DNA of 64,000 nt from the NCBI RefSeq assembly GCF_003143755.1, contig NZ_QFRI01000001.1, positions 1,262,051 to 1,326,050 on the forward strand. Reading direction: 5' to 3'. The notes under the pieces were generated by a model. It saw only the letters and a program-made list of their open reading frames with translations, had not been told where the DNA came from and did not search any database. A program made the translations under genes and the position numbers. Below, one piece after another: positions 1 through 64,000 of this stretch. Each line of letters opens with the position of its first letter. Within the stretch, counting starts at the first letter, position 1. Source of the DNA: Algibacter marinivivus. GTDB taxonomy: Bacteria > Bacteroidota > Bacteroidia > Flavobacteriales > Flavobacteriaceae.

Positions 1-708
1 TACAATATGAAAGTCAACGATTTTTCTATTAAAAAAGGACCCATATTTGCAAATTTTGTATTGGCAGATGAGATTAATAGAGCGCCTGCAAAAGTACAAT
101 CGGCTTTACTGGAAGCAATGCAAGAAAAGCAAGTAACTATTGGTGATGAAACCTTTAAATTAGATAAGCCGTTTTTAGTAATGGCAACTCAAAATCCTGT
201 GGAACAAGAAGGAACATACCCGTTGCCAGAAGCGCAGGTTGACCGTTTTATGCTTAAAACAGTTATTGATTATCCGAAAATTGACGAAGAGCAATTGATT
301 ATGAGAGCCAACATGAAAGGTGCTTGGGATAAAGTAAACCCTGTGGTTTCTATATCTCAGATACTTAAAGCGCAAGAGGCTGTTCGTGATGTTTATATGG
401 ATGAAAAAATTGAGAAATACATTCTGGATATTATTTTCGCTACACGTTATCCAGATAAATACAGATTGCCAGCTTTAAAACCATTAATTTCTTTTGGAGC
501 ATCGCCTCGTGGAAGTATCAATTTAGCAACCGCAGCAAAATGTTATGCATTTATTAAGCGTCGTGGGTATGTAATTCCTGAGGATGTGCGTGCCGTAGTT
601 TACGATGTATTACGTCATAGAATTGGTATTACTTATGAAGCTGAAGCTGAAAATGTAACTTCAGTTGATATTATCAACAAGATAGTAAACGAGATAGAAG
701 TGCCATAG
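1..708 (+). CDS. moxR: MoxR-family AAA+ ATPase, C-terminal part (5' end outside window)
   Basis: This is an AAA+ ATPase of the MoxR family, thought to act as a chaperone or assembly factor with the von Willebrand factor A (VWA) proteins encoded next to it. The frame is open from the first base, so the Met at position 7 is internal and the Walker A half lies outside the window. About 235 residues are visible. They include a Walker B region (FVLADEINRAP), the sensor-1 segment MATQNP, an EAQVDRF arginine-finger region and a sensor-2-like segment ASPRGSINL. It is the first gene of a Bat-type aerotolerance operon and is followed on the same strand by the DUF58 gene after a 121-bp repetitive spacer. 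The family call is firm; the physiological role is inferred from other Bacteroidota. Confidence 0.93.
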   Translation, partial: YNMKVNDFSIKKGPIFANFVLADEINRAPAKVQSALLEAMQEKQVTIGDETFKLDKPFLVMATQNPVEQEGTYPLPEAQVDRFMLKTVIDYPKIDEEQLIMRANMKGAWDKVNPVVSISQILKAQEAVRDVYMDEKIEKYILDIIFATRYPDKYRLPALKPLISFGASPRGSINLATAAKCYAFIKRRGYVIPEDVRAVVYDVLRHRIGITYEAEAENVTSVDIINKIVNEIEVP

Positions 709-719
709 AAAAGAGTTTC

Positions 720-827
720 CAGTGTTCAGTCTCAGTATGCAGTTGCTTACTCAAGATTGAATACGATATGCTAAACTCAACGGTTTATTGATAACTGAAT
801 ACTGCGACTGAAAACTGTTTACTGAAT
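720..827. repeat. Two opposed heptad arrays forming an imperfect inverted repeat
   Basis: The right half (794-827) reads ACTGAAT, ACTGCG, ACTGAAA, ACTGTTT, ACTGAAT: a unit of seven bases (one unit of six) with constant ACTG. The left half (720-746) carries the same pattern on the other strand as CAGT units. Arms 720-744 and 793-817 match at 22 of 25 positions and could form a long hairpin over a 48-base loop. The array ends two bases before the DUF58 start codon at 830. It fills the only spacer between the MoxR and DUF58 genes. Function unknown. Confidence 0.7.
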
Positions 828-829
828 AG

Positions 830-1696
830 ATGGATACTAAAGAATTACTAAAAAAAGTACGTAAGATAGAGATTAAGACACGCCGTTTGTCTGATCATAT
901 TTTTGGAGGAGAATATCATTCTACTTTCAAAGGACGTGGTATGACTTTTAGTGAAGTGCGCCAATATCAATTTGGAGATGATGTTAGGAATATTGATTGG
1001 AATGTTACTGCGCGTTACAACGAACCTTATGTAAAAGTTTTTGAAGAAGAACGCGAACTTACCATGATGCTTATGGTAGATGTTTCGGGTTCTGAATTAT
1101 TTGGGACAGAGCAGCAATTTAAAAACGAGGTAGTTACAGAAATTGCCGCAACATTAGCGTTTTCAGCAACACAGAATAATGATAAAATTGGTCTCATTTT
1201 ATTTTCAGACCAAGTAGAATTATACATACCACCTAAAAAAGGGCGTTCGCACGTGCTTCGTATTATTCGTGAGTTAATCGAATTTCAACCTGAAAGCAGA
1301 CAAACCAATTTAGCCGAAGCTTTAAAATTTATGCAAAACGTCATGAAAAAGAAGGCTATTGTATTTGTATTGTCTGATTTTATAGCGGATGATTATCATC
1401 AAACCATGAAAATTGTTTCTGGTAAACACGATGTAACTGGAATTAGAGTGTATGATAAACGTGAAGAAGACATTCCAAACTTAGGCATGGTACAAATGCA
1501 AGATGAAGAAACTGGCGAGTTGATGCTAGTAAACACATCATCAAAAAAAGTACGACTTAATTATGGGAAATTCTACAGTCAAAAAGTAGATTATTATAAA
1601 GAAAGCTTCACTAAATCTGGTGCAGGTGCTATTGATTGTCGTGTAGACGAAAGCTATGTGAAAAAATTATTAGGGTATTTTAAAAGAAGGGGATAA
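830..1696 (+). CDS. DUF58 domain protein of the Bat operon
   Basis: This 288-residue cytosolic protein belongs to the DUF58 family, which pairs almost invariably with MoxR ATPases. The family signature GRGMTFSEVRQYQFGDD is at residues 35-51, followed by RNIDW and AR. The following VWA-like fold keeps a DVSGS metal-site motif at 84-88. No signal peptide or membrane segment is visible. It lies between moxR and the Bat membrane proteins, all on the + strand, so it is probably cotranscribed. The start at 830 follows a repeat array directly and has no clear Shine-Dalgarno sequence, which is usual in this phylum. Confidence 0.92.
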   Translation: MDTKELLKKVRKIEIKTRRLSDHIFGGEYHSTFKGRGMTFSEVRQYQFGDDVRNIDWNVTARYNEPYVKVFEEERELTMMLMVDVSGSELFGTEQQFKNEVVTEIAATLAFSATQNNDKIGLILFSDQVELYIPPKKGRSHVLRIIRELIEFQPESRQTNLAEALKFMQNVMKKKAIVFVLSDFIADDYHQTMKIVSGKHDVTGIRVYDKREEDIPNLGMVQMQDEETGELMLVNTSSKKVRLNYGKFYSQKVDYYKESFTKSGAGAIDCRVDESYVKKLLGYFKRRG

Positions 1697-1700
1697 TCTA

Positions 1701-1730
1701 GTTAAAAGTTAAAAGTTAAAAGTTAAAAGT
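1701..1730 (+). repeat. Four tandem GTTAAAA heptamers
   Basis: Four exact copies of GTTAAAA plus two further bases fill the gap after the DUF58 stop codon. Perfect heptamers of this kind can expand or contract by slipped-strand pairing. The array lies 22 bases before the likely ATG (1753) of the next gene. A GTG at its end (1729) is in frame but is an unlikely start because it lies inside the repeat. Confidence 0.85.
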
Positions 1731-1752
1731 GATAAGAGATAAGTTTCAAAAT

Positions 1753-3399
1753 ATGAATTATAGTAAGAAGAAGATATTTATGATTAATCATAGGTGCTTT
1801 TTAGCTCTTACCTTCTTATTATTCACTTTTACTACTAAAGCTCAAGTTTCATCAACTATCGATTCAACTTCAATAAAAATTGGAGAACAAATTACTTACC
1901 ATATTCAAGTTGAAGCAGACACTACAGATTTAGTTGTTTTTCCAGAGGGACAAACCTTTACGCCTCTAGAAATGATAGAATCCTATGATATTGATACGCT
2001 AAAGAAAACATCTAAAAGCGATAAATATAGCTTGATTAAAAAATATGGATTAACGCAATTCGATTCTGGTAAATACACCATTCCAAGGCAAAAAATTATA
2101 ATTGGAGATAAAACGTTTTTTACTGATTCTTTAAAGGTTGAGGTTAATAATGTAGTTATTGATACTACTCAAGGTCTTTACGATATCAAACCCATTATTG
2201 CTGTTGACAAAAAAGGAAGTGATTGGTGGAAATACCTATTGCTTACATTATTGATTATTGGGGCAGTTGCTTTTTTATTATACTGGTTTATATGGCGAAA
2301 AAAGCCATTAACTGAAGAAGAAGAAATAGCATTATTACCACCCTATGATAGAGCAAAATTGGCTTTACAAAAGTTAGATGAAAGACCATATCTTGAAAAT
2401 GAAAATTTGAAAGATTACTATTCTGAGCTAACATTTATTATTAGAAAATACCTAGACGAAAAAGTATATGATCATGCCTTGGAAAGCACTACTGATGAAT
2501 TGATTACAAGATTAAATTTACTTAAAGAAGGTAACCAAGTTGATTTGAGTAATGAAGATATCAAGAACTTAGAAAGTATTCTAAAACGTGCTGATTTAGT
2601 AAAATTTGCTAAATCTGCTCCAGATATTGAGTTAGCTAAAATTGATAGAAATACTATAGATATTGAAATTGATCATGTTAAAGAAGCATTACCTGAACCT
2701 ACCGAAGAAGAAAAACTTCTAGACGAAAAATATAGAGAAGAGCAAGAGCGCAAAAAGAAACGAAAAAAGATTTGGTTAACGGTTGGAATTAGCATCTTTT
2801 TACTTTTAGCTACACTTACAGGGCTTTCTGTAAAATATGGTTTTGATTATGTGAAAGATACTATTATTGGTCATGATAGTAAGGAACTTTTAGAAGGCGA
2901 TTGGGTAACAAGTGAATATGGGTTTCCTCCAGTTACTATTTCAACACCAGAAGTTTTGAAAAGAACAGCTGTACCTTTACCCGAAGAGTTAAAGGGTAAA
3001 ATGGATATTACTACGTTTTCTTTTGAGCAAAAAAACAAACTAACAATAGTTATTTCAACTACTGTTTTAGCTCAAAAATTAGATAGTTTAGATATTGGTA
3101 AAGCCATAGAAGGGAATCTTAAGGTAATTGAAAATAATGGAGGTAGAAATATAATTACAAAAAATGAAAAATTTGTAACACCAAACGGAGCTGAAGGAAT
3201 AAAAACGTTTGGATCCTTAGAATACCCAATAGAAAATACAGAAAACTTCATCAATGGTAAGTATACTTCATTAAGTTTTACTGCTGAAAATAAAGTGATG
3301 CAACAAATAATTATTACATGGAGACAAAATGATGTTTATGCAGACCAAATGGTAGAACGTATTTTAAATTCAGTTGAACTAAAACCAGCAGAAGAATAA
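1753..3399 (+). CDS. BatD-like two-pass membrane protein of the Bat operon
   Basis: About 548 residues. An N-terminal signal segment ends near TFTTKAQ. A periplasmic domain of roughly 120 residues follows that resembles the beta-rich N-terminal modules of BatD (paired Thr/Ile strands, a conserved QFDSGKYTIP stretch). Then come a strong membrane span near WWKYLLLTLLIIGAVAF, a charged cytosolic region of about 160 residues, a second span near IWLTVGISIFLLLATL, and a C-terminal domain of about 180 residues. It overlaps batA as TAATG, which implies translational coupling. The start could be the ATG at 1753 or 1780; both keep the signal peptide. I recognise no named family for the C-terminal part. 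A role in the Bat complex is inferred from position. Confidence 0.75.
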   Translation: MNYSKKKIFMINHRCFLALTFLLFTFTTKAQVSSTIDSTSIKIGEQITYHIQVEADTTDLVVFPEGQTFTPLEMIESYDIDTLKKTSKSDKYSLIKKYGLTQFDSGKYTIPRQKIIIGDKTFFTDSLKVEVNNVVIDTTQGLYDIKPIIAVDKKGSDWWKYLLLTLLIIGAVAFLLYWFIWRKKPLTEEEEIALLPPYDRAKLALQKLDERPYLENENLKDYYSELTFIIRKYLDEKVYDHALESTTDELITRLNLLKEGNQVDLSNEDIKNLESILKRADLVKFAKSAPDIELAKIDRNTIDIEIDHVKEALPEPTEEEKLLDEKYREEQERKKKRKKIWLTVGISIFLLLATLTGLSVKYGFDYVKDTIIGHDSKELLEGDWVTSEYGFPPVTISTPEVLKRTAVPLPEELKGKMDITTFSFEQKNKLTIVISTTVLAQKLDSLDIGKAIEGNLKVIENNGGRNIITKNEKFVTPNGAEGIKTFGSLEYPIENTENFINGKYTSLSFTAENKVMQQIIITWRQNDVYADQMVERILNSVELKPAEE

Positions 3400-4403
3400 T
3401 GTTTGAAGGGATTGAATTTGTAAATAAAGAATTTTTCTGGTTGTTGTTAGCGCTTCCTTTGGCTATACTTTGGTATATTTTTAAGAATAAAAAGCAAACA
3501 GCAGAACTTAAAATATCAAGTCTAAAAGGCTTTAAAGTCACTAAGTCTTGGTTGCCAAAATTAAGACCTGTTTTGTTTGTGCTAAGGCTACTCGTTTTAG
3601 GGCTACTTATTATGGCATTAGCAAGACCTCAATCTGTAGATGTGTCTACCAAAACAAAAACAACGCGTGGTATCGATATTGTTATGGCAATTGATGTTTC
3701 AGCAAGTATGTTGGCTAAAGATTTATCACCAAATAGACTTGAAGCATTAAAAAAAGTTGCTTCAGAGTTTATTAAAGGTAGACCCAACGACAGAATTGGT
3801 TTGGTAGAATACGCAGGTGAAAGCTATACAAAAACTCCAATTACGAGTGATAAAGCTATTGTACTTCGATCACTTAGAAGTATTAGATATAACACAATTA
3901 TTGAAGGAGGAACGGCTATAGGTATGGGTTTAGCTACCTCAGTAAATAGATTAAAAGATAGTAAAGCGTCAAGTAAAGTGATTATTCTTCTAACGGATGG
4001 TGTAAATAATTCTGGTTTTATAGATCCAAAAATTGCAAGTGAGTTAGCTGTTGAATATGGTATAAAAGCTTATACAATTGGTTTGGGAACAAACGGAATG
4101 GCATTATCACCGGTTGGTATTTTATCAAATGGAAATTTTCAATATGGAAGAATTCAAGTAGAGATAGATGAAGATTTACTAAAAGAAATCGCTGAGGTAA
4201 CAGGAGGAAAATATTTTAGAGCCACCAACAACAAGAAGCTTGAAGAGATTTATGATGAAATAAATAAACTTGAAAAAACAGAAATAGAAGAATTTAAATA
4301 TTACAATTACGAAGAAAAGTACCGTCCATTAGTAATTTTAGCAGGCTTGTTATTGCTAATTGAATTACTGTTGCGCTATACTATTTTTAGAAGTTTTGTT
4401 TAA
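3399..4403 (+). CDS. batA: BatA, VWA-domain membrane protein
   Basis: This 334-residue inner-membrane protein has two N-terminal membrane segments (about residues 10-28 and 56-76), a VWA domain and a C-terminal membrane segment near 307-329. The metal-ion-dependent adhesion site is intact: DVSAS at 99-103 and a downstream TDGVNNSG. Bat proteins contribute to aerotolerance in Bacteroides fragilis; the biochemical activity is not established. The start codon overlaps the preceding stop codon, and batB follows after 15 bases. Together these mark a tightly coupled operon. Confidence 0.95.
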   Translation: MFEGIEFVNKEFFWLLLALPLAILWYIFKNKKQTAELKISSLKGFKVTKSWLPKLRPVLFVLRLLVLGLLIMALARPQSVDVSTKTKTTRGIDIVMAIDVSASMLAKDLSPNRLEALKKVASEFIKGRPNDRIGLVEYAGESYTKTPITSDKAIVLRSLRSIRYNTIIEGGTAIGMGLATSVNRLKDSKASSKVIILLTDGVNNSGFIDPKIASELAVEYGIKAYTIGLGTNGMALSPVGILSNGNFQYGRIQVEIDEDLLKEIAEVTGGKYFRATNNKKLEEIYDEINKLEKTEIEEFKYYNYEEKYRPLVILAGLLLLIELLLRYTIFRSFV

Positions 4404-4418
4404 AAACTAAACAAAAAA

Positions 4419-5456
4419 ATGTATCAATTAGAAGAAAAAATATGGTTTTGGGTATTAGCGATTATTCCAGTAATAATTCTACTCTTTTTGGTGCTTCAGT
4501 TTTGGAGATATAAAACACAAAAAAGGTTTGCAGATGCCGCATTACTTAAAAGGTTAAGTCCTAATAGATCTATATTTAAATCAGTTTTAAAAGTTGTTGT
4601 TTTAAGTTTAGCATTCTTTTGTTTAGCTATTGCTCTAGTAAATCCAAAGATTGGAACCAAGTTGGAAACAGTAAAACGTGAAGGCGTAGATATTGTTTTT
4701 GCAGTTGATGTTTCTAAAAGTATGTTGGCTGAAGATATTGCTCCAAACCGTTTAGAAAAATCGAAACAGTTAGTTACTCAAATCATCAATAATTTAGCTA
4801 GTGATCGAGTTGGAATTATAGCTTACGCAGGAAAAGCATTTCCACAACTACCAATTACAACAGATTATGCTTCTGCAAAAATGTTTTTACAAAGCATGAA
4901 TACTGATATGTTATCCTCACAAGGAACAGCAATTAATGAGGCCATCAAATTAGCAAGAACTTATTTTGATGACGAAGAGCAGACCAATCGTGTTTTAATC
5001 ATTATTTCAGATGGTGAAGACCATAGTGAGCAGGCAGCTATTGTAGCAGAAGAGGCAAGTGAAGAAGGTATTAGAATTTTTACTATTGGTGTTGGAGATG
5101 TAAAAGGCGGTCCTATTCCAGAAAAACGTAACGGAGTTGTCTTAAATTATAAAAAAGATAGCCAAGGCGAAACTGTAATAACCAAGTTAAATGAAGAAAC
5201 ACTTCAGAATATTGCATCTGAAGCTAATGGCGCATATATTAACGGAAAAATAACAAAAGATGTAGTTGCTAATATCCGTGAGATATTAAATGCTATGGAT
5301 AAAACAGAGTTTGAAGCTAAAGAGTTTGCTGATTTTAAAGATCAGTTTCAATGGTTTTTAGGTTTTGGAATTTTCTTTTTATTAATCGATATTTTTCTAT
5401 TAGAAAGAAAAACTGCGTGGTTGAAAAAGTTAGATTTATTTAATGAGAACTTTTAA
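4419..5456 (+). CDS. batB: BatB, VWA-domain membrane protein
   Basis: This 345-residue paralogue of BatA has the same architecture: N-terminal membrane segments at about 8-28 and 55-75, a VWA domain with DVSKS at 97-101 and SDGEDHSEQ further on, and a C-terminal membrane segment near FQWFLGFGIFFLLIDIFLL. Both proteins share the SML-A-DIAPNRLE type sequence after the metal site, consistent with an old duplication. The gene is followed by a 143-bp spacer before batC, the longest gap in the operon, in which I see no terminator. Confidence 0.95.
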   Translation: MYQLEEKIWFWVLAIIPVIILLFLVLQFWRYKTQKRFADAALLKRLSPNRSIFKSVLKVVVLSLAFFCLAIALVNPKIGTKLETVKREGVDIVFAVDVSKSMLAEDIAPNRLEKSKQLVTQIINNLASDRVGIIAYAGKAFPQLPITTDYASAKMFLQSMNTDMLSSQGTAINEAIKLARTYFDDEEQTNRVLIIISDGEDHSEQAAIVAEEASEEGIRIFTIGVGDVKGGPIPEKRNGVVLNYKKDSQGETVITKLNEETLQNIASEANGAYINGKITKDVVANIREILNAMDKTEFEAKEFADFKDQFQWFLGFGIFFLLIDIFLLERKTAWLKKLDLFNENF

Positions 5457-5599
5457 TTAAAATTGAATATCATCTTCAATAATGATGAAATAAAAAGAAT
5501 TTTACATTGAAAGCACATTTTGAAGTAAAACGAAAGGGATTAATTTTATAAAATATTTAACGAACAAAATAAACTAGGTTTTATAATTTAGAAATAAAA

Positions 5600-6463
5600 A
5601 TGAAGCATATAATATTATTCTTACTAATGTTATCATCGATATTTTCTTTTTCTCAAGAAGAAAATAAAGAACTATTATTAGCCGAAAAAAAAGCTAATAA
5701 TTTTGTGTATGAGGGTAATGAATTAATTGAAAATGAGGATTTTGTTTCAGCTGAAATGGAGTATAGAAAAGCCATTTCAAAACATCCAACTATAATTGCA
5801 GGAGCATATAACTTAGGTACGTCATATTTTAAAAGTGGCAATCTAGATGAAGCACTTTATCGTTTAGAACAAGCAACTGAAACTGCCAGTTCAAAAGCTG
5901 AGAAACACAAAGCGTTTCACAATATTGGAAATATTTTAATGCAAAATAAAAAGTGTAAAGAAGCTGTTGAAGCCTATAAAAGCGCATTGAGAAATAACCC
6001 TTCAGATGATGAAACACGATACAATTTGAGTGTTGCAAAAATTTGTGCAGAGGAACAACAAAAAGAGGAGGATAAAAATAAAGACGATAAAAAAGACGAT
6101 CAAGACAAAAAGGACGAAAACAAAGAAAATCAAGATAATAAAGAAAACCAGGATAAAAAAGATAAAGACAAAGACGGAGAAGATAAAGAAGACAAAAAGG
6201 ACGAAGGAGATCAAGAAAAGAAGGAAGGCGAAGATGAAAAAGATGAAGACGGTAAGCCTAAGGATGAACAAAAGGATAAAGGAAAGGGTGATGAAGACAA
6301 GAAAAAGGAGCAACAAAAACCAAAGCCTCAACCCGGACAATTATCGCCTCAGCAAATAAAGAATTTGTTAGAAGCCATGAATAATCAAGAACAAAAGGTT
6401 CAAGAAAAAATGAACGCTGAAAAGCAAAAAGGCGTTAAGATAAAGACGGATAAAGACTGGTAA
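5600..6463 (+). CDS. batC: BatC, TPR protein with a long Lys/Asp/Glu-rich tail
   Basis: This 287-residue exported protein has a signal peptide (residues 1-19, ending SFSQ). Two to three tetratricopeptide repeats span about 32-140; NLGTSYFKSGNLDEALYRLE and YKSALRNNPSD are typical. From about 150 to 240 the sequence is almost entirely Lys, Asp, Glu, Gln and Asn and is probably disordered. The last 45 residues regain ordinary composition (QIKNLLEAMNNQEQ). This matches BatC in other Bacteroidota Bat operons, where TPR proteins are thought to scaffold the complex on the periplasmic side. Confidence 0.88.
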   Translation: MKHIILFLLMLSSIFSFSQEENKELLLAEKKANNFVYEGNELIENEDFVSAEMEYRKAISKHPTIIAGAYNLGTSYFKSGNLDEALYRLEQATETASSKAEKHKAFHNIGNILMQNKKCKEAVEAYKSALRNNPSDDETRYNLSVAKICAEEQQKEEDKNKDDKKDDQDKKDENKENQDNKENQDKKDKDKDGEDKEDKKDEGDQEKKEGEDEKDEDGKPKDEQKDKGKGDEDKKKEQQKPKPQPGQLSPQQIKNLLEAMNNQEQKVQEKMNAEKQKGVKIKTDKDW

Positions 6464-6472
6464 AATAAGATT

Positions 6473-6500
6473 GAAGTAAGAAGACGGAAGCTAGAAGACA
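6473..6500 (+). repeat. Four tandem GAAGnnn heptads abutting the batD start
   Basis: The units are GAAGTAA, GAAGACG, GAAGCTA and GAAGACA: constant GAAG with three variable bases, period exactly seven. The last base of the array is immediately before the batD ATG at 6501. The purine-rich GAAG units might also influence ribosome access. This is the third heptad array in this operon, with a different unit each time. Confidence 0.8.
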
Positions 6501-8276
6501 ATGCAATTACAAAAACACATAACCATCATTTTATTTATACTTACAGCAAGTATGACATTTGCTCAGGTTAAGTTTGATGCTAAAGTGAGTAAAAATAAAC
6601 TAGGAGTAAACGAGCGTTTACGTGTTGATTTTGAAATGAATCAAGATGGAGATAATTTCAACCCACCAAGTTTTACTGGATTTACAGTTGTTGGTGGCCC
6701 AAATCAATCAGTAAGTAATTCGTGGATTAATGGTAAACGATCTTTTAAAAAAACCTATACTTATTTTTTATCGCCAAAAAAGCGTGGAGTATTTACCATT
6801 TCTCAGGCTACAATCAATATAGGAGGAGAAACCTATAAAACAACGCCTGTAAAAATTCAAGTTACTGCTGCCGTAGATATTCCTAAAGACCCTAATGATC
6901 CAAAGTATTTAGCGTCACAAAATATTCATTTAGTAGCTGAGGTTTCCAAATCGAATCCATATCTTAATGAAGCCATAACTGTAGTGTATAAGCTCTATGT
7001 TTCTCCTAAAATTGCAGTTGATAATTGGAATGAAATAGATACACCAAGATATAATGATTTTTGGAGCCAGAATATAAATACTCAAGGTCAAAAGGTTCAA
7101 AACGGAACTTATAAAGGTGAAGATTATCGATTTTTAGTACTCAGAAAAACAGTTTTATATCCACAAAAAACAGGGAAATTAAACATCGAGCCATTAACTT
7201 TGGATCTTTCAATGCGTGTGCCTTCTAATAGGAGAGACATTTTTGGAAGTTTATTAATGACGAGAGTTAATAGAACGGTTTCGGCAGGTAATAAAACCAT
7301 TAATGTAAAAGCATTACCAGAAGCAGGAAAACCTGTGGATTTTACAGGAGCCGTTGGAGATTTTTCATTAGATGTAACATCTTCAAAAACAGAGCTTGAT
7401 GCTACAGAATCTCTTCAAGTAAAAGTTAATGTAAAAGGGAAAGGAAATTTAAAATTATTTAAACTCCCAAAAATCTCATTACCAAGTTCTTTAGAAGTTT
7501 ATGAGCCAGAACATAAAGAAAATGTTAGAACTAATCTGGCTGGAATGCAAGGAAATATTTCAGACAGTTATACTGTTGTACCTCAATATAAAGGTAAATA
7601 TCCAATACCTAGTATTTCATTTTCTTATTTTGATTTAAAAACAGAGAGTTACAAAAGATTAACATCAGATGAAATAGTTATTAATGTTTTAAACGGACCA
7701 TCTAATGTAACATCTTCAGAAAGCAATACAGTTTCTAATAATGCCAACAAACAAGCCGTTATTTTAAACAGTGATCAGTTTGCATTTATTAAAACAAAAA
7801 CGAGTTTTTCACCAATTAAGGTAAATCATTTTTTTAAGACTAATTTATTTTGGAGTCTCCTAGTATTACCATTTTTGGTAATTCCTTTGGCTATTTTTAT
7901 TCGTAAAAAGAAAGCCACTAGGGATGCAGACGTATATGGAAACAAAATCAGGAAAGCGAACAAGTTAGCTCGTAAATATTTAGGTAGTGCCAAAAAATCA
8001 CTTGGAAAAAAAGAAGCATTTTATATCGCTTTAGAAAAAGCATTACACAACTATTTAAAGGCGAAATTGCATATTGAAACAAGTGATTTAAGTAAGGATA
8101 AAATCAATAGTCTATTAAAAGAAAAAGGTGTTGAAGATTCTGTTATAAGAGATTTCGCAAGTATTTTAGAAAACTGTGAATTGGCACGTTATACACCTAT
8201 CGATATTGTAACCATGCAAGAGGATTATGATAAAGCTGCGAAAACTATTTCATTAATTGATAAACAAGCGCGTTAA
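6501..8276 (+). CDS. batD: BatD, periplasmic oxygen-tolerance protein
   Basis: This 591-residue protein has a signal peptide (residues 1-21, ending TFAQ). A long periplasmic region carries the BatD family pattern: an early segment KNKLGVNERLRVDFEM, then PKKRGVFTISQATI, and later repeats of similar strands. One membrane span lies near residues 449-468 (FWSLLVLPFLVIPLAIFI), followed by a helical cytosolic tail of about 120 residues. The family is associated with aerotolerance and is presumed to contact the VWA proteins. batE begins one base after its stop codon. Confidence 0.93.
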   Translation: MQLQKHITIILFILTASMTFAQVKFDAKVSKNKLGVNERLRVDFEMNQDGDNFNPPSFTGFTVVGGPNQSVSNSWINGKRSFKKTYTYFLSPKKRGVFTISQATINIGGETYKTTPVKIQVTAAVDIPKDPNDPKYLASQNIHLVAEVSKSNPYLNEAITVVYKLYVSPKIAVDNWNEIDTPRYNDFWSQNINTQGQKVQNGTYKGEDYRFLVLRKTVLYPQKTGKLNIEPLTLDLSMRVPSNRRDIFGSLLMTRVNRTVSAGNKTINVKALPEAGKPVDFTGAVGDFSLDVTSSKTELDATESLQVKVNVKGKGNLKLFKLPKISLPSSLEVYEPEHKENVRTNLAGMQGNISDSYTVVPQYKGKYPIPSISFSYFDLKTESYKRLTSDEIVINVLNGPSNVTSSESNTVSNNANKQAVILNSDQFAFIKTKTSFSPIKVNHFFKTNLFWSLLVLPFLVIPLAIFIRKKKATRDADVYGNKIRKANKLARKYLGSAKKSLGKKEAFYIALEKALHNYLKAKLHIETSDLSKDKINSLLKEKGVEDSVIRDFASILENCELARYTPIDIVTMQEDYDKAAKTISLIDKQAR

Positions 8277-8277
8277 T

Positions 8278-9036
8278 ATGAAACAGATATTTTACATACT
8301 ATTGTTTTTATTCAGTTTTGGGATTTTTGCGCAAAATAATGCTTTATTTGAAAAGGCTAATGCGCTTTATAATGAAGGTAAATACGCTGAGGCTATTGAT
8401 AATTATCAAATGATTTTAGATTCAGAAAAGCATTCAGCAGACTTATATTTTAATTTAGCCAACGCACATTATAAACTTAATAATATTGCACCAAGTATTT
8501 ATTATTATGAAAAGGCATTATTGTTAAATCATGATGACTCAGATATTAAAAACAATATTGCTTTTGCTAAAAACATGACTATTGACGCAATTGATGTTGT
8601 TCCAGATGCAGGGTTTTCAAAACTGTTAAATACAACAACTCATAAAATGTCTTTTGATCAATGGGCAAAAACTTCAGTAGCTTTTGTTTTCTGTTTTGTT
8701 GCATTGTTTTTATTTTATTATTTCGCTTATTCAACTTTAAATAAGCGTTTATCTTTTATTGGAAGTATAGCTGCTTTAATATTAGTCTTTATAACGTTAG
8801 CTTTTGCTTTTCATAAGTTTAATTTAGATAAACAAGATAATCCAGCGATTATTTTTGCTCAAGAAAGTAAAATAAAAAGTGATCCAAACAACAGAAGTGA
8901 AGAACTTTTTAGATTGCACGAAGGTACTAAAGTTCAAATACTTGAAGCTTATGAAGATTGGAAAAAGATAGAGCTTTCCGATGGAAAAGTAGGTTGGGTT
9001 TTATCAGATGAGATTAAATCGTTGAAGATAAATTAA
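8278..9036 (+). CDS. batE: BatE, TPR and SH3-like membrane protein
   Basis: About 252 residues. A signal-like N-terminus (ends FGIFAQ) is followed by TPR units (about 22-100), two membrane spans near 130-180, and a C-terminal bacterial SH3-like domain (about 195-250, LHEGTKVQILEAYEDWKKIE). The ATG at 8278 lies one base after the batD stop codon and starts directly with the signal peptide; the in-frame TTG at 8257 inside batD is less likely. This is the last recognisable Bat gene of the operon. Confidence 0.9.
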   Translation: MKQIFYILLFLFSFGIFAQNNALFEKANALYNEGKYAEAIDNYQMILDSEKHSADLYFNLANAHYKLNNIAPSIYYYEKALLLNHDDSDIKNNIAFAKNMTIDAIDVVPDAGFSKLLNTTTHKMSFDQWAKTSVAFVFCFVALFLFYYFAYSTLNKRLSFIGSIAALILVFITLAFAFHKFNLDKQDNPAIIFAQESKIKSDPNNRSEELFRLHEGTKVQILEAYEDWKKIELSDGKVGWVLSDEIKSLKIN

Positions 9037-9082
9037 TTGTATTTGAACATATATTAATATATTTACTTTTTAAACAAGAAAA

Positions 9083-9382
9083 ATGTATAGAAGTATAGTT
9101 TCAGTTTTCTTATCAGTAATGTTTTTGGCGTTTTTAATAGCGCCAACCGTTATTATATTAATTGATAACAAGGTTGATGTATCTATATTCTATACCTGTA
9201 ATGAAGAGGAGGAAAAAAAAGGGCAAGAAAAAGAGAAGGATAAGGAGTTACTGTGTTATGAGTTTTTAAAGTCTATACATTACATAGATCTAAATGAAAC
9301 AGAACTTGATTTGGCATATTTCTCTAAAAAGTATAAAAAGCCTCATTTATACCTTATCTCTCCTCCACCAGAATTAATATAG
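9083..9382 (+). CDS. Small exported or membrane-anchored protein of unknown function
   Basis: This 99-residue protein begins with a hydrophobic segment (about 4-28, VFLSVMFLAFLIAPTVIILI). A highly charged Glu/Lys stretch follows (EEEEKKGQEKEKDKE), and the protein ends in PPPELI. It contains two Cys residues, at positions close to either side of the charged stretch. I recognise no family. It sits 46 bases after batE and 88 bases before the SulP genes, so it could belong to either unit. A similar length, a membrane anchor and a Pro-rich end suggest a periplasmic peptide, but nothing identifies its role. Confidence 0.6.
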   Translation: MYRSIVSVFLSVMFLAFLIAPTVIILIDNKVDVSIFYTCNEEEEKKGQEKEKDKELLCYEFLKSIHYIDLNETELDLAYFSKKYKKPHLYLISPPPELI

Positions 9383-9426
9383 CTTTTTTATTGGCCTAAG
9401 TGGTCTAAAATCATTTCTTTTTAATT

Positions 9427-9452
9427 GCTTTTGATATTTTTATATCACAAGC
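9427..9452. promoter_or_regulatory. 26-bp dyad upstream of the SulP-carbonic anhydrase genes
   Basis: Arms GCTTTTGATAT (9427-9437) and ATATCACAAGC (9442-9452) match as an inverted repeat at 10 of 11 positions around four T residues. The dyad ends 18 bases before the first SulP start. No T-run follows it, so it looks more like an operator or a leader hairpin than a terminator. No known regulator site was recognised. Confidence 0.4.
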
Positions 9453-9470
9453 AAAACTTAAATTATTATT

Positions 9471-11063
9471 ATGTTTAAATATATTAAAAACGACTTGCCA
9501 GCGAGTATAGTTGTATTTTTTGTGGCACTACCATTATGTTTAGGTATTGCATTAGCAAGTGGAGCTCCACTTTTTTCAGGATTAATTGCAGGTATTATTG
9601 GTGGTATTGTTGTCGGGTCATTAAGTGGGTCTAATATTGGTGTAAGTGGTCCTGCTGCTGGTTTAGCGGCAATTGTACTTACTGCTATTGGTGCTTTAGG
9701 CGGATATCAAAACTTCTTGGTAGCTGTAGTTATTGGAGGTGCTATTCAATTATTACTTGGGTTTTTAAGAGCAGGTATTATTGGATACTATTTTCCTTCT
9801 TCGGTTATAAAAGGTATGCTTACTGGTATTGGTATTATTATTATTTTGAAACAAATCCCTCACTTTTTTGGTATGGATGAGGACCCTCAAGGCGATTTTG
9901 CATTTCTGCAAATAGATGGTGAAAACACATTAACTGAACTTTTAAAGGCTATTAATGCATTAATTAGTGGTAATGTTAGTATGGGCGCGACTATCATCGC
10001 TATAATAGCGATGGCTATTTTACTATTATGGTCTAACGTTTTGAGTAATAAAGGAAAAATATTTCAACTTGTACAAGGGCCTTTAGTTGCTGTGGTAGTA
10101 GGTATCATTTTTTATGTTACAACTAAAGGAGGGTCACTTGGTATAACGGACAATCACTTAGTTTCTGTACCTGTTCCAGAAGATTTCGATAGTTTTTTAG
10201 GTCAATTTAGTTTTCCAAACTTTTCAGCAATAACTAGAATGGATGTTTGGATAACAGGGTTTACGATTGCCATAGTGGCTTCACTTGAAACCTTGTTATG
10301 TGTAGAAGCTACGGATAAATTAGATCCGCACAAAAATGTAACGCCTACTAACAGAGAGTTATTGGCACAAGGAACAGGTAATATAATTTCTGGTTTTATT
10401 GGAGGTTTACCAATTACACAAGTAATTGTTAGAAGTTCTGCAAATATTCAGTCTGGAGGGCGAACAAAAATGTCTGCCATCATTCATGGGTTTTTCTTAT
10501 TAATTTCAGTAATACTAATACCTAAACTTTTAAACATGATTCCGTTATCTGTGTTAGCAGCGGTATTATTTATTGTAGGTTTTAAACTAGCAAAACCATC
10601 AACCTTTAAAACAATGTTTAGTTTAGGTTGGAAACAATGGGTACCTTTTATTGTAACAATTTTAGGAATTGTATTTATCGATTTACTTTGGGGTATTGGT
10701 TTAGGTCTTGCTGTTGGTATTGTTGTGATATTAATTAAAAGTTTTCAAAATTCTCATTTCTTACACATAGAAGGAGAAGATGTTGATGATGGAAAAATAA
10801 AAATGACACTTGCAGAAGAGGTAACATTTTTTAATAAAGGTGCAATTCTTAAAGAATTAGATAGTTTACCTCATGATTCATTTTTAGAATTAGATGTTAG
10901 AAAAACCAGATACTTAGATAATGATATTATTGAAATTCTTGAAGACTTTGCTTTTAAAGCAAAAGAAAGAAATATTGATATAAGATTAGTGTCAGAGCGA
11001 GGTATTGTTGAAAATCCACATAGTTATATAGAGTTTTTCAAACTGGATAAACCAAAGAAATAA
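9471..11063 (+). CDS. SulP-family anion transporter (short form)
   Basis: This 530-residue inner-membrane protein has about 10-14 membrane segments and the SulP hallmarks: an N-terminal PASIVVFFVALPLCLGIALA segment, GVSGPAAGLAAIVLTA, and the later GGLPITQVIVRSSANIQSGG. A reduced STAS-like region covers the last 90 residues (VTFFNKGAILKELDSLP). SulP proteins carry sulfate, bicarbonate or other anions. A second SulP and a beta-carbonic anhydrase follow directly on the same strand, which favours bicarbonate here. The substrate is inferred from context, not from residues. Confidence 0.9.
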   Translation: MFKYIKNDLPASIVVFFVALPLCLGIALASGAPLFSGLIAGIIGGIVVGSLSGSNIGVSGPAAGLAAIVLTAIGALGGYQNFLVAVVIGGAIQLLLGFLRAGIIGYYFPSSVIKGMLTGIGIIIILKQIPHFFGMDEDPQGDFAFLQIDGENTLTELLKAINALISGNVSMGATIIAIIAMAILLLWSNVLSNKGKIFQLVQGPLVAVVVGIIFYVTTKGGSLGITDNHLVSVPVPEDFDSFLGQFSFPNFSAITRMDVWITGFTIAIVASLETLLCVEATDKLDPHKNVTPTNRELLAQGTGNIISGFIGGLPITQVIVRSSANIQSGGRTKMSAIIHGFFLLISVILIPKLLNMIPLSVLAAVLFIVGFKLAKPSTFKTMFSLGWKQWVPFIVTILGIVFIDLLWGIGLGLAVGIVVILIKSFQNSHFLHIEGEDVDDGKIKMTLAEEVTFFNKGAILKELDSLPHDSFLELDVRKTRYLDNDIIEILEDFAFKAKERNIDIRLVSERGIVENPHSYIEFFKLDKPKK

Positions 11064-11080
11064 CATAATTTAATAAGATA

Positions 11081-12949
11081 TTGAAGCAAATATTTTCTAA
11101 TATAAAAGGAGATGCTTTTGGAGGGATTACAGCTGGAATAATAGCACTTCCGCTAGCTCTTGCATTTGGTGTTTCATCAGGTTTAGGTCCAGCAGCGGGT
11201 TTATATGGTGCAATATTTATAAGTTTTTTTGCAGCACTTTTTGGAGGAACTAATACCCAAATCTCAGGACCAACAGCACCAATGACAGCTGTAAGTATGG
11301 TTGTAATTGCAAGTATTATAGCAGCAAATAATGGCAACATAACTCAAGCTTTACCCATAATACTTACAGTATTCCTGTTAGCTGGTTTATTACAAATAGG
11401 ATTGGGTTTTATGGGTTTAGGAAAATATATAAAATATATTCCTTACCCTGTAGTTTCTGGATTCATGACAGCTATTGGAGTTATAATCTTAGTTACTCAA
11501 ATTCTACCATCTATTGGGTATTATTCAAAAGAAGATAGTGAGTATGTAGATAGGTTTAAGCCTCAAGTTGAACAAGTTATTTTTGATAGAAGTATAAATG
11601 AAATAAAGACCAAGAAACAAAATGATGCGTTGAACCTAAACGACTATAATAGTGTTGTATCAAGAGTAGGTGAAATTGACGATTTAGATGTTTTAAGTGA
11701 ATCAAAAATCCTTGCAGCTAGAGAAGCTTCGGGAGTATGGGGTACTCTAAAAATATTACCTCGAGCGCTTCAAAACATCAACTGGCTTGAACTTCTTTTA
11801 GCTTTAGGAACCATCATAATCATTTATGGGTTTAAAAAAATAACAAAAGCAGTTCCTAGTACACTAGTAGCTTTAATTGTAATGTCTTCAATAGCAGTAC
11901 TGTGTAATTTTGATTATAAACAGATTGAAGAAATCCCTAGTGGCTTGCCAATACCAAATTTAGAAATTTTCACAGGTTTTCAACTTAAAAATATAACCCC
12001 TTACATCTTTACAGCATTAACATTAGCTTTATTAGGAGCTATAGATTCTTTACTTACAAGTGTTGTTGCCGATAATATGACTAAAACCAAGCATAAACCA
12101 AATAAAGAACTTATAGGTCAGGGAATAGGTAACAGTATAGCATCTGTATTTGGAGGCATTCCGGGTGCTGGGGCTACAATAAGAACTGTAATAAATATTT
12201 CTTCTGGAGGTAAAACCAAGTTATCTGGAATGATAGCAAGTTTATTACTTTTAGTTATTTTACTAGGTTTAGGCCCTATTGCATCTAAGATTCCAGCAGC
12301 TGTGCTTTCAGGAATTCTTATAACAGTAGGTATTGGAGTTATGGATTATAAAGGCTTAAAAGCTATACCAAGTTTACCAAAAGATATTTCTGTTGGTCCT
12401 ATAAAATTAAGCTCAGAAGTACTCATTATGTTTGTAGTACTCATACTTTCAACATTTTGGAATTTAGTTTATGCTGTAGGTATTGGCTTAGTATTAGCAT
12501 CCTTAATTTTTATGAAGAAAGCTGGGGATATGCTAGGTAAAAAATCAACAGTAAAACAGTTAAAAGAAACCCCTTGGGAAGACGAATTAAGTTTTCCTAA
12601 TAATTTAAAAGAAGAGGTTTTTATCAAACACATTAACGGGCCTTTGTTTTTTGGATCTACTGGAGATTTTTTACAACTTAAATCTCAGCTACCTGAATCT
12701 GCTAAAACAGTAATATTAAGGTTAGATAAAATGGAGTATATGGATCAATCGGGTCTATATGCTATGGAAGATATGCTTTATGATCTTACTAAAAATGAAG
12801 AGCAAATACTATTTGTTGGCTTGCAAGAGCAACCAAGATATATGATGGAAAGAATAGATATAATTCCAGATTTAGTTCCAGAAAAACAAATATTTGACAC
12901 TTTTAATCAGTGTATGGAATGGGTTAAACAAAATATAAAAAACAATTAA
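11081..12949 (+). CDS. SulP-family anion transporter with full STAS domain
   Basis: This 622-residue membrane protein has the SulP transport domain (GGITAGIIALPLALAFG at the N-terminus, then ISGPTAPMTAV, and FGGIPGAGATIRTVINISSG) and a clear C-terminal STAS domain (about 515-615, with RLDKMEYMDQSGLYAMEDML). A hydrophilic insert of about 80 residues lies near 150-230. The start is TTG at 11081: the encoded N-terminus matches SulP proteins and the next in-frame Met lies far inside. It is 17 bases after the first SulP and 20 before the carbonic anhydrase, so one transcript is likely. Confidence 0.9.
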   Translation: MKQIFSNIKGDAFGGITAGIIALPLALAFGVSSGLGPAAGLYGAIFISFFAALFGGTNTQISGPTAPMTAVSMVVIASIIAANNGNITQALPIILTVFLLAGLLQIGLGFMGLGKYIKYIPYPVVSGFMTAIGVIILVTQILPSIGYYSKEDSEYVDRFKPQVEQVIFDRSINEIKTKKQNDALNLNDYNSVVSRVGEIDDLDVLSESKILAAREASGVWGTLKILPRALQNINWLELLLALGTIIIIYGFKKITKAVPSTLVALIVMSSIAVLCNFDYKQIEEIPSGLPIPNLEIFTGFQLKNITPYIFTALTLALLGAIDSLLTSVVADNMTKTKHKPNKELIGQGIGNSIASVFGGIPGAGATIRTVINISSGGKTKLSGMIASLLLLVILLGLGPIASKIPAAVLSGILITVGIGVMDYKGLKAIPSLPKDISVGPIKLSSEVLIMFVVLILSTFWNLVYAVGIGLVLASLIFMKKAGDMLGKKSTVKQLKETPWEDELSFPNNLKEEVFIKHINGPLFFGSTGDFLQLKSQLPESAKTVILRLDKMEYMDQSGLYAMEDMLYDLTKNEEQILFVGLQEQPRYMMERIDIIPDLVPEKQIFDTFNQCMEWVKQNIKNN

Positions 12950-12969
12950 TTATACTAAAAATAAAAATT

Positions 12970-13599
12970 ATGAAAAATATAGCAATCACTAAAGATGTAC
13001 AAACAAGTCTATCTCCTTCAAATGTTTTAGACGATTTATTAGATGGAAATAAAAGATTTGTAAATAATAATATGCAAGCAGTTGATAATTCTGCTTTGGT
13101 ATCGCAAACTGTGGGCGGACAATTTCCAAAAGCAGTAGTGCTTTCTTGCATCGATTCTAGAGTTCCTGTAGAAACTGTTTTAGACCAAGCTATTGGAGAT
13201 GTTTTTGTTGCTAGAGTAGCTGGTAATTTTGAAAATACTGATATTTTAGGAAGCTTAGAATACTCATGTAAAGTAGCTGGTAGTAAATTAATTTTGGTTC
13301 TAGGTCATGAAAGTTGTGGGGCTGTAAAAGCTGCTTGTGATGGCGTAGAACTTGGTAATATTACAGATATGTTAGCAAACATTTTACCAGCTGTAAAACA
13401 AAGTTCTGATGAGGTTGATGGTGAATTGAACTCATCAAATAAAACATTTGTAGCAAAAACAGTTGAGAACAATGTAAAACTTACTATTGAACGTATTAGA
13501 GAGCGTAGCTCTATTCTGAAAGAAATGGAAGATGCAGGAGATATTAAAATTGTAGGCGGCGTATATATGTTATCTTCAGGAAAAGTAGAAATGCTTTAA
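12970..13599 (+). CDS. Beta-class carbonic anhydrase
   Basis: This 209-residue zinc enzyme interconverts CO2 and bicarbonate. The ligands are visible: Cys60 and the Asp62-Arg64 dyad in CIDSR, and His113 and Cys116 in HESCGA. No signal peptide is present, so it acts in the cytosol. Its place right behind two SulP genes suggests that imported bicarbonate is equilibrated with CO2, for instance for carboxylases such as the PEP carboxylase at the right end of this window. A good terminator follows. Confidence 0.96.
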   Translation: MKNIAITKDVQTSLSPSNVLDDLLDGNKRFVNNNMQAVDNSALVSQTVGGQFPKAVVLSCIDSRVPVETVLDQAIGDVFVARVAGNFENTDILGSLEYSCKVAGSKLILVLGHESCGAVKAACDGVELGNITDMLANILPAVKQSSDEVDGELNSSNKTFVAKTVENNVKLTIERIRERSSILKEMEDAGDIKIVGGVYMLSSGKVEML

Positions 13600-13625
13600 A
13601 AAGCATTCATCTTTAATAAAATATT

Positions 13626-13650
13626 AAGCCACTTTTTAGTGGCTTTTTTT
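13626..13650 (+). terminator. Intrinsic terminator after carbonic anhydrase
   Basis: A stem of AGCCACT and AGTGGCT (13627-13633 and 13638-13644), extended by one A-T pair, encloses four T and is followed by a run of seven T. It lies between the carbonic anhydrase and cvpA, whose 3' ends face each other. Confidence 0.85.
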
Positions 13651-14167
13651 ACGCCTCATTTTCTTCAGTAGAAGCATTTTCCTCATTAAGGTTTAATAAA
13701 TTCGGAAAAATCATTGGTACCAGGGATTTTACAGGTTTGTAAAGCACAGAACTTTCTTTAGTATCATCATCTAAAAGCGTAATGGTATTATTAAGTTTAT
13801 CAAAAACATTTAAAACTACACTTAAAATTAAGGCAATTTTTAAGGCTCCAAAAACTCCACCAGCCAATTTATTTATAATACCTAAAGCAGCAAAATTGGC
13901 TAACTTAGTTAATGCCTTTCCTGCAAGTCCAATAGCTAAAACGATGATGACAAAGGTTATAGCAAAAGCAGTAATATTAATAGTTTTTTCGTTCCACTCT
14001 GTTTTAGTCTGCAAAAAATCGGCAGCAAAATTACTAAAATGTATAGCGCCATAAACTCCTGCAACCAAAGCCACTAAAGAAGCAACTTCAACAAAAAGCC
14101 CTTTCATAAACCCACGTACAAGCCCAAATAAAATTAAAGCCCCTAAAACAATATCAATAACCCCCAT
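13649..14167 (-). CDS. cvpA: CvpA-family membrane protein
   Basis: This 172-residue inner-membrane protein has four hydrophobic segments and the CvpA opening pattern (IDIVLGALILFGLVRGFMKG). In other bacteria CvpA is needed for colicin V production and contributes to envelope homeostasis; its molecular activity is unclear. The C-terminus is Glu/Asn-rich and probably disordered. It is a single gene read toward the carbonic anhydrase terminator. A TATATTTG box (minus strand, 14185-14192) upstream could be its -7 element, but no matching -33 was found. Confidence 0.85.
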   Translation of the reverse strand: MGVIDIVLGALILFGLVRGFMKGLFVEVASLVALVAGVYGAIHFSNFAADFLQTKTEWNEKTINITAFAITFVIIVLAIGLAGKALTKLANFAALGIINKLAGGVFGALKIALILSVVLNVFDKLNNTITLLDDDTKESSVLYKPVKSLVPMIFPNLLNLNEENASTEENEA

Positions 14168-14241
14168 AATTATCAGATTTTAAACAAATATAAAATAATA
14201 CTAACACTTAGGTTTATTAACTTTGCATCTCAGAAATTATT

Positions 14242-14598
14242 ATGGCAAGAGACGAACAATTAAAAGAACGCTGGCAATTGGTGGTAGAAAAACTATCCAA
14301 TCAGTTTGCCGATGGCGACCCACTAGATTTGGATGCTATAATTTACCTTATTGGCGTACAAGAACTCGGGCAGTTGGATAGAACCTTTAAAAAAGACCAA
14401 AAGCTAGACCTCATGCACATAGCCATTTGCAAACTCCTTGCGCCTTATGGCTATTACGAGCTCGATTTTGTGGATGAAGACGGTTGGCCACACTACAAAA
14501 CACTCGAAACCTTACCCCATTTAAAAGCAGGCGAACAAAGCGTTTTAATGAAGGAAGCCATTGTAAACTACTTTGTAGAAACTGAGTATATTAATTAA
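14242..14598 (+). CDS. Conserved hypothetical protein
   Basis: This 118-residue soluble protein is rich in acidic and aromatic residues, for example LMHIAICKLLAPYGYYELDF and VDEDGWPHYKTLE. There is no signal peptide or membrane segment. It resembles small uncharacterised proteins I associate with Flavobacteriales, but I cannot assign a domain. A TAACTTTG box at 14218-14225 is a good -7 candidate and puts the start close behind the transcript end. A mosaic repeat begins five bases after the stop codon. Confidence 0.75.
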   Translation: MARDEQLKERWQLVVEKLSNQFADGDPLDLDAIIYLIGVQELGQLDRTFKKDQKLDLMHIAICKLLAPYGYYELDFVDEDGWPHYKTLETLPHLKAGEQSVLMKEAIVNYFVETEYIN

Positions 14599-14603
14599 AA
14601 TAA

Positions 14604-14708
14604 TTTGGGCGTTACCACTAGGGTCGGGCTTTCGGTAGTCGCTTTTTTGTGTTGCATAGGTGCAACAACACAAAAAGAGCTTCAACAATACCTCAATCCC
14701 TAACGCAA
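14604..14708 (+). repeat. Mosaic intergenic repeat, copy A
   Basis: It begins TTTGGGCGTTACC, continues with GGGTCGGGCTTTCGG, holds a central hairpin (TTTTTGTGTTGCA with TGCAACAACACAAAAA) and ends CAATCCCTAACGC. It starts five bases after the stop of the upstream gene and has the same polarity as that gene. It shares its frame with copy F (60570-60662) but has a different central hairpin. Confidence 0.85.
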
Positions 14709-14750
14709 TTCACGTAAAAAATAGTAAATTTGCCTTCATTTTAGGATGTC

Positions 14751-15770
14751 ATGATAGATAAGATAAACCAACTCATAGCAGAAGCAGAAGCATTCAAAGC
14801 CCAATCAAAAGAAGAGGTTGAAGCATTTCGTATAAAATATTTAGGAAAAAAGGGATTATTAAACGACTTTTTTGCCGAGTTTAAAAATGTAGCAAACGAT
14901 CAGAAAAAAGAATTTGGTCAGACTATAAATAAACTTAAAAAAACGGCTGAAGAAAAGGTTAATGCTTTAAAAGAAGAGCTTGAAAGTAAAGAAGAAGTAA
15001 AAGGGGTTTATGGTGATTTATCTCGCCCAGGCGAACCCGTGCAAATTGGTGCGCGTCACCCTATTTCTATAGTAAAAAATCAAATAATAGATATTTTTTC
15101 TCGAATTGGATTTAATGTTAGTGAAGGTCCAGAAATTGAAGATGATTGGCATAACTTTACAGCTTTAAACTTACCAGAATATCATCCAGCTCGTGATATG
15201 CAGGATACGTTTTTTATTCAAACCAATCCAGATATATTATTACGTACTCACACCAGTTCTGTACAAGTACGCTATATGGAAAATAATAAACCGCCTATTA
15301 GAACCATTTCTCCGGGTAGAGTTTATAGAAACGAAGCAATATCAGCACGTTCTCATTGTTTTTTCCACCAAGTTGAAGGTTTGTATATTGATAAAGATGT
15401 GAGTTTTGCAGATTTAAAACAAACCCTTCAGCACTTTACAACTGAGATGTTTGGAAAAAGTAAAATTCGTTTACGTCCGTCATACTTCCCGTTTACAGAA
15501 CCAAGTGCAGAAATTGATGTGTATTGGGGCTTAGAAACTGAAACAGATTACAAAATAACTAAAGGCACTGGTTGGTTAGAAATTGGTGGCTGTGGTATGG
15601 TAGACCCTAACGTACTTGAAAATTGTAAAATAGATACTGCTGAATATTCTGGTTTTGCATTTGGAGTAGGTATAGACCGTATTGCAATGCTTTTACATCA
15701 AATTGGTGATATTCGTTTATTAAGTGAGAATGATGTTAGGTTTTTGGAGCAGTTTAAAAGTTCACTTTAA
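14751..15770 (+). CDS. pheS: Phenylalanine--tRNA ligase alpha subunit
   Basis: This 339-residue subunit is the catalytic half of the heterotetrameric enzyme that charges tRNA-Phe. It has an N-terminal coiled-coil tRNA-binding arm (about 1-90) and then the class II core: RTISPGRVYRNEA (motif 2), HQVEGLYID, and GFGVGIDRIAML-type motif 3 near the C-terminus (FAFGVGIDRIAMLLHQ). Length is normal. A TAAATTTG box at 14725-14732 may be its -7 promoter element. pheT is not in this window, so the subunits are encoded apart. Confidence 0.97.
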   Translation: MIDKINQLIAEAEAFKAQSKEEVEAFRIKYLGKKGLLNDFFAEFKNVANDQKKEFGQTINKLKKTAEEKVNALKEELESKEEVKGVYGDLSRPGEPVQIGARHPISIVKNQIIDIFSRIGFNVSEGPEIEDDWHNFTALNLPEYHPARDMQDTFFIQTNPDILLRTHTSSVQVRYMENNKPPIRTISPGRVYRNEAISARSHCFFHQVEGLYIDKDVSFADLKQTLQHFTTEMFGKSKIRLRPSYFPFTEPSAEIDVYWGLETETDYKITKGTGWLEIGGCGMVDPNVLENCKIDTAEYSGFAFGVGIDRIAMLLHQIGDIRLLSENDVRFLEQFKSSL

Positions 15771-15777
15771 TTTTTTT

Positions 15778-15853
15778 TGTCATTCCGCACTTGATGCGGA
15801 ATCCACTTTCAAACTTTAAATATAAAAAGATTTCTGCTTTCGCAGGAATGACA
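15778..15853. repeat. Double-hairpin GTCATTCC repeat
   Basis: The outer arms TGTCATTCC (15778-15786) and GGAATGACA (15845-15853) are perfect inverted repeats. Each arm also closes its own small hairpin: TTCCGCACTTGATGCGGAA and TTCTGCTTTCGCAGGAA. It ends four bases before the start of the next gene. Sequences of this type are dispersed in many bacterial genomes. Whether it is a mobile miniature element or a transcript structure cannot be told from one copy. Confidence 0.75.
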
Positions 15854-15857
15854 GATA

Positions 15858-16253
15858 ATGAAAAAAGACATCCAAATCCCAAAAGTTGAAGACGTTTATA
15901 TTGCCGTAGTAAACGAATACAACGCTATTTATAAAACTCAAGATTGGAATGCTTACATTATAAACGATAAAGCTGTTGATTTAGAGATGGTAATTATTGT
16001 GACTAGTGGCTATTCTGAAAACAAAACAACATCAGTTTTTAGAAAAAAAATAGATATGCTTCCTAAAAAAAGTTATGCTAAAATTGAATTGATGCAAGAA
16101 GAGTTATTTGCTTTAAATAACACGTTTAAAGTGTCCTTTTTTGAGGGGAATCAAATGTTTGACAAAACGTATTTGTTTAGAAAAAACACCATTAATTTAA
16201 AAGCGTTACAACCTTTGCCTTTAATGGAGGTTAAAGGTATTTTGGTAAAATAG
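15858..16253 (+). CDS. Conserved hypothetical protein next to pheS
   Basis: This 131-residue soluble protein contains VYIAVVNEYNAIYKTQDWNA, a beta-rich middle with KKSYAKIELMQEELF, and PLPLMEVKGILVK at the end. Related flavobacterial proteins are sometimes labelled as a phenylalanyl-tRNA synthetase subunit because of their position. I see no synthetase motif, so that label looks like a neighbour transfer. No signal peptide. Function unknown. Confidence 0.75.
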   Translation: MKKDIQIPKVEDVYIAVVNEYNAIYKTQDWNAYIINDKAVDLEMVIIVTSGYSENKTTSVFRKKIDMLPKKSYAKIELMQEELFALNNTFKVSFFEGNQMFDKTYLFRKNTINLKALQPLPLMEVKGILVK

Positions 16254-16273
16254 AACTTTGGCAGATTTGCCCG

Positions 16274-16417
16274 TGTTAGGGATTATTCATTGGTTAATAT
16301 TTTAGATTAATGAAATCATGAATGCTTTGCATTTGTAGTGGATAGCCCACAGCCCGACGTAGGAGGTGCGAGGACTTGTAACAGAAAGCCCGAACCCTTT
16401 TTGGGGTAACGCCCAAA
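16274..16417 (-). repeat. Mosaic intergenic repeat, copy B
   Basis: Read on the minus strand it begins TTTGGGCGTTACC five bases after the gpsA stop codon. It continues GTTCGGGCTTTC, then a module CAAGTCCTCGCACCTC with CGTCGGGCTGTGGGCTAT, and ends near AATCCCTAAC. The middle module is shared with copy C at 39 of 42 bases. It lies between convergent genes. Confidence 0.8.
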
Positions 16418-16422
16418 TAATT

Positions 16423-17424
16423 TTAATCTAACTTATCTGTTAACTTTTTAAATACCTTTTTAGGGTTTTTGTTTTCGTATAAAATCTCGAAAACGGCATT
16501 TATTATTGGAGTATCTGCCTTCTTTTCGTTATTGGTGTTAATTAAAAAAGCACTTTTTGTGGCGTAGTAACCTTCGGCAACCATATTCATTTCCATTTGG
16601 GCAGATTTAACAGTGTAACCTTTACCAATCATGTTTCCAAACATGCGATTTCTTGAAAATACCGAGTAGCCTGTTACCAATAAATCGCCTAAATAAGCTG
16701 AATTATTAATGTTGCGTTTCATTTTATGTACTTTTTTAATAAAACGTTTCATCTCTCGAATGGCGTTACTCATTAAAACACTTTGAAAATTATCGCCATA
16801 GCCTAAACCGTGGGCTATTCCTGCAGCAATAGCATAAATATTTTTAAGCATTACACCATATTCAACGCCTATAACATCGTCGCTAATTTTAGTTTTAATG
16901 TAGTCGCTAGATAAACTATTGGCTATGTGTTGCGCTTTCTCAGCATCCCAACACGAGATGGTTAAATAGGATAAACGCTCTAGAGCCACTTCCTCTGCAT
17001 GACATGGGCCAGCAATAACAGCGATACTCTCAAAAGGTACTTTATAGTGTTCATTAAAATGCTCACCTACTAATAAACCAGTTTCTGGCACAATACCTTT
17101 AACGGCAGATACTATGGTTTTGTTTGTAATATCAATATTTAATTTTTCTAACTCCTTATAAATAAAAGCCGAAGGGATTACAAATATTAAAACATCAGTA
17201 TAAGCTGCTGTTTCATTAATATCATTACTAATTTTTAGTTGTTTTATATTAAATTCAACTGAGCTTAAGTAACTTGGGTTATGCTCCTCTCTTAATATAT
17301 GCTCTTTTATATAAACACTTCGCATATACCAACCAACTTCATCTAAATTTTCGCAAAGCATTTTTACAATGGCTGTTGCCCAACTTCCTGCACCAAAAAC
17401 CGCATATTTTAAAGGTTTATCCAT
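16423..17424 (-). CDS. gpsA: NAD(P)-dependent glycerol-3-phosphate dehydrogenase
   Basis: GpsA reduces dihydroxyacetone phosphate to sn-glycerol 3-phosphate for phospholipid synthesis. The 333-residue product starts MDKPLKYAVFGAGSWATAIV, placing the Rossmann motif at residues 9-14. ISAVKGIVPE contains the catalytic Lys, and GNMIGKGY is typical of the C-terminal domain. An upstream in-frame start at 17511 would add 29 hydrophobic residues not seen in the family, so the ATG at 17424 is preferred. Confidence 0.94.
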   Translation of the reverse strand: MDKPLKYAVFGAGSWATAIVKMLCENLDEVGWYMRSVYIKEHILREEHNPSYLSSVEFNIKQLKISNDINETAAYTDVLIFVIPSAFIYKELEKLNIDITNKTIVSAVKGIVPETGLLVGEHFNEHYKVPFESIAVIAGPCHAEEVALERLSYLTISCWDAEKAQHIANSLSSDYIKTKISDDVIGVEYGVMLKNIYAIAAGIAHGLGYGDNFQSVLMSNAIREMKRFIKKVHKMKRNINNSAYLGDLLVTGYSVFSRNRMFGNMIGKGYTVKSAQMEMNMVAEGYYATKSAFLINTNNEKKADTPIINAVFEILYENKNPKKVFKKLTDKLD

Positions 17425-17554
17425 AGATTTTAAATCTTTTACTATTTCAAAAATACGGAAAATATAAGGGATTATAAAGTGTTGAAATATAGGTTGTTTC
17501 TTTTTTGGCACGCGTTTTGAAACTACATAATCAAGAACCCTAAAATGTTATATT

Positions 17555-18499
17555 ATGAAAACGATAAAAATACTTTTAAGCTTTGTTTTAACAGCAACAC
17601 TTTTTACTTCTTGTTATACAGAAGTTGTTGTAGACGATTTTAATGATGCACCTGTAATTACAGCAAATCAATTATTAAATTCGTATGATCTTTGGTATGT
17701 AGATATTAATAGTACTGTTGGGTATGGAGAAACGCCTTTTCTACAAAAAGCATTTACAGTATCTTTTCTTAATGGTGTAGTATATGCTAATAATAATATT
17801 GCAGGATTAGGTTCTAATGGTAATGGCTTTGGAATTGATGTTGGTGAGTTTGATGCTTATGATATGATTTTAGATGTACAACATGATATTGATGGATTTT
17901 CAACTTTTGATGTTTATGAAGTAGATTATAATACGATAGAATTATACAACCCTAATAATGACACCTCTTACTTTTTAGATGGTTACCAAAGAAATAATTT
18001 TGATTACGACTTTGTATTCTATGATAATATTCATTATTTCTTACAAGAGTATGAGGCTTGGGAAAAGACTTATACTAGTGAGTTTGGAGCTATAAATGAA
18101 TTTGATAATGAGAATTATTTACAATTTTTAGCTGGTGGAAACGATTCAACTTTTAGAAGCTCGCAAGATGATATTGGATTAAGCGCTAATAATCTTATTT
18201 GGGATTATACAGGAATTTATGGAGTGGGTGATGTAAGTGGGAATGAGCTCTTGAAAACTTTAACATTAGATTATGACTTTTTGGACAATGAATTTTTTGA
18301 ATTGACCGTTATAACAGACAGTAAGATTGAATTATTCCATCCTTCTTCTGAAACAGTTTATGAATTTGAAGGTAGAGGTTATATACAATACTTAAAGTCT
18401 GATGGTAATACTAAAGAGAAGAAAGTATCAAAAGACAAAAAGCGTAAGTTTAGAAAAGATAAAGTAGCAAATCCAAGAGAAAGTACTCGAAAGGTTTAA
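17555..18499 (+). CDS. Lipoprotein of unknown function
   Basis: This 314-residue protein has an N-terminal signal with the lipobox LFTSC, so it should be a lipid-anchored envelope protein. The mature part is rich in Asp, Asn, Tyr and Phe (YNPNNDTSYFLDGYQRNNFD) and ends in a very basic tail (about 20 of the last 35 residues are Lys or Arg). I recognise no domain. The acidic body with a basic tail is unusual. A good terminator follows, so it is probably a single-gene transcript. Confidence 0.75.
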   Translation: MKTIKILLSFVLTATLFTSCYTEVVVDDFNDAPVITANQLLNSYDLWYVDINSTVGYGETPFLQKAFTVSFLNGVVYANNNIAGLGSNGNGFGIDVGEFDAYDMILDVQHDIDGFSTFDVYEVDYNTIELYNPNNDTSYFLDGYQRNNFDYDFVFYDNIHYFLQEYEAWEKTYTSEFGAINEFDNENYLQFLAGGNDSTFRSSQDDIGLSANNLIWDYTGIYGVGDVSGNELLKTLTLDYDFLDNEFFELTVITDSKIELFHPSSETVYEFEGRGYIQYLKSDGNTKEKKVSKDKKRKFRKDKVANPRESTRKV

Positions 18500-18547
18500 A
18501 AATACAAAGTGAATTTTCACTAAAAATTTTGGTTGGTTATTTAGTTT

Positions 18548-18589
18548 AGAAACCGTTTAAAGCATCTTGTTTTAAGCGGTTTCTTTTTT
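18548..18589 (+). terminator. Intrinsic terminator after the 17555 lipoprotein gene
   Basis: AGAAACCG (18548-18555) pairs with CGGTTTCT (18577-18584), with further A-T pairs inside, and six T follow. Confidence 0.8.
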
Positions 18590-18661
18590 GTTTATATATG
18601 TGACGTATTTATGTTTTTTGTGTCTAAAAAATAGAAACACTAAAAACCAAAATAAAATTTA

Positions 18662-19141
18662 ATGGGGTTATTTTCATTTATAAAAAAAGCAGGAATTAAA
18701 GTATTTGAAATTGAACATGCACATATGTTATTGCCTTCTGAAGCTTTAATTAAAAAGGCCGAAATTGAAAATTATGCTGCAAAAAAACTAGAAAGAATAA
18801 TTATAAATTTACAATTACAGGTTGAAGACTTAAATGTTTTTATAGACACAGATGTTGCTGTAGTTTCGGGTTTAGCATACGATCAAGCTACAAGAGAAAA
18901 AGTTGTTTTAATTGTTGGGAATTCAGATGGTATTTCTAGTGTATATGATTATATGAAAGTTGAAAATGAAGCCCCAGTTTCTCAATTTTATACGGTAACA
19001 AATGGAGATACTTTAGGGAAAATAGCAAAGGTGTATTATGGGAATGACATGGGCTACTCTGTAATTTTTGAAGCAAATAAGCCGATGTTACACCACCCAA
19101 AAAAAATATATCCTGGACAGGTATTAAGAATCCCTGCTTAG
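18662..19141 (+). CDS. Kbp/YgaU-like BON-LysM protein, divergent tandem copy
   Basis: This 159-residue protein opens MGLFSFIKKAG like E. coli Kbp (YgaU), a cytosolic potassium-binding protein. It has a BON-like domain (about 45-100) and a C-terminal LysM domain (about 110-159, FYTVTNGDTLGKIAKVYYGN, ending in the IYPGQVLRIP signature). Compared with the neighbour at 19262, residues 15-40 have diverged (IEHAHMLLPSEAL) while the rest is close. Its upstream region also resembles that of the second copy. It may be a specialised or decaying paralogue; the frame is intact. Confidence 0.85.
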   Translation: MGLFSFIKKAGIKVFEIEHAHMLLPSEALIKKAEIENYAAKKLERIIINLQLQVEDLNVFIDTDVAVVSGLAYDQATREKVVLIVGNSDGISSVYDYMKVENEAPVSQFYTVTNGDTLGKIAKVYYGNDMGYSVIFEANKPMLHHPKKIYPGQVLRIPA

Positions 19142-19261
19142 TATTTAGATTACTAATTATATTATGTTTTAAACAGGTTTTAGGTTCTTGTAAAATATTA
19201 ATTGTGACCTATTTAATTTTTGTGTGTCTTAAAAGTATTAACCCTTAAAACAAATGATAAA

Positions 19262-19747
19262 ATGGGATTATTTTCATTCATAAAAAATGCAGGAGCTAAA
19301 GTTTTTGGAATAGGAAAAACTGATGCTGAAGAAGCTAGAGAAGCTGCTGAAAAAGAATTAAAACTAGAAGAAGCTGCTGCTAGAAAATTAGAAGAAACAA
19401 TTACTGATTTACAATTAGAGGTTGAAGGTTTGAATATCTTTATTGATGATGATATGGCTACTGTATCAGGATTAGCATATAATCAAGCTACAAGAGAAAA
19501 AGTGGTTTTAGTTGTTGGTAACTCAAGCGGAATAGCCTCTGTTGATGACCAGATGACTGTTAAACATGAAGAGCCAGTAGCACAATTCCACACAGTTCAA
19601 AGTGGAGATACTTTAGGAAAAATTGCAAAAACATATTATGGTAACGCTATGAAATACCCAGTTATTTTTGAAGCGAATAAACCAATGCTTACAGATCCTG
19701 ACAAAATATATCCAGGACAAGTATTAAGAATCCCAGCACTTGATTAG
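19262..19747 (+). CDS. kbp: Kbp/YgaU-like potassium-binding BON-LysM protein
   Basis: This 161-residue protein follows the E. coli Kbp plan end to end: MGLFSFIKNAGAKVFG, an Ala/Glu-rich linker, a BON domain with VLVVGNSSGIASVDDQM, and a LysM domain ending IYPGQVLRIP. E. coli Kbp binds potassium and affects growth under ionic stress; the same role is inferred. The ATG at 19262 gives the family N-terminus; an in-frame start at 19220 would lie in the promoter region. It is the canonical copy of the tandem pair. Confidence 0.9.
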   Translation: MGLFSFIKNAGAKVFGIGKTDAEEAREAAEKELKLEEAAARKLEETITDLQLEVEGLNIFIDDDMATVSGLAYNQATREKVVLVVGNSSGIASVDDQMTVKHEEPVAQFHTVQSGDTLGKIAKTYYGNAMKYPVIFEANKPMLTDPDKIYPGQVLRIPALD

Positions 19748-19786
19748 AACATGAGAACCTAATTAATAGCTAATTATGTTATGTTC

Positions 19787-19813
19787 GAAGCCAACTTGAA
19801 AAAGTTGGCTTTT
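19787..19813 (+). terminator. Intrinsic terminator after kbp
   Basis: A perfect 10-bp stem (AAGCCAACTT, AAGTTGGCTT) with a GAAA tetraloop is followed by a short T-run. It separates the kbp pair from the convergent nadD. Confidence 0.85.
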
Positions 19814-19830
19814 TGCTTTTAAAGTTTTAG

Positions 19831-20409
19831 CTATTTATAAAAATTCATCTCATCTAAATATTCCCAAACATTTTTAGGGAGCATAGGTTCAACAAGTTTA
19901 CCATCCTTTATCGCTTTTCTTATAAAAGTTGAAGAGAGTTGCATTATGGGTGCATTTACATGATGTATTTTTTTGTGTCCGTTAAACCTAGTATCAATGT
20001 TACTCTCAGAAATTCTTGGATAGACATAGATATCATGATTATCAAGAATCACTTCATAATTTTTCCATTTATGGAAACTCTTCAAATTATCCTCTCCCAT
20101 TATTAAAGCAAAGGTATTGTTGGGGTATTTTTCTTGTAAATGTGCAAGTGTGTTTACTGTGTAATTAGGTTGAGGTAAATTAAACTCTATATCACTTGGT
20201 TTTAGTTTTTTGTAATCTTTAGTTGCCAAATAAACCATCTCTAGTCGTTGATAATTATCAAGTAAACTAGATTTCTTTTTAAAAGGATTATGTGGTGTTA
20301 CAACAAACCAAATTTGGTCTAAATCACTGTATTCTGCTAAATGATTTGCAATAACCAAATGCCCAATATGTATGGGGTTGAAAGAGCCAAAATATAAACC
20401 AACTTTCAT
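19831..20409 (-). CDS. nadD: Nicotinate-nucleotide adenylyltransferase
   Basis: This 192-residue enzyme joins nicotinate mononucleotide and ATP to deamido-NAD in NAD synthesis. The nucleotidyltransferase motif GSFNPIHIGH lies at residues 8-17 and the C-terminal SSTFIRKAI motif is intact. Length matches the family. It is the last gene of a yicC-gmk-nadD run with spacings of 15 and 10 bases, a common flavobacterial order. Confidence 0.95.
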   Translation of the reverse strand: MKVGLYFGSFNPIHIGHLVIANHLAEYSDLDQIWFVVTPHNPFKKKSSLLDNYQRLEMVYLATKDYKKLKPSDIEFNLPQPNYTVNTLAHLQEKYPNNTFALIMGEDNLKSFHKWKNYEVILDNHDIYVYPRISESNIDTRFNGHKKIHHVNAPIMQLSSTFIRKAIKDGKLVEPMLPKNVWEYLDEMNFYK

Positions 20410-20419
20410 TGCAAGAACA

Positions 20420-21007
20420 TTAAGAATTAATAAAATTATTTACTTTCTCTTCTGCTTCAACAAGTGCTCTTTCTAAATCATCATTAACAATAATAGTATC
20501 AAAAAGTGGCGCTGTTGCTAATTCTGCTGAAGCTTTTGCAACACGCATATTTATTTTGTCTTCACTTTCTGTTTTACGTTTTTTTAAACGAATTTTTAAT
20601 TCATCTATACTTGGTGGTTTTACAAAAATGGCTAGAGTTTCTTCTGGAAATTTTCTTTTTATTCTAAGTCCGCCAGAAACATCAATATCAAAAATCACGT
20701 TTTTACCAAGTGCCCAAATACGTTCAACTTCAGTTTTTAAAGTGCCATAAAAGTTATCTCTATAAACTTCTTCCCATTCTAAAAAGGCATCAGTTTTAAT
20801 TTTGTTTTTAAATTCTTTAGCCGAAAGAAAATAGTAGTCTTTTCCATGTTCTTCCTCTCCTCGTTTATCTCTTGAAGTTGCAGATATTGAGAACTCTAAA
20901 TTTAAATTTTCCTTACCTAATAAATGCCTCACAATGGTTGTTTTTCCTGAACCTGAAGGTGCAGAAAACACTATAAGTTTACCTTGTTTTATGTTTTTGT
21001 CAATCAC
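20420..21007 (-). CDS. gmk: Guanylate kinase
   Basis: This 195-residue cytosolic enzyme phosphorylates GMP to GDP. A P-loop FSAPSGSGKTTI sits near the N-terminus. The GMP-binding region follows (SRDKRGEEEHGKDYYF, then FLEWEEVYRDNFYGT). Size is standard. It is preceded by yicC and followed by nadD in a compact operon. Confidence 0.96.
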   Translation of the reverse strand: MIDKNIKQGKLIVFSAPSGSGKTTIVRHLLGKENLNLEFSISATSRDKRGEEEHGKDYYFLSAKEFKNKIKTDAFLEWEEVYRDNFYGTLKTEVERIWALGKNVIFDIDVSGGLRIKRKFPEETLAIFVKPPSIDELKIRLKKRKTESEDKINMRVAKASAELATAPLFDTIIVNDDLERALVEAEEKVNNFINS

Positions 21008-21022
21008 TAATTTATCCTTTTG

Positions 21023-21880
21023 TTAAAGTACATTCAATAATTGTTCCTTAATTTTTTCCAACTCATCTTTCATTTGTACCACTAACTGCTGCATAGGTGC
21101 ATAATTACTTTTAGAGCCAATGGTGTTTATTTCACGTCCCATTTCTTGACCAATAAAGCCTAATTTTTTCCCATTAGAATCGTTAGAATTCATACATTCA
21201 GTAAAATAATTAAGATGATTTTTTAGTCTTACTTTTTCTTCTGTAATATCAAACTTTTCAATGTAGTAAATCAATTCTTGCTCAAATCGGTTTTCATCAT
21301 ATTTTTCTCTTAACTCTTCAACCCCTTTTAATAAACGTTCTCGAACACCTTCAACACGTTCGGGGTCCATGGCAATTACTTTTTCTAGTAACTCATTTAT
21401 AGCAACAACACGTTTGCTGAAATCAAGTTCTAAGACCTTGCCTTCATTTAATCTGTGCTTCGTTAATGCTTCAATAGCATGGTTTATCTCGATTTCAATT
21501 GTATTCCATTCATTGTCATCAATTTCTTCTCTAACAGTATTTAATGCATCAGGAAATCTAACTGCCATTTTAAGAAAATCTAAATCATTTCCATCAACAA
21601 CATGCTTTAATTGCTCAATATATTGTTTTACAACAGGAGTATTAATTTGAGTAGAGGTGTCTTCAGCTGTAGCTTCAACATAAATTGAAAAATCTACTTT
21701 TCCACGCACCAATTTATCAGCTAAAATTTTTCTAATAACTAATTCTTTTTCCCTATAAATAGAAGGCATTCTAGCATTTAAATCTAAATTTTTACTATTT
21801 AAAGACTTAAGTTCTATTGTTATTTTTTTTGTTGGGAGCTGTAAAACAGATTTTCCATAACCTGTCATAGAATGTATCAT
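21023..21880 (-). CDS. yicC: YicC-family endoribonuclease
   Basis: This 285-residue protein begins MIHSMTGYGKS, the invariant YicC start, and ends in the conserved C-terminal domain (GFIGQEMGREINTIGSKSN, then VQMKDELEKIKEQLLNVL). YicC proteins are ribonucleases involved in RNA turnover in E. coli; here that is a family inference. A TACCTTTG box (minus strand, 21903-21910) lies about 23 bases upstream and is a plausible -7 promoter element for the yicC-gmk-nadD unit. Confidence 0.93.
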   Translation of the reverse strand: MIHSMTGYGKSVLQLPTKKITIELKSLNSKNLDLNARMPSIYREKELVIRKILADKLVRGKVDFSIYVEATAEDTSTQINTPVVKQYIEQLKHVVDGNDLDFLKMAVRFPDALNTVREEIDDNEWNTIEIEINHAIEALTKHRLNEGKVLELDFSKRVVAINELLEKVIAMDPERVEGVRERLLKGVEELREKYDENRFEQELIYYIEKFDITEEKVRLKNHLNYFTECMNSNDSNGKKLGFIGQEMGREINTIGSKSNYAPMQQLVVQMKDELEKIKEQLLNVL

Positions 21881-22031
21881 AAATGCGAGTATTAATATTA
21901 TGCAAAGGTAATTAAAACCTAAGTAAAGAAAATGAATTTACTAGTGTTAAAAAAAATACTTTAAATGATTATGAGTGGGTTATAAAATAATTAATAAATA
22001 CATTTACTGAATAATTTTTTTCAATATAGAA

Positions 22032-23141
22032 ATGAATAAAATACATAAGATAAGTGCTGTAATAGGATGTTGTATTCTTATTCTAGCATGTAAGGAAAAG
22101 CAAAAAAGTGTTGAATTAAATAATGAAAACATTGTTGAAGAAGCTACTAAAAAATCAATAGATAGTATTATTAATAATCCGCCAAATGGAATGGTTTGGG
22201 TTCCTGGAGGTTCTTTTTTACAAGGGGCAGTTCAACAAGATAAAACTGCCATGAGTCATGAAAAACCACAACACCCTGTTTCTGTTGATGGATTTTTTAT
22301 TGATATAACAGAAGTGACAAATAAAGCATTTAAAAAGTTTGTAAACGAAACAGGTTATATTACTGTTGCTGAGCGTGAAATTGATTGGGAAGAAATGAAG
22401 AAGCAATTACCTGTTGATACACAGAAACCGCATGATAGTATTTTGCAACCTGGATCCTTAATGTTTAAAAAAACAAAAACATCACTTCCAAATTTATATG
22501 ATTTTTCACAGTGGTGGCGATGGGTTAATGGTGTAAATTGGAGACACCCAAGTGGTCCAGATAGTAATATTGATGGAAAAGATAATCACCCAGTCGTACA
22601 TATAAGTTACGAGGATGCTCAGGCTTATTGTAAATGGACTGGAAGACGATTACCAACAGAAGCGGAGTGGGAATATGCTGCAAGAGGTAAAAAGACAAGC
22701 ACTATTTATTTTTGGGGTGATGATAGAAGTGAACTCTCTAAAATGGTGAATAGTTGGGAAGGCGAATTCCCTGTTAACAATACGTTAGAAGATGGTTTTG
22801 AAAGAACAGCACCAGTAAAATCGTATCCACCAAATGATTTTGGGTTGTATGATATGGCAGGAAATGTTTGGGAATTTGTGTCAGATTGGTATAATATTAA
22901 GTATTATGAAGAATTAGTCGCAACAAATGCAGAAGTTGTTAATCCTCAAGGCCCTGATAAAGCATATAATCCTAGTCAGCCATATTTACAAGAAAAAGTA
23001 ATTAAAGGCGGCTCTTTTTTGTGTAGCGATTCGTATTGCGCAAGTTATAGAGTGTCTTCTAGAATGGGAACAAGTATGGACTCCTCTTCAGAGCATATTG
23101 GTTTTAGAACAGTTGCTACTCCAGATATGTTATTGAAATAG
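22032..23141 (+). CDS. Formylglycine-generating-enzyme family lipoprotein with both active-site cysteines
   Basis: This 369-residue protein has a lipobox at LILAC (Cys20), so it is anchored in the envelope. The rest is a full FGE-sulfatase domain: MVWVPGGSFLQGA, HPVVHISYEDAQAYCKW, RLPTEAEWEYAARG, and near the end GGSFLCSDSYCASYR. Cys331 and Cys336 have the spacing of the copper-binding active-site pair of aerobic FGE, which turns a sulfatase Cys into formylglycine. Many flavobacterial family members lack this pair. No sulfatase gene is in the window. A gliding or T9SS role, as for the paralogue GldK, is an alternative. Confidence 0.85.
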   Translation: MNKIHKISAVIGCCILILACKEKQKSVELNNENIVEEATKKSIDSIINNPPNGMVWVPGGSFLQGAVQQDKTAMSHEKPQHPVSVDGFFIDITEVTNKAFKKFVNETGYITVAEREIDWEEMKKQLPVDTQKPHDSILQPGSLMFKKTKTSLPNLYDFSQWWRWVNGVNWRHPSGPDSNIDGKDNHPVVHISYEDAQAYCKWTGRRLPTEAEWEYAARGKKTSTIYFWGDDRSELSKMVNSWEGEFPVNNTLEDGFERTAPVKSYPPNDFGLYDMAGNVWEFVSDWYNIKYYEELVATNAEVVNPQGPDKAYNPSQPYLQEKVIKGGSFLCSDSYCASYRVSSRMGTSMDSSSEHIGFRTVATPDMLLK

Positions 23142-23158
23142 TTTACTAAAATAAAACA

Positions 23159-23194
23159 AAAAGGCTTTAATAAATTCACTTACTAAAGCCTTTT
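23159..23194. terminator. Bidirectional terminator between the FGE gene and tRNA-Leu
   Basis: AAAAGGCTTTA (23159-23169) and TAAAGCCTTTT (23184-23194) form a perfect 11-bp stem over a 14-base loop. T-runs appear on both strands, so it can serve the convergent FGE gene and the tRNA gene. Confidence 0.8.
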
Positions 23195-23195
23195 G

Positions 23196-23277
23196 TACTC
23201 AAGGTGGGAATCGAACCCACACTTCCGAAGAAACTGGATTTTGAATCCAGCGCGTCTACCAATTCCGCCACTTGAGC
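23196..23277 (-). tRNA. tRNA-Leu (anticodon CAA)
   Basis: On the minus strand the gene starts GCTCAAGTGGCGGAATTGG and ends in the T arm GTTCGATTC and acceptor CTTGAGT plus A73. The anticodon stem CTGGA/TCCAG encloses the loop TTCAAAA, giving CAA for leucine UUG codons. A long variable arm (GTTTCTTCGGAAGT region) is typical of a class II tRNA. The first acceptor pair is G-U. CCA is not encoded. Length is 82 bases. Confidence 0.95.
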
Positions 23278-23338
23278 ATTTCGGACAGCAAAAATATAGT
23301 TTTTTTCGATATTACGCACAAAAATACCAGTCATTATA

Positions 23339-23369
23339 CTTTTCAGGTTAAAATAAATGTCTAAATTTG
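23339..23369 (+). promoter_or_regulatory. Putative prs promoter
   Basis: A TAAATTTG box (23362-23369) fits the Bacteroidota -7 consensus TAnnTTTG. A weak -33 (CTTTTC, 23339-23344) lies about 18 bases upstream. The inferred transcript start is about 45 bases before prs. Confidence 0.45.
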
Positions 23370-23421
23370 CACCTCGTTTATAAAAAGTAGACTTTAAATA
23401 CTACAAAACAACAAGTTAACC

Positions 23422-24363
23422 ATGGCCGTTGTAAATACTGAAGCAAAAATTTTTGCATGTACACAAAGTAAAGTTTTAGGTGAGCAAATCGCTAAAGCTT
23501 TTGGTACAGAATTAGGAAACGTTATAACGTCTACATATAGTGATGGTGAGTTTCAACCTTCATACGAAGAATCGATTCGTGGTACTAGAATTTTTATAAT
23601 CGGATCGACACACCCGGAGCCAAGAAACTTAATGGAAATGTTGTTAATGATTGATGCAGCAAAACGTGCATCAGCAAGACACATTACTGCGGTTATGCCA
23701 TATTTTGGTTGGGCAAGACAAGATCGAAAAGATAAACCAAGAGTACCAATTGCAGCTAAATTAGTAGCAAAAATGCTTGAGGCAGCTGGTGCAACACGTA
23801 TTATCACTATGGATTTGCATGCAGATCAAATCCAAGGATTTTTTGAAAAACCTGTTGATCATTTATATGCATCAATCATATTTTTACCATATTTAAAAAG
23901 TTTAAACCTACCTAACTTAACTATTGCATCACCAGATATGGGTGGTTCAAAAAGAGCCTACGCTTATTCAAAAGCTTTAGAAAGTGATGTTGTAATTTGT
24001 TACAAGCAACGCGCAAAAGCCAATGTTATATCTCACATGGAATTAATTGGAGATGTTAAAGGTAAAAATGTAGTTTTAGTTGATGATATGGTTGACACTG
24101 CAGGAACATTAACAAAAGCAGCAGATTTAATGATGGAAAGAGGTGCATTAAGTGTAAGAGCTATATGTACACACCCTATTTTGTCTGGAAACGCTTACGA
24201 AAGATTAGAAAAATCTAAGCTTGAGGAATTAATAGTTACAGACTCTATTCCATTAACTCAAAAAAGCGATAAAATTAGAGTTTTAGGATGTGCAGATTTA
24301 TTTGCTGAGGTGATGAGTAAAGTACACAATAACAAATCAATTAGTTCAAAATTTGTAATGTAA
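23422..24363 (+). CDS. prs: Ribose-phosphate pyrophosphokinase (PRPP synthetase)
   Basis: This 313-residue class I enzyme makes PRPP from ribose 5-phosphate and ATP. The motifs are intact: YSDGEF, the RQDRKDKPRVPI flexible region, MDLHADQIQGFF, and the PRPP-binding loop VVLVDDMVDTAGTLTKAA. Length is normal. rplY follows after 61 bases on the same strand, a common arrangement in this phylum. Confidence 0.97.
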   Translation: MAVVNTEAKIFACTQSKVLGEQIAKAFGTELGNVITSTYSDGEFQPSYEESIRGTRIFIIGSTHPEPRNLMEMLLMIDAAKRASARHITAVMPYFGWARQDRKDKPRVPIAAKLVAKMLEAAGATRIITMDLHADQIQGFFEKPVDHLYASIIFLPYLKSLNLPNLTIASPDMGGSKRAYAYSKALESDVVICYKQRAKANVISHMELIGDVKGKNVVLVDDMVDTAGTLTKAADLMMERGALSVRAICTHPILSGNAYERLEKSKLEELIVTDSIPLTQKSDKIRVLGCADLFAEVMSKVHNNKSISSKFVM

Positions 24364-24424
24364 CCATTCCGCTTAAGGCGAAATAAAAAAGAGTATTAAT
24401 TAAATTATTATATAAATAACAATT

Positions 24425-25078
24425 ATGAAATCAATTACAATCAACGGATCTCAAAGAGAAAGCGTGGGCAAGAAAGCAACAAAAGCCCTACGTAATGCTG
24501 GTCAGGTTCCTTGCGTATTATACGGAGGAGACAAGCCAGTGCATTTCTCTGCACCAGAATTAGCTTTCTCAAAACTAGTATACACGCCTAATGCGCATAC
24601 AGTTGTGATTGAGCTAGACAACGGAGAAACTTTAAATGCAGTACTTCAAGACATTCAATTTCACCCAGTAACAGACAGAATCTTACACATAGATTTCTAT
24701 CAATTATTCGAGGATAAAGAAATTGCATTAAACATCCCAGTACAATTAGTAGGTAACTCTAAAGGGGTTAAAAACGGTGGAGTTTTAAAAAGAAACAACC
24801 GTAAGCTTCGTATTAAAGCATTACCAGTAAACTTGCCAGATTTTATAGAGATAGATATCACACCTCTTAAAATTGGTGATAAAGTTGCCGTAGGCGATTT
24901 ACCAAGTGGAGATTATACATTTTTACACAACGATAATACTGTAGTTTGTAGAGTAAGTACATCTAGAGTAGCAGTTGAAGATGAAGAAGATGAAGAAGAA
25001 TTAGAAGAAGGAGCAGAAGCAGCTGAAGGAGCAGAAGCACCAGCAGCAGAAGGGGCAGAAGCACCAGCTCAAGAATAA
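24425..25078 (+). CDS. rplY: 50S ribosomal protein L25 (CTC form)
   Basis: This 217-residue protein binds 5S rRNA in the large subunit. It has the N-terminal L25 domain (about 1-90, with [11 protein letters not shown] and [18 protein letters not shown]) and the C-terminal TL5/CTC beta domain. The last 40 residues are almost only Glu, Ala, Gly and Pro in a quasi-repeat, an extension common in flavobacterial L25. A strong terminator follows. Confidence 0.95.
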
Positions 25079-25097
25079 AACATATTTTGGATTAAAT

Positions 25098-25134
25098 AAA
25101 AAAAGCATCTTGATTTTTTCAAGGTGCTTTTTTT
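25098..25134 (+). terminator. Intrinsic terminator after rplY
   Basis: An A-rich stem AAAAAGCATCTTGA pairs with TCAAGGTGCTTTTT (one G-T pair) and runs into seven or more T. Confidence 0.85.
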
Positions 25135-25143
25135 GTAATAAAA

Positions 25144-25281
25144 ATTTTGGTGTTACTAGAAGTGTCGGGCTTTTATTCATGGATTCTATTGTAAATTTTG
25201 GAATTCATGAACATAAATGTTTCGTTGCAAGTCCTCGCACCTCTTTCGTCGGGCTGTGGGCTATACACTTCAATCCCTAAC
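25144..25281 (+). repeat. Mosaic intergenic repeat, copy C
   Basis: The head TTTTGGTGTTACTAG is degenerate. GTCGGGCTTTTATTCATG then opens a module shared with copy D at 64 of 67 bases (25164-25230). Next comes the CAAGTCCTCGCACCTC module shared with copy B, and the tail CAATCCCTAAC. It sits behind the rplY terminator in the polarity of rplY. It appears to be a recombinant of modules found separately in copies B and D. Confidence 0.8.
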
Positions 25282-25359
25282 TTACCCCATCTGCTAGAAA
25301 CTAACTAATCAGCAATTTTTTGGCATGTTTAATGTATTTTAGCAAAAAATAAAAATAAC

Positions 25360-25986
25360 ATGTGGCAGTTTTTGTCAAACTTATTTAAAAAGAAAAATAA
25401 AATAGAAGAACAAGACCCTATGAAAAAATTTTTGATAGTAGGTTTGGGAAACATAGGCGAGAAATATGAAAATACCCGTCACAATATAGGCTTTAAAGTA
25501 TTAGACTATTTTGCAAAACAAGAAGACTTAACCTTTGAAACCCAAAAACTAGGAGATGTTACTACCTACAAACTAAAAGGGCGTACGTTTATATTTTTAA
25601 AACCAAGTACCTACATGAATCTTAGCGGAAAAGCTGTTCAGTATTGGTTGACAAAAGAAAAAATTCCATTAGAAAACCTATTGGTTATTACAGACGATTT
25701 AAACTTACCCTTTGGAAGCATACGTGTAAAAACAAAAGGAAGTGATGGTGGTCACAATGGATTAAAAGATATTCAGGACAAATTAAACACCACAAAATAC
25801 AACCGTTTCAGATTTGGTATAAGCGATGCTTTTAGTAAAGGTAGGCAGGTTGATTATGTACTAGGTGAATGGACAAATGAAGAAAACACTAAGTTAAAAG
25901 AGCGCTTAGGAAAATCAATGGACCTTATAAAATCTTTTGCTTTAGCAGGTATCAATAATACCATGAATACATTTAATGGAAAATAA
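25360..25986 (+). CDS. pth: Peptidyl-tRNA hydrolase
   Basis: Pth releases tRNA from peptidyl-tRNAs that drop off ribosomes. The core starts MKKFLIVGLGNIGEKYENTR and includes the catalytic His in NTRHNIGF, LKPSTYMNLSGKAV and GSDGGHNGLKDI. The frame opens 20 codons earlier with a basic peptide (MWQFLSNLFKKKNKIEEQDP); similar extensions occur in flavobacterial Pth. The start could be 25360 (208 residues) or 25420 (188 residues). The terminator overlaps its stop codon. Confidence 0.95.
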   Translation: MWQFLSNLFKKKNKIEEQDPMKKFLIVGLGNIGEKYENTRHNIGFKVLDYFAKQEDLTFETQKLGDVTTYKLKGRTFIFLKPSTYMNLSGKAVQYWLTKEKIPLENLLVITDDLNLPFGSIRVKTKGSDGGHNGLKDIQDKLNTTKYNRFRFGISDAFSKGRQVDYVLGEWTNEENTKLKERLGKSMDLIKSFALAGINNTMNTFNGK

Positions 25987-26011
25987 AAGGAGCGTTTTTA
26001 ACGCTCCTTTT
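25985..26011. terminator. Bidirectional terminator between pth and the metalloprotease gene
   Basis: AAAAGGAGCGTT and AACGCTCCTTTT form a perfect 12-bp stem with a TTT loop. The A and T ends give usable T-runs in both directions. The pth stop codon overlaps its left edge. Confidence 0.9.
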
Positions 26012-26013
26012 AT

Positions 26014-29000
26014 TTATTCTATTATAATTTTCTTAGTCGATTTTCTTAGACCGTCACTTACATTTAAAATGTACATGCCAGAGTGAATATTATTTAAATC
26101 TATAGATTGATTGAAATCTCCAGTTGCTTCATAATTTTTCTTAAATATTACTCGACCTCTTATATCATAAATTTCAGTAATAATATCCCGAGATTTAGAG
26201 CCGTTTAGTTTTATAGTAAAATCACCTTTGTTAGGGTTAGGAAAAACTAAAAAGTTTTCGAAACCAAATTCCTCAACAGATAAGGTAGGCATTATATTAA
26301 GCGTATAATCTTCAACTTCACCATCAAAGCTATTTTCACAAGAACCCGCAATTCCATCTCCTTTAAATTTGGTAGAAACTCGCATTACGGTACTTCCAAG
26401 AAGAGCATCAATAGGTACAGTTATAGATCTTGGCGTTTCACCAGTAGGACCATTACTGGTATTAGTAGCATCTCCCATATCATAATCTTCTCCAACATCA
26501 AATTCACAGTTTTGATTCCAGTCTACCCATACTTTGGTATTTGTGGTAAAAGCCCCATCTGTATTTACATTAACTCTTAGATCATAAGAACTATTTCTAT
26601 TTATATCTGTAGAAGTGCCAGTAAAATCACTATAATCAGATTTCCCTGTTAAATTAGTAATTGTATTAAATTGGACTAATCTAGTACTTGTTTGGTAATC
26701 TAAATTACCACTAGATACACAAATAGAATTGAAGAATGGAAAAACAATATTTTTGTTTTTCACCTTAGGAGCAGCTGTTGTGCCTGTTAAAGTAATATTA
26801 TAATTGTTTTGCGCAACACCATCTAAATTACTAATGGTCATGGTTACAGTGCCAGAATCATTTCTGCTTGTTGGTGAAAAAGAAACAGTTCCTGAACCAG
26901 GAATTCCAGACGCACTAAAAGTGGTGTTGTCTGAAAAACCATTAGCAACAACAAAATCAAAATTATATACTGCTATTGTTTCTCCACAGTTTATGGGTGT
27001 TAAAGTTTCATCAGCTATAAAAAAATCTGGCTCGGTTGAAATTGAAAAATTATAATCTGAGACATCATAAAAAATATTATCCACTGCTTCAATTAAAACT
27101 CTTGCAGTAGTAGTATTTGATATGGCAGGTACTGTATACGAAAAAGAACCATCATTTGGAGTAGCTGAAGTAATAACAGTTGGGAATGATAAACCACCAT
27201 CAGTAGATAATTTTATACTAACCGTTTGGCAGTTAATTCCACCAACATCTGCAGATTGCCCAACAATCCATTCGATATTTTGAGTTGAACCTTGTGCCCA
27301 AGATACAGGGTTTACTACAGCAAAAGGATCTGTACTATTTACAATGATATCAACAAAATCAACAGCAGTTTGTCCAGCTCCATTTGTACCCATTACATCA
27401 TTATCTCTAACGGTTAAAGCAAAAGTCATGGTTCTATTAACTGATGGTATTTTTTCCCAAGTTGTAGACCCTCCAGTAGCAACATAATCAGCAAAAATTG
27501 GAATATTTCTAACAGGGTTAGTTGTGCCTTCAAATGAGCGCACTAAAGGACCAGTAATATTATTCTCTTGAGGTAATCCAGCAGAACCTAAATCATATTG
27601 TTCCCAAGTATAAGTATGTCCAGAAGTACCATCAGGGTCAGTTGAACTTCCTACAAGTTTAAAAGCTGTTGATACTGGGATAGTATAGTCAGGTCCAGCG
27701 TTTGCTGTTGGTGCATTATTTGTTACACTAGTTTCTGCTCCACAAGTACTTGCACCAGTTGTGATATTATCCCAAATCATTTGAATGCTTTTTTGATGAA
27801 AATAGGCATCACTTTGATTTTGTACATTTTGCGGAGAACAAATACCCGCATAAGCCATAATAGTTGTTCCACTACCAGGTTCGTAGGCATTACTTGCAGT
27901 TCTGTTTCCTCCAGCACAATTCCCGGCATCTCCATTAAATGTATGCGGTGCACCAAACTGATGACCAATTTCATGAGCCACAAAATCTATATCATATGAG
28001 TCTCCTACAGGAGAAGATAATCCAGTAATTCCTTGGGCTTTAATTCCAGTAACACAAGGAGAATTTAGTTGCGCTAACCCACCACCTCCAGTGCTAAATG
28101 TATGACCTATATCATAAGTAAAAGGCGTTGCTGTAGCAGCAGCATCAATTTCTACTTGACTTTCATCAATTAATAAGTTTGCATCATTATTAGTGAAATT
28201 GTCAGAATTAATAAAAATAATATTAGTATTATCAACCAAGATCATTTTAATGGCCAAATCTCTTTGAAAAACAGTATTTACACGATTCATTGTTACAGTC
28301 ATTGCAGCTAATACAGCTGCTTTTTTAGCTGCTTCGGTATCTCCAGCTGTTAAACCAGCTGCTTGCCAATGAAACTGAGAATATTCGATAGTAGAAGCTA
28401 AAGCTAGTCTGAATGTTCGTAATTTACTATCATTAGCATTTCTTTGTGATTTTGAATTTTTACTTGTTTCTCTAGACATAATTAAATCATCAGGAACAAG
28501 ACATCTAAATTCTTTTTTTAAGGCTGGAAGATCTCCTTTATCATAAACTATATATGTATTGTTTTCTGAATAAGGGTCAATAAATTGTGTGCCAGTTTTA
28601 GAAGACAATGTCATAGCATGTAATCCTTGAGGAGTAATACTAAAACTAATAGTAGATGAAGGGTTTTTAATATTTTGTCCAACATAAGTTCGTATTTCTG
28701 GATGCTTTTCTTGATAAGCTGCCTCTAATATTGATGATTCTTTCACTTCAAATTCATCTAATTCACCTTCACTATTTGGAAACTTAATAATTTGTGTAGC
28801 TGTATTTTTATTTGATGAACTCTTTGAAACTGTATTTAAACTGTTCTTTAACTCATTAATATTTAATTGATAGTAAACAGATTTTGAAGGTTCTGTTTTT
28901 CGTAACATTTTTTTACCTTGAATAGCTTCTTTTTTAGAAACCAAAGACCAAACTTCTTTATTTTGAGCAAAAACGGTTGTTAGAAATAATGAAAAAAATA

Positions 29001-29037
29001 ACAGAAATAAATTGTTTTTTGGGGTAAAAATTCTCAT
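26014..29037 (-). CDS. Secreted metzincin zinc protease with GEVED domain and T9SS sorting signal
   Basis: This 1007-residue protein has a signal peptide (ends TTVFAQ) and a propeptide-like region to about residue 200. A reprolysin-type catalytic domain follows, with the zinc motif HEIGHQFGAPH near residue 353 and a downstream TIMAYAGIC that provides the metzincin Met-turn. Then come a PKD/REJ-like segment (APTANAGPDYTIPV), further beta domains, a GEVEDYTLNI (GEVED) domain near 900, and a C-terminal type A T9SS sorting domain (VFPNPNKGDFTIKL, ending STKKIIIE). It should cross the outer membrane by type IX secretion and degrade extracellular protein. Confidence 0.92.
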   Translation of the reverse strand: MRIFTPKNNLFLLFFSLFLTTVFAQNKEVWSLVSKKEAIQGKKMLRKTEPSKSVYYQLNINELKNSLNTVSKSSSNKNTATQIIKFPNSEGELDEFEVKESSILEAAYQEKHPEIRTYVGQNIKNPSSTISFSITPQGLHAMTLSSKTGTQFIDPYSENNTYIVYDKGDLPALKKEFRCLVPDDLIMSRETSKNSKSQRNANDSKLRTFRLALASTIEYSQFHWQAAGLTAGDTEAAKKAAVLAAMTVTMNRVNTVFQRDLAIKMILVDNTNIIFINSDNFTNNDANLLIDESQVEIDAAATATPFTYDIGHTFSTGGGGLAQLNSPCVTGIKAQGITGLSSPVGDSYDIDFVAHEIGHQFGAPHTFNGDAGNCAGGNRTASNAYEPGSGTTIMAYAGICSPQNVQNQSDAYFHQKSIQMIWDNITTGASTCGAETSVTNNAPTANAGPDYTIPVSTAFKLVGSSTDPDGTSGHTYTWEQYDLGSAGLPQENNITGPLVRSFEGTTNPVRNIPIFADYVATGGSTTWEKIPSVNRTMTFALTVRDNDVMGTNGAGQTAVDFVDIIVNSTDPFAVVNPVSWAQGSTQNIEWIVGQSADVGGINCQTVSIKLSTDGGLSFPTVITSATPNDGSFSYTVPAISNTTTARVLIEAVDNIFYDVSDYNFSISTEPDFFIADETLTPINCGETIAVYNFDFVVANGFSDNTTFSASGIPGSGTVSFSPTSRNDSGTVTMTISNLDGVAQNNYNITLTGTTAAPKVKNKNIVFPFFNSICVSSGNLDYQTSTRLVQFNTITNLTGKSDYSDFTGTSTDINRNSSYDLRVNVNTDGAFTTNTKVWVDWNQNCEFDVGEDYDMGDATNTSNGPTGETPRSITVPIDALLGSTVMRVSTKFKGDGIAGSCENSFDGEVEDYTLNIMPTLSVEEFGFENFLVFPNPNKGDFTIKLNGSKSRDIITEIYDIRGRVIFKKNYEATGDFNQSIDLNNIHSGMYILNVSDGLRKSTKKIIIE

Positions 29038-29138
29038 GACAATTAAGATTTATATTTTTCTTAGCTTGCTAAAAGTACTCTGTTAATGTAACAATTACAA
29101 AAAATATGCTGTCATTTTAAAATAACATATATTTGTTT

Positions 29139-29657
29139 ATGAGGTATTTTTATGTGTTTTTTTTGATAATTTGTTTGCTGTCATGTAAAGCTAAAAGTGA
29201 GATAAAATCAGCTGTAACAAAGGAAGTTTCGAATATGGAGTGTCCTAAAGAAGGTAGATGTTCACTTGAAATAATCGAAAATAAAATCTTACAAATTAAT
29301 ACCGATAATCTAGGAAGTGTTTATCCTGAAGTGTTAAATGGCGATGAATGTGTGTTAAAATTTGAATATAAGAAGCTAGGAAATAGTAATTATCAAGACA
29401 GTGGTTATAGAGAAGAAATTTTTATTGAAATAGATAAAAGTAATCCTGAGATTAAAACAGAAGATTTAAAAAATAAAAAACTCTTTTTTGCAAGGTGGTG
29501 CTATTGTAAAGGACAAACGGGTTATTATAAAATTAATAAGGGTAAATTATCAATAACTAAGGTGGATGAAAATAGTTTTCGTATTCAATTAAATTTTAAA
29601 ATTGAAGAAGTGCCACAAGTTATAAATAGAATAGATTATATATTCAGCTTACAATAA
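29139..29657 (+). CDS. Small lipoprotein of unknown function
   Basis: About 172 residues, starting MRYFYVFFLIICLLSCKAKS. The LLSC lipobox marks a lipid-anchored protein. The mature part has five further Cys (including MECPKEGRC and ARWCYCKG) and alternating beta-strand patterns. I recognise no family. The ATG at 29139 is preferred over the in-frame TTG six bases earlier. It lies between the divergent protease gene and ribF. Confidence 0.7.
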   Translation: MRYFYVFFLIICLLSCKAKSEIKSAVTKEVSNMECPKEGRCSLEIIENKILQINTDNLGSVYPEVLNGDECVLKFEYKKLGNSNYQDSGYREEIFIEIDKSNPEIKTEDLKNKKLFFARWCYCKGQTGYYKINKGKLSITKVDENSFRIQLNFKIEEVPQVINRIDYIFSLQ

Positions 29658-29667
29658 CGTTTTTAGG

Positions 29668-29698
29668 TTTGTTTTAAGTTTCATTATAACTAATTTTG
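29668..29698 (+). promoter_or_regulatory. Promoter of ribF
   Basis: TTTG (29668-29671), 19 bases, then TAATTTTG (29691-29698): an exact match to the Bacteroidota primary-sigma consensus TTTG-N19-TAnnTTTG. The expected transcript start is about 29705. This supports the TTG start at 29714 for ribF and excludes the one at 29696. Confidence 0.8.
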
Positions 29699-29713
29699 TG
29701 TAAAATAAAAAGC

Positions 29714-30649
29714 TTGAAAACAAGGCGTAATTTAAACACTTTAAACAATCAACCAACTGTTGTAACCATTGGCACTTTTGATGGTGTACACGTTGGTCAT
29801 CAAAAAATAATCAATCGTTTAATTAATACAGGCAAATTAGAAGATTTACAATCTGTAATACTCACTTTTTTTCCTCACCCAAGAATGGTGTTGCAAAAAG
29901 ATTCTAACATAAAACTTATAAATACCATTGATGAACGACATAATATTTTAGATGAATTAGGATTAGATTGTTTAGTTATAAAAAAGTTTACTCACGAGTT
30001 TTCAAGATTATCAGCAGAAGATTTTGTGAAACAGATTTTAGTAGAAAAACTAAATGCTAAAAAAGTAATTATTGGTTACGACCATAGATTTGGTAGAAAT
30101 AGGAATGCTGATATTAATGACTTAAAAGCTTTTGGTGAAACTTATGATTTTGAAGTAGAAGAGATTTCAGCTCAAGATATAAATGATGTGGCAGTAAGTT
30201 CTACAAAGATTAGAAAAGCTTTGTTAGAAGGAGAAATACAAAAAGCCAATACATTTTTGGGTTATAATTTTATGTTAACAGGTAAAGTAACTAAAGGTAA
30301 AGGTTTAGGAAAACAGATTGGGTTTCCTACGGCTAATATTGAAATTGTAGAAGACTATAAAATTATACCTAAACAGGGTTCTTATATTGTAAACGCTTTG
30401 ATTAATGAAACTTTAGTTTATGGTATGATGAATATTGGAATGAACCCAACAGTAAACGGAGACAAACAAACAATTGAGGTTCACTTTTTTGATTTTGATG
30501 CAAATATTTATGAGGATACAATACAAATAGATTTGCTTCACAGAATTCGAGATGAAGAAAAATTTGAGTCTATTGAAGTCTTAAAAAATCAATTGAAGAA
30601 AGATAAAGCTACTGCTTTAGAATATATTATAAATCAAAATGCTAAATAA
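29714..30649 (+). CDS. ribF: Bifunctional riboflavin kinase/FAD synthetase
   Basis: RibF converts riboflavin to FMN and then FAD. The N-terminal FAD synthetase domain has TIGTFDGVHVGHQKI and SSTKIRKALLEG. The C-terminal kinase domain has GKVTKGKGLGKQIGFPTANIE-type sequence and VYGMMNIGMNPT. The start is inferred as TTG at 29714, giving KTRRNLNTLN after Met and 311 residues. There is no ATG before the first motif, and a strong promoter ends at 29698. The next gene overlaps its 3' end by 11 bases. Confidence 0.95.
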   Translation: MKTRRNLNTLNNQPTVVTIGTFDGVHVGHQKIINRLINTGKLEDLQSVILTFFPHPRMVLQKDSNIKLINTIDERHNILDELGLDCLVIKKFTHEFSRLSAEDFVKQILVEKLNAKKVIIGYDHRFGRNRNADINDLKAFGETYDFEVEEISAQDINDVAVSSTKIRKALLEGEIQKANTFLGYNFMLTGKVTKGKGLGKQIGFPTANIEIVEDYKIIPKQGSYIVNALINETLVYGMMNIGMNPTVNGDKQTIEVHFFDFDANIYEDTIQIDLLHRIRDEEKFESIEVLKNQLKKDKATALEYIINQNAK

Positions 30650-31955
30650 CTGGCTTTTTAAACATATAGACAATTCATCTCTAGTCGTTTTCAGGATTAT
30701 TTTTGGGTTGCTTTGTTTTTTAGAATCGGTTGGAGCTATTTTTACAGGTTGGATAAAACGTACTTTAGTTGAGCCAGATTTCACTTTTAATTTTATTGGT
30801 TTTGAATTTTTGCAACCCTTACCTGGTGATGGGATGTATTACTATTATTTAGCAATGGGCTTATTTGGGTTGTTAATTATGGTTGGATACAAATACAGAT
30901 TCAGCATGTTTGCATTTACAATAATGTGGTCTGCAACGTATTTAATGCAAAAATCATCATATAATAATCATTACTATTTGTTAATGCTGTTGAGTGCCAT
31001 TATGGTGTGTCTTCCTGCACATAAATATGCCTCTATTGATGCTAAAATAAATCCAGAAATTAAAAGCTATTCAATGCCTCAATGGTGTCGTTGGGTTATA
31101 ATTCTTCAATTATTTATTGTTTACACATATGCGTCTGTAGCTAAGTTATATCCAGATTGGTTAGACACATCTGTTATAGAATTAATGATGAGAGGTAAAA
31201 AAGATTATGTTGTAGTTGGTGATTTTCTTCAGCATAAATGGTTACATTATATATTAGCTTATGGTGGTATTTTATTTGATGGTTTAATAGTGCCTTTGCT
31301 ATTATTTAAACCTACAAGAAAATATGCTTTTATAGTTTCTATTTTCTTTCATATGTTTAATTCAATTATATTTCAAATAGGTATTTTTCCTTATTTATCT
31401 TTAGCCTTTTCATTGTTCTTTTTCCCAGCAGAAAAAATTCAAAAACTATTTTTAAAAAAGAAATTATTCTACTCATCAGAGGAAATCAGAATTCCAAATT
31501 ATAATTCAATACTAATCATAGTATTTTCAATTTATTTTATAATCCAAATTGGATTACCATTAAGACATCATTTTATTGAAGATAATGTACTTTGGACAGA
31601 AGAAGGACACAGACTTTCATGGCGAATGATGCTTAGAATAAAAAGTGGACAAACATCGTATTGGGTTGAAAATAAAGACACAGGGAAACGTTCTTATATA
31701 GATTTAAACAAATACTTAAGTGTTAAACAAAAAAGATCTGCTAGCACAAAACCAGATGTAATGTGGCAATTTGCACAACGCCTTAAAGAAGAATTTAAGA
31801 GTAAGGGAGAGGATGTTGCAGTTTACGTAAACAGTAAAGTGAGTGTAAACGGAAAGCCATATAAAACTTTAATTGATCCAACCATAGATATTGCCAATGT
31901 AGAATGGGATGTTTTTAAGCATTCCAATTGGATTTTACCTTCAAAAGAAGAGTGA
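30639..31955 (+). CDS. Vitamin K-dependent gamma-carboxylase-like membrane protein (HTTM domain)
   Basis: This 438-residue protein has multiple membrane segments in the first 300 residues and a C-terminal soluble domain. It resembles eukaryotic gamma-glutamyl carboxylase at several points: ASVAKLYPDW (the Lys aligns with catalytic Lys218 in human GGCX), FFHMFNSIIFQIGIFPY, and WTEEGHRLSWRMML. The family couples reduced quinone oxidation to carboxylation in animals. The bacterial substrate is unknown. It overlaps ribF by 11 bases and is probably cotranslated. Whether carboxylase activity is kept is not known. Confidence 0.85.
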   Translation: MLNNWLFKHIDNSSLVVFRIIFGLLCFLESVGAIFTGWIKRTLVEPDFTFNFIGFEFLQPLPGDGMYYYYLAMGLFGLLIMVGYKYRFSMFAFTIMWSATYLMQKSSYNNHYYLLMLLSAIMVCLPAHKYASIDAKINPEIKSYSMPQWCRWVIILQLFIVYTYASVAKLYPDWLDTSVIELMMRGKKDYVVVGDFLQHKWLHYILAYGGILFDGLIVPLLLFKPTRKYAFIVSIFFHMFNSIIFQIGIFPYLSLAFSLFFFPAEKIQKLFLKKKLFYSSEEIRIPNYNSILIIVFSIYFIIQIGLPLRHHFIEDNVLWTEEGHRLSWRMMLRIKSGQTSYWVENKDTGKRSYIDLNKYLSVKQKRSASTKPDVMWQFAQRLKEEFKSKGEDVAVYVNSKVSVNGKPYKTLIDPTIDIANVEWDVFKHSNWILPSKEE

Positions 31956-32000
31956 TTATATATTCAATTCATTAAATTTGTGGCTTAAATTTTTCAATTC

Positions 32001-33272
32001 ATGTTACAAGTTCCTTTTATTAGAGAAAACAAAGCATTAGTTATAGAGCGCTTAGCAAAAAGAAATATTGATGCTACGCAAATGATTGATGATGTTATTA
32101 ATTTTGACGAAGATAGAAGACGTCTTCAAACTGAGTTAGATAATACTTTGGCAGAATCTAACACTTTATCAAAAGAAATAGGGAACTTATTTAAGTCTGG
32201 TAAAGTTCAAGAGGCTAATGTTTTAAAAGGAAAAACGAGCCAGCTTAAAGAAGCTTCTAAAGCGCTTTCTGAAGCATTAAATAATAAATCTGAAGCGTTA
32301 AACGAGCTACTTTACAAAATACCAAATGTGCCTCATGAAGATGTACCACGAGGAAATTCAGATTTAGATAATGAAGAGGTTTTTAAAGCAGGTGATATTC
32401 CAAAATTATATGATGGTGCTTTACCACATTGGGAACTAGCTAAGAAATATGATATTATAGATTTTGAATTAGGTAACAAAATAACTGGCGCAGGTTTTCC
32501 AGTTTATAAAGGAAAAGGGGCAAGATTACAACGTGCTTTAATTGCTTATTTTTTAGACAAAAATACAGCAGCTGGTTACACAGAATACCAATTACCACTT
32601 ATGGTAAATGAAGCTTCTGGTTTTGGTACAGGACAATTACCTGATAAGGAAGGGCAAATGTACCATGTTACAGAAGATAATTTATATTTAATCCCTACGG
32701 CTGAGGTGCCTGGAACCAATATTTTTAGAGATGTTGTTTTAAGTGAAAATGAATTACCAGTTAGTGTTACAGGTTATACACCATGTTTTCGTCGTGAGGC
32801 AGGAAGTTACGGTGCTCATGTAAGAGGTTTAAATAGGTTACACCAATTTGATAAAGTTGAAATTATTCGTGTAGAACACCCTAGTAAATCTTACCAAGCT
32901 TTGGATGGTATGATTGACCATGTTAAAGATATTTTAAAAGAATTAAAATTACCATACAGGATATTACGTTTATGTGGCGGAGATACATCTTTTGCTGCAG
33001 CATTAACTTACGATTTTGAGGTGTTTTCTACAGCTCAAGATAGATGGTTAGAAATCTCTTCAGTTTCAAATTTTGAAACCTTTCAAGCGAATCGTTTAAA
33101 ACTTCGATTTAAGAATAGTGATGGTAAAAATGAATTAGCACATACTCTTAATGGAAGCTCTTTAGCTTTACCAAGAGTGCTAGCAGGAATTCTTGAAAAC
33201 TACCAAACTAAGGATGGAATCCTTGTGCCAGAAGTGCTTCAACCTTACACAGGTTTTAAAATCATAAATTAA
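32001..33272 (+). CDS. serS: Serine--tRNA ligase
   Basis: This 423-residue class II synthetase has the N-terminal coiled-coil arm that grips the tRNA-Ser long variable arm (about 28-110). The catalytic core has LPLMVNEASGFGTGQLP, LIPTAEVPGTN, FRREAGSYGAHVRGL (motif 2) and HTLNGSSLALPRVLAGILEN (motif 3). Length is typical. A TAAATTTG box (31973-31980) lies 21 bases upstream and may be a -7 element. Confidence 0.97.
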   Translation: MLQVPFIRENKALVIERLAKRNIDATQMIDDVINFDEDRRRLQTELDNTLAESNTLSKEIGNLFKSGKVQEANVLKGKTSQLKEASKALSEALNNKSEALNELLYKIPNVPHEDVPRGNSDLDNEEVFKAGDIPKLYDGALPHWELAKKYDIIDFELGNKITGAGFPVYKGKGARLQRALIAYFLDKNTAAGYTEYQLPLMVNEASGFGTGQLPDKEGQMYHVTEDNLYLIPTAEVPGTNIFRDVVLSENELPVSVTGYTPCFRREAGSYGAHVRGLNRLHQFDKVEIIRVEHPSKSYQALDGMIDHVKDILKELKLPYRILRLCGGDTSFAAALTYDFEVFSTAQDRWLEISSVSNFETFQANRLKLRFKNSDGKNELAHTLNGSSLALPRVLAGILENYQTKDGILVPEVLQPYTGFKIIN

Positions 33273-33423
33273 AGTTAAATCTTACAAATTAATCAATTTA
33301 TTAAAATAATTATCGATTAAATGCATTTAATACATGTTGTTTGACGAATTTATTATATTTTTCTTGAATAATTAATATTTATTTTTCAAGTTCGCTTAAC
33401 CAAATCTAATTAACCTACTGATT

Positions 33424-33546
33424 ATGAAGAATGTTAAGCGCATTTTCCTTTTAATTGCTCTGATTTTTTTCGCAACTAAAGTATTATCTTCAGATTTCGA
33501 ATTATTTAAATCCGAAGACAATACCTCAACCATTGCGAGTAAATAG
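33424..33546 (+). CDS. Putative 40-residue exported peptide
   Basis: The frame MKNVKRIFLLIALIFFATKV continues LSSDFELFKSEDNTSTIASK and ends at TAG. It has a short basic N-terminus, a hydrophobic core of about 14 residues and a plausible signal-peptidase site near KVLSS. The remaining acidic, Ser/Thr-rich peptide would be about 18 residues. It lies alone in a 493-bp gap between serS and a TPR gene, followed by about 140 bases and then a strong terminator, so it could be the coding part of a small transcript. No homologue was recognised; it is a prediction from composition and context. Confidence 0.5.
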   Translation: MKNVKRIFLLIALIFFATKVLSSDFELFKSEDNTSTIASK

Positions 33547-33687
33547 GGATTTTTCAAATAAAATTCTTGATGCAATCCAATACGAATTTTTGAAAATAGT
33601 CGTTCTTGTGTAAACGAGAATTAAAGACTGTCCCCAATCGAGTGTTTAATTAACAAGTAGTTAATAGAAAATTATTTTTGGTTGGTA

Positions 33688-33717
33688 AGTGCCCGATTTT
33701 TATCGGGCACTTTTTTT
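33688..33717 (+). terminator. Strong intrinsic terminator
   Basis: AGTGCCCGAT and ATCGGGCACT form a perfect 10-bp GC-rich stem with a TTTT loop, then seven T. It closes a transcript from the serS/40-codon region. An in-frame open extension of the next gene runs through it, which argues that the extension is not translated. Confidence 0.9.
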
Positions 33718-33765
33718 ATAAAAACTTTTACATTATCTACACCTTACATTTGTTATATTTACCAT

Positions 33766-35541
33766 ATGCGTTACATTTTATTTTTATGCTTATTTATATC
33801 GGGTGTTTTGTTTTCTCAAAATGCTACGCTTGCTAAAGATTATTTCCAAAAAGGGGAGTATGAAAAAGCACTTATTGAGTATAAAAAGTTGTATGCTAAA
33901 TCATCTTCTAATATTAATTACATTAATCAAGTTATTAGCACCTATCAGCAATTAGAAAGGTATGATGAAGCTGAAAGTTTTATTTTGAAATTAATGGAGC
34001 GGGTTAAGTACCCAGCTTTTATAGTTGAGTTGGGGTATAATTATCAACTGAAAAACGATTTGCAAAAAGCAAACGAGAATTACCAAAAAGCAATTTCAAC
34101 AATTGATAAAAAAGCTAGTAATGTTTTTGCTGTAGCTAGAAGTTTCCAAAGTCATTCACTTTTAAACGAGGCTGTAATTTCTTATGAAAAAGCAGCAGTT
34201 TTAAATCCCGATTTCAATTTTAATGTACAGCTTGCACAAATTTATGGAGAGCAAGGTAATATTGAAAAGATGTTTAATAGTTACCTAAATTTTGCAGAAT
34301 TAAACCCTGTTGTTGTAAGGGATGTTAAGCGTGCTATAAACGATTTTATTAGTGAAGATAGTACTAATGAAAACAATATTTTATTCCGAAAATTACTTTT
34401 GAAAAAAAATCAACTAGAGCCTAATATTCTTTGGAATCAGTTATTAAGTTGGTTGTTTATTCAGCAAAAGGATTTCAAAAAAGCTTTTATTCAAGAAAAG
34501 GCCATTTATAAGAGACAGCCAGAAAGTTTGCGTCGTATTGAAGAGCTAGCTTTAATAGCATCAAATGAAAAAGAGAATAACATTTCTCGAGAGATTTTTG
34601 AGTTTATTATTGAAACTGCTCAAGATGATGAAACTAAATTAGAAGCACATAGAAATTTAATAAAGATTGACATTAGTGAAAGTTCTAAAACTAATTATGG
34701 AGCAATCAAAAACAAATACCTAGAATTACTTAAACAATTTGGGGATGAATCTGAAACTATAGAATTACAGATTTCTTATGCACACTTCTTAGCATTCTAT
34801 TTAAACCAAACTCAAGAAGCCACTAAGTTTTTAGAAAATAGTTTAAGGTTGCCATTAGCAGAAATTGAAAAGGCTCAAGTTAAGCTAGAGTTAGGAGATA
34901 TTTTAGTATTACAAGAAAAGTTTAATAAAGCATTAATTTACTACACTCAAATTCAGCGTAATCTTAAAAACAGTACTATTTCTCAAGAAGCACGTTTTAA
35001 AGTTGCCAAGGCAAGTTATTACAAAGGGGATTTTAAATGGGCAGAGTCTCAGCTTAAGATTTTAAAAGCTTCAACATCTCAACTTATAGCTAATGATGCA
35101 TTAGATTTAAAACTTTTAATTTCTGATAATAAGTATGAAGATTCACTTCAAACAGCATTAAAAAAATATGCAAAAGCAGATTTATTGGCATTTCAAAACA
35201 GAAATAATGAGGCTATTATTATGCTTGATGAAATTTTGGAAGAGCATAAAACAGAGCCTATAATTGCTCAAGCATTATTCAAACAAGCACATTTGTTTGA
35301 GTTAAAAGGCGACAATGAAAAAGCAAAGGTTAATTATGAAATATTAGTTAAAAACTACAGGGATGGTATTTTAATTGATGATGCACTTTTCTATTTAGCA
35401 GAAATATATGATAAGCATTTAAATCTTCCAGAAAAAGCTAAAGCGTTATATGAGCAAATTATCTTTAATCACGCTGATAGTATCTACTTTGTTGATGCTA
35501 GAAAACGTTACAGAACGCTTAGAGGCGATGCCATAAATTAG
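33766..35541 (+). CDS. Exported TPR protein
   Basis: This 591-residue protein has a signal peptide (MRYILFLCLFISGVLFSQ) followed by tetratricopeptide repeats along the whole length, for example YFQKGEYEKALIEYKKLY near the start and LAEIYDKHLNLPEKAKALYEQII near the end. No catalytic domain is visible; it is probably a periplasmic or outer-membrane scaffold. The ATG at 33766 is chosen because upstream codons cross a terminator. A TACATTTG box (33745-33752) is a likely -7 promoter element. The next gene starts three bases after its stop codon. Confidence 0.85.
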   Translation: MRYILFLCLFISGVLFSQNATLAKDYFQKGEYEKALIEYKKLYAKSSSNINYINQVISTYQQLERYDEAESFILKLMERVKYPAFIVELGYNYQLKNDLQKANENYQKAISTIDKKASNVFAVARSFQSHSLLNEAVISYEKAAVLNPDFNFNVQLAQIYGEQGNIEKMFNSYLNFAELNPVVVRDVKRAINDFISEDSTNENNILFRKLLLKKNQLEPNILWNQLLSWLFIQQKDFKKAFIQEKAIYKRQPESLRRIEELALIASNEKENNISREIFEFIIETAQDDETKLEAHRNLIKIDISESSKTNYGAIKNKYLELLKQFGDESETIELQISYAHFLAFYLNQTQEATKFLENSLRLPLAEIEKAQVKLELGDILVLQEKFNKALIYYTQIQRNLKNSTISQEARFKVAKASYYKGDFKWAESQLKILKASTSQLIANDALDLKLLISDNKYEDSLQTALKKYAKADLLAFQNRNNEAIIMLDEILEEHKTEPIIAQALFKQAHLFELKGDNEKAKVNYEILVKNYRDGILIDDALFYLAEIYDKHLNLPEKAKALYEQIIFNHADSIYFVDARKRYRTLRGDAIN

Positions 35542-35544
35542 AAT

Positions 35545-36057
35545 ATGATTGCTGAAGCTGAAACCGAACGTTTATTAATTGAAAAATTTACACTTAATGA
35601 TGCTTCGTTTTTTAAAGCATTAGTAAACACACCACATTGGATTAAATATATTGGTGATAGAAACACCAAAACTATAGAAGACGCTGAAGAAAGAATAAAA
35701 TCTGGGCATCTAGAAAGTTATAAAACAAACGGATTTGGTTTTTATAAACTGATATTGAAAGAAAAAAATATTCCAATTGGTACTTGTGGGTTAATTAAAC
35801 GAGATGAATTAAAACATGTAGACATAGGATTTGCATTTTTAGAAGATTATGAAAGACAAGGCTTTGGATATGAAGCTTCAATTGCAATAATGGAATTAGC
35901 AAAAGAGAAATTTAATATTAAAAAACTTTTAGCCATTACTGCTCCATATAATATAGGTTCCATAAAACTGCTTGAAAAATTGAGTTTTAGATATGAAAAA
36001 AGAGTAAAACCCTTTGAAGATGATGAAGAACTCTTGTTATTTGCAAAAGATTTATAA
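35545..36057 (+). CDS. GNAT acetyltransferase, RimJ/RimL type
   Basis: This 170-residue protein begins TERLLIEKFTLNDA, and the acetyl-CoA binding segment DYERQGFGYEASIAIMELA lies in the middle, as in RimJ/RimL-like N-acetyltransferases. The C-terminus (NIGSIKLLEKLSFRYE) matches the family. The substrate (ribosomal protein, small amine or antibiotic) cannot be told. It is close behind the TPR gene and may be cotranscribed. Confidence 0.85.
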   Translation: MIAEAETERLLIEKFTLNDASFFKALVNTPHWIKYIGDRNTKTIEDAEERIKSGHLESYKTNGFGFYKLILKEKNIPIGTCGLIKRDELKHVDIGFAFLEDYERQGFGYEASIAIMELAKEKFNIKKLLAITAPYNIGSIKLLEKLSFRYEKRVKPFEDDEELLLFAKDL

Positions 36058-36113
36058 TACTCTTCTATTAAGAAAAGTTTATAGATAAACTTTTAAATAA
36101 ATAAACTTATTTT

Positions 36114-36437
36114 ATGATTATATATAATGTAACAGTAAACATAGACGAATCCATTCATGATGAATGGCTTGTTTGGATTAAAGAACATATCCCACAAGTT
36201 TTAGGTACTGGCAAATTTGAAAAAGCAACCTTATCTCAAGTTTTAGTTGAAGAAGATATGGGAGGCGTTACTTATTCAATTCAATACCGCTCCTATTCTC
36301 GAGAAGCTTTAGATGCGTATTATAGAGAAGATGCTGAAAAATTAAGAACTGAAGGCATGAAAAAGTTTGCAGATAAAATGTTGGCTTTTAGAACAGAACT
36401 TCAAATTGTTGATGAGTATACGGTTAATTTTAAATAA
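36114..36437 (+). CDS. DUF4286 family protein
   Basis: This 107-residue soluble protein matches the DUF4286 pattern: MIIYNVTVNIDESIHDEWLV at the start and YSIQYRSYSREALDAYYRED in the middle. The fold is predicted to be a ferredoxin-like dimer; no activity is known. It precedes an acetyltransferase gene by 9 bases and rsmA further down, a neighbourhood often seen in flavobacteria. Confidence 0.85.
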   Translation: MIIYNVTVNIDESIHDEWLVWIKEHIPQVLGTGKFEKATLSQVLVEEDMGGVTYSIQYRSYSREALDAYYREDAEKLRTEGMKKFADKMLAFRTELQIVDEYTVNFK

Positions 36438-36446
36438 TCTGAAACT

Positions 36447-36902
36447 ATGATTTTCAGAAAAGCTACAGAAAAAGATTTACCTCAAATAATTGAAATGATA
36501 GCTGATGATGAGCTTGGGAAAACAAGAGAAAATTATCAAACACCATTGCCAAAAGAATATATTAATGCTTTCAAGAGAATCGATTCTGATGAAAACCAAG
36601 AACTCATAGTTGTTGAAAACAAAAATTTTGAAGTAATAGGGACTTTACAGCTTACATGTATTCAATACTTAACTTATAAAGGAGGAATTAGAGCACAAAT
36701 AGAAGCTGTAAGGATAAGAAAAGATCAAAGAGGCATTGGCTTAGGCAAGAGCATGTTTGAATGGGCCATTAACAGAGCTAAAGAAAAGAAGGCTCATGTA
36801 TTACAGTTAACAACTGATAAAAAAAGATTACAATCCATAAAATTTTATGAAGATTTAGGATTTAAGTCATCCCATGAAGGCATGAAAATGCATTTCAATT
36901 AA
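36447..36902 (+). CDS. GNAT acetyltransferase
   Basis: This 151-residue single-domain N-acetyltransferase has the acetyl-CoA loop [18 protein letters not shown] and the C-terminal motif [17 protein letters not shown]. Substrate unknown. It is tightly spaced with the DUF4286 gene and is followed by rsmA after a short gap. Confidence 0.88.
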
Positions 36903-36972
36903 ATGTTTGCAACTTACCATCTTAGAGAGCAAAACTTATTATCTTCGTAGTATCATAAACACCCTTAAACTT

Positions 36973-37767
36973 GTGGCATATAAACCCAATCAACATCAAG
37001 TAAAAGCAAAAAAACATTTAGGACAGCATTTTTTAAATGATGAATCTGTAGCAGAAAAAATAGCAGATACTCTTCTTTTAAAAGATTACAAAAATGTTTT
37101 AGAGATTGGTCCTGGTATGGGTGTACTTACAAAGTATCTACTCAAAAAAGATATTACAACATATGTTATTGAAATAGACACTGAATCAGTTGAATATCTT
37201 CAATCAAATTACTTAAATCTTGCACCAAGAATTATAGAAAAAGATTTTTTAAAATATGATTTAAACGAGGTTTTTAATCTAGAACCTTTCGCAATCATTG
37301 GTAATTTTCCATATAATATTTCAACTCAAATCGTTTTTAAAACTCTAGAAATGCGAGATCAAATTCCAGAATTTTCTGGAATGTTTCAAAAAGAAGTGGC
37401 ACAACGTATTTGCTCAAAAGAAGGCAGCAAAGTCTACGGGATTATGTCTGTATTAACCCAAGCCTTTTTTAATGCTGAATATTTATTTACAGTGCCACCA
37501 AATGTTTTTAATCCGCCACCAAAAGTAGATTCTGGAGTTTTAAGATTGACTAGAAAAGCAGATTATACGTTGCCATGTGATGAAAAATTCTTTTTTAAAG
37601 TGGTAAAAGCCGCTTTCCAACAGCGCAGAAAAACACTTCGTAATAGTTTAAAAACATTCAATTTATCTGATAATTTAAAAGCAAATAGTATATTTGGCAA
37701 ACGTCCAGAACAATTAAGTGTTCAAGCTTTTATAGAGCTTACGCAATTAATAGAAAAAGACGAATAA
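36973..37767 (+). CDS. rsmA: 16S rRNA dimethyladenosine transferase
   Basis: RsmA (KsgA) dimethylates two adjacent adenines near the 3' end of 16S rRNA during 30S maturation. Motifs: [25 protein letters not shown] (SAM binding), and the catalytic [22 protein letters not shown] is in the C-terminal domain. The start is taken as GTG at 36973, giving 264 residues; an earlier TTG at 36907 would add 22 residues without family support. There is no ATG between them. Confidence 0.93.
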
Positions 37768-37775
37768 AATCTTTT

Positions 37776-37810
37776 TGTCATTTCGACAGCATGTAACGAC
37801 AAGAAATTTC
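37776..37810. repeat. GTCATTTCGAC-type repeat directly before mgtE
   Basis: The stretch reads TTGTCATTTCGACAGC, then ACGACAAGAAATTTC, an imperfect inverted repeat of a kind (GTCATTTCGAC with GTCGAGAAAT) widely scattered in Bacteroidota. It runs up to the base before the mgtE ATG, so it supplies the whole near-5' leader of that gene. Confidence 0.5.
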
Positions 37811-39181
37811 ATGTCAGAAGAAACAGAAAACATACAATTTCAACTCACGGATGAACTCATCAAGCAAGTCGAGTTATTTATCGAACAAGAAAACGATAAA
37901 GAACTTAAAACTTTATTAGACGAGTTTCATTACGCTGATATTGCTGAAATTTTAGATGAATTAAATCTAGATCAAGCAGTGTATGTTATTAAACTTCTTG
38001 ATTCTGAAACCACATCAGATATTTTAACGGAGTTAGATGAAGACAATCGAGAAAAAGTCTTAAAAAATCTTTCTGCCAAAGAAATTGCCGAAGAAGTTGA
38101 AGAACTAGATTCAGATGATGCAGCAGATATTATTGCAGAACTTCCTGAAGCACGACAACAAGCTGTAATTTCTCAAATTGAAGATGAAGAACACAAGGCT
38201 GAAATTACCGAGCTTTTAACATATGAGGAAGATACTGCAGGTAGTCTTATGGCAAAAGAGCTTGTTAAAGTTTATGAAACTTGGACGGTTGCTGGCTGTA
38301 TGCGTAGAATACGTGGTCAAGCTAAAGAAGTAACTCGCGTCCATTCCATTTACGTTGTAAATAAAGAAGAAAAGCTTATCGGCAGACTCTCTTTAAAAGA
38401 TCTTATTGTTGCAAAAAGTGAACAAAAAATAGCAGACCTTGTTAAGGTTAACGTAGATTATGTGAACGTAGAAGAAGACGTGGAAGAAGTTGCTAAAGTC
38501 ATGGCAAAATATGATTTAGAAGCTATTCCAGTAGTTGATGAAAACAAAACACTTTTAGGTAGAATTACCATTGATGATATTGTTGATGTTTTAAAAGAAG
38601 AGGCTGAAAAAGATTACCAAATGGCAGCTGGTATTACAGGAGACGTAGATTCAGATGATAGTATTTTAGAACTTACTAGAGCTCGTTTACCTTGGTTGTT
38701 TTTAGGTTTAGTTGGTGGTATAGGAGCATTTTTAATCATGGAAGGTTTTCAAGATACATTCAAAACATACGCCGTTTTATTCTTTTTTACACCATTAATT
38801 GCGGCTATGGCTGGTAATGTTGGTGTTCAATCTAGCGCTATCATTGTACAAGGTTTAGCTAACGATGATGTAAAAGGAAGCATCAATAGTCGATTAATAA
38901 AAGAAATGCTTTTAGCAGCACTAAACGGGCTCATATTAGCTATATTTCTTTTCTTTTTTGTTTGGGTAAGTAAAGGCGAAATGAACACTGCTTTTGCCAT
39001 TTCAGTATCACTTGTTGCAGTCATAATTGTTGCAGGACTCATTGGTACTTTTGTGCCATTATTTTTAAATAAACGTGGTATAGACCCAGCTATAGCAACT
39101 GGTCCTTTTATCACAACAAGTAATGATATTTTAGGAATTCTACTCTATTTTTGGATAGCAAAAATGATTTTAGGTATTTAA
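37811..39181 (+). CDS. mgtE: Magnesium transporter MgtE
   Basis: This 456-residue dimeric magnesium channel has an N-terminal MgtE domain of acidic helical repeats (ELDEDNREKVLKNLSAKE), a pair of CBS domains (about 135-255) that sense magnesium, and five membrane segments at the C-terminus with AAMAGNVGVQSSAIIVQGLA, the conserved pore-lining stretch. The ATG at 37811 (MSEETENIQF) is preferred: an in-frame TTG at 37775 would translate the repeat. A mosaic repeat begins two bases after the stop codon. Confidence 0.95.
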   Translation: MSEETENIQFQLTDELIKQVELFIEQENDKELKTLLDEFHYADIAEILDELNLDQAVYVIKLLDSETTSDILTELDEDNREKVLKNLSAKEIAEEVEELDSDDAADIIAELPEARQQAVISQIEDEEHKAEITELLTYEEDTAGSLMAKELVKVYETWTVAGCMRRIRGQAKEVTRVHSIYVVNKEEKLIGRLSLKDLIVAKSEQKIADLVKVNVDYVNVEEDVEEVAKVMAKYDLEAIPVVDENKTLLGRITIDDIVDVLKEEAEKDYQMAAGITGDVDSDDSILELTRARLPWLFLGLVGGIGAFLIMEGFQDTFKTYAVLFFFTPLIAAMAGNVGVQSSAIIVQGLANDDVKGSINSRLIKEMLLAALNGLILAIFLFFFVWVSKGEMNTAFAISVSLVAVIIVAGLIGTFVPLFLNKRGIDPAIATGPFITTSNDILGILLYFWIAKMILGI

Positions 39182-39183
39182 TA

Positions 39184-39318
39184 TTTGGGTGTTACCACAA
39201 GGGTCGGGCTTTTATTCATGCATTCTATTGTAAATTTTGGAATTCATGAACATAAATGTATCGTTACAATCTTTTTCCTCGTGCCTTACAAAAAGGATTT
39301 CCTCTGCAATCCCTAACG
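39184..39318 (+). repeat. Mosaic intergenic repeat, copy D
   Basis: The head is TTTGGGTGTTACCACAAGG, then GTCGGGCTTTTATTCATG and the module shared with copy C. A further part has CAATCTTTTTCC with AAAAAGGATTTCC as opposed arms, and the tail is CAATCCCTAACG. It begins two bases after the mgtE stop codon, in the polarity of mgtE. Confidence 0.82.
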
Positions 39319-39340
39319 TAAAACTTCGTAATTTTATAGC

Positions 39341-39706
39341 ATGAACACAATTAATATTAAAGAAAAGTTTACCAAGTTTAGTAAAAATTGGCATCCACAT
39401 CAAATTGCTGTTGTAGATGGTATGCAAGTTATTTTAGCAAAGTTAAAAGGCGAATTTGTATGGCACAGTCATGAAGATGAAGACGAGCTATTTCAAGTTA
39501 TTAAGGGTACATTATACATGCAATTTAGAGATAGAACAGAAGTTGTAACCGAGGGTGAAATTATTGTGGTTCCTAAAGGTGTAGAACACAAACCATGCAC
39601 AAAAAATGAAGAAGAAGTTCATGTATTACTTTTTGAAAAATTAAGTACTGCGCATACAGGAAAAGTTGAACACGAAAAAACCCAGACGCATTACCCAAAA
39701 ATATAA
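39341..39706 (+). CDS. Cupin-domain protein
   Basis: This 121-residue single cupin barrel has metal-ligand motifs visible in WHSHEDEDELFQVIKG (His-x-His with Glu) and the second motif VPKGVEHKPC. Such small cupins range from isomerases to sugar- or metal-binding proteins; nothing here fixes the substrate. It is followed by a short repeat and a dehydrogenase gene. Confidence 0.88.
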   Translation: MNTINIKEKFTKFSKNWHPHQIAVVDGMQVILAKLKGEFVWHSHEDEDELFQVIKGTLYMQFRDRTEVVTEGEIIVVPKGVEHKPCTKNEEEVHVLLFEKLSTAHTGKVEHEKTQTHYPKI

Positions 39707-39711
39707 TCAAA

Positions 39712-39737
39712 TGTCAGGTCGAGCGCAGTCGAGATCT
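39712..39737. repeat. Short TCGAGCGCAGTCGA repeat
   Basis: TGTCAGGTCGAGCGCAGTCG followed by AGATC is the core of a repeat dispersed in many Bacteroidota (typical form CGACTGAGCGCAGTCGAG). It lies 13 bases before the start of the dehydrogenase gene. Only one arm is well kept. Confidence 0.5.
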
Positions 39738-39750
39738 TTATCATTCACAT

Positions 39751-40686
39751 ATGAAAATATTACACTTAGATACCAACCACGAATTACTAATAAATCAACT
39801 TAAAGATTTGGGCTTTACAAACCACGAAGATTATGCGTCTTCAAAAGAACAAGTGGAAGCTAAAATTCATCAGTATGATGGTATTGTATTAAGAAGTCGT
39901 TTTACTATAGATAAACAATTTCTAGATGCAGCAAAAAATCTAAAATTTATAGGGCGCGTTGGCGCAGGTTTAGAAAATATAGACTGCGATTATGCTAAAA
40001 AAAAGGGCGTGTATTTAATTTCTGCACCTGAAGGCAATAGAAATGCAGTTGGAGAGCATACATTAGGAATGTTGCTATCCCTTTTTAATAAACTTAATAA
40101 AGCTGATGCTGAAGTTAGAGAAGGCAAATGGCTAAGAGAAGATAATAGAGGTATTGAACTTGATGGAAAAATAGTAGGTTTAATTGGCTACGGAAACATG
40201 GGTAAAGCCTTTGCAAAAAAACTACAAGGTTTTGATGTTGAAGTACTTTGCTACGATATAAAAGATAATGTTGGGGATGTAAATGCAAAACAAGTATCGC
40301 TTTCAGAATTTCAAAAAAAAGTAGATGTGGTAAGTTTACACACCCCACAAACACCATTAACCTTAAATATGATAAATGACAGATTCATTAATCAATTTAA
40401 AAAACCATTTTGGTTTTTAAATACCGCAAGAGGAAAAAGTGTAGTAACTAAAGATTTGGTTTCAGCAATAAAATCGGGTAAAATACTTGGAGCTGGATTA
40501 GATGTTTTAGAATATGAAAAGAAGTCTTTTGAAAGCTTATTTTCTTCCAAAATACCAGAAGCTTTCCAATATTTAATAGACTCAAAAAATGTATTACTTT
40601 CACCACACGTAGCTGGTTGGACTATTGAAAGCAAAGAAAAGTTAGCCCAAACTATAATAGATAAAATTAAAGCTAAATTTTCTTAA
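39751..40686 (+). CDS. D-2-hydroxyacid dehydrogenase, SerA-like
   Basis: This 311-residue NAD-dependent dehydrogenase has the substrate-domain motif GRVGAGLENIDCDYAKKKG, a Rossmann motif GLIGYGNMGKAFA, the catalytic Arg in LNTARGKSV, and the catalytic His in LSPHVAGWT. It resembles phosphoglycerate dehydrogenase without the C-terminal ACT domain. The true substrate is unclear. The following LuxR-type gene starts 9 bases after its stop codon. Confidence 0.88.
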   Translation: MKILHLDTNHELLINQLKDLGFTNHEDYASSKEQVEAKIHQYDGIVLRSRFTIDKQFLDAAKNLKFIGRVGAGLENIDCDYAKKKGVYLISAPEGNRNAVGEHTLGMLLSLFNKLNKADAEVREGKWLREDNRGIELDGKIVGLIGYGNMGKAFAKKLQGFDVEVLCYDIKDNVGDVNAKQVSLSEFQKKVDVVSLHTPQTPLTLNMINDRFINQFKKPFWFLNTARGKSVVTKDLVSAIKSGKILGAGLDVLEYEKKSFESLFSSKIPEAFQYLIDSKNVLLSPHVAGWTIESKEKLAQTIIDKIKAKFS

Positions 40687-40695
40687 TTTTAAAGC

Positions 40696-41106
40696 ATGAA
40701 GAAAACCGTTCTTGTTTTTTCTCTGCTTATTTTGGCATTGTTACTTCTATTTCAATTTAGCAAGTATACTGTTATTAGTGGTGACTTAAATATTGAATAC
40801 ATTATGGCAATAATTGCTATTGCTTTTTTAGGTATAGGTATATTTATTAATAAGAAAACTCAAAAACAACCAGAAACCTATAACGATCAAATAAACCTTC
40901 AAAAAGTTGAAGAATTAGGACTTAGTAAACGAGAGTATGAAGTTTTAAAAGAAGTAGCCCTAGGGTTATCTAATCAAGAAATAGCAGAGAAACTATTTGT
41001 TTCAGAAAGTACAATTAAAACTCATGTTTCCAACTTACTTTTAAAGCTAAATGCTAAACGACGCACACAGGCAATTCAAATTTCAAAAGACCTCAATATT
41101 ATATAA
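40696..41106 (+). CDS. Membrane-anchored LuxR-type transcriptional regulator
   Basis: This 136-residue protein has two hydrophobic segments at the N-terminus (about 4-25 and 35-52) followed by a LuxR-type helix-turn-helix (about 72-136): LSKREYEVLKEVALGLSNQE, then FVSESTIKTHVSNLLLKL. No receiver or ligand-binding domain is present, so the signal may be sensed in the membrane or by a partner. It heads a run of small genes (DUF4199, DUF1801, two glyoxalase-fold proteins) that it may control. Confidence 0.85.
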   Translation: MKKTVLVFSLLILALLLLFQFSKYTVISGDLNIEYIMAIIAIAFLGIGIFINKKTQKQPETYNDQINLQKVEELGLSKREYEVLKEVALGLSNQEIAEKLFVSESTIKTHVSNLLLKLNAKRRTQAIQISKDLNII

Positions 41107-41211
41107 TTCAGAAGTTTTACAACTAAAGTAGTATCAATTTAGTACTTTAGTATGAGCTTCAATTCTTCCTGTCACCTTACTTTTGAGTTACTAATCAATA
41201 CATAATTTAAA

Positions 41212-41718
41212 ATGAAAAACACTGTAATTAAGTTTGGCCTTTATGCATTAATAAGTGGCTTTGTATTATTTGGGTTGCCCTTCTTTTTAGGAATGGGTGT
41301 AGATTTCGACTATGGAGAACTTATAGGTTATACATCTATGATACTCTCTTTGTTGTTTGTTTATTTCGGAATCAAACACTACCGAGATAAAGTAAATTCT
41401 GGAAAAGTATCTTTAGGAAAATCAATCAAAATTGGAATGCTAATAGCGTTATTTTCTGCTGTTGGAGTTGCAGTTTTCGATTACATTTATACTTCTCAAA
41501 TAAATCCAGACTTTGCAAGTGAATATTTAGAGTATTCAGTAAAAAAAATGGAAGAAACGTTATCTGCTGAAGAAGTAAAACTTAAAACGGCTGAGTTAAC
41601 TCAACAAATGGAAGATTATGGAAGTCCTAGTTTTATGGCTTTGATGATGTTTGTATCAGTTATGATTCTTGGATTTATCATATCTTTAATTTCAGGATTA
41701 ATTCTTCAACGTAAATAA
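41212..41718 (+). CDS. DUF4199 membrane protein
   Basis: This 168-residue protein has four membrane segments (near 8-30, 38-56, 72-94 and 142-164), and the loop between the last two is rich in Glu and Lys. The pattern YFGIKHYRDKVNSGKVSLGK is typical of DUF4199. Function unknown. It follows the membrane LuxR-type regulator and could be its partner or target. Confidence 0.82.
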   Translation: MKNTVIKFGLYALISGFVLFGLPFFLGMGVDFDYGELIGYTSMILSLLFVYFGIKHYRDKVNSGKVSLGKSIKIGMLIALFSAVGVAVFDYIYTSQINPDFASEYLEYSVKKMEETLSAEEVKLKTAELTQQMEDYGSPSFMALMMFVSVMILGFIISLISGLILQRK

Positions 41719-41724
41719 AACAAC

Positions 41725-42183
41725 ATGCAATCAAAAGCAACAACACCAAAACAATATCTGGATGAATTACCAGAAGACAGAAAAGAACCAATTTCTAAAT
41801 TAAGAAAACAAATCTTGGATAACCTTCCTAAGGGAATAGAAGAAACCATGAATTATGGAATGCTTGGATATGTTATTCCGCATTCAGTTTATCCAGATGG
41901 TTACCATTGCAATACAAAATTGCCATTACCATTTATGAATTTAGCATCTCAAAAAAACTTTGTTGCGGTTTATAGTATGGTAATCTATGCAAAAAAAGAG
42001 TTGATGGATTGGTTTGTTTCAGAGTATGGTAAGCGTTGTAAATATAAATTGGATATGGGAAAAAGCTGTATCCGTTTTAAAAGGATGGATGATATTCCTT
42101 TTGATTTAATAGGAGAATTAACAGCTAAAGTTAGTGCTGAAGAATGGATAGAAATCTATGAATCTGCAGTAAAAAACAAATAA
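41725..42183 (+). CDS. DUF1801 family protein
   Basis: This 152-residue soluble protein of the DUF1801/YdhG-like fold has TPKQYLDELPEDRKEPISKL at the start, EETMNYGMLGYVIP, and MGKSCIRFKRMDDIPFDLIG. Members of the fold are small alpha/beta proteins, some iron-chaperone related; no activity can be claimed. It starts six bases after the DUF4199 gene. Confidence 0.85.
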   Translation: MQSKATTPKQYLDELPEDRKEPISKLRKQILDNLPKGIEETMNYGMLGYVIPHSVYPDGYHCNTKLPLPFMNLASQKNFVAVYSMVIYAKKELMDWFVSEYGKRCKYKLDMGKSCIRFKRMDDIPFDLIGELTAKVSAEEWIEIYESAVKNK

Positions 42184-42198
42184 ATATAAAATAGCACA

Positions 42199-42570
42199 AT
42201 GAAATTAGGAGCATTTTCAATTAGTTTAACAGTTAAAGATCTAAATGCATCAAAGACATTTTACGAAACCTTAGGTTTTACAGTTTTTGCTGGTGATATG
42301 AATATGAATTATCTGATTATGAAAAACGGGAATTCATTAATAGGGCTTTTTCAAGGTATGTTTGATAATAATATTATAACGTTTAATCCTGGTTGGGATG
42401 AAAGTGCAAATAAGGTGGAACCATTTGATGATGTTAGAGCCATTCAAAAACACTTAAAAGACAATAATATAAAGCTTGAGAAAGAGGCAGGTAATAATAC
42501 TTCCGGTCCAGCAAGCTTAGTGCTTTTTGATCCAGATGGGAATACTATTCTTATTGATCAACATGTGTAA
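42199..42570 (+). CDS. VOC-fold (glyoxalase/bleomycin-resistance) protein 1
   Basis: This 123-residue protein has the vicinal-oxygen-chelate pattern: SISLTVKDLNASKTFYETLG at the start and LVLFDPDGNTILIDQHV at the end. It lacks clear His/Glu ligands at every metal position, so catalysis is uncertain. It is part of the small-gene cluster headed by the LuxR-type regulator. Confidence 0.87.
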   Translation: MKLGAFSISLTVKDLNASKTFYETLGFTVFAGDMNMNYLIMKNGNSLIGLFQGMFDNNIITFNPGWDESANKVEPFDDVRAIQKHLKDNNIKLEKEAGNNTSGPASLVLFDPDGNTILIDQHV

Positions 42571-42585
42571 ATTATAAAAAGAAAT

Positions 42586-42972
42586 ATGAAAAATAGAGTA
42601 ACAGGAATAGGTGGTTTGTTTTTTAAAACAAAAGACCCAAAGGCTTCAAAAGATTGGTATAAAAAACATTTAGGTTTTAATACCGATGATTATGGTTGTA
42701 CCTTTTGGTGGAAAGACGATGAAGGAAAAAAATGCTCCACACAATGGAGTCCATTTCCAGAAGACACCAAGTATTATGAACCTTCAAAAAAAGATTTCAT
42801 GTTTAATTATCGTGTTGAAAATTTACATGAATTACTTAAAGTTTTAAAAGAGGAAGGTGTAACTATTGTTGGAGAGGTTGAAGAACATGAATATGGAAAA
42901 TTTGGTTGGATTTTAGATAACGATGGTAATAAAATTGAACTTTGGGAGCCAATTGATTCTGCTTTTTTATAA
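42586..42972 (+). CDS. VOC-fold (glyoxalase/bleomycin-resistance) protein 2
   Basis: This 128-residue protein has GIGGLFFKTKDPKASKDWYK at the start, a Trp-rich middle (CTFWWKDDEGKKCSTQW), and GWILDNDGNKIELWEP at the end. It belongs to the VOC fold but is not close to its neighbour, so recent duplication is unlikely. Substrate unknown. Confidence 0.87.
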   Translation: MKNRVTGIGGLFFKTKDPKASKDWYKKHLGFNTDDYGCTFWWKDDEGKKCSTQWSPFPEDTKYYEPSKKDFMFNYRVENLHELLKVLKEEGVTIVGEVEEHEYGKFGWILDNDGNKIELWEPIDSAFL

Positions 42973-42994
42973 ATTTATTCCTTATTAATAACTA

Positions 42995-43759
42995 TTGACT
43001 TACTTAGAAATTCTACAATCATATAATCTAACTGCATTACAATGGGTTGCCATTGGATTTGCAGTTTTTTTATTGGGTTTATCTAAGTCTGGCATTAAAG
43101 GAATAGGAATTATTATAGTTATAATTCTTGCATTTGTTTTTGGCGAAAAAGCATCTACGGGTATTTTACTTCCTTTGTTAGTTTTTGCTGATATTTTTGC
43201 AATTATATATTATATAAAACATGTGCAGTGGAGCATCATTAAAAAACTAATACCATGGATGATTTTTGGTGTTTTGGTTGGTGTTTGGATAGGTAACGAT
43301 ATTTCAGAAATAGTCTTTAAGAGATTAATGGCTGTAATAATAATTGTTTCGGTTCTTATCATGTTTTATACAGAAAGTAGAGCCTCTAATAAAGTACCAA
43401 CTAACAAATTTTTCGCTATTATTACAGGGTTTTTAGCAGGTTTTACAACTATGATAGGAAATCTTGCTGGTCCTATATCAAATGTTTATTTCCTAGCTAT
43501 GCGTTTTCCTAAGAATGAATTTATAGGTACTGCAGCGTGGTTATTTTTTATTATTAATGTGTTTAAACTACCTTTTCATATTTTCATCTGGAAAACCATT
43601 ACAACGCAAACATTAGTTTTAAATTCAGTGCTTATTCCTGCGGTTGTAGTTGGTTTTTTCTTAGGTGCTTATATTGTAAAGTTAATATCTAATGTAAATT
43701 ACAGGCGCTTTATTTTAATTGTTACCGCTATCGGTGGTGTTATTATGTTGTTTAAATAA
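42995..43759 (+). CDS. TauE/SafE-family membrane exporter
   Basis: This 254-residue protein has about eight membrane segments and the family repeat pattern: GFAVFLLGLSKSGIKGIGII near the start, and GFLAGFTTMIGNLAGPISNVYF in the second half. Members export sulfite, sulfoacetate or related anions. The start is TTG at 42995: a stop codon lies two codons upstream and the first internal Met is far inside the protein. Confidence 0.87.
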   Translation: MTYLEILQSYNLTALQWVAIGFAVFLLGLSKSGIKGIGIIIVIILAFVFGEKASTGILLPLLVFADIFAIIYYIKHVQWSIIKKLIPWMIFGVLVGVWIGNDISEIVFKRLMAVIIIVSVLIMFYTESRASNKVPTNKFFAIITGFLAGFTTMIGNLAGPISNVYFLAMRFPKNEFIGTAAWLFFIINVFKLPFHIFIWKTITTQTLVLNSVLIPAVVVGFFLGAYIVKLISNVNYRRFILIVTAIGGVIMLFK

Positions 43760-43850
43760 TCTGTAACATTATACTTAGTTAATATACATATAGTTAATAA
43801 AGAGTTATTTTTATTAACTTTATAGTCTAACCAGAAAAACAAATATTAAA

Positions 43851-44303
43851 ATGTCTGATGAAAAAAATTTAGGAGATGATCTTAACGATATGTTAGGTGA
43901 CGCAAAAGAAGGAGCTAAAAAAGCTGCTGATAAAGCTGAAGAATTAGCAGGAGAAGCGAAAGAAAAAGCTAAAGAATTTGCTAGTGAAGCAAAAGAAGCT
44001 GCATCTGATTTTGCTGATGAGGCAAAAGAGGTATATGAAAAGGCTACAGGAGAGAACAAAAAAGTTCTTGCTGGTGTTTTAGCTATTTTACTAGGAGCAT
44101 TAGGAATTCATAAATTTATTTTGGGTTATAACAAGGAAGGAATTATTATGCTTGTTATCACATTAATAATTGGAGGATTTACTTGTGGTATCGGAGTTGG
44201 TTTAATGAGTATTGTTGGTTTAATAGAGGGAATTATCTATTTAACAAAATCCGATGAGGAATTTTATAATACTTACCAAGTTGGTCAAAAACCTTGGTTT
44301 TAA
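43851..44303 (+). CDS. TM2-domain protein with Ala/Lys/Glu amphipathic repeat
   Basis: This 150-residue protein has about 75 N-terminal residues in an Ala-Lys-Glu-rich, near 11-residue repeat (KKAADKAEELAGEAKEKAKE) resembling LEA or apolipoprotein helices. The C-terminal TM2 domain has two membrane spans joined by a short turn (LGIHKFILGYNKEGIIMLVI, then GIGVGLMSIVGLIEGIIYL). The helix could bind membrane surfaces or partner proteins under stress. This is inferred from composition only. A terminator follows. Confidence 0.85.
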   Translation: MSDEKNLGDDLNDMLGDAKEGAKKAADKAEELAGEAKEKAKEFASEAKEAASDFADEAKEVYEKATGENKKVLAGVLAILLGALGIHKFILGYNKEGIIMLVITLIIGGFTCGIGVGLMSIVGLIEGIIYLTKSDEEFYNTYQVGQKPWF

Positions 44304-44330
44304 TAGCCTTTAAGAAGATATAAATAATTA

Positions 44331-44360
44331 AAAAAGTCAAAATAATTGTTTTGACTTTTT
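44331..44360. terminator. Terminator between the TM2 gene and the ars genes
   Basis: AAAAAGTCAAAA and TTTTGACTTTTT form a perfect 12-bp stem with a six-base loop. The right arm supplies the T-run. The TTG inside that arm may also act as the -33 element of the arsR promoter. Confidence 0.75.
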
Positions 44361-44380
44361 TAATTTAAATTAATATCGTA

Positions 44381-44392
44381 ATATTGCAATAT
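44381..44392. promoter_or_regulatory. ArsR operator (perfect 12-bp palindrome)
   Basis: ATATTGCAATAT is a perfect palindrome 12 bases before the arsR ATG, preceded by a related AATATCGTAATAT stretch. ArsR/SmtB repressors bind AT-rich dyads of this kind at their own promoter. A candidate promoter is TTG (44351-44353), N17, TAATATCG (44371-44378), so the dyad would cover the transcript start. Confidence 0.6.
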
Positions 44393-44404
44393 ATAATTTA
44401 AATC

Positions 44405-44728
44405 ATGGGAATAACAAAAACTCAAATATTTACAGATAAGCAAAATGACTTAGCACAATTTTTTAAAGTGTTAGGGCATCCAGCTCGTGTTGCGATTCTG
44501 CAATACATAAGTAATCAAAATGCATGTATTTGTAATGATTTGGTAGAAGAAATAGGTTTAGCACAAGCTACCATATCTCAGCATTTAAAAGAATTGAAAA
44601 GTATTGGTCTATTAAATGGGGAGGTTGAAGGTAAAAGCATGTGTTATTGTATAAATGTTGAACGTTGGACAGATATTCAAAAGAAATTAAACACTTTTTT
44701 TAATAAAACAAAATCTAATTGTTGCTAG
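44405..44728 (+). CDS. arsR: ArsR-family metalloregulator
   Basis: This 107-residue winged-helix repressor has LGHPARVAILQYI at the start of the DNA-binding fold, a metal-site-like CIC at 41-43, QATISQHLKELKSIGLL as the recognition helix, Cys80 and Cys82, and a terminal CysCys pair. Arsenite or another thiophilic metal should release it from DNA. It heads a three-gene operon with its own palindromic operator. Confidence 0.92.
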   Translation: MGITKTQIFTDKQNDLAQFFKVLGHPARVAILQYISNQNACICNDLVEEIGLAQATISQHLKELKSIGLLNGEVEGKSMCYCINVERWTDIQKKLNTFFNKTKSNCC

Positions 44729-44785
44729 CCGATAATCGGCATTTGGCAATTCACTCAAACGCAAAAGTTAAAAATATATAGTATT

Positions 44786-45295
44786 ATGAAAACTCAAGAA
44801 TTTTTTAAAGTATTAGAAGTAAATAAAGATAAATCTTTATTGTTTGAATATGCTCCAAATCTATTGGTTGGTGCTAATTACCATATTACTGAAGTTAAGC
44901 ACACTAAAGTTGACTCAGTTGACTGTGGATCGCAAACTGATGCATGGAATGAAACTATTATTCAATTATGGGAAAGCCCACTTGAGCTTGGTAAAACAGA
45001 ATATATGTCTGTTTTTAAAGCTGCAGCTATTCTTAAAAAAGTAGGAGAAATGAAACCTTATGATTTAGATTCTGAGGTGAAATTTGAATATAGTAATGCA
45101 AACTTTCATACAGCACAATTGTTTGTTAATGATTTTGAAATAAAAGAAAATAACTTAATTATTAAATTAGCCATTCAAAAAACGGATTGTAAAGCAAAAG
45201 AACTTTGTGGTGTGCCAGAACAGGTTGTTGAATTAGCCGAAAAAGTGGTTGAAAAAGTAGAATCTTGTTGTTCGCCAAGTTCAGGTTGTTGTTAA
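44786..45295 (+). CDS. DUF6428 protein of the ars operon
   Basis: This 169-residue soluble protein has the DUF6428 pattern (LVGANYHITEVKHTKVDSVD, DAWNETIIQLWES) and ends in a Cys-rich tail (ESCCSPSSGCC) that could bind As(III) or a soft metal. The family occurs almost only in Bacteroidota ars operons. No activity is known. A metallochaperone or sensor role is an inference from the tail and the context. Confidence 0.82.
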   Translation: MKTQEFFKVLEVNKDKSLLFEYAPNLLVGANYHITEVKHTKVDSVDCGSQTDAWNETIIQLWESPLELGKTEYMSVFKAAAILKKVGEMKPYDLDSEVKFEYSNANFHTAQLFVNDFEIKENNLIIKLAIQKTDCKAKELCGVPEQVVELAEKVVEKVESCCSPSSGCC

Positions 45296-45308
45296 TTAAT
45301 ATATAAAT

Positions 45309-45932
45309 ATGAATAAAATAAAGTTATTTGATGCGGTTTCTAAAACGATAAGTTCATTAGAAATTAATACCGTTTCAGAAGATAGAAAAGCAGTTCTAGA
45401 ACCATTAATAGATTATTTAAAATTGAAAATTAAATCTAATGAATCTATTCGATTAAATTTTATTTGTACACATAATTCAAGAAGAAGCCATTTATCTCAA
45501 ATATGGGCGCAAACTATGGCATCTTATTATAATATTAAAGATGTATCATGTTACTCAGGAGGTACTGAAGCAACTGCAATGTTTTCAAAAGTGGGAGAAA
45601 CATTAGTTAATCAAGGGTTTAAAATAGCCAAATTATCTAATGAAAGTAATCCTGTTTATAGCATTAAATTTTCTGAAAACGAACCAGCTATTATAGCATT
45701 TTCAAAACAGTTTAGTGATGATTTTAATCCAGCATCTGAGTTTGCTGCTATTATGACTTGCTCTTCTGCTGATAAAGGTTGCCCAATGGTTTTTGGATGT
45801 GATAAACGCATTGCAGTAACTTATGAAGACCCTAAAAAATCTGACGGAACACCACAACAAACCGAAACGTATTTTAATAGAAGTTTAGAAATAGCTACTG
45901 AGATGAAATATGTGTTTTCTAGTTTGGTTTAA
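45309..45932 (+). CDS. Low-molecular-weight phosphatase-type arsenate reductase
   Basis: This 207-residue protein has the P-loop CX5R of the LMW phosphatase/ArsC family at CTHNSRR (Cys53 to Arg59). Later Cys residues in MTCSSADKGCPMVFGC are placed to take part in a thiol relay. It should reduce arsenate to arsenite or act as a phosphatase. It is the last gene of the operon; a terminator follows, and no ACR3 or ArsB pump is present. Confidence 0.88.
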   Translation: MNKIKLFDAVSKTISSLEINTVSEDRKAVLEPLIDYLKLKIKSNESIRLNFICTHNSRRSHLSQIWAQTMASYYNIKDVSCYSGGTEATAMFSKVGETLVNQGFKIAKLSNESNPVYSIKFSENEPAIIAFSKQFSDDFNPASEFAAIMTCSSADKGCPMVFGCDKRIAVTYEDPKKSDGTPQQTETYFNRSLEIATEMKYVFSSLV

Positions 45933-45961
45933 ATAGTAGATTTTATAAAAAGTATTTCTAG

Positions 45962-46001
45962 AGACTCTTCAGGTTTATAAAATTTGAAGGGTCTTTTTTT
46001 T
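45962..46001 (+). terminator. Intrinsic terminator after the ars operon
   Basis: AGACTCTTCA pairs with TGAAGGGTCT (one G-T pair), followed by eight T. It abuts copy E of the mosaic repeat. Confidence 0.82.
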
Positions 46002-46087
46002 GCGTTAGGGATTGAACGGTATGTTTGATCTCCCCGACGCAGGAGGGAGCGAGTAGTGAAAGCCCGACCCTTGTGGTAACGCCCTAA
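46001..46087 (-). repeat. Mosaic intergenic repeat, copy E
   Basis: On the minus strand it reads TAGGGCGTTACC, GGGTCGGGCTTTC, a GC-rich CTCGCTCCCTCCTGCGTCGG part, and the tail CAATCCCTAACGC. It is the shortest complete copy. The head faces the olsF stop codon, 30 bases away. It lies between convergent genes. Confidence 0.82.
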
Positions 46088-46116
46088 TTAAGATTTTAGT
46101 AATGTATTTGCGTAAT

Positions 46117-47946
46117 TTAATTGTTGTTATTGCTAAAAACTTTGCGCTCTAACTCTGCTTGAAATTCTTCCATAACAGGGCGCACAGTACTTTCTGGCAA
46201 GTCTGCAATTTTAATATACATTAACCCATCTACAGAATTATTAAATAGAGGGTCTACGTTAAAAGCAACTAAGCGTGCATTTTGTTTAATGTATTTTTTA
46301 AGAAGCACAGGTAAGCGTAATGCTCCTGGTTCGATTTCATCAATAAACTTATCGAATTTATTTAAATCAGCTTCGGCTTCATCAAAAACAAAATCTTTAT
46401 CGGCATCCTTTAATTTTACTTTAAATTCTTTTTTAGGATGCACATATTGCGCGATATATGGGTCGTAATAATGAGATTTCATAAACTCAACCATAAGCGA
46501 TTTTGAGAAGTTAGAAAACTGATTACTTATACTTACGCCACCAATTAAATATTTGTGTTCTGGAAAACGTAATGTTGTATGTACTATACCTTTCCAAAGT
46601 AAAAATAATGGCATTGGTTTTTGTTGATACTCTTTAATAATGAAAGCCCGACCCATTTCAATAGACTGACTCATCATTTTGTACAACTCAGGCTCAAACC
46701 TAAATAAATCTTGAAGATAAAAACCATCAATACCATAGCGTTCAAAAATCTTTGAACCTAGACCCATTCTATAAGCACCTGCGAGAACATTTTTTTGATT
46801 ATCCCATAAAAACATATGATGATAATAATTATCGAAAACATCTAAATCTATAGCTTCGTTTGTGCCTTCTCCAATTTCTCTAAAGGTAATTTCTCGTAAT
46901 CGACCAATCTCACGCAGAATGTTAGGAATTTTACTAGCCTGAGCTAAAAAAACTTCGTAATTCTTACTTTCTAAAAGTCTAGAATCATCTTTCCTGAGCG
47001 ATTCAACTTCTTTAATCATTAATCCATTGTCAACTGGCGTTACAATGTTTTTAGGTGCTTTTGGGGTTTTTAAGCTAGAGGATAAGTTGTCTAATATTTT
47101 AGGTTTATCTTCAAATGCATTGGAAAGCATATATGTTTTTCGTCTTAAGAAATCAGTAAATTCCTGAAGTGAACCATATTCTTTTTGATCATTAACAGAT
47201 ATAGCTTTCCCGATTCTTACTCGAATAGTTCGCCTTTTCTGAGTAAGTAATTCAGAAGGTAATTTAGCGGTTCTAAAGGTGTCACTAATTTTAGAAAGCT
47301 TGTAAAACAACTTACTGTTTTTTGCATGGAAATATATAGGTACAACTGGAACTTCTGCTTTTTTAACCAATTTCATTGCAGCTTCTTCCCAAGGTTTATC
47401 AACTACTAATTTTCCATCTCTATAAGTAGAAACCTCACCAGCAGGAAAAATACCTAAAGGATGTCCGTCTCTTAAATGAAGAATGGCATTTTTAAATCCT
47501 GCAACACTAGATTTTACATCCTTTCTATCTTCAAAAGGGTTAACAGGCATAATGTAAGGTTTTAAAGGCTCAATTCTATGTAATAGAAAATTAGCTATAA
47601 TTTTAAAATCTTTGCGTTGTTCTAGCATTAATTTTAAAAGTAAAATACCATCTATTCCACCAAGAGGATGATTTGAAATAGTTATATAAGCGCCATCTTT
47701 TGGCAAGCGTTTTAAATCTTCTTCAGGGATTTCAAACTTTATTTGAAAATCATCTAAAATGCCATTCAAGAAGGGTAACTCGTTAAGGTGTTTATTACGT
47801 TTATATATTCTATTGAGCGTAGATATTTTAAGAACTTTCATCAGAATCCAACCAATAAAAGTGCCAATAAAGCCGTATTTATCTAATTGAATAGCTTTTG
47901 CAACCTCTTTTGCATTTACTAATCCTATATCTTCTGGTTTGCTCAT
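46117..47946 (-). CDS. olsF: Bifunctional acyltransferase, OlsF-like
   Basis: This 609-residue fusion has an N-terminal PlsC-type O-acyltransferase (NHPLGGID at 92-99; FPAGEVS as a second motif) and a C-terminal GNAT-type N-acyltransferase of the OlsB/hemolysin-like kind (about 330-600, with REITFREIGEGTNEAIDLD and YLIGGVSISNQFS). OlsF of Flavobacterium johnsoniae and Serratia makes ornithine lipid from ornithine in two acylations. Glycine lipids are an alternative product in Bacteroidota. It probably forms an aminolipid of the outer membrane. Confidence 0.82.
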   Translation of the reverse strand: MSKPEDIGLVNAKEVAKAIQLDKYGFIGTFIGWILMKVLKISTLNRIYKRNKHLNELPFLNGILDDFQIKFEIPEEDLKRLPKDGAYITISNHPLGGIDGILLLKLMLEQRKDFKIIANFLLHRIEPLKPYIMPVNPFEDRKDVKSSVAGFKNAILHLRDGHPLGIFPAGEVSTYRDGKLVVDKPWEEAAMKLVKKAEVPVVPIYFHAKNSKLFYKLSKISDTFRTAKLPSELLTQKRRTIRVRIGKAISVNDQKEYGSLQEFTDFLRRKTYMLSNAFEDKPKILDNLSSSLKTPKAPKNIVTPVDNGLMIKEVESLRKDDSRLLESKNYEVFLAQASKIPNILREIGRLREITFREIGEGTNEAIDLDVFDNYYHHMFLWDNQKNVLAGAYRMGLGSKIFERYGIDGFYLQDLFRFEPELYKMMSQSIEMGRAFIIKEYQQKPMPLFLLWKGIVHTTLRFPEHKYLIGGVSISNQFSNFSKSLMVEFMKSHYYDPYIAQYVHPKKEFKVKLKDADKDFVFDEAEADLNKFDKFIDEIEPGALRLPVLLKKYIKQNARLVAFNVDPLFNNSVDGLMYIKIADLPESTVRPVMEEFQAELERKVFSNNNN

Positions 47947-47968
47947 GAGTGTAAATGTACTAAATAAA

Positions 47969-49219
47969 CTATTTAGTTACTATCTGAACGGTCTCTTGTG
48001 TTAATTGTTTCAGCAAAACTGTTTTATCTGTTTCAATTTGATTTATTGCAGAGGCGTTGTAATGACGAATAGTATAAAGCGATACATTTTGGTTGCATGT
48101 TACTTTAAATTTAGCTTTTAAATGGAGTAGTAACTTGTCGAGATTATTGTAAATATTATCTACACAAACTGAAAAGCTAATTGCTGAATTTTGAATAACA
48201 TCTACCTTCATTTTGTATTTATGAAGCAGATTGAAAATTTCGCTTATGTTTTCTTCAACAATGTAAGAGAAATCTAGAGAAGACAAAGATATTAATACTT
48301 GATTCTTTTTCACAATAAAACAAGGAATCATAGGCTCTAAAGTAGTGTTTTTGCCTATTTGAGTGCCTTTAGCTTCAGGGTTTAAGAATGACTTTACATA
48401 CAATGGAATTTCTTTGCCTTGGAGAGGTTGTAATGTTTTAGGGTGAATTACTGAAGCACCATAAAAAGCCAACTCTATAGCTTCTCGATATGATATTTTA
48501 TTTAATAGTTGGGCGTTTTCAAAATACCTAGGGTCTGCATTTAAAACTCCAGGAACATCTTTCCATATAGTAACACTGTTAGCATTTAAACAGTAGGCAT
48601 AAATAGCTGCGGTGTAATCACTACCTTCTCTACCAAGCGTGGTGGTGAAATTATTTTCATCGCTCCCCAAAAATCCTTGAGTGATATTCAAAATTGATTT
48701 ATCAAATGTTGATGAAATAATTTGTTGTGTTTCATCCCAATTAACATTAGCGCGTCTGTAATAATTATCTGTTTTAATTTGATTTCTAACGTCAATCCAA
48801 TTATTTTTTAATCCAATAGTGTTTAAATACTCACTGATTATTGTTGTTGATACAAGTTCTCCAAAACCAATAACTTGATCATACACAAAATTATAATCTG
48901 GAGATTTATTAGTTTTAAAAAAGCTTTCTAACTCATCAAATAAGCTATTAATTTTTTTAAATGCTTGATGGTTTTCATTCTCAAATAAATCAAGTAAAAT
49001 TTGATTGTGGTACTTTTTTACCTCTTGAAGTGAACTTTGAAACTCTTTTTTGTTTTCAAGATAGTTTTTAATAACAAGCTCAAGAGCATTGGTGGTTTTT
49101 CCCATAGCAGAAACAACAACCAAAGTGTTATTATACCCGATTTTTTTTAAAACTGAAGCTAAATTTTTGACTCCTTTTACATCTTTTACTGATGCTCCAC
49201 CAAATTTAAATACTTGCAT
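47969..49219 (-). CDS. Aspartate kinase
   Basis: This 416-residue monofunctional aspartokinase makes aspartyl phosphate for lysine, threonine and methionine synthesis. It has the KFGGASV start, TTLGREGSDYTAAIYA, and C-terminal ACT domains (about 300-400) for feedback control. It lies one base from an acetyltransferase gene and 22 bases from olsF, all on the minus strand. No dehydrogenase is fused to it. Confidence 0.93.
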   Translation of the reverse strand: MQVFKFGGASVKDVKGVKNLASVLKKIGYNNTLVVVSAMGKTTNALELVIKNYLENKKEFQSSLQEVKKYHNQILLDLFENENHQAFKKINSLFDELESFFKTNKSPDYNFVYDQVIGFGELVSTTIISEYLNTIGLKNNWIDVRNQIKTDNYYRRANVNWDETQQIISSTFDKSILNITQGFLGSDENNFTTTLGREGSDYTAAIYAYCLNANSVTIWKDVPGVLNADPRYFENAQLLNKISYREAIELAFYGASVIHPKTLQPLQGKEIPLYVKSFLNPEAKGTQIGKNTTLEPMIPCFIVKKNQVLISLSSLDFSYIVEENISEIFNLLHKYKMKVDVIQNSAISFSVCVDNIYNNLDKLLLHLKAKFKVTCNQNVSLYTIRHYNASAINQIETDKTVLLKQLTQETVQIVTK

Positions 49220-49220
49220 C

Positions 49221-49700
49221 TTATAATTTTGCTACATAATTTTTTATGCCAATTTCATCTAACCAAACTACATCCCAATCACGTAGTACTTTAGCGCCTT
49301 TTTTCTCGTAAAATGCAATAGCTGGTTCATTCCAATCTATTACCTCCCAGTTAACACGTTTTACACCTAAATCATAGGCATGTTTAACCACTTTATCTAA
49401 AAGCGCAGTGCCTAAACCAGAGCCTCTCATAGATTGACTTACAATCAAATCTTCTAGATGTAAAATTTTTCCTTTCCAAGATGAATAGCGGTTATATATT
49501 AAAGCAATGCCCTCAATTTTAGAATTTACTTCAGCAACAAAACAATGAAATGCTGGGTGCTTTCCAAATCCATCTTCTTTTAAACTTTCAGCTGTAACTT
49601 CAACAGCATCAGGTTCTTTTTCAAAACTAGCAAGTTCTTTAATTAAATGTAATACCTGAGGCATATCATTTTTTACGGCATTTCTTATTGTGTAATCCAT
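49221..49700 (-). CDS. GNAT acetyltransferase, diamine-acetyltransferase-like
   Basis: This 159-residue protein has YTIRNAVKNDMPQVLHLIKE at the start, HLEDLIVSQSMRGSGLGTAL as the acetyl-CoA segment, and RVNWEVIDWNEPAIAFYEKK. The pattern is close to spermidine/diamine acetyltransferases (SAT-like), so a polyamine substrate is plausible but unproven. It is the first gene of the minus-strand group with aspartate kinase and olsF. Confidence 0.87.
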   Translation of the reverse strand: MDYTIRNAVKNDMPQVLHLIKELASFEKEPDAVEVTAESLKEDGFGKHPAFHCFVAEVNSKIEGIALIYNRYSSWKGKILHLEDLIVSQSMRGSGLGTALLDKVVKHAYDLGVKRVNWEVIDWNEPAIAFYEKKGAKVLRDWDVVWLDEIGIKNYVAKL

Positions 49701-49768
49701 AATTTTGTAATTCGTCCAAATATAGTTTAAAGTTGTTAATTTATTAAGCTTTATACTTAACGAAAGCG

Positions 49769-49798
49769 TTGTAGTTTGATAAAATTTATTGATATTTG
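49769..49798 (+). promoter_or_regulatory. Putative fbp promoter
   Basis: TTG (49769-49771), 19 bases, then GATATTTG (49791-49798) matches the Bacteroidota consensus at all but one position. The inferred transcript start is about 49805, 17 bases before the fbp ATG. It also rules out the in-frame TTG at 49789 as start. Confidence 0.6.
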
Positions 49799-49821
49799 TA
49801 AAAATTAAAATATTGTTATAT

Positions 49822-50829
49822 ATGGCTCATAAAAAGCAAACTTTAGGAGAATTTATTATTGAAAATCAATCTTCATTTCAATATTCTTCTGGAGAATTGT
49901 CTAGTCTAATAAACTCAATTCGGTTAGCTGCAAAAGTGGTAAATCATGAAGTTAATAAAGCTGGATTAGTTGATATTATTGGAGCAGCTGGAGACACTAA
50001 TATCCAAGGTGAAGACCAGCAAAAGCTAGATGTATATGCCAATGATAAGTTTATACAAACACTTACCAGACGTAATATAATTTGTGGTTTAGCGAGTGAG
50101 GAAGAAGATGATTTTATTTCAATAAATAGTCAAGATGAAAACCATCAAAATAAATATGTTGTTTTAATTGACCCTTTAGATGGTTCATCAAATATAGATG
50201 TAAATGTTTCTGTGGGAACCATTTTTTCAATATATAGACGTGTTACTCCTCTGGGTACTCCAGTAAAAATTGAAGACTTCTTACAAAAAGGAAGTGAACA
50301 AGTAGCTGCTGGATATGTTGTTTATGGTACATCTACTATGCTAGTTTACACAACTGGTGATGGTGTAAATGGATTTACGTTAAATCCAGCAATTGGGTCG
50401 TTCTATCTGTCTCATCCAAAAATGCAATTCCCTGAAGATGGAAACATTTATTCAGTAAATGAGGGGAATTATATTCATTTTCCGCAAGGGGTAAAAAATT
50501 ATATAAAATATTGTCAACAAGAAGAGGATAATAGACCATATACTTCTAGATATATAGGGTCTTTAGTATCTGATTTTCATAGAAATATGATTAAAGGCGG
50601 TATTTACTTATACCCACAAAGCTCAAAAAACCCTAACGGGAAATTACGTTTGTTATATGAATGTAATCCTATGGCTTTTTTAGCAGAACAAGCTAATGGT
50701 AAATCTAGTGATGGCTTTACAAGAACTATGGATGTAGAACCAACTGAACTTCATCAGCGTGTTCCATTTATTTGTGGAAGTAAAAACATGGTAGAAAAGG
50801 CTGAGGAGTTTATGCGTAATGCTAAATAA
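49822..50829 (+). CDS. fbp: Class I fructose-1,6-bisphosphatase
   Basis: This 335-residue gluconeogenic enzyme has the metal and phosphate site signature [14 protein letters not shown] and the [20 protein letters not shown] stretch near the C-terminus. It starts [16 protein letters not shown] at 49822, behind a good promoter. Length is typical. A single-gene unit with a strong terminator. Confidence 0.96.
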
Positions 50830-50850
50830 TAAAACTCATTATCTTAATAT

Positions 50851-50883
50851 AAAAAATGCGAACTTCTTGAGTTCGCATTTTTT
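50851..50883. terminator. Bidirectional terminator between fbp and gltD
   Basis: AAAAAATGCGAACT and AGTTCGCATTTTTT form a perfect 14-bp stem over a five-base loop. The T-runs suit both the fbp and gltBD transcripts. Confidence 0.92.
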
Positions 50884-50906
50884 ATATAGACTAATATTTA
50901 TAAACA

Positions 50907-52370
50907 TTACATAGCAACCAAGTCGCCAGTAATATCTTTAGAAGGTAAATTAGATTTACCCATTAAATATAAATCTACTTGTCTTGCAGCTTCTCTTCCT
51001 TCTGAAATAGCCCAAACAATTAAAGATTGTCCACGACGCATATCACCAGCAGTGAATATGTTTGGAATGTTTGTTTGATACTTTCCGTATTCTGCTTTGT
51101 AGTTTGAACGGGCATCGGTTTTAATACCTAATTTATCAGCAAGCGTGCTTTCTGGTCCTGTAAAACCAAGTGCTAATAAAGCTAAATCACAAGGCCATGT
51201 TTTTTCTGTACCTTCAATTTCAATTAATTGAGGACGTTCACCAGGAACCATTTTCCACTCTACATTAACCGTTTTTAAAGCCGTTAATTTTCCGTTCTTA
51301 TCTTTTACAAACTCTTTTGTATTGATTAACCAATTACGTTCAACACCCTCTTGATGAGACGACGATGTTTTTAGCTGTAATGGCCAAAAAGGCCAAGGTG
51401 TAGTTGGTGAACGATGTCCTGGTGGCTTAGGCATAATTTCAAAATTAACTACCGATTTTGCACCATGACGGTTTGATGTTCCAATACAATCTGAACCTGT
51501 ATCTCCACCACCAATAACAATTACGTTTTTATCAGTAGCCATCACTTGGTTTTCAACCTTCTTACCAAATAATACTTTGGTTTGTTGTGTTAAGAAATCC
51601 ATAGCTTGCACAACGCCATCAGCATCAATGCCTGGAGTTGGTAAACTACGTCTTTCTGTAGCGCCACCACAAAGTACAACGGAATCAAATGCTTTTAAAT
51701 CTTCAACATCATAATTAATACCAACATTTACGTTAGTTTTAAAAATGATGCCTTCAGCTTCAAGAATAGCAATACGGCGGTCTATAATTTCTTTTTCCAT
51801 TTTGAAATTTGGAATACCGTAACGTAATAATCCTCCAACTTCATCATCACGTTCAAAAACAGTTACTGTATGTCCAGCTCTGTTTAATTGTTGCGCAGCA
51901 GCTAAACCAGCAGGTCCAGAACCAACAACAGCAATAGTTTTTCCTGTTCTTGTTTTTGGTGGTTGAGGCTTAATCCAACCTTCTTTAAATGCACGTTCTA
52001 CGATGTTTTTCTCTATATTTTCAATAGATACAGGATCTTCTATGATACCTAACACACATGATTTTTCACATGGTGCTGGACATAAACGACCTGTAAACTC
52101 AGGAAAATTATTTGTTGAATGTAATATCCAAGAAGCTTTTTGCCACTCTCCTTGATGAACCATGTGATTAAAATCAGGAATTAAGTTTCCTAATGGGCAA
52201 CCACTATGGCAAAAAGGAATACCACAATCCATACAACGTGATCCTTGTTTTTCTAATTCTGGCTCACTAAGTGATACAGTAAATTCTTTATAATTTTTAA
52301 CACGATCCTTTACAGGCTTGTAGGCCTCATCTTGTCTTTCAAATTCTTTAAATCCTGTTACTTTTCCCAT
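50907..52370 (-). CDS. gltD: Glutamate synthase small subunit
   Basis: This 487-residue NADPH-oxidising subunit of GOGAT passes electrons to GltB. Its N-terminal Fe-S cysteines are in CMDCGIPFCHSGCPLGN. The FAD motif is VVGSGPAGLAAAQQL and the NADPH motif is VIGGGDTGSDCIGT. It ends with the FAD site TAGDMRRGQSLIVWAISEGR. It follows gltB with a 4-base gap. Confidence 0.96.
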   Translation of the reverse strand: MGKVTGFKEFERQDEAYKPVKDRVKNYKEFTVSLSEPELEKQGSRCMDCGIPFCHSGCPLGNLIPDFNHMVHQGEWQKASWILHSTNNFPEFTGRLCPAPCEKSCVLGIIEDPVSIENIEKNIVERAFKEGWIKPQPPKTRTGKTIAVVGSGPAGLAAAQQLNRAGHTVTVFERDDEVGGLLRYGIPNFKMEKEIIDRRIAILEAEGIIFKTNVNVGINYDVEDLKAFDSVVLCGGATERRSLPTPGIDADGVVQAMDFLTQQTKVLFGKKVENQVMATDKNVIVIGGGDTGSDCIGTSNRHGAKSVVNFEIMPKPPGHRSPTTPWPFWPLQLKTSSSHQEGVERNWLINTKEFVKDKNGKLTALKTVNVEWKMVPGERPQLIEIEGTEKTWPCDLALLALGFTGPESTLADKLGIKTDARSNYKAEYGKYQTNIPNIFTAGDMRRGQSLIVWAISEGREAARQVDLYLMGKSNLPSKDITGDLVAM

Positions 52371-52374
52371 AACA

Positions 52375-55300
52375 CTATGCTGTTGTTAATTCTTCTACCA
52401 TTTGTTCTTCAGTCTCTAAACGTTTTAATGCACGTTTATATTCAATAGGCATCACTTTTACAAAGTTTCCTAAACTAGCATCCCAATCTGCTAATAATTT
52501 TGAACCTAGACTACTGTTAGTATAAAGCACATGCTTTTCAATAGTTTGTTTTAAATCATTTGCATCTTCACTGGTGATGTCTTCAAATTCTATAGTTTCT
52601 GTATTGCATAATCCGTTTACAAATTTCTTTTCAGAATCATAAACATAAGCAATACCACCACTCATACCTGCAGCAAAGTTTCTTCCTGTTTTACCAAGAA
52701 CAACTACTTTTCCTCCAGTCATATATTCACAACAATGATCTCCAACACCTTCAACAACTGTTGTTGCTCCGGAGTTTCTTACTGCAAAACGTTCTCCTGC
52801 TATACCATTTATATAGGCTTCACCTGCAACGGCTCCAAATAAACATACATTACCAATTATAATGTTGTTTTCGGCAATAAAGTCTGCTTTAACTGGTTTT
52901 TTAACAATCAATTTAGCTCCAGATAATCCTTTTCCTAAATAATCGTTTGTGTTTCCTTCTAAAGTGAATGTTAATCCGTGTGCTCCAAAAGCTCCAAAAC
53001 TTTGACCAGCTGAACCTGTGAAATTGATATTTAAAGTATCCTCAGGTAAACCTAAATGACCATAAATTTTAGAAATTTCATTACTAACTATAGCCCCTAC
53101 TGTACGGTCTATATTGTTTATTGGATATTCTAAAGTCATTTTTTCTTTTCTATATAAAGCTCTATGAGAATCTTTTAATATAGTAAAGTCTAAAACGTTC
53201 TTTAAATTATGATCTTGTTGCTCTGTATTTCTAACAGTCAACTCTCTATAGGCAGCTGGTCTGTGTAAAATACTTGATAAATCTAAGCCTTTTGCTTTGT
53301 AATGCTTAATCGCTTTATTAGCATTTATTTTATGTGTTTGACCTACCATTTCAGCTAGAGTTCTAAACCCTAACTGCGCCATAATACCTCTTAATTCTTC
53401 AGCGATATAATAGAAGAAATTAATAACGTGTTCTGGCGTACCTTTAAAGTTTTTACGTAACTCTTTATCTTGAGTTGCAATACCAACAGGACATGTATTT
53501 AAGTGACACTTACGCATCATAATACAACCTGAAGCTACTAAAGGAGCAGTTGCAAAACCAAATTCCTCAGCGCCTAATAAAGCAGCAATAGCAACATCTC
53601 TACCTGTTTTTAACTGGCCATCACATTCTACAACAATTCTACTTCTTAAATTGTTTAAAACTAGTGTTTGTTGTGCTTCCGATAAACCAAGTTCCCAAGG
53701 CAAACCTGCATGTTTTAATGATGTTAACGGAGATGCTCCAGTTCCACCATCATATCCTGCAATTAATACCACATCGGCTTTCGCTTTTGCTACACCGGCA
53801 GCAATAGTTCCTACACCTACTTCTGATACTAATTTTACATTAATTCTAGCTTCACGATTTGCATTCTTTAAATCGTAAATTAATTGTGCTAAATCTTCAA
53901 TAGAATATATATCGTGATGCGGAGGTGGTGAAATCAACCCGACAAAAGGCGTTGAGTTACGTGCCGAAGCAATCCATGGTAATACTTTTTCACCAGGTAA
54001 TTGTCCGCCTTCTCCAGGTTTAGCACCTTGAGCCATTTTTATTTGGATTTCTCTCGCATTAGTTAAATAATGTGATGTGACTCCAAAACGACCAGAGGCA
54101 ACTTGTTTTATTGCTGAATTACGACTATCGCCGTTTATATCTTTTTGAAAACGCTTTCTATCTTCTCCTCCTTCACCAGAATTAGATTTTCCCCCAATTC
54201 TATTCATGGCAATCGCTAGGTTTTCATGTGCCTCACGAGATATTGACCCGTAAGACATGGCTCCAGTTTTAAATTTCTTAACAATCTCTGTCCAAGGTTC
54301 TACTTCTTCTAAAGGAATAGGGTCTAAGTTGTCAAACTCAAATAAACCACGAATGGTCATTAAATTTGCGGATTGCTCATTTATCGCTTTAGCATAAACA
54401 TCATAACTGGCTTGATCACTTAATCGAACCGCTTGTTGCAATTTTGAAACTGTAGTTGGATTAAATAAGTGGCGTTCTCCATTACGTCTCCATCTGTAAT
54501 CTCCACCAATATTTAAACCTAGTTTTTTATCTATACTATTATCTGGATAAGCTTGTTTATAACGTTGGTCAATTTCTTTTTCAATTTCATATAAACCAAT
54601 ACCTTCTATTCTTGAAGCGGTGTATGGGAAATATTTTTCTACAAATTGAGAATTAAAACCAACAATTTCGAAAATTTGAGAACCTCTGTACGAGTGCAGC
54701 GTGGAGATTCCAATTTTATTCATCACTTTTAAAATACCTTTTCCAATAGCTTTATTGAAGTTGTCAACTGCTTTTTGCTCATCCATACCAGTAATGAAAC
54801 CTTCTTTCACTTGCATTCTGATAATTTCATTTACCATATAAGGATTTATAGCACTAGCGCCATATCCGAATAAAGTAGCAAAGTGATGCGGTTCACGAGG
54901 TTCTGCTGATTCAATTATTATATCGAAAAAAGAGCGCTTACGTAAACGATTCATTTCATGGTTTACATAAGAACACGCTAATAAAGCAGGAATAGGAGCA
55001 AATTCTTTATTTACACCTCTATCTGAAAGAATGATAATATTTGTTTTTCTTTCTAAAGCTTTTTCAATTTGAATGATAATATTATCTAGAGCATCTTCTA
55101 AACCATTCATTCCTTGAGCCTTTGGATAAAGCATTTGAATGGTTTCAGCTTTAAAGCTTTCAACTGAGATACTTCTGATTTTTTCTAAATCGGCATTAGA
55201 GATAACAGGATTTTGTATTTTTAATTTTCTACACTGTCTTTCTGTAATACTGAATATGTTTCTGTCTTTACCAAGATTTAAACTAATATCTGTTACAATT

Positions 55301-56889
55301 TCCTCACGAATACCATCTAAAGGTGGGTTTGTTACTTGAGCAAAAAGTTGTTTAAAATAGTTTGAAATCAATTGAGGTCTATCAGATAAAACCGCTAATG
55401 GCGTATCTATACCCATAGAACCTAAAGCTTCTTTTCCAACAATTGCCATTGGTGTAATTACTTCTTGAATATCTTCAAACGTGTAGTTGAATAAACGTTG
55501 ACGCGTCTTGATATCAATAGTTTCAATTGGGCAAGTTTCGTTGTTATAAGGAATATCTTTTAGGTGTAATCTAGTTTTATCAAGCCATTCTTGGTATGGT
55601 CTTTCAGAAACAATTTTACTTTTTATTTCTTCATCTTGAATGATTCGACCTTTGTTCATATCAACCAAGAACATTTTCCCTGGCTCTAATCTACCGTGTT
55701 CTTTTACGTCTTCTGGAGCAACATCTACAACACCAATTTCTGATGACATAATAAGTTTTCCGCTCTTAGTTACCGTATATCGTGAAGGCCTTAAACCATT
55801 TCTGTCTAGTAAAGCACCAATATAGTCACCATCTGTAAAAGGTACAGAAGCTGGACCATCCCATGGTTCCATGATACTGGCGTTGTACTCATAAAATGCT
55901 TTACGCTCATCAGACATGGTAGCATGTTTTTCCCAAGCTTCAGGAATCATCATCATCATGATTTCTGGTAAAGAACGATCAGTATGTGTTAATAATTCAA
56001 CCACCATATCCATAGAAGCTGAATCAGATTTTCCTGGTAAAATAATTGGAAAAAGTTTGTCTATTTGTGGTCCGAAAACATCACTTCTCATGATTTCTTC
56101 TCGAACACGCATTCTACTTACATTACCACGAAGCGTATTTATTTCCCCATTCTGACACATAAAGCGAAATGGTTGTGCTAACTCCCAAGTAGGCATTGTG
56201 TTGGTTGAGAAACGTTGGTGTACTAAAGCTAAACGTGTAACTAAATCTATTTGCTGTAAATCTGTGTAATATGGCCCAATATCTTCAGGCATAATAATAC
56301 CTTTATATATTAGTGTTGTAGTAGATAAACTTGGAACATAGAAATAGTCACTTTCAGAGATTTTTGATGTTCTAATAGTATGCTCTGTTATTTTTCTAGC
56401 TGCATATAATTTAGCTTTAAAAGTAGCTTCATCAATAGGTTCTGTTTTACCAATAAATAATTGCTCTATATTAGGTTCAGATGCTAATGCGATTTGTCCT
56501 AATTGAGAAGAATCAACAGGCACTTGCCTCCATCCTAAAACGGATAAACCTTGTTCCTCAACTTCCTTTTCAAAAGTAGTTTTACAAAAGTTATATTGGT
56601 TGTCAACTTTAGGTAAAAAAACCATCCCTACAGCATACTCTCTTTGTTCTGGAATACTAAAATCGCAAACACGTTTAAAATAATCATGAGGGATGTCAAT
56701 TAAAAGACCAGCACCATCACCAGTTTTTCCATCAGCACTAACACCACCACGGTGTTCTAATTTTACTAGAATCTCTAAGGCATCATGTATGATTTGATTT
56801 GTTTTCTCTCCTTTAAGATTACAAATAAAACCAGCGCCACAATTTTCATGTTCAAATTCTGGTAAATAAAGTCCTTGTTTCTTAATCAT
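52375..56889 (-). CDS. gltB: Glutamate synthase large subunit
   Basis: This 1504-residue enzyme makes two glutamates from glutamine and 2-oxoglutarate. A short propeptide ([16 protein letters not shown]) precedes Cys17, the catalytic N-terminal Cys of the class II amidotransferase (CGAGFICN). The central and FMN-binding domains follow, with [14 protein letters not shown] and the 3Fe-4S ligands in [15 protein letters not shown], and a C-terminal GXGXG beta-helix. The ATG at 56889 is preferred over a TTG nine bases upstream. The promoter lies across the control region shared with the porin gene. Confidence 0.96.
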
Positions 56890-56928
56890 AATCAACAATA
56901 AATTAGTTTAAAAACTTGAGTTGAAAAG

Positions 56929-56958
56929 CTAAGATACGTGCTAGTTTTTGAATTACAA
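56929..56958 (-). promoter_or_regulatory. Putative gltB promoter with AATAGGGT-like site
   Basis: On the minus strand TTG (56956-56958), 19 bases, then TATCTTAG (56929-56936) gives the standard spacing with a fair -7. The -33 lies inside CACCCTATTGTAA, whose complement CAATAGGGT (56956-56964) recurs further along this spacer. A protein bound there would cover the -33. Confidence 0.5.
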
Positions 56959-57204
56959 TAGGGTGTATTTCATTATTTCGATTTTAGAAGTCATCGGGTT
57001 ATAAAAATAATTATATATCAATATTAGACGGCTTTTTTAATAAATATTCAAACTCTAATTTTTTATCAATTAATAAGGATATGTGAATTTCTTCCAAGAA
57101 ATCACCTTTTTAATGAAAAAAATTGCATTAAAATTTAAAGAAAACTAGCAATAATTCAATTTACAATATTGTTAAAATATCAAAAAATACATTTTTTAAA
57201 TGAA

Positions 57205-57225
57205 TACCCTCAAAAAAATAGGGTA
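57205..57225. promoter_or_regulatory. TACCCT-N9-AGGGTA dyad in the nitrogen control region
   Basis: The half-sites TACCCT (57205-57210) and AGGGTA (57220-57225) are perfect inverted repeats separated by an A-rich 9-base spacer. It is 168 bases before the porin start. A similar dyad follows 53 bases downstream, about five DNA turns, so both could be bound on one face. Confidence 0.5.
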
Positions 57226-57256
57226 AAAAATCGAATATTGATAAAAGTAATTCAAA

Positions 57257-57278
57257 TACCCCTATTTTTTATGGGGGT
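57257..57278. promoter_or_regulatory. ACCCC-N11-GGGGT dyad at the porin promoter
   Basis: ACCCC (57258-57262) and GGGGT (57274-57278) flank an A/T core. The left part reads AATACCCCTATT, a relative of the AATAGGGT sites. A weak -7 (TAGTTTAG, 57294-57301) sits 19-20 bases downstream of the right half-site, so the dyad would overlap the -33 of the porin transcript. Confidence 0.45.
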
Positions 57279-57319
57279 TAGATTTTTTTAATATAGTTTA
57301 GCCCCGTTCTTAAGGGAAA

Positions 57320-57373
57320 TTAGATCTAGAACTATTTAACTTAAAATAAAAACTAATCAAAATCTAGGTCTAA
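57320..57373 (+). promoter_or_regulatory. Inverted repeat in the putative porin leader
   Basis: TTAGATCTAGA (57320-57330) and TCTAGGTCTAA (57363-57373) are complementary at 10 of 11 positions across 32 bases. If transcription begins near 57308, this is a hairpin in the 5' leader, ending 19 bases before the start codon. It could shield or expose the ribosome site. Confidence 0.4.
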
Positions 57374-57392
57374 GAATTTAAACAACTTAAAA

Positions 57393-58409
57393 ATGAAAAC
57401 AATGATGAAAAAAATTATTACACTTTCAATGCTTTTTGTAGCAACAGCGTTATTTGCTCAAGAAGAAGCAACAAAAAAATTAAATTTTTCAGGTAGTGTT
57501 GATACTTACTACAGAACAGTTTTAACAGCATCTGATGCTTTATCACCAGCAACTGAGTCTTCATTTGCAGATCAAACAGGTTTTGCTTTAGGTATGGCTA
57601 ACATTATAGCTTCTTATGAAGGAGATAAAACTGGAGTTGTAGCAGATTTAGCTTTTGGTACTAGAGGTTTACAAGCTGTAGGCGGTGGTACTGATGTATT
57701 TATCAATCAATTATATGCTTACTGGAATGTGTCTGAAGGTACAACTTTAACTTTAGGTCGTTTTAATACTTACTTAGGTTACGAGGTAATTTCTCCAGTT
57801 GGAAACTTTAATTATAGTACTTCTTACATGTTCTCTTACGGACCATTTTCTCACGTAGGTTTAAAAGCTGATTTTGCTTTATCTGATGATTTTAGCTTAA
57901 TGACAGCTATAATGAATGTTACAGATGTAAATAATAATACTACAGGAGATTATGCTTTAGGTGCTCAATTAGGGTATGCAGGTCAATTCTTAAACTTCTA
58001 CTATGATGGTGGAGCTGGTATTGGATTTGAAGTAGATTATACAGGTGGATTTGATTTATCTGATGATTTCTATTTAGGAATTAACGCTGCTTATCAAGAT
58101 AATGATGGTGCTGGTTTTTACGGTGCTGCATTATACCCACAGTTAGCAACTTCAGATGCATTTACTATTGGTTTAAGAGCTGAATATTTCCAACAATTAG
58201 AAGATGGAGGAGTTTTAGCAGCTTTACCAGCTGATGAAAGTATCTTAGGTGTTACTCTAACAGGTAGCTATACTTTAGAAAACTTAATTATCAAACCAGA
58301 ATTACGTTTAGATAGCGCTTCTGAAGAGGTAGTTAACTTCCCAGATAGCGATGGTGCTCCTTCTAAAAGCTTAGCGGCATTTACATTAGCTGCAATCTAC
58401 TCTTTCTAA
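57393..58409 (+). CDS. Outer-membrane beta-barrel porin of the ammonium locus
   Basis: This 338-residue protein has a signal peptide ending ALFAQ. The rest alternates polar and aromatic residues in barrel-type strands and ends in the aromatic AAIYSF typical of outer-membrane proteins. It resembles small porins found next to amt/glnB in Bacteroidota, so uptake of ammonium or small nitrogen compounds across the outer membrane is plausible. Three adjacent Met codons leave the exact start open by up to four residues; the effect is nil. Confidence 0.82.
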   Translation: MKTMMKKIITLSMLFVATALFAQEEATKKLNFSGSVDTYYRTVLTASDALSPATESSFADQTGFALGMANIIASYEGDKTGVVADLAFGTRGLQAVGGGTDVFINQLYAYWNVSEGTTLTLGRFNTYLGYEVISPVGNFNYSTSYMFSYGPFSHVGLKADFALSDDFSLMTAIMNVTDVNNNTTGDYALGAQLGYAGQFLNFYYDGGAGIGFEVDYTGGFDLSDDFYLGINAAYQDNDGAGFYGAALYPQLATSDAFTIGLRAEYFQQLEDGGVLAALPADESILGVTLTGSYTLENLIIKPELRLDSASEEVVNFPDSDGAPSKSLAAFTLAAIYSF

Positions 58410-58422
58410 CAAAAAAATTGAG

Positions 58423-58453
58423 ACCATCTTCATAATATTATGGAGATGGTTTT
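58423..58453 (+). terminator. Hairpin after the porin gene (weak terminator or processing site)
   Basis: ACCATCTTCAT and ATGGAGATGGT pair over 11 bp with one G-T, but only four T follow. It may let part of the transcription continue into the P-II and amt genes, giving more porin mRNA than amt mRNA. Confidence 0.6.
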
Positions 58454-58480
58454 ATACTAATCAATTAATACATATATAAT

Positions 58481-58819
58481 ATGAAAAAAGTTGAAGCAAT
58501 AATAAGAAAGTCCAAGTATAGTGCAGTAAGAGATGCATTGCATAATGTTGGCGTAAACTTTTTCTCTTACTGGGATGTTACTGGTTTAGGAAATGAAAAA
58601 GAAGGACATGTATACAGAGGTGTATCATATAGTACAAGTGATATACAACGTAGACATTTGTCAATAGTTGTAAATGATGACTTTGAAGAGATAACTGTTA
58701 AAACACTTCTTGAGGCTGCGAGCACAGGAGAAGTAGGAGATGGTAAAATATTTGTTTCAGACATCAATGAGTGTTACAGAATACGAACAGGAGAAAAAGG
58801 TGGAGACACTTTAAAATAA
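58481..58819 (+). CDS. P-II family signal protein, copy 1
   Basis: This 112-residue P-II protein senses 2-oxoglutarate and ATP/ADP and should bind the Amt channel to close it. The C-terminal signature GEVGDGKIFVSDINECYRIR and RTGE are normal. The region before the T-loop reads DVTGLGNEKEGHVYRG, so the usual Gln39 position holds Glu. The T-loop keeps Tyr in YRGVSY. It lies 22 bases before amt and is 98 of 112 residues identical to the copy after amt. Confidence 0.92.
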   Translation: MKKVEAIIRKSKYSAVRDALHNVGVNFFSYWDVTGLGNEKEGHVYRGVSYSTSDIQRRHLSIVVNDDFEEITVKTLLEAASTGEVGDGKIFVSDINECYRIRTGEKGGDTLK

Positions 58820-58841
58820 AAACCAAAAAACTTTTATAATT

Positions 58842-60062
58842 ATGGAAGGATTATTTACAGCTAATAATGTATGGATGATGGTCTGTACAGCCCTAGTTTT
58901 CTTTATGCACACAGGTTTTGCATTTTTAGAAATAGGATTAACAAGACAAAAAAATACGATAAACATATTATTTAAAAATATCTTTATCATTACAGTAGGA
59001 TTATTACTTTATTACTTAATAGGATTTAACTTAATGTATCCTGGAGAATTTAATGGATATATTGGTTCAATTGTTCCTGGTATTGGAGCTCCAGAAAATG
59101 GAATGACACCAGAATACGCAGATGGCGGATATACATGGTGGACAGATTTCTTATTCCAAGGGATGTTTGCTGCAACAGCTGCAACAATTGTTTCAGGTGC
59201 TGTTGCTGAACGTATGAAAATAGGACCATTTATGATTTTCACAGTAATCTACGTAGGGTTTGTTTACCCAATTGCAGGTTCTTGGAAATGGGGTGGTGGA
59301 TTCTTAGATGAATTAGGATTTTATGATTTTGCTGGTTCTACTTTAGTACACTCTGTAGGTGGATGGGCAGCCTTAGTAGCTGTTTGGTTATTAGGTTCTA
59401 GAATTGGAAAATTTAAAGAAGGAAAACCTCAAGCAATCCCAGGTCACAATATACCTTTAGCAACTGCTGGTGTGTTAGTACTTTGGTTAGGATGGTTCGG
59501 ATTTAACGGAGGTTCTGTACTTTCTGCTGATCCAGAATTAACATCATTAACTTTAGTTACAACATGTTTAGCTGCGGCTGCAGGTGGTGTAGTTGCTGCA
59601 CTAGTATCGTTTATCAAATACAAAAATTTAGATTTAACAATGTTCTTAAATGGTATTTTAGGAGGATTAGTTGGTATTACAGCTGGAGCAGATGTTATGA
59701 CACCAGAAAGCGCAATTATTATTGGTGCTATTGCCGGAGCGCTTATTGTATTTGCTGTTGCTTTTATAGATGCTATTAAGTTAGATGACCCAGTTGGAGC
59801 TATTGCAGTACACTTAATATGTGGTATTTGGGGAACTTTAGCAGTTGGTATTTTCTCAACAAATCCAGATCATACATTTTTGGCACAATTAACAGGTGTT
59901 GCTTGTTATGCTGGGTTCTGTTTAGTCACTTCTTTCATCATCATATTCACACTTAAGAAAGTTGTTGGAATTAGAGTTTCTGAAAGAGAAGAATTAGAAG
60001 GATTAGATGGTCATGAACACGGAATGAGTGCATACTCAGATTTCCGAATGAATGAGCATTAA
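58842..60062 (+). CDS. amt: Ammonium transporter
   Basis: This 406-residue Amt channel has eleven membrane segments. It has the signature DFAGSTLVHSVGGWAALVA, the conserved VWMMVCTALVFFMHTGFAFL at the start, and the twin-His region (HSVGG; AVHLICGIWGTLA). A cytosolic C-terminal tail (KVVGIRVSEREELEGLDGHE) is present for P-II control. It is flanked by two P-II genes. A good terminator follows. Confidence 0.96.
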   Translation: MEGLFTANNVWMMVCTALVFFMHTGFAFLEIGLTRQKNTINILFKNIFIITVGLLLYYLIGFNLMYPGEFNGYIGSIVPGIGAPENGMTPEYADGGYTWWTDFLFQGMFAATAATIVSGAVAERMKIGPFMIFTVIYVGFVYPIAGSWKWGGGFLDELGFYDFAGSTLVHSVGGWAALVAVWLLGSRIGKFKEGKPQAIPGHNIPLATAGVLVLWLGWFGFNGGSVLSADPELTSLTLVTTCLAAAAGGVVAALVSFIKYKNLDLTMFLNGILGGLVGITAGADVMTPESAIIIGAIAGALIVFAVAFIDAIKLDDPVGAIAVHLICGIWGTLAVGIFSTNPDHTFLAQLTGVACYAGFCLVTSFIIIFTLKKVVGIRVSEREELEGLDGHEHGMSAYSDFRMNEH

Positions 60063-60095
60063 TATATTTTAGTTTAGTTAGTTTAGTTTGAAGAA

Positions 60096-60127
60096 AAGGG
60101 TGTCTTTTATAAAGGCGCCCTTTTTTT
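60096..60127 (+). terminator. Intrinsic terminator after amt
   Basis: AAGGGTGTCTTT pairs with AAAGGCGCCCTT (two G-T pairs) over a four-base loop, then seven T. It separates amt from the second P-II gene, which therefore needs its own promoter. Confidence 0.85.
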
Positions 60128-60214
60128 GTTTTATCTAAATTGTACAGATATAATAGTTTATAATGTTGCTAATATTTTTTACTTTTATACAAAGGAACTC
60201 ATAAATAAATAGTA

Positions 60215-60553
60215 ATGAAGAAAATAGAAGCCATTATAAGAAAGTCTAAGTATAAAGTCGTTAGAGATAGATTACACGAAGCAGGTGTAAACTTCTTTTC
60301 TTACTGGGATGTAACAGGGCTAGGAAACGAAAAAGAAGGACATGTTTATAGAGGTATATCGTATAGCACCAGTGATATACAACGCAGATATTTATCAATA
60401 GTAGTAAACGATGATTTTGAAGACATAACCATAAAAACACTTCTTGAAGCAGCAAGTACAGGTGAAGTTGGCGATGGTAAAATATTTGTGTCAGATATTA
60501 ACGAATGTTACAGAATACGAACAGGAGAAAAAGGGCGAGATGCTATAAACTAA
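60215..60553 (+). CDS. P-II family signal protein, copy 2
   Basis: This 112-residue paralogue differs from copy 1 at 14 positions, mostly in the first 23 residues and the last five. It has the same Glu in place of Gln39 (DVTGLGNEKEGH), the same T-loop (YRGISYSTSD) and the same C-terminal signature. The amt terminator precedes it, so it can be expressed on its own. It may serve a different target or condition from copy 1. Confidence 0.92.
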   Translation: MKKIEAIIRKSKYKVVRDRLHEAGVNFFSYWDVTGLGNEKEGHVYRGISYSTSDIQRRYLSIVVNDDFEDITIKTLLEAASTGEVGDGKIFVSDINECYRIRTGEKGRDAIN

Positions 60554-60569
60554 AAAAAACGTTTTTTTC

Positions 60570-60662
60570 TTTGGGCGTTACCCCAAAAGGGTCGGGCTTT
60601 CGGCAGTCGCTTCCCGATAAAAAAATCGGGAGAGCTTCAACAATGCCTCAATCCCTAACGCA
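60570..60662 (+). repeat. Mosaic intergenic repeat, copy F
   Basis: It begins TTTGGGCGTTACCCC, then GGGTCGGGCTTTCGG, a hairpin TTCCCGATAAAAAAATCGGG, GAGCTTCAACAATGCC, and the tail CAATCCCTAACGC. The frame equals copy A but the hairpin differs, so hairpins look exchangeable within a constant frame. It starts 16 bases after the second P-II stop codon. Confidence 0.85.
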
Positions 60663-60723
60663 TTTATTTGCTAGATTGGAGGGTGTTAAATTGAAGGAAG
60701 TTTTGTTTTGGAGGAGTTTGTTT

Positions 60724-60854
60724 AACGGTTTGTGTATGATTTAGCTGTGTTGGTTTAAGCAATCAATATAGCAATGGGAAACCAAAGGTTAGAGAAATCC
60801 GAAGGGTTTTCCGAGTACACAAAGATCTAGAACAATTAAATTATACACGTTGTT
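60724..60854. repeat. Miniature inverted-repeat-like element
   Basis: The left end AACGGTTTGTGTATGATTTA (60724-60743) resembles the complement of the right end TAAATTATACACGTTGTT (60837-60854). Total length is about 131 bases, with a partial inner hairpin (GAGAAATCC, GGGTTTTCC). No coding frame is present. The layout suits a non-autonomous mobile element or a long RNA hairpin. The remaining bases between the second P-II and the next gene (about 60663-60723 and 60855-60890) show nothing else. Confidence 0.5.
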
Positions 60855-60890
60855 TCCATTTCGTTGTAATTTGATATAGTTATAATTTTA

Positions 60891-61796
60891 CTAAAGGTTC
60901 AATTCCCACATTTGCTCTTCTAAATTTTCTTTCCAAAGAGAATGTATTTTAGTTTCAGTCATTGTGAAACCATTTTTTTCATAAATTGTGTGTGCACCGT
61001 CTAATCCTTTATGAGTCCAAAGGAACAAATGTTTATATTTTGTTTTTTTAGCAAAATTCATGATTTTATTCATTAAAATTCTACCAATTCCAAATCCTCT
61101 TAAAGCCGGTGATAGATAGAAAAAGCGTAGTTGAGCTGACTCATTAGAGCGATGCTGTAAAGCGATTGAACCTTCAACTTTTCCATTTTTTTCAACTATA
61201 TAAAATACATCTTTTTTTTTGTCAAAATTTAATATGAATTCAGAAAAATCTTTTGCTACAAAAGCCTCAAAAATTTCTGTATAGCCGTAAGTGTCAGCGT
61301 AATATTTTCCATGAAAATGAGTAATAGTCCCTAAATCACCAGGTTGATGTGTTCTAATTATTGGTAAGCTTTCTTTTTTAGGATTTAAACAAGAGTAAGC
61401 TGTATCAATAGCATCTATTAGTTTAGATTGAGAATCACTATCAAGTTTTTCGAGTATACTGTTAATTCTTTGATTTTCAAATTTATTTATGTCATCTGCA
61501 ATTTTTTCACCTAAGGTTGTCAAGCTTAAATAATTCGACCTTTTATCATTGTTATCTGAAACTTTGCTTATATAACCTTTATTAGTGTACTTTTTTATTA
61601 TTCTAGAAGCATAACCTGTATCAATATGTAATACTTCAGATATTTCTTTTAATGTTAATTTGTTGTGAATGCTTAATTCATACAAAATGCGAGTTTCGGT
61701 AACAGAAAAATTATTATTGTAATGTGAATCAAAAACCCTTAATCTATTAAAGTAATCTCGATTAAATTTTCTTAGAAGTTTTATTTTATTTGACAT
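60891..61796 (-). CDS. MarR regulator fused to a GNAT acetyltransferase
   Basis: This 301-residue protein is a known two-domain type. Residues 1-140 form a MarR winged helix (SVTETRILYELS, LTLKEISEVLHIDTGYASRI, YISKVSDNNDKRSNYLSLT). Residues about 150-300 form an acetyltransferase with LRFFYLSPALRGFGIGRILM and IYEKNGFTMTETKIHSLW. It may sense or acetylate a small molecule and regulate its own gene. The ATG at 61796 is preferred over a GTG six bases upstream. A very clear promoter and operator precede it. Confidence 0.92.
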   Translation of the reverse strand: MSNKIKLLRKFNRDYFNRLRVFDSHYNNNFSVTETRILYELSIHNKLTLKEISEVLHIDTGYASRIIKKYTNKGYISKVSDNNDKRSNYLSLTTLGEKIADDINKFENQRINSILEKLDSDSQSKLIDAIDTAYSCLNPKKESLPIIRTHQPGDLGTITHFHGKYYADTYGYTEIFEAFVAKDFSEFILNFDKKKDVFYIVEKNGKVEGSIALQHRSNESAQLRFFYLSPALRGFGIGRILMNKIMNFAKKTKYKHLFLWTHKGLDGAHTIYEKNGFTMTETKIHSLWKENLEEQMWELNL

Positions 61797-61810
61797 AAAC
61801 ACCTATTTAA

Positions 61811-61850
61811 TTGACTTTGTCAAATATATTAAAATTAATTTTAATATCAA
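61811..61850 (-). promoter_or_regulatory. MarR-GNAT promoter with two operator palindromes
   Basis: On the minus strand TTG (61848-61850), exactly 19 bases, then TATATTTG (61821-61828): a perfect match to the Bacteroidota consensus. The spacer is almost filled by a perfect 22-bp palindrome (61826-61847). TTGACAAAGTCAA (61811-61823), an inverted repeat with a 3-base centre, overlaps the end of the -7 box and the start region. MarR proteins bind palindromes of this size, so autoregulation is very likely. Confidence 0.78.
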
Positions 61851-62080
61851 TTTACTTTTTTAGGTAATTTTTATTCAATTACTCTATTATTAGTTGTTTT
61901 AAATTTCTATTCCCGATAAGTTTTGGGACAATGAATAGCAATACTTCATGGTTGTGAAAATCGTTTCAATATTTCATATCCACATAAACGAAGTTTGCTA
62001 GTTTTTCTGATAAAACCAAGTGCTGTATAAAGTGGTTATTAAATTTGAAGCGTCTAATAGTTTTAATGGGAGTTAATAAT
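61851..62080. other. Spacer without recognisable feature
   Basis: About 230 bases between the MarR-GNAT promoter and mosaic repeat copy G. Frames on both strands are short and interrupted. I see no RNA signature, repeat or promoter of good quality. It could be a decayed gene or the diverged body of copy G. Confidence 0.5.
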
Positions 62081-62109
62081 AGCCCGCTCCTTTTCTGGTA
62101 ACGCCCAAA
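62081..62109 (-). repeat. Mosaic intergenic repeat, head fragment (copy G)
   Basis: On the minus strand it reads TTTGGGCGTTACCAG and then GAGCGGGCT, the head of the family. No tail (CCCTAACGC) is found in the next 200 bases. The head faces the ppc 3' end, 60 bases away, just behind its terminator. It is a truncated or diverged copy. Confidence 0.6.
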
Positions 62110-62113
62110 AAAC

Positions 62114-62149
62114 AAAAAAGCCCTCACGTTTTAAATGAAGGCTTTCGTT
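62114..62149 (-). terminator. Intrinsic terminator after ppc
   Basis: On the minus strand AAAGCCTTCA pairs with TGAGGGCTTT (one G-T) and a run of six T with further T beyond follows. Plus-strand arms are 62117-62126 and 62136-62145. Confidence 0.82.
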
Positions 62150-62168
62150 TTTAATATTTTAAAATGGT

Positions 62169-64000
62169 TTATGCAGAATTTCTACTGGCATTAATATTAC
62201 CAAATAGAGAACGTGTTACAATCTTTTCGAAAATTAACTTTTCAGGATCGTCTGCAGCTACACCAGCTTTTTCAAACTCTTGTATTTTTTTAAGCGCGTA
62301 TTGCTGTATAGTTAATAACGGTAAAACAATAGACTCTCTTACCTCAATAGAAGCTTTTCCAGAAGGCTCGTTTTCCATTAATTCTGTATAACCTGTTAGC
62401 TTTAACAACAATCTTTTAGTGGTTTTGTATTCTTCAAAAATGATGTTCCAAAAACCACCAAATTCTTCGTCTTTAGACATGTATTTTGTTAAATCGAAGA
62501 ACGATTTTGTTAAGGACATCATACTGTTTTCTAAAAGTGTTTTAAAGAATTTAGAGTTATGGTAAAGTTGCTCTACTTTATGCCATTCGTTATTATCTTC
62601 ATAAACTTTTAATGCTGTACCAACACCATAAAAACCAGGAACGTTTTGTTTTAACTGACTCCAAGACCCTACAAAAGGAATGGCTCTTAAGTCTGAAAAC
62701 ACTAGTTTATCTGATTTCCCACGTTTTGATGGTCTACTTCCAATATTGGTTTTTGCATAATATTTTAAAGTACTCATGCGCTCCAAATAAGGAATGAACA
62801 TAGCGTGACTTTTAAAATCTTTATAAGTTTGGTAACTTGTTTCTGCAAGATCATTCATCACCGCTCTATCTTCATCAGATAAACGATTCTTTTCGCCATC
62901 AATTCTATTTTTAATACCAGAACTTATTAATTGCTCTAAGTTATATTGTGAAGAATCATTGGTTCCGAAATTAGAACTTACTGTTTGTCCTTGAATGGTA
63001 ATTTGTACTTCTTTATCCTCAATGGTTGGCCCTAAAGATGAGTAGAAGTTATGTGTTTTTCCACCACCACGTGCTGGAGGTCCACCACGACCATCAAAGA
63101 ATATAACCGTAATATCGTATTTTCTAGACATCTCAGTTAGTAACTCTTTGGCTTTGTAAATACCCCAGTTGGCCATTAAATAACCACCATCTTTTGTGCC
63201 ATCAGAGAATCCTAACATAATATGTTGTTTGCTTCCTCTTGCTCTTAAATGAGCCATATATTCTGGGTTTAAGTACAATTGTTCCATAACCCCTGGTGCA
63301 TTTTCTAAATCAGGAATAGTTTCAAATAAAGGCGCAACATCTACAGTTAAATCGTCTTTAAAAGCAACCATTCTTAACATAGCAAATAATTGCATCACAT
63401 TTAATGCTGTTTGGTTGTTACTGATAATGTATCGGTTAGCACCACGCTCTCCATTGCTTTCTTGAATGTCTTTTATTATGGCTATGGTTTTTAATGTATT
63501 CCTTACCATTTCATCTTCAAAAGCATCTAAATCTCCAACATCATCGGTAGCTTTTGATAAAATTTCAATTTGTTCAGATTCAGATAAATCATGATAATTA
63601 TCTGGAAAAGATGATTTTCCCGTAGCAATCAAAGCATCTATAACTGTAGTAAATACACTGTGGTGTATTCTACTATCTTGTCTAATATCCAGAGATGCAA
63701 ATCTGTAATCAAAAAGATGTACTCTATTTATTAAGTTGTTAACCTCGTTTACATATAAAGATTGGTGCTCTTCAACAATAACATCTCTAATACTTAAAAG
63801 CTCTGCTCTTAGTTCTTTGGCGCTAATGGCTTTTTTAGTTTTTAAGTCGATGCTATACTCATACATGATAGTTTCAAGACGAATAATACGCTCTTCAACA
63901 CCTCTAAAAGTTAATTTTTTTCTTAAGCCTCTTAAGTCTTGGTAATATTTTTTAAGAATAGATTTTTTTAATTTTTTGGCAACTTTTAAAGTAGTTTCTG
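62169..64000 (-). CDS. ppc: Phosphoenolpyruvate carboxylase, C-terminal part (5' end outside window)
   Basis: PEP carboxylase makes oxaloacetate from PEP and bicarbonate to refill the TCA cycle. About 610 residues are visible and the frame is open to the window edge, so the Met at 63866 is internal. Conserved parts: FRGVEERIIRLE near the edge, SLDIRQDSRIHH, LGFSDGTKDGGYL, and the catalytic loop FDGRGGPPARGGGKTHNF with SSNFGTNDSSQ. The C-terminus is NINASRNSA. Bicarbonate from the SulP-carbonic anhydrase genes could feed it. Confidence 0.95.
   Translation of the reverse strand, partial: ETTLKVAKKLKKSILKKYYQDLRGLRKKLTFRGVEERIIRLETIMYEYSIDLKTKKAISAKELRAELLSIRDVIVEEHQSLYVNEVNNLINRVHLFDYRFASLDIRQDSRIHHSVFTTVIDALIATGKSSFPDNYHDLSESEQIEILSKATDDVGDLDAFEDEMVRNTLKTIAIIKDIQESNGERGANRYIISNNQTALNVMQLFAMLRMVAFKDDLTVDVAPLFETIPDLENAPGVMEQLYLNPEYMAHLRARGSKQHIMLGFSDGTKDGGYLMANWGIYKAKELLTEMSRKYDITVIFFDGRGGPPARGGGKTHNFYSSLGPTIEDKEVQITIQGQTVSSNFGTNDSSQYNLEQLISSGIKNRIDGEKNRLSDEDRAVMNDLAETSYQTYKDFKSHAMFIPYLERMSTLKYYAKTNIGSRPSKRGKSDKLVFSDLRAIPFVGSWSQLKQNVPGFYGVGTALKVYEDNNEWHKVEQLYHNSKFFKTLLENSMMSLTKSFFDLTKYMSKDEEFGGFWNIIFEEYKTTKRLLLKLTGYTELMENEPSGKASIEVRESIVLPLLTIQQYALKKIQEFEKAGVAADDPEKLIFEKIVTRSLFGNINASRNSA

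Follow-up and report, generated by a model that had tools for sequence, protein, structure and literature searches.

Dyad-binding regulators of ammonium transporter (amt), PII and glutamine synthetase genes are known from several bacterial lineages: NtcA in cyanobacteria, GlnR/TnrA in Firmicutes and AmtR/GlnR in Actinobacteria. The NtcA box reads GTA-N8-TAC and that of GlnR/TnrA TGTNA-N7-TNACA, while NtrC/sigma-54 systems are marked by GG-N10-GC promoters and GCAC..GTGC boxes. The Crp site is TGTGA-N6-TCACA, and in the class II promoter mechanism the activator sits at the -35 region, with the alpha C-terminal domain of RNA polymerase on the DNA upstream. In Bacteroidota, the sigma-A -33 element is a TTG or TTTG located about 19 nt upstream of the -7 box. 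A search of the open-licence literature gave, among the papers listed, none that describes a nitrogen regulator, or its motif, for Bacteroidota or flavobacteria.

The locus compared here with these systems belongs to Algibacter marinivivus and was studied within a stretch of 64,000 nucleotides (the window). A porin-PII-Amt-PII unit (57393-60553) diverges from gltD-gltB, and two dyads lie in between. Exact patterns for NtrC, NtcA, the GlnR/TnrA of Firmicutes, NarL (7-2-7), CRP, FNR, NifA and sigma-54 were sought on both strands of 56890-57392 and none was found. The sequence-only reading, which had not recognised the motif as NtrC, TnrA, GlnR or sigma-54 type, is thus borne out. Phage records had no match to the region either. 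The locus resembles the NtrC/sigma-54 regulons in its kind of targets (glnA, PII, amt), but has a sigma-A-type -7 box and neither the GG-N10-GC promoter nor the GCAC..GTGC boxes. It resembles the NtcA, GlnR/TnrA and AmtR regulons in having dyads at amt, PII and glutamine synthetase genes, but the GTA-N8-TAC and TGTNA-N7-TNACA boxes are absent. In its layout it recalls the class II/III promoters of Escherichia coli Crp, whose motifs peak at -41.5, -61.5 and -93.5 (PMC5957442): sites at -41.5 and -93.5 correspond to sites at about -38 and -91 in our locus, about five helical turns apart and with one of them overlapping the -35/-33 place. Nevertheless, the module has a CCC-N11-GGG core whose half-sites are spaced by 14 bp, the -7 box is that of Bacteroidota and the HTH_Crp_2 domain was not found in three genomes carrying a strong module. 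The cyanobacterial glnA RNA motif is associated with the same PII, amt and glutamine synthetase genes (PMC2864571), but it is an RNA element, whereas the module is made of sites in the DNA that precede the predicted start and has no Rfam match at threshold.

The two dyads are probably where a nitrogen regulator binds, and we consider it likely that the whole works as a sigma-A promoter which depends on an activator and belongs to a flavobacterial regulon for nitrogen assimilation, with dimers at about -38 and -91. We are evenly divided on the broader proposal that the Flavobacteriaceae, and perhaps related Bacteroidota families, have a master nitrogen regulator outside the known nitrogen-control families, which would read CCC-N11-GGG pairs locked at 53 bp and coordinate ammonium uptake with glutamine synthesis while omitting glutamate synthase. 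If the module has been read correctly, it would provide a probe, about 110 bp long, with which to isolate its regulator, and a mark by which the regulon can be read from genomes; it would also be an example, conserved in nature, of two regulator dimers held five helical turns apart.

Table 1. Features of the nitrogen locus in the window, and Lrp/AsnC genes of the same genome
Feature	Position	Strand	Remarks
gltD-gltB	50907-56898	-	
gltB, glutamate synthase large subunit, divergent neighbour	52375-56889	-	Pfam GATase_2 and Glu_syn_central on the first 834 residues
gltB core promoter, separate from the module (predicted)	56929-56958	-	TTG (56958-56956) - N19 - TATCTTAG (56936-56929)
Site 1, TACCCT-N9-AGGGTA	57205-57225		core CCC-N11-GGG 57207-57223, centre 57215, about -91; sequence and relatives
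A/T tract ATAAAAGT (family form ATAAAAAT)	57241-57248	+	centre about -61.5, between sites 1 and 2
Site 2, TACCCC..GGGGGTT	57257-57279		core CCC-N11-GGG 57260-57276, centre 57268, about -38; sequence and relatives
-7 box TAGTTTAG (predicted)	57294-57301	+	TAnnTTTG with one mismatch
Leader inverted repeat TTAGATCTAGA ... TCTAGGTCTAA	57320-57373	+	genus-level
BBP2-type porin, operon gene 1	57393-58409	+	Pfam PF07642, E 3e-61
PII nitrogen regulatory protein	58481-58819	+	Pfam PF00543
Ammonium transporter Amt	58842-60062	+	Pfam PF00909
Second PII protein	60215-60553	+	Pfam PF00543
Lrp/AsnC gene (L307)	C1:703677-704144		
Lrp/AsnC gene	C4:182231-182446		

The features are listed in Table 1. The gltB start was placed by reading at the ATG at 56889, the listed open reading frame beginning at a TTG at 56898. 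The perfect dyad of site 1 is present where the sequence-only reading had put it. The second dyad that it had described, ACCCC-N11-GGGGT, is also present, although its limits are 57258-57278 and the 57257 given for its beginning includes the preceding T; the distance of 53 bases between the two is exact. The core of site 2, which occupies the place of the -33 element, has a second register one base upstream. Directly beyond the porin-PII-Amt operon, the minus strand carries a gene for a MarR-type HTH fused to a GNAT acetyltransferase (60891-61802, 303 aa), which is not among the recurrent neighbours of the module listed for the clustered loci.

Of 60 related genomes, 26 were found to contain the porin, and the Amt loci considered were the best 80 of at least 591 named ones; the same two dyads occur repeatedly upstream of these porin and Amt relatives. 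Out of 54 loci scoring at least 21, 43 modules were aligned, near-duplicates (L005, L006, L009, L014, L044, L076, L109) as well as uncertain or incomplete matches (L038, L080, L084, L095) having been dropped. The module is made up of two CCC-N11-GGG cores with A/T-rich middles, ATAAAAAT between them and then a TAnnTTTG-like -7 box. The site 1 core keeps at least five of its six bases in all 43 modules (exact in 39) and the site 2 core in 42 (exact in 33). The core centres are 53 bp apart in 39 modules, 52 in three and 54 in one, and ATAAAAAT lies 23.5 bp upstream of the site 2 centre in 28. The best -7 box, sought without score threshold from +18 to +35 of the site 2 centre, starts 26 bp past that centre in 28 modules and 25-28 bp past it in all 43. 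This geometry is fixed, whereas most of the DNA between the sites varies. Compared with a Bacteroidota sigma-A promoter, the -7 box is found in 43/43 modules but the -33 element is generally lacking: TTG stands at that place in only six modules (TTTG in five) and is missing from the other 37. A flexible outer dyad of 21-23 bp was rejected in favour of the fixed core, since the outer length varies with the C and G runs of CCC-N11-GGG. Some relatives have degenerate sites or one dyad (Psychroflexus L056 and L067; Pontibacter L095), and none was seen on reading several Flavobacteriaceae loci and both Algoriphagus loci (L079, L089). As the two Psychroflexus loci keep a single dyad upstream of PII, at the -33 place, the upstream site is not universal. 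This remaining dyad is extended into a long perfect inverted repeat in both loci, which suggests that site 2 may be the essential one.

Individual dyads are a poor signal. ACCC-N11-GGGT occurs twice in the window against 0.15 expected, but the perfect outer dyad TACCC-N11..13-GGGTA occurs five times in the whole genome against three for a reversed-pattern control, so a lone dyad is not remarkable. Similarly, AATAGGGT is found five times in the window where 2.5 are expected, a number reached by 13 of 100 shuffles. Lone AATAGGGT and lone TACCC..GGGTA were therefore rejected as signals for want of excess. The combination that greatly exceeds chance is that of two dyads 53 bp apart with the promoter box, as kept in relatives. 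Pair and box are present at 17/20 porin-type operon heads and 31/51 named amt-operon heads, the strict test being failed by the other 20 of the latter. Among 7,100 dinucleotide-shuffled versions of these regions, none has both and 12 have the pair alone. In these counts, the G-handle and named locus sets overlap each other and the alignment (for example, L006 and L109 are one contig), and L051 and L054, whose operon heads are at a contig edge, were left out.

If the -7 box spans -12 to -5, as the TAnnTTTG box does in Flavobacterium psychrophilum (PMC9723704), transcription is predicted to start at 57306, from which the promoter positions in Table 1 follow. In the placement of their sites, the modules resemble class II/III tandem promoters, with two in-phase sites and one of them at the -33/-35 place. 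One regulator would bind as a rigid dimer to each CCC-N11-GGG core and its A/T-rich middle. The dimer at about -38, on site 2, would replace the -33 contact of the sigma factor and touch RNA polymerase, and a second dimer at about -91, five helical turns (53 bp) upstream, would assist it on that same side of the helix. Between them, at about -61.5, the A/T tract might contact the alpha C-terminal domains of the polymerase or bend the DNA. When nitrogen is short, both dimers would turn on the porin, PII and ammonium transporter genes, and a second copy of the module would turn on glutamine synthetase too. We infer activation because the modules usually have no -33 TTG; the nitrogen signal is deduced from the gene set only.

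The main alternative is repression, in which the pair of dimers would bind in nitrogen excess, cover the -33 place and bridge the 53 bp until starvation frees the promoter. Such nitrogen repressors exist in other lineages, namely AmtR and NrpR. The overlap of site 2 with the -33 place agrees with this scenario: a repressor covering it would leave a conserved dyad there just as an activator would, and cooperative repression would go well with two in-phase dyads separated by five turns. The one mismatch in the window's own -7 box counts against our main reading as a whole. Nevertheless, the absence of the -33 TTG from 37 of the 43 modules would make for a weak promoter if unaided, and the conserved ATAAAAAT between the sites is more easily explained as a polymerase contact. 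Thus, repression seems unlikely to us and activation is the reading that we prefer.

The genes behind the module support the link of the dyads with nitrogen assimilation. That they are regulatory DNA of the nitrogen operon, as the sequence-only reading proposed, is supported by 50 module loci, where the module is followed by the porin (29) or PII (21) at a distance of 8-86 bp. Gene order is porin-PII-amt in genomes of the window type and PII-amt-porin in Maribacter-like genomes, and some genomes (G188, G154) have an additional module before PII, inside the cluster. A divergent gltB was seen in 31 of the 50 loci; in the other 19, there was none on the stretch examined. A sequence-only model of the module (R1) was run on 299 Flavobacteriaceae genomes. 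It matches 141 of them at E <= 3.2e-10, including some that supplied the model, and 158 have no match at that level. At E <= 0.1 the number of matched genomes rises to 292, but many of the weak matches must be A/T-rich noise, since 51 matches at E <= 10 come from the A. marinivivus genome by itself.

Strong second copies of R1 point to a further target. Those examined precede glutamine synthetase genes in four genomes (G202, G276, G226 and G312; E from 1.7e-11 to 9.6e-13) and a PII-amt or porin unit in others (G188, G154, G312, G077, G298, G192); the glutamine synthetase copies were outside the training set of the model. In A. marinivivus itself, the second-best place is the gap between glnN and glnA (a GSIII-type and a 340-aa glutamine synthetase) at E 0.002, and the next match (L163), within a coding region, is nearly as good (E 0.003). 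Weak matches in the same gap were found in five of nine congeners (G001, G002, G004, G005, G007), the other four (G003, G006, G008, G009) having none at E <= 0.02. Matches also precede glutamine synthetase genes in G018, G010, G012, G014 and G016, as well as in G044, from outside the family. Five of the proteins (L162, two of L142, L193, L208) were confirmed as glutamine synthetases by Pfam, and the remaining such genes beside modules were called by likeness. Among 16 glutamine synthetase promoters, the best pair is spaced by 53 bp in 15 and by 52 bp in one (search range 40-70 bp), although this spacing is not independent evidence where a site is weak, because the scoring penalised departures from 53; frequently, one of the two sites is degenerate, and L203 lacks the -7 box. 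Twenty places chosen from the top of a list of matches were read. Eleven of them precede glutamine synthetase, two PII and one (L191) a secreted protein, and six (L194, L195, L201, L205, L206, L207) look like chance, being within unrelated genes or next to them. In the predicted regulon, the second branch is glutamine synthetase and not gltB. The L191 place (G037, another family; 1527-1622) is a GGGGG-run promoter before the gene of a secreted 'VSIGADFVSRYVWR' protein and resembles half a module; a gene like it lies ahead of PII in L075 and is found again in 7 of 53 loci.

The identity of the regulator was approached by looking for gene families that follow the module. Across the 53 clustered loci, the module has no recurrent regulator gene as its immediate neighbour; an Lrp gene is found about 3.5 kb past amt in 14 of them, which looks like shared gene order. 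The presence screen set 15 module genomes, mostly of at most 2.2 Mb, against 18 others; 14 of the 15 have strong modules and the last, G038, has a weak one (best E 3.5e-4), which was read at its PII gene. The families screened were Rrf2, CRP/FNR, GerE, HTH_8 and Lrp/AsnC. The outcome makes Rrf2, CRP/FNR, LuxR/NarL and one Lrp clade less likely candidates. Rrf2 (IscR-type) is missing from seven of the 15 module genomes (G044, G077, G083, G168, G280, G298, G302). CRP/FNR has no HTH_Crp_2 match in the strong-module genomes G083, G280 and G302, whose assemblies are 90, 91 and 86% complete. For NarL/LuxR, the screen of 21 genomes (15 with the module and six without) found no GerE domain over the cut-off in G083 and G302, and only weak ones in G280 (best E 6.8e-7). 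An HTH_8 protein is present in 33/33 genomes; it has GAFTGA in all eight cases read, and in seven of these it adjoins LptE-like genes, as identified by eye.

Lrp/AsnC genes are likewise present in 33/33 genomes, which leads to another explanation: a general regulator, for instance an Lrp/AsnC protein sensing the supply of amino acids, could bind the sites and merely include these genes among its targets. One Lrp clade, that of L307 and its relatives, has a distribution that follows the module, with counterexamples: with presence defined as E below 1e-45, it is found in 131 of 141 strong-module genomes as against 93 of 158 others. Yet, relatedness alone may cause this association, and the clade is missing from ten strong-module genomes, three of which (G149, G165, G186) are at least 99% complete, as well as from G044. 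It also occurs in G013, G153 and G261, which belong to the group without module. The Lrp tree comprised 90 places, one gene being included twice and one place having no protein, with a single copy each from the no-module genomes G091, G153 and G261. Moreover, no CCC..GGG pair was found upstream of the clade's own genes in either Lrp group read, and the strong second copies of the module that were examined precede glutamine synthetase, PII-amt or porin genes. We therefore doubt that the module belongs to such a general regulator, and a dedicated nitrogen regulator remains our preferred reading. In several genomes, the L307-type Lrp gene adjoins a saccharopine-dehydrogenase-like gene, identified by eye.

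The sequence-only reading had further proposed a single regulator for gltB and the porin-amt operon, acting through AATAGGGT-type sites. The half-site on which this was based, CAATAGGGT at 56956-56964, is indeed present at the -33 of gltB in the window. Nevertheless, the part of it that is conserved is the -33 TTG: among 15 relatives, 14 retain the gltB core promoter, TTG-N18..20-TAnnTT[TA][GA], but the adjacent AGGG (56960-56963) is not conserved, CCCTATTG being found in 4 of the 15. Besides, the exact core is absent from all 30 gltB upstream regions (170 bp) and from those of five relocated gltB genes (250 bp). Conservation in relatives, on which that reading had staked its proposal, therefore holds for the dyads and fails for the gltB site; gltB was rejected as a target of the regulon and a regulator shared by both sides is very improbable. 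The region upstream of gltB (56890-57060) has conserved blocks of its own on the gltB strand, CTTCTAAAATCGAAATAATG and TTGATATATAATTATTTTTAT, which may bind a different regulator.

Control at the RNA level, with the dyads as leader or attenuator hairpins transcribed from an upstream start in the manner of the cyanobacterial glnA RNAs, is just as improbable: site 2 and its T run do score as terminator-like (two such sites in the stretch against 0.2 expected), but both dyads are placed before the predicted start, their 53-bp separation and constant distance from the downstream sigma-A-type -7 box look like helical constraints on DNA, and Rfam gave a single sub-threshold chance match around the window region, inside gltB, and none in six relatives.

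The leader inverted repeat noted in the sequence-only reading is present, its arms at 57320-57330 and 57363-57373 forming an 11-bp stem, but it is not counted as a part of the switch. It is common to the congeners and, by reading, absent in L007. It folds modestly better than shuffled sequences (z -1.76; 13 of 200 shuffles fold as well), and one of the seven consensus pairs in an alignment of 11 sequences shows a two-sided change. The repeat, TAGATCTA...TAGATCTA, is direct and inverted at once because AGATCT is itself palindromic.
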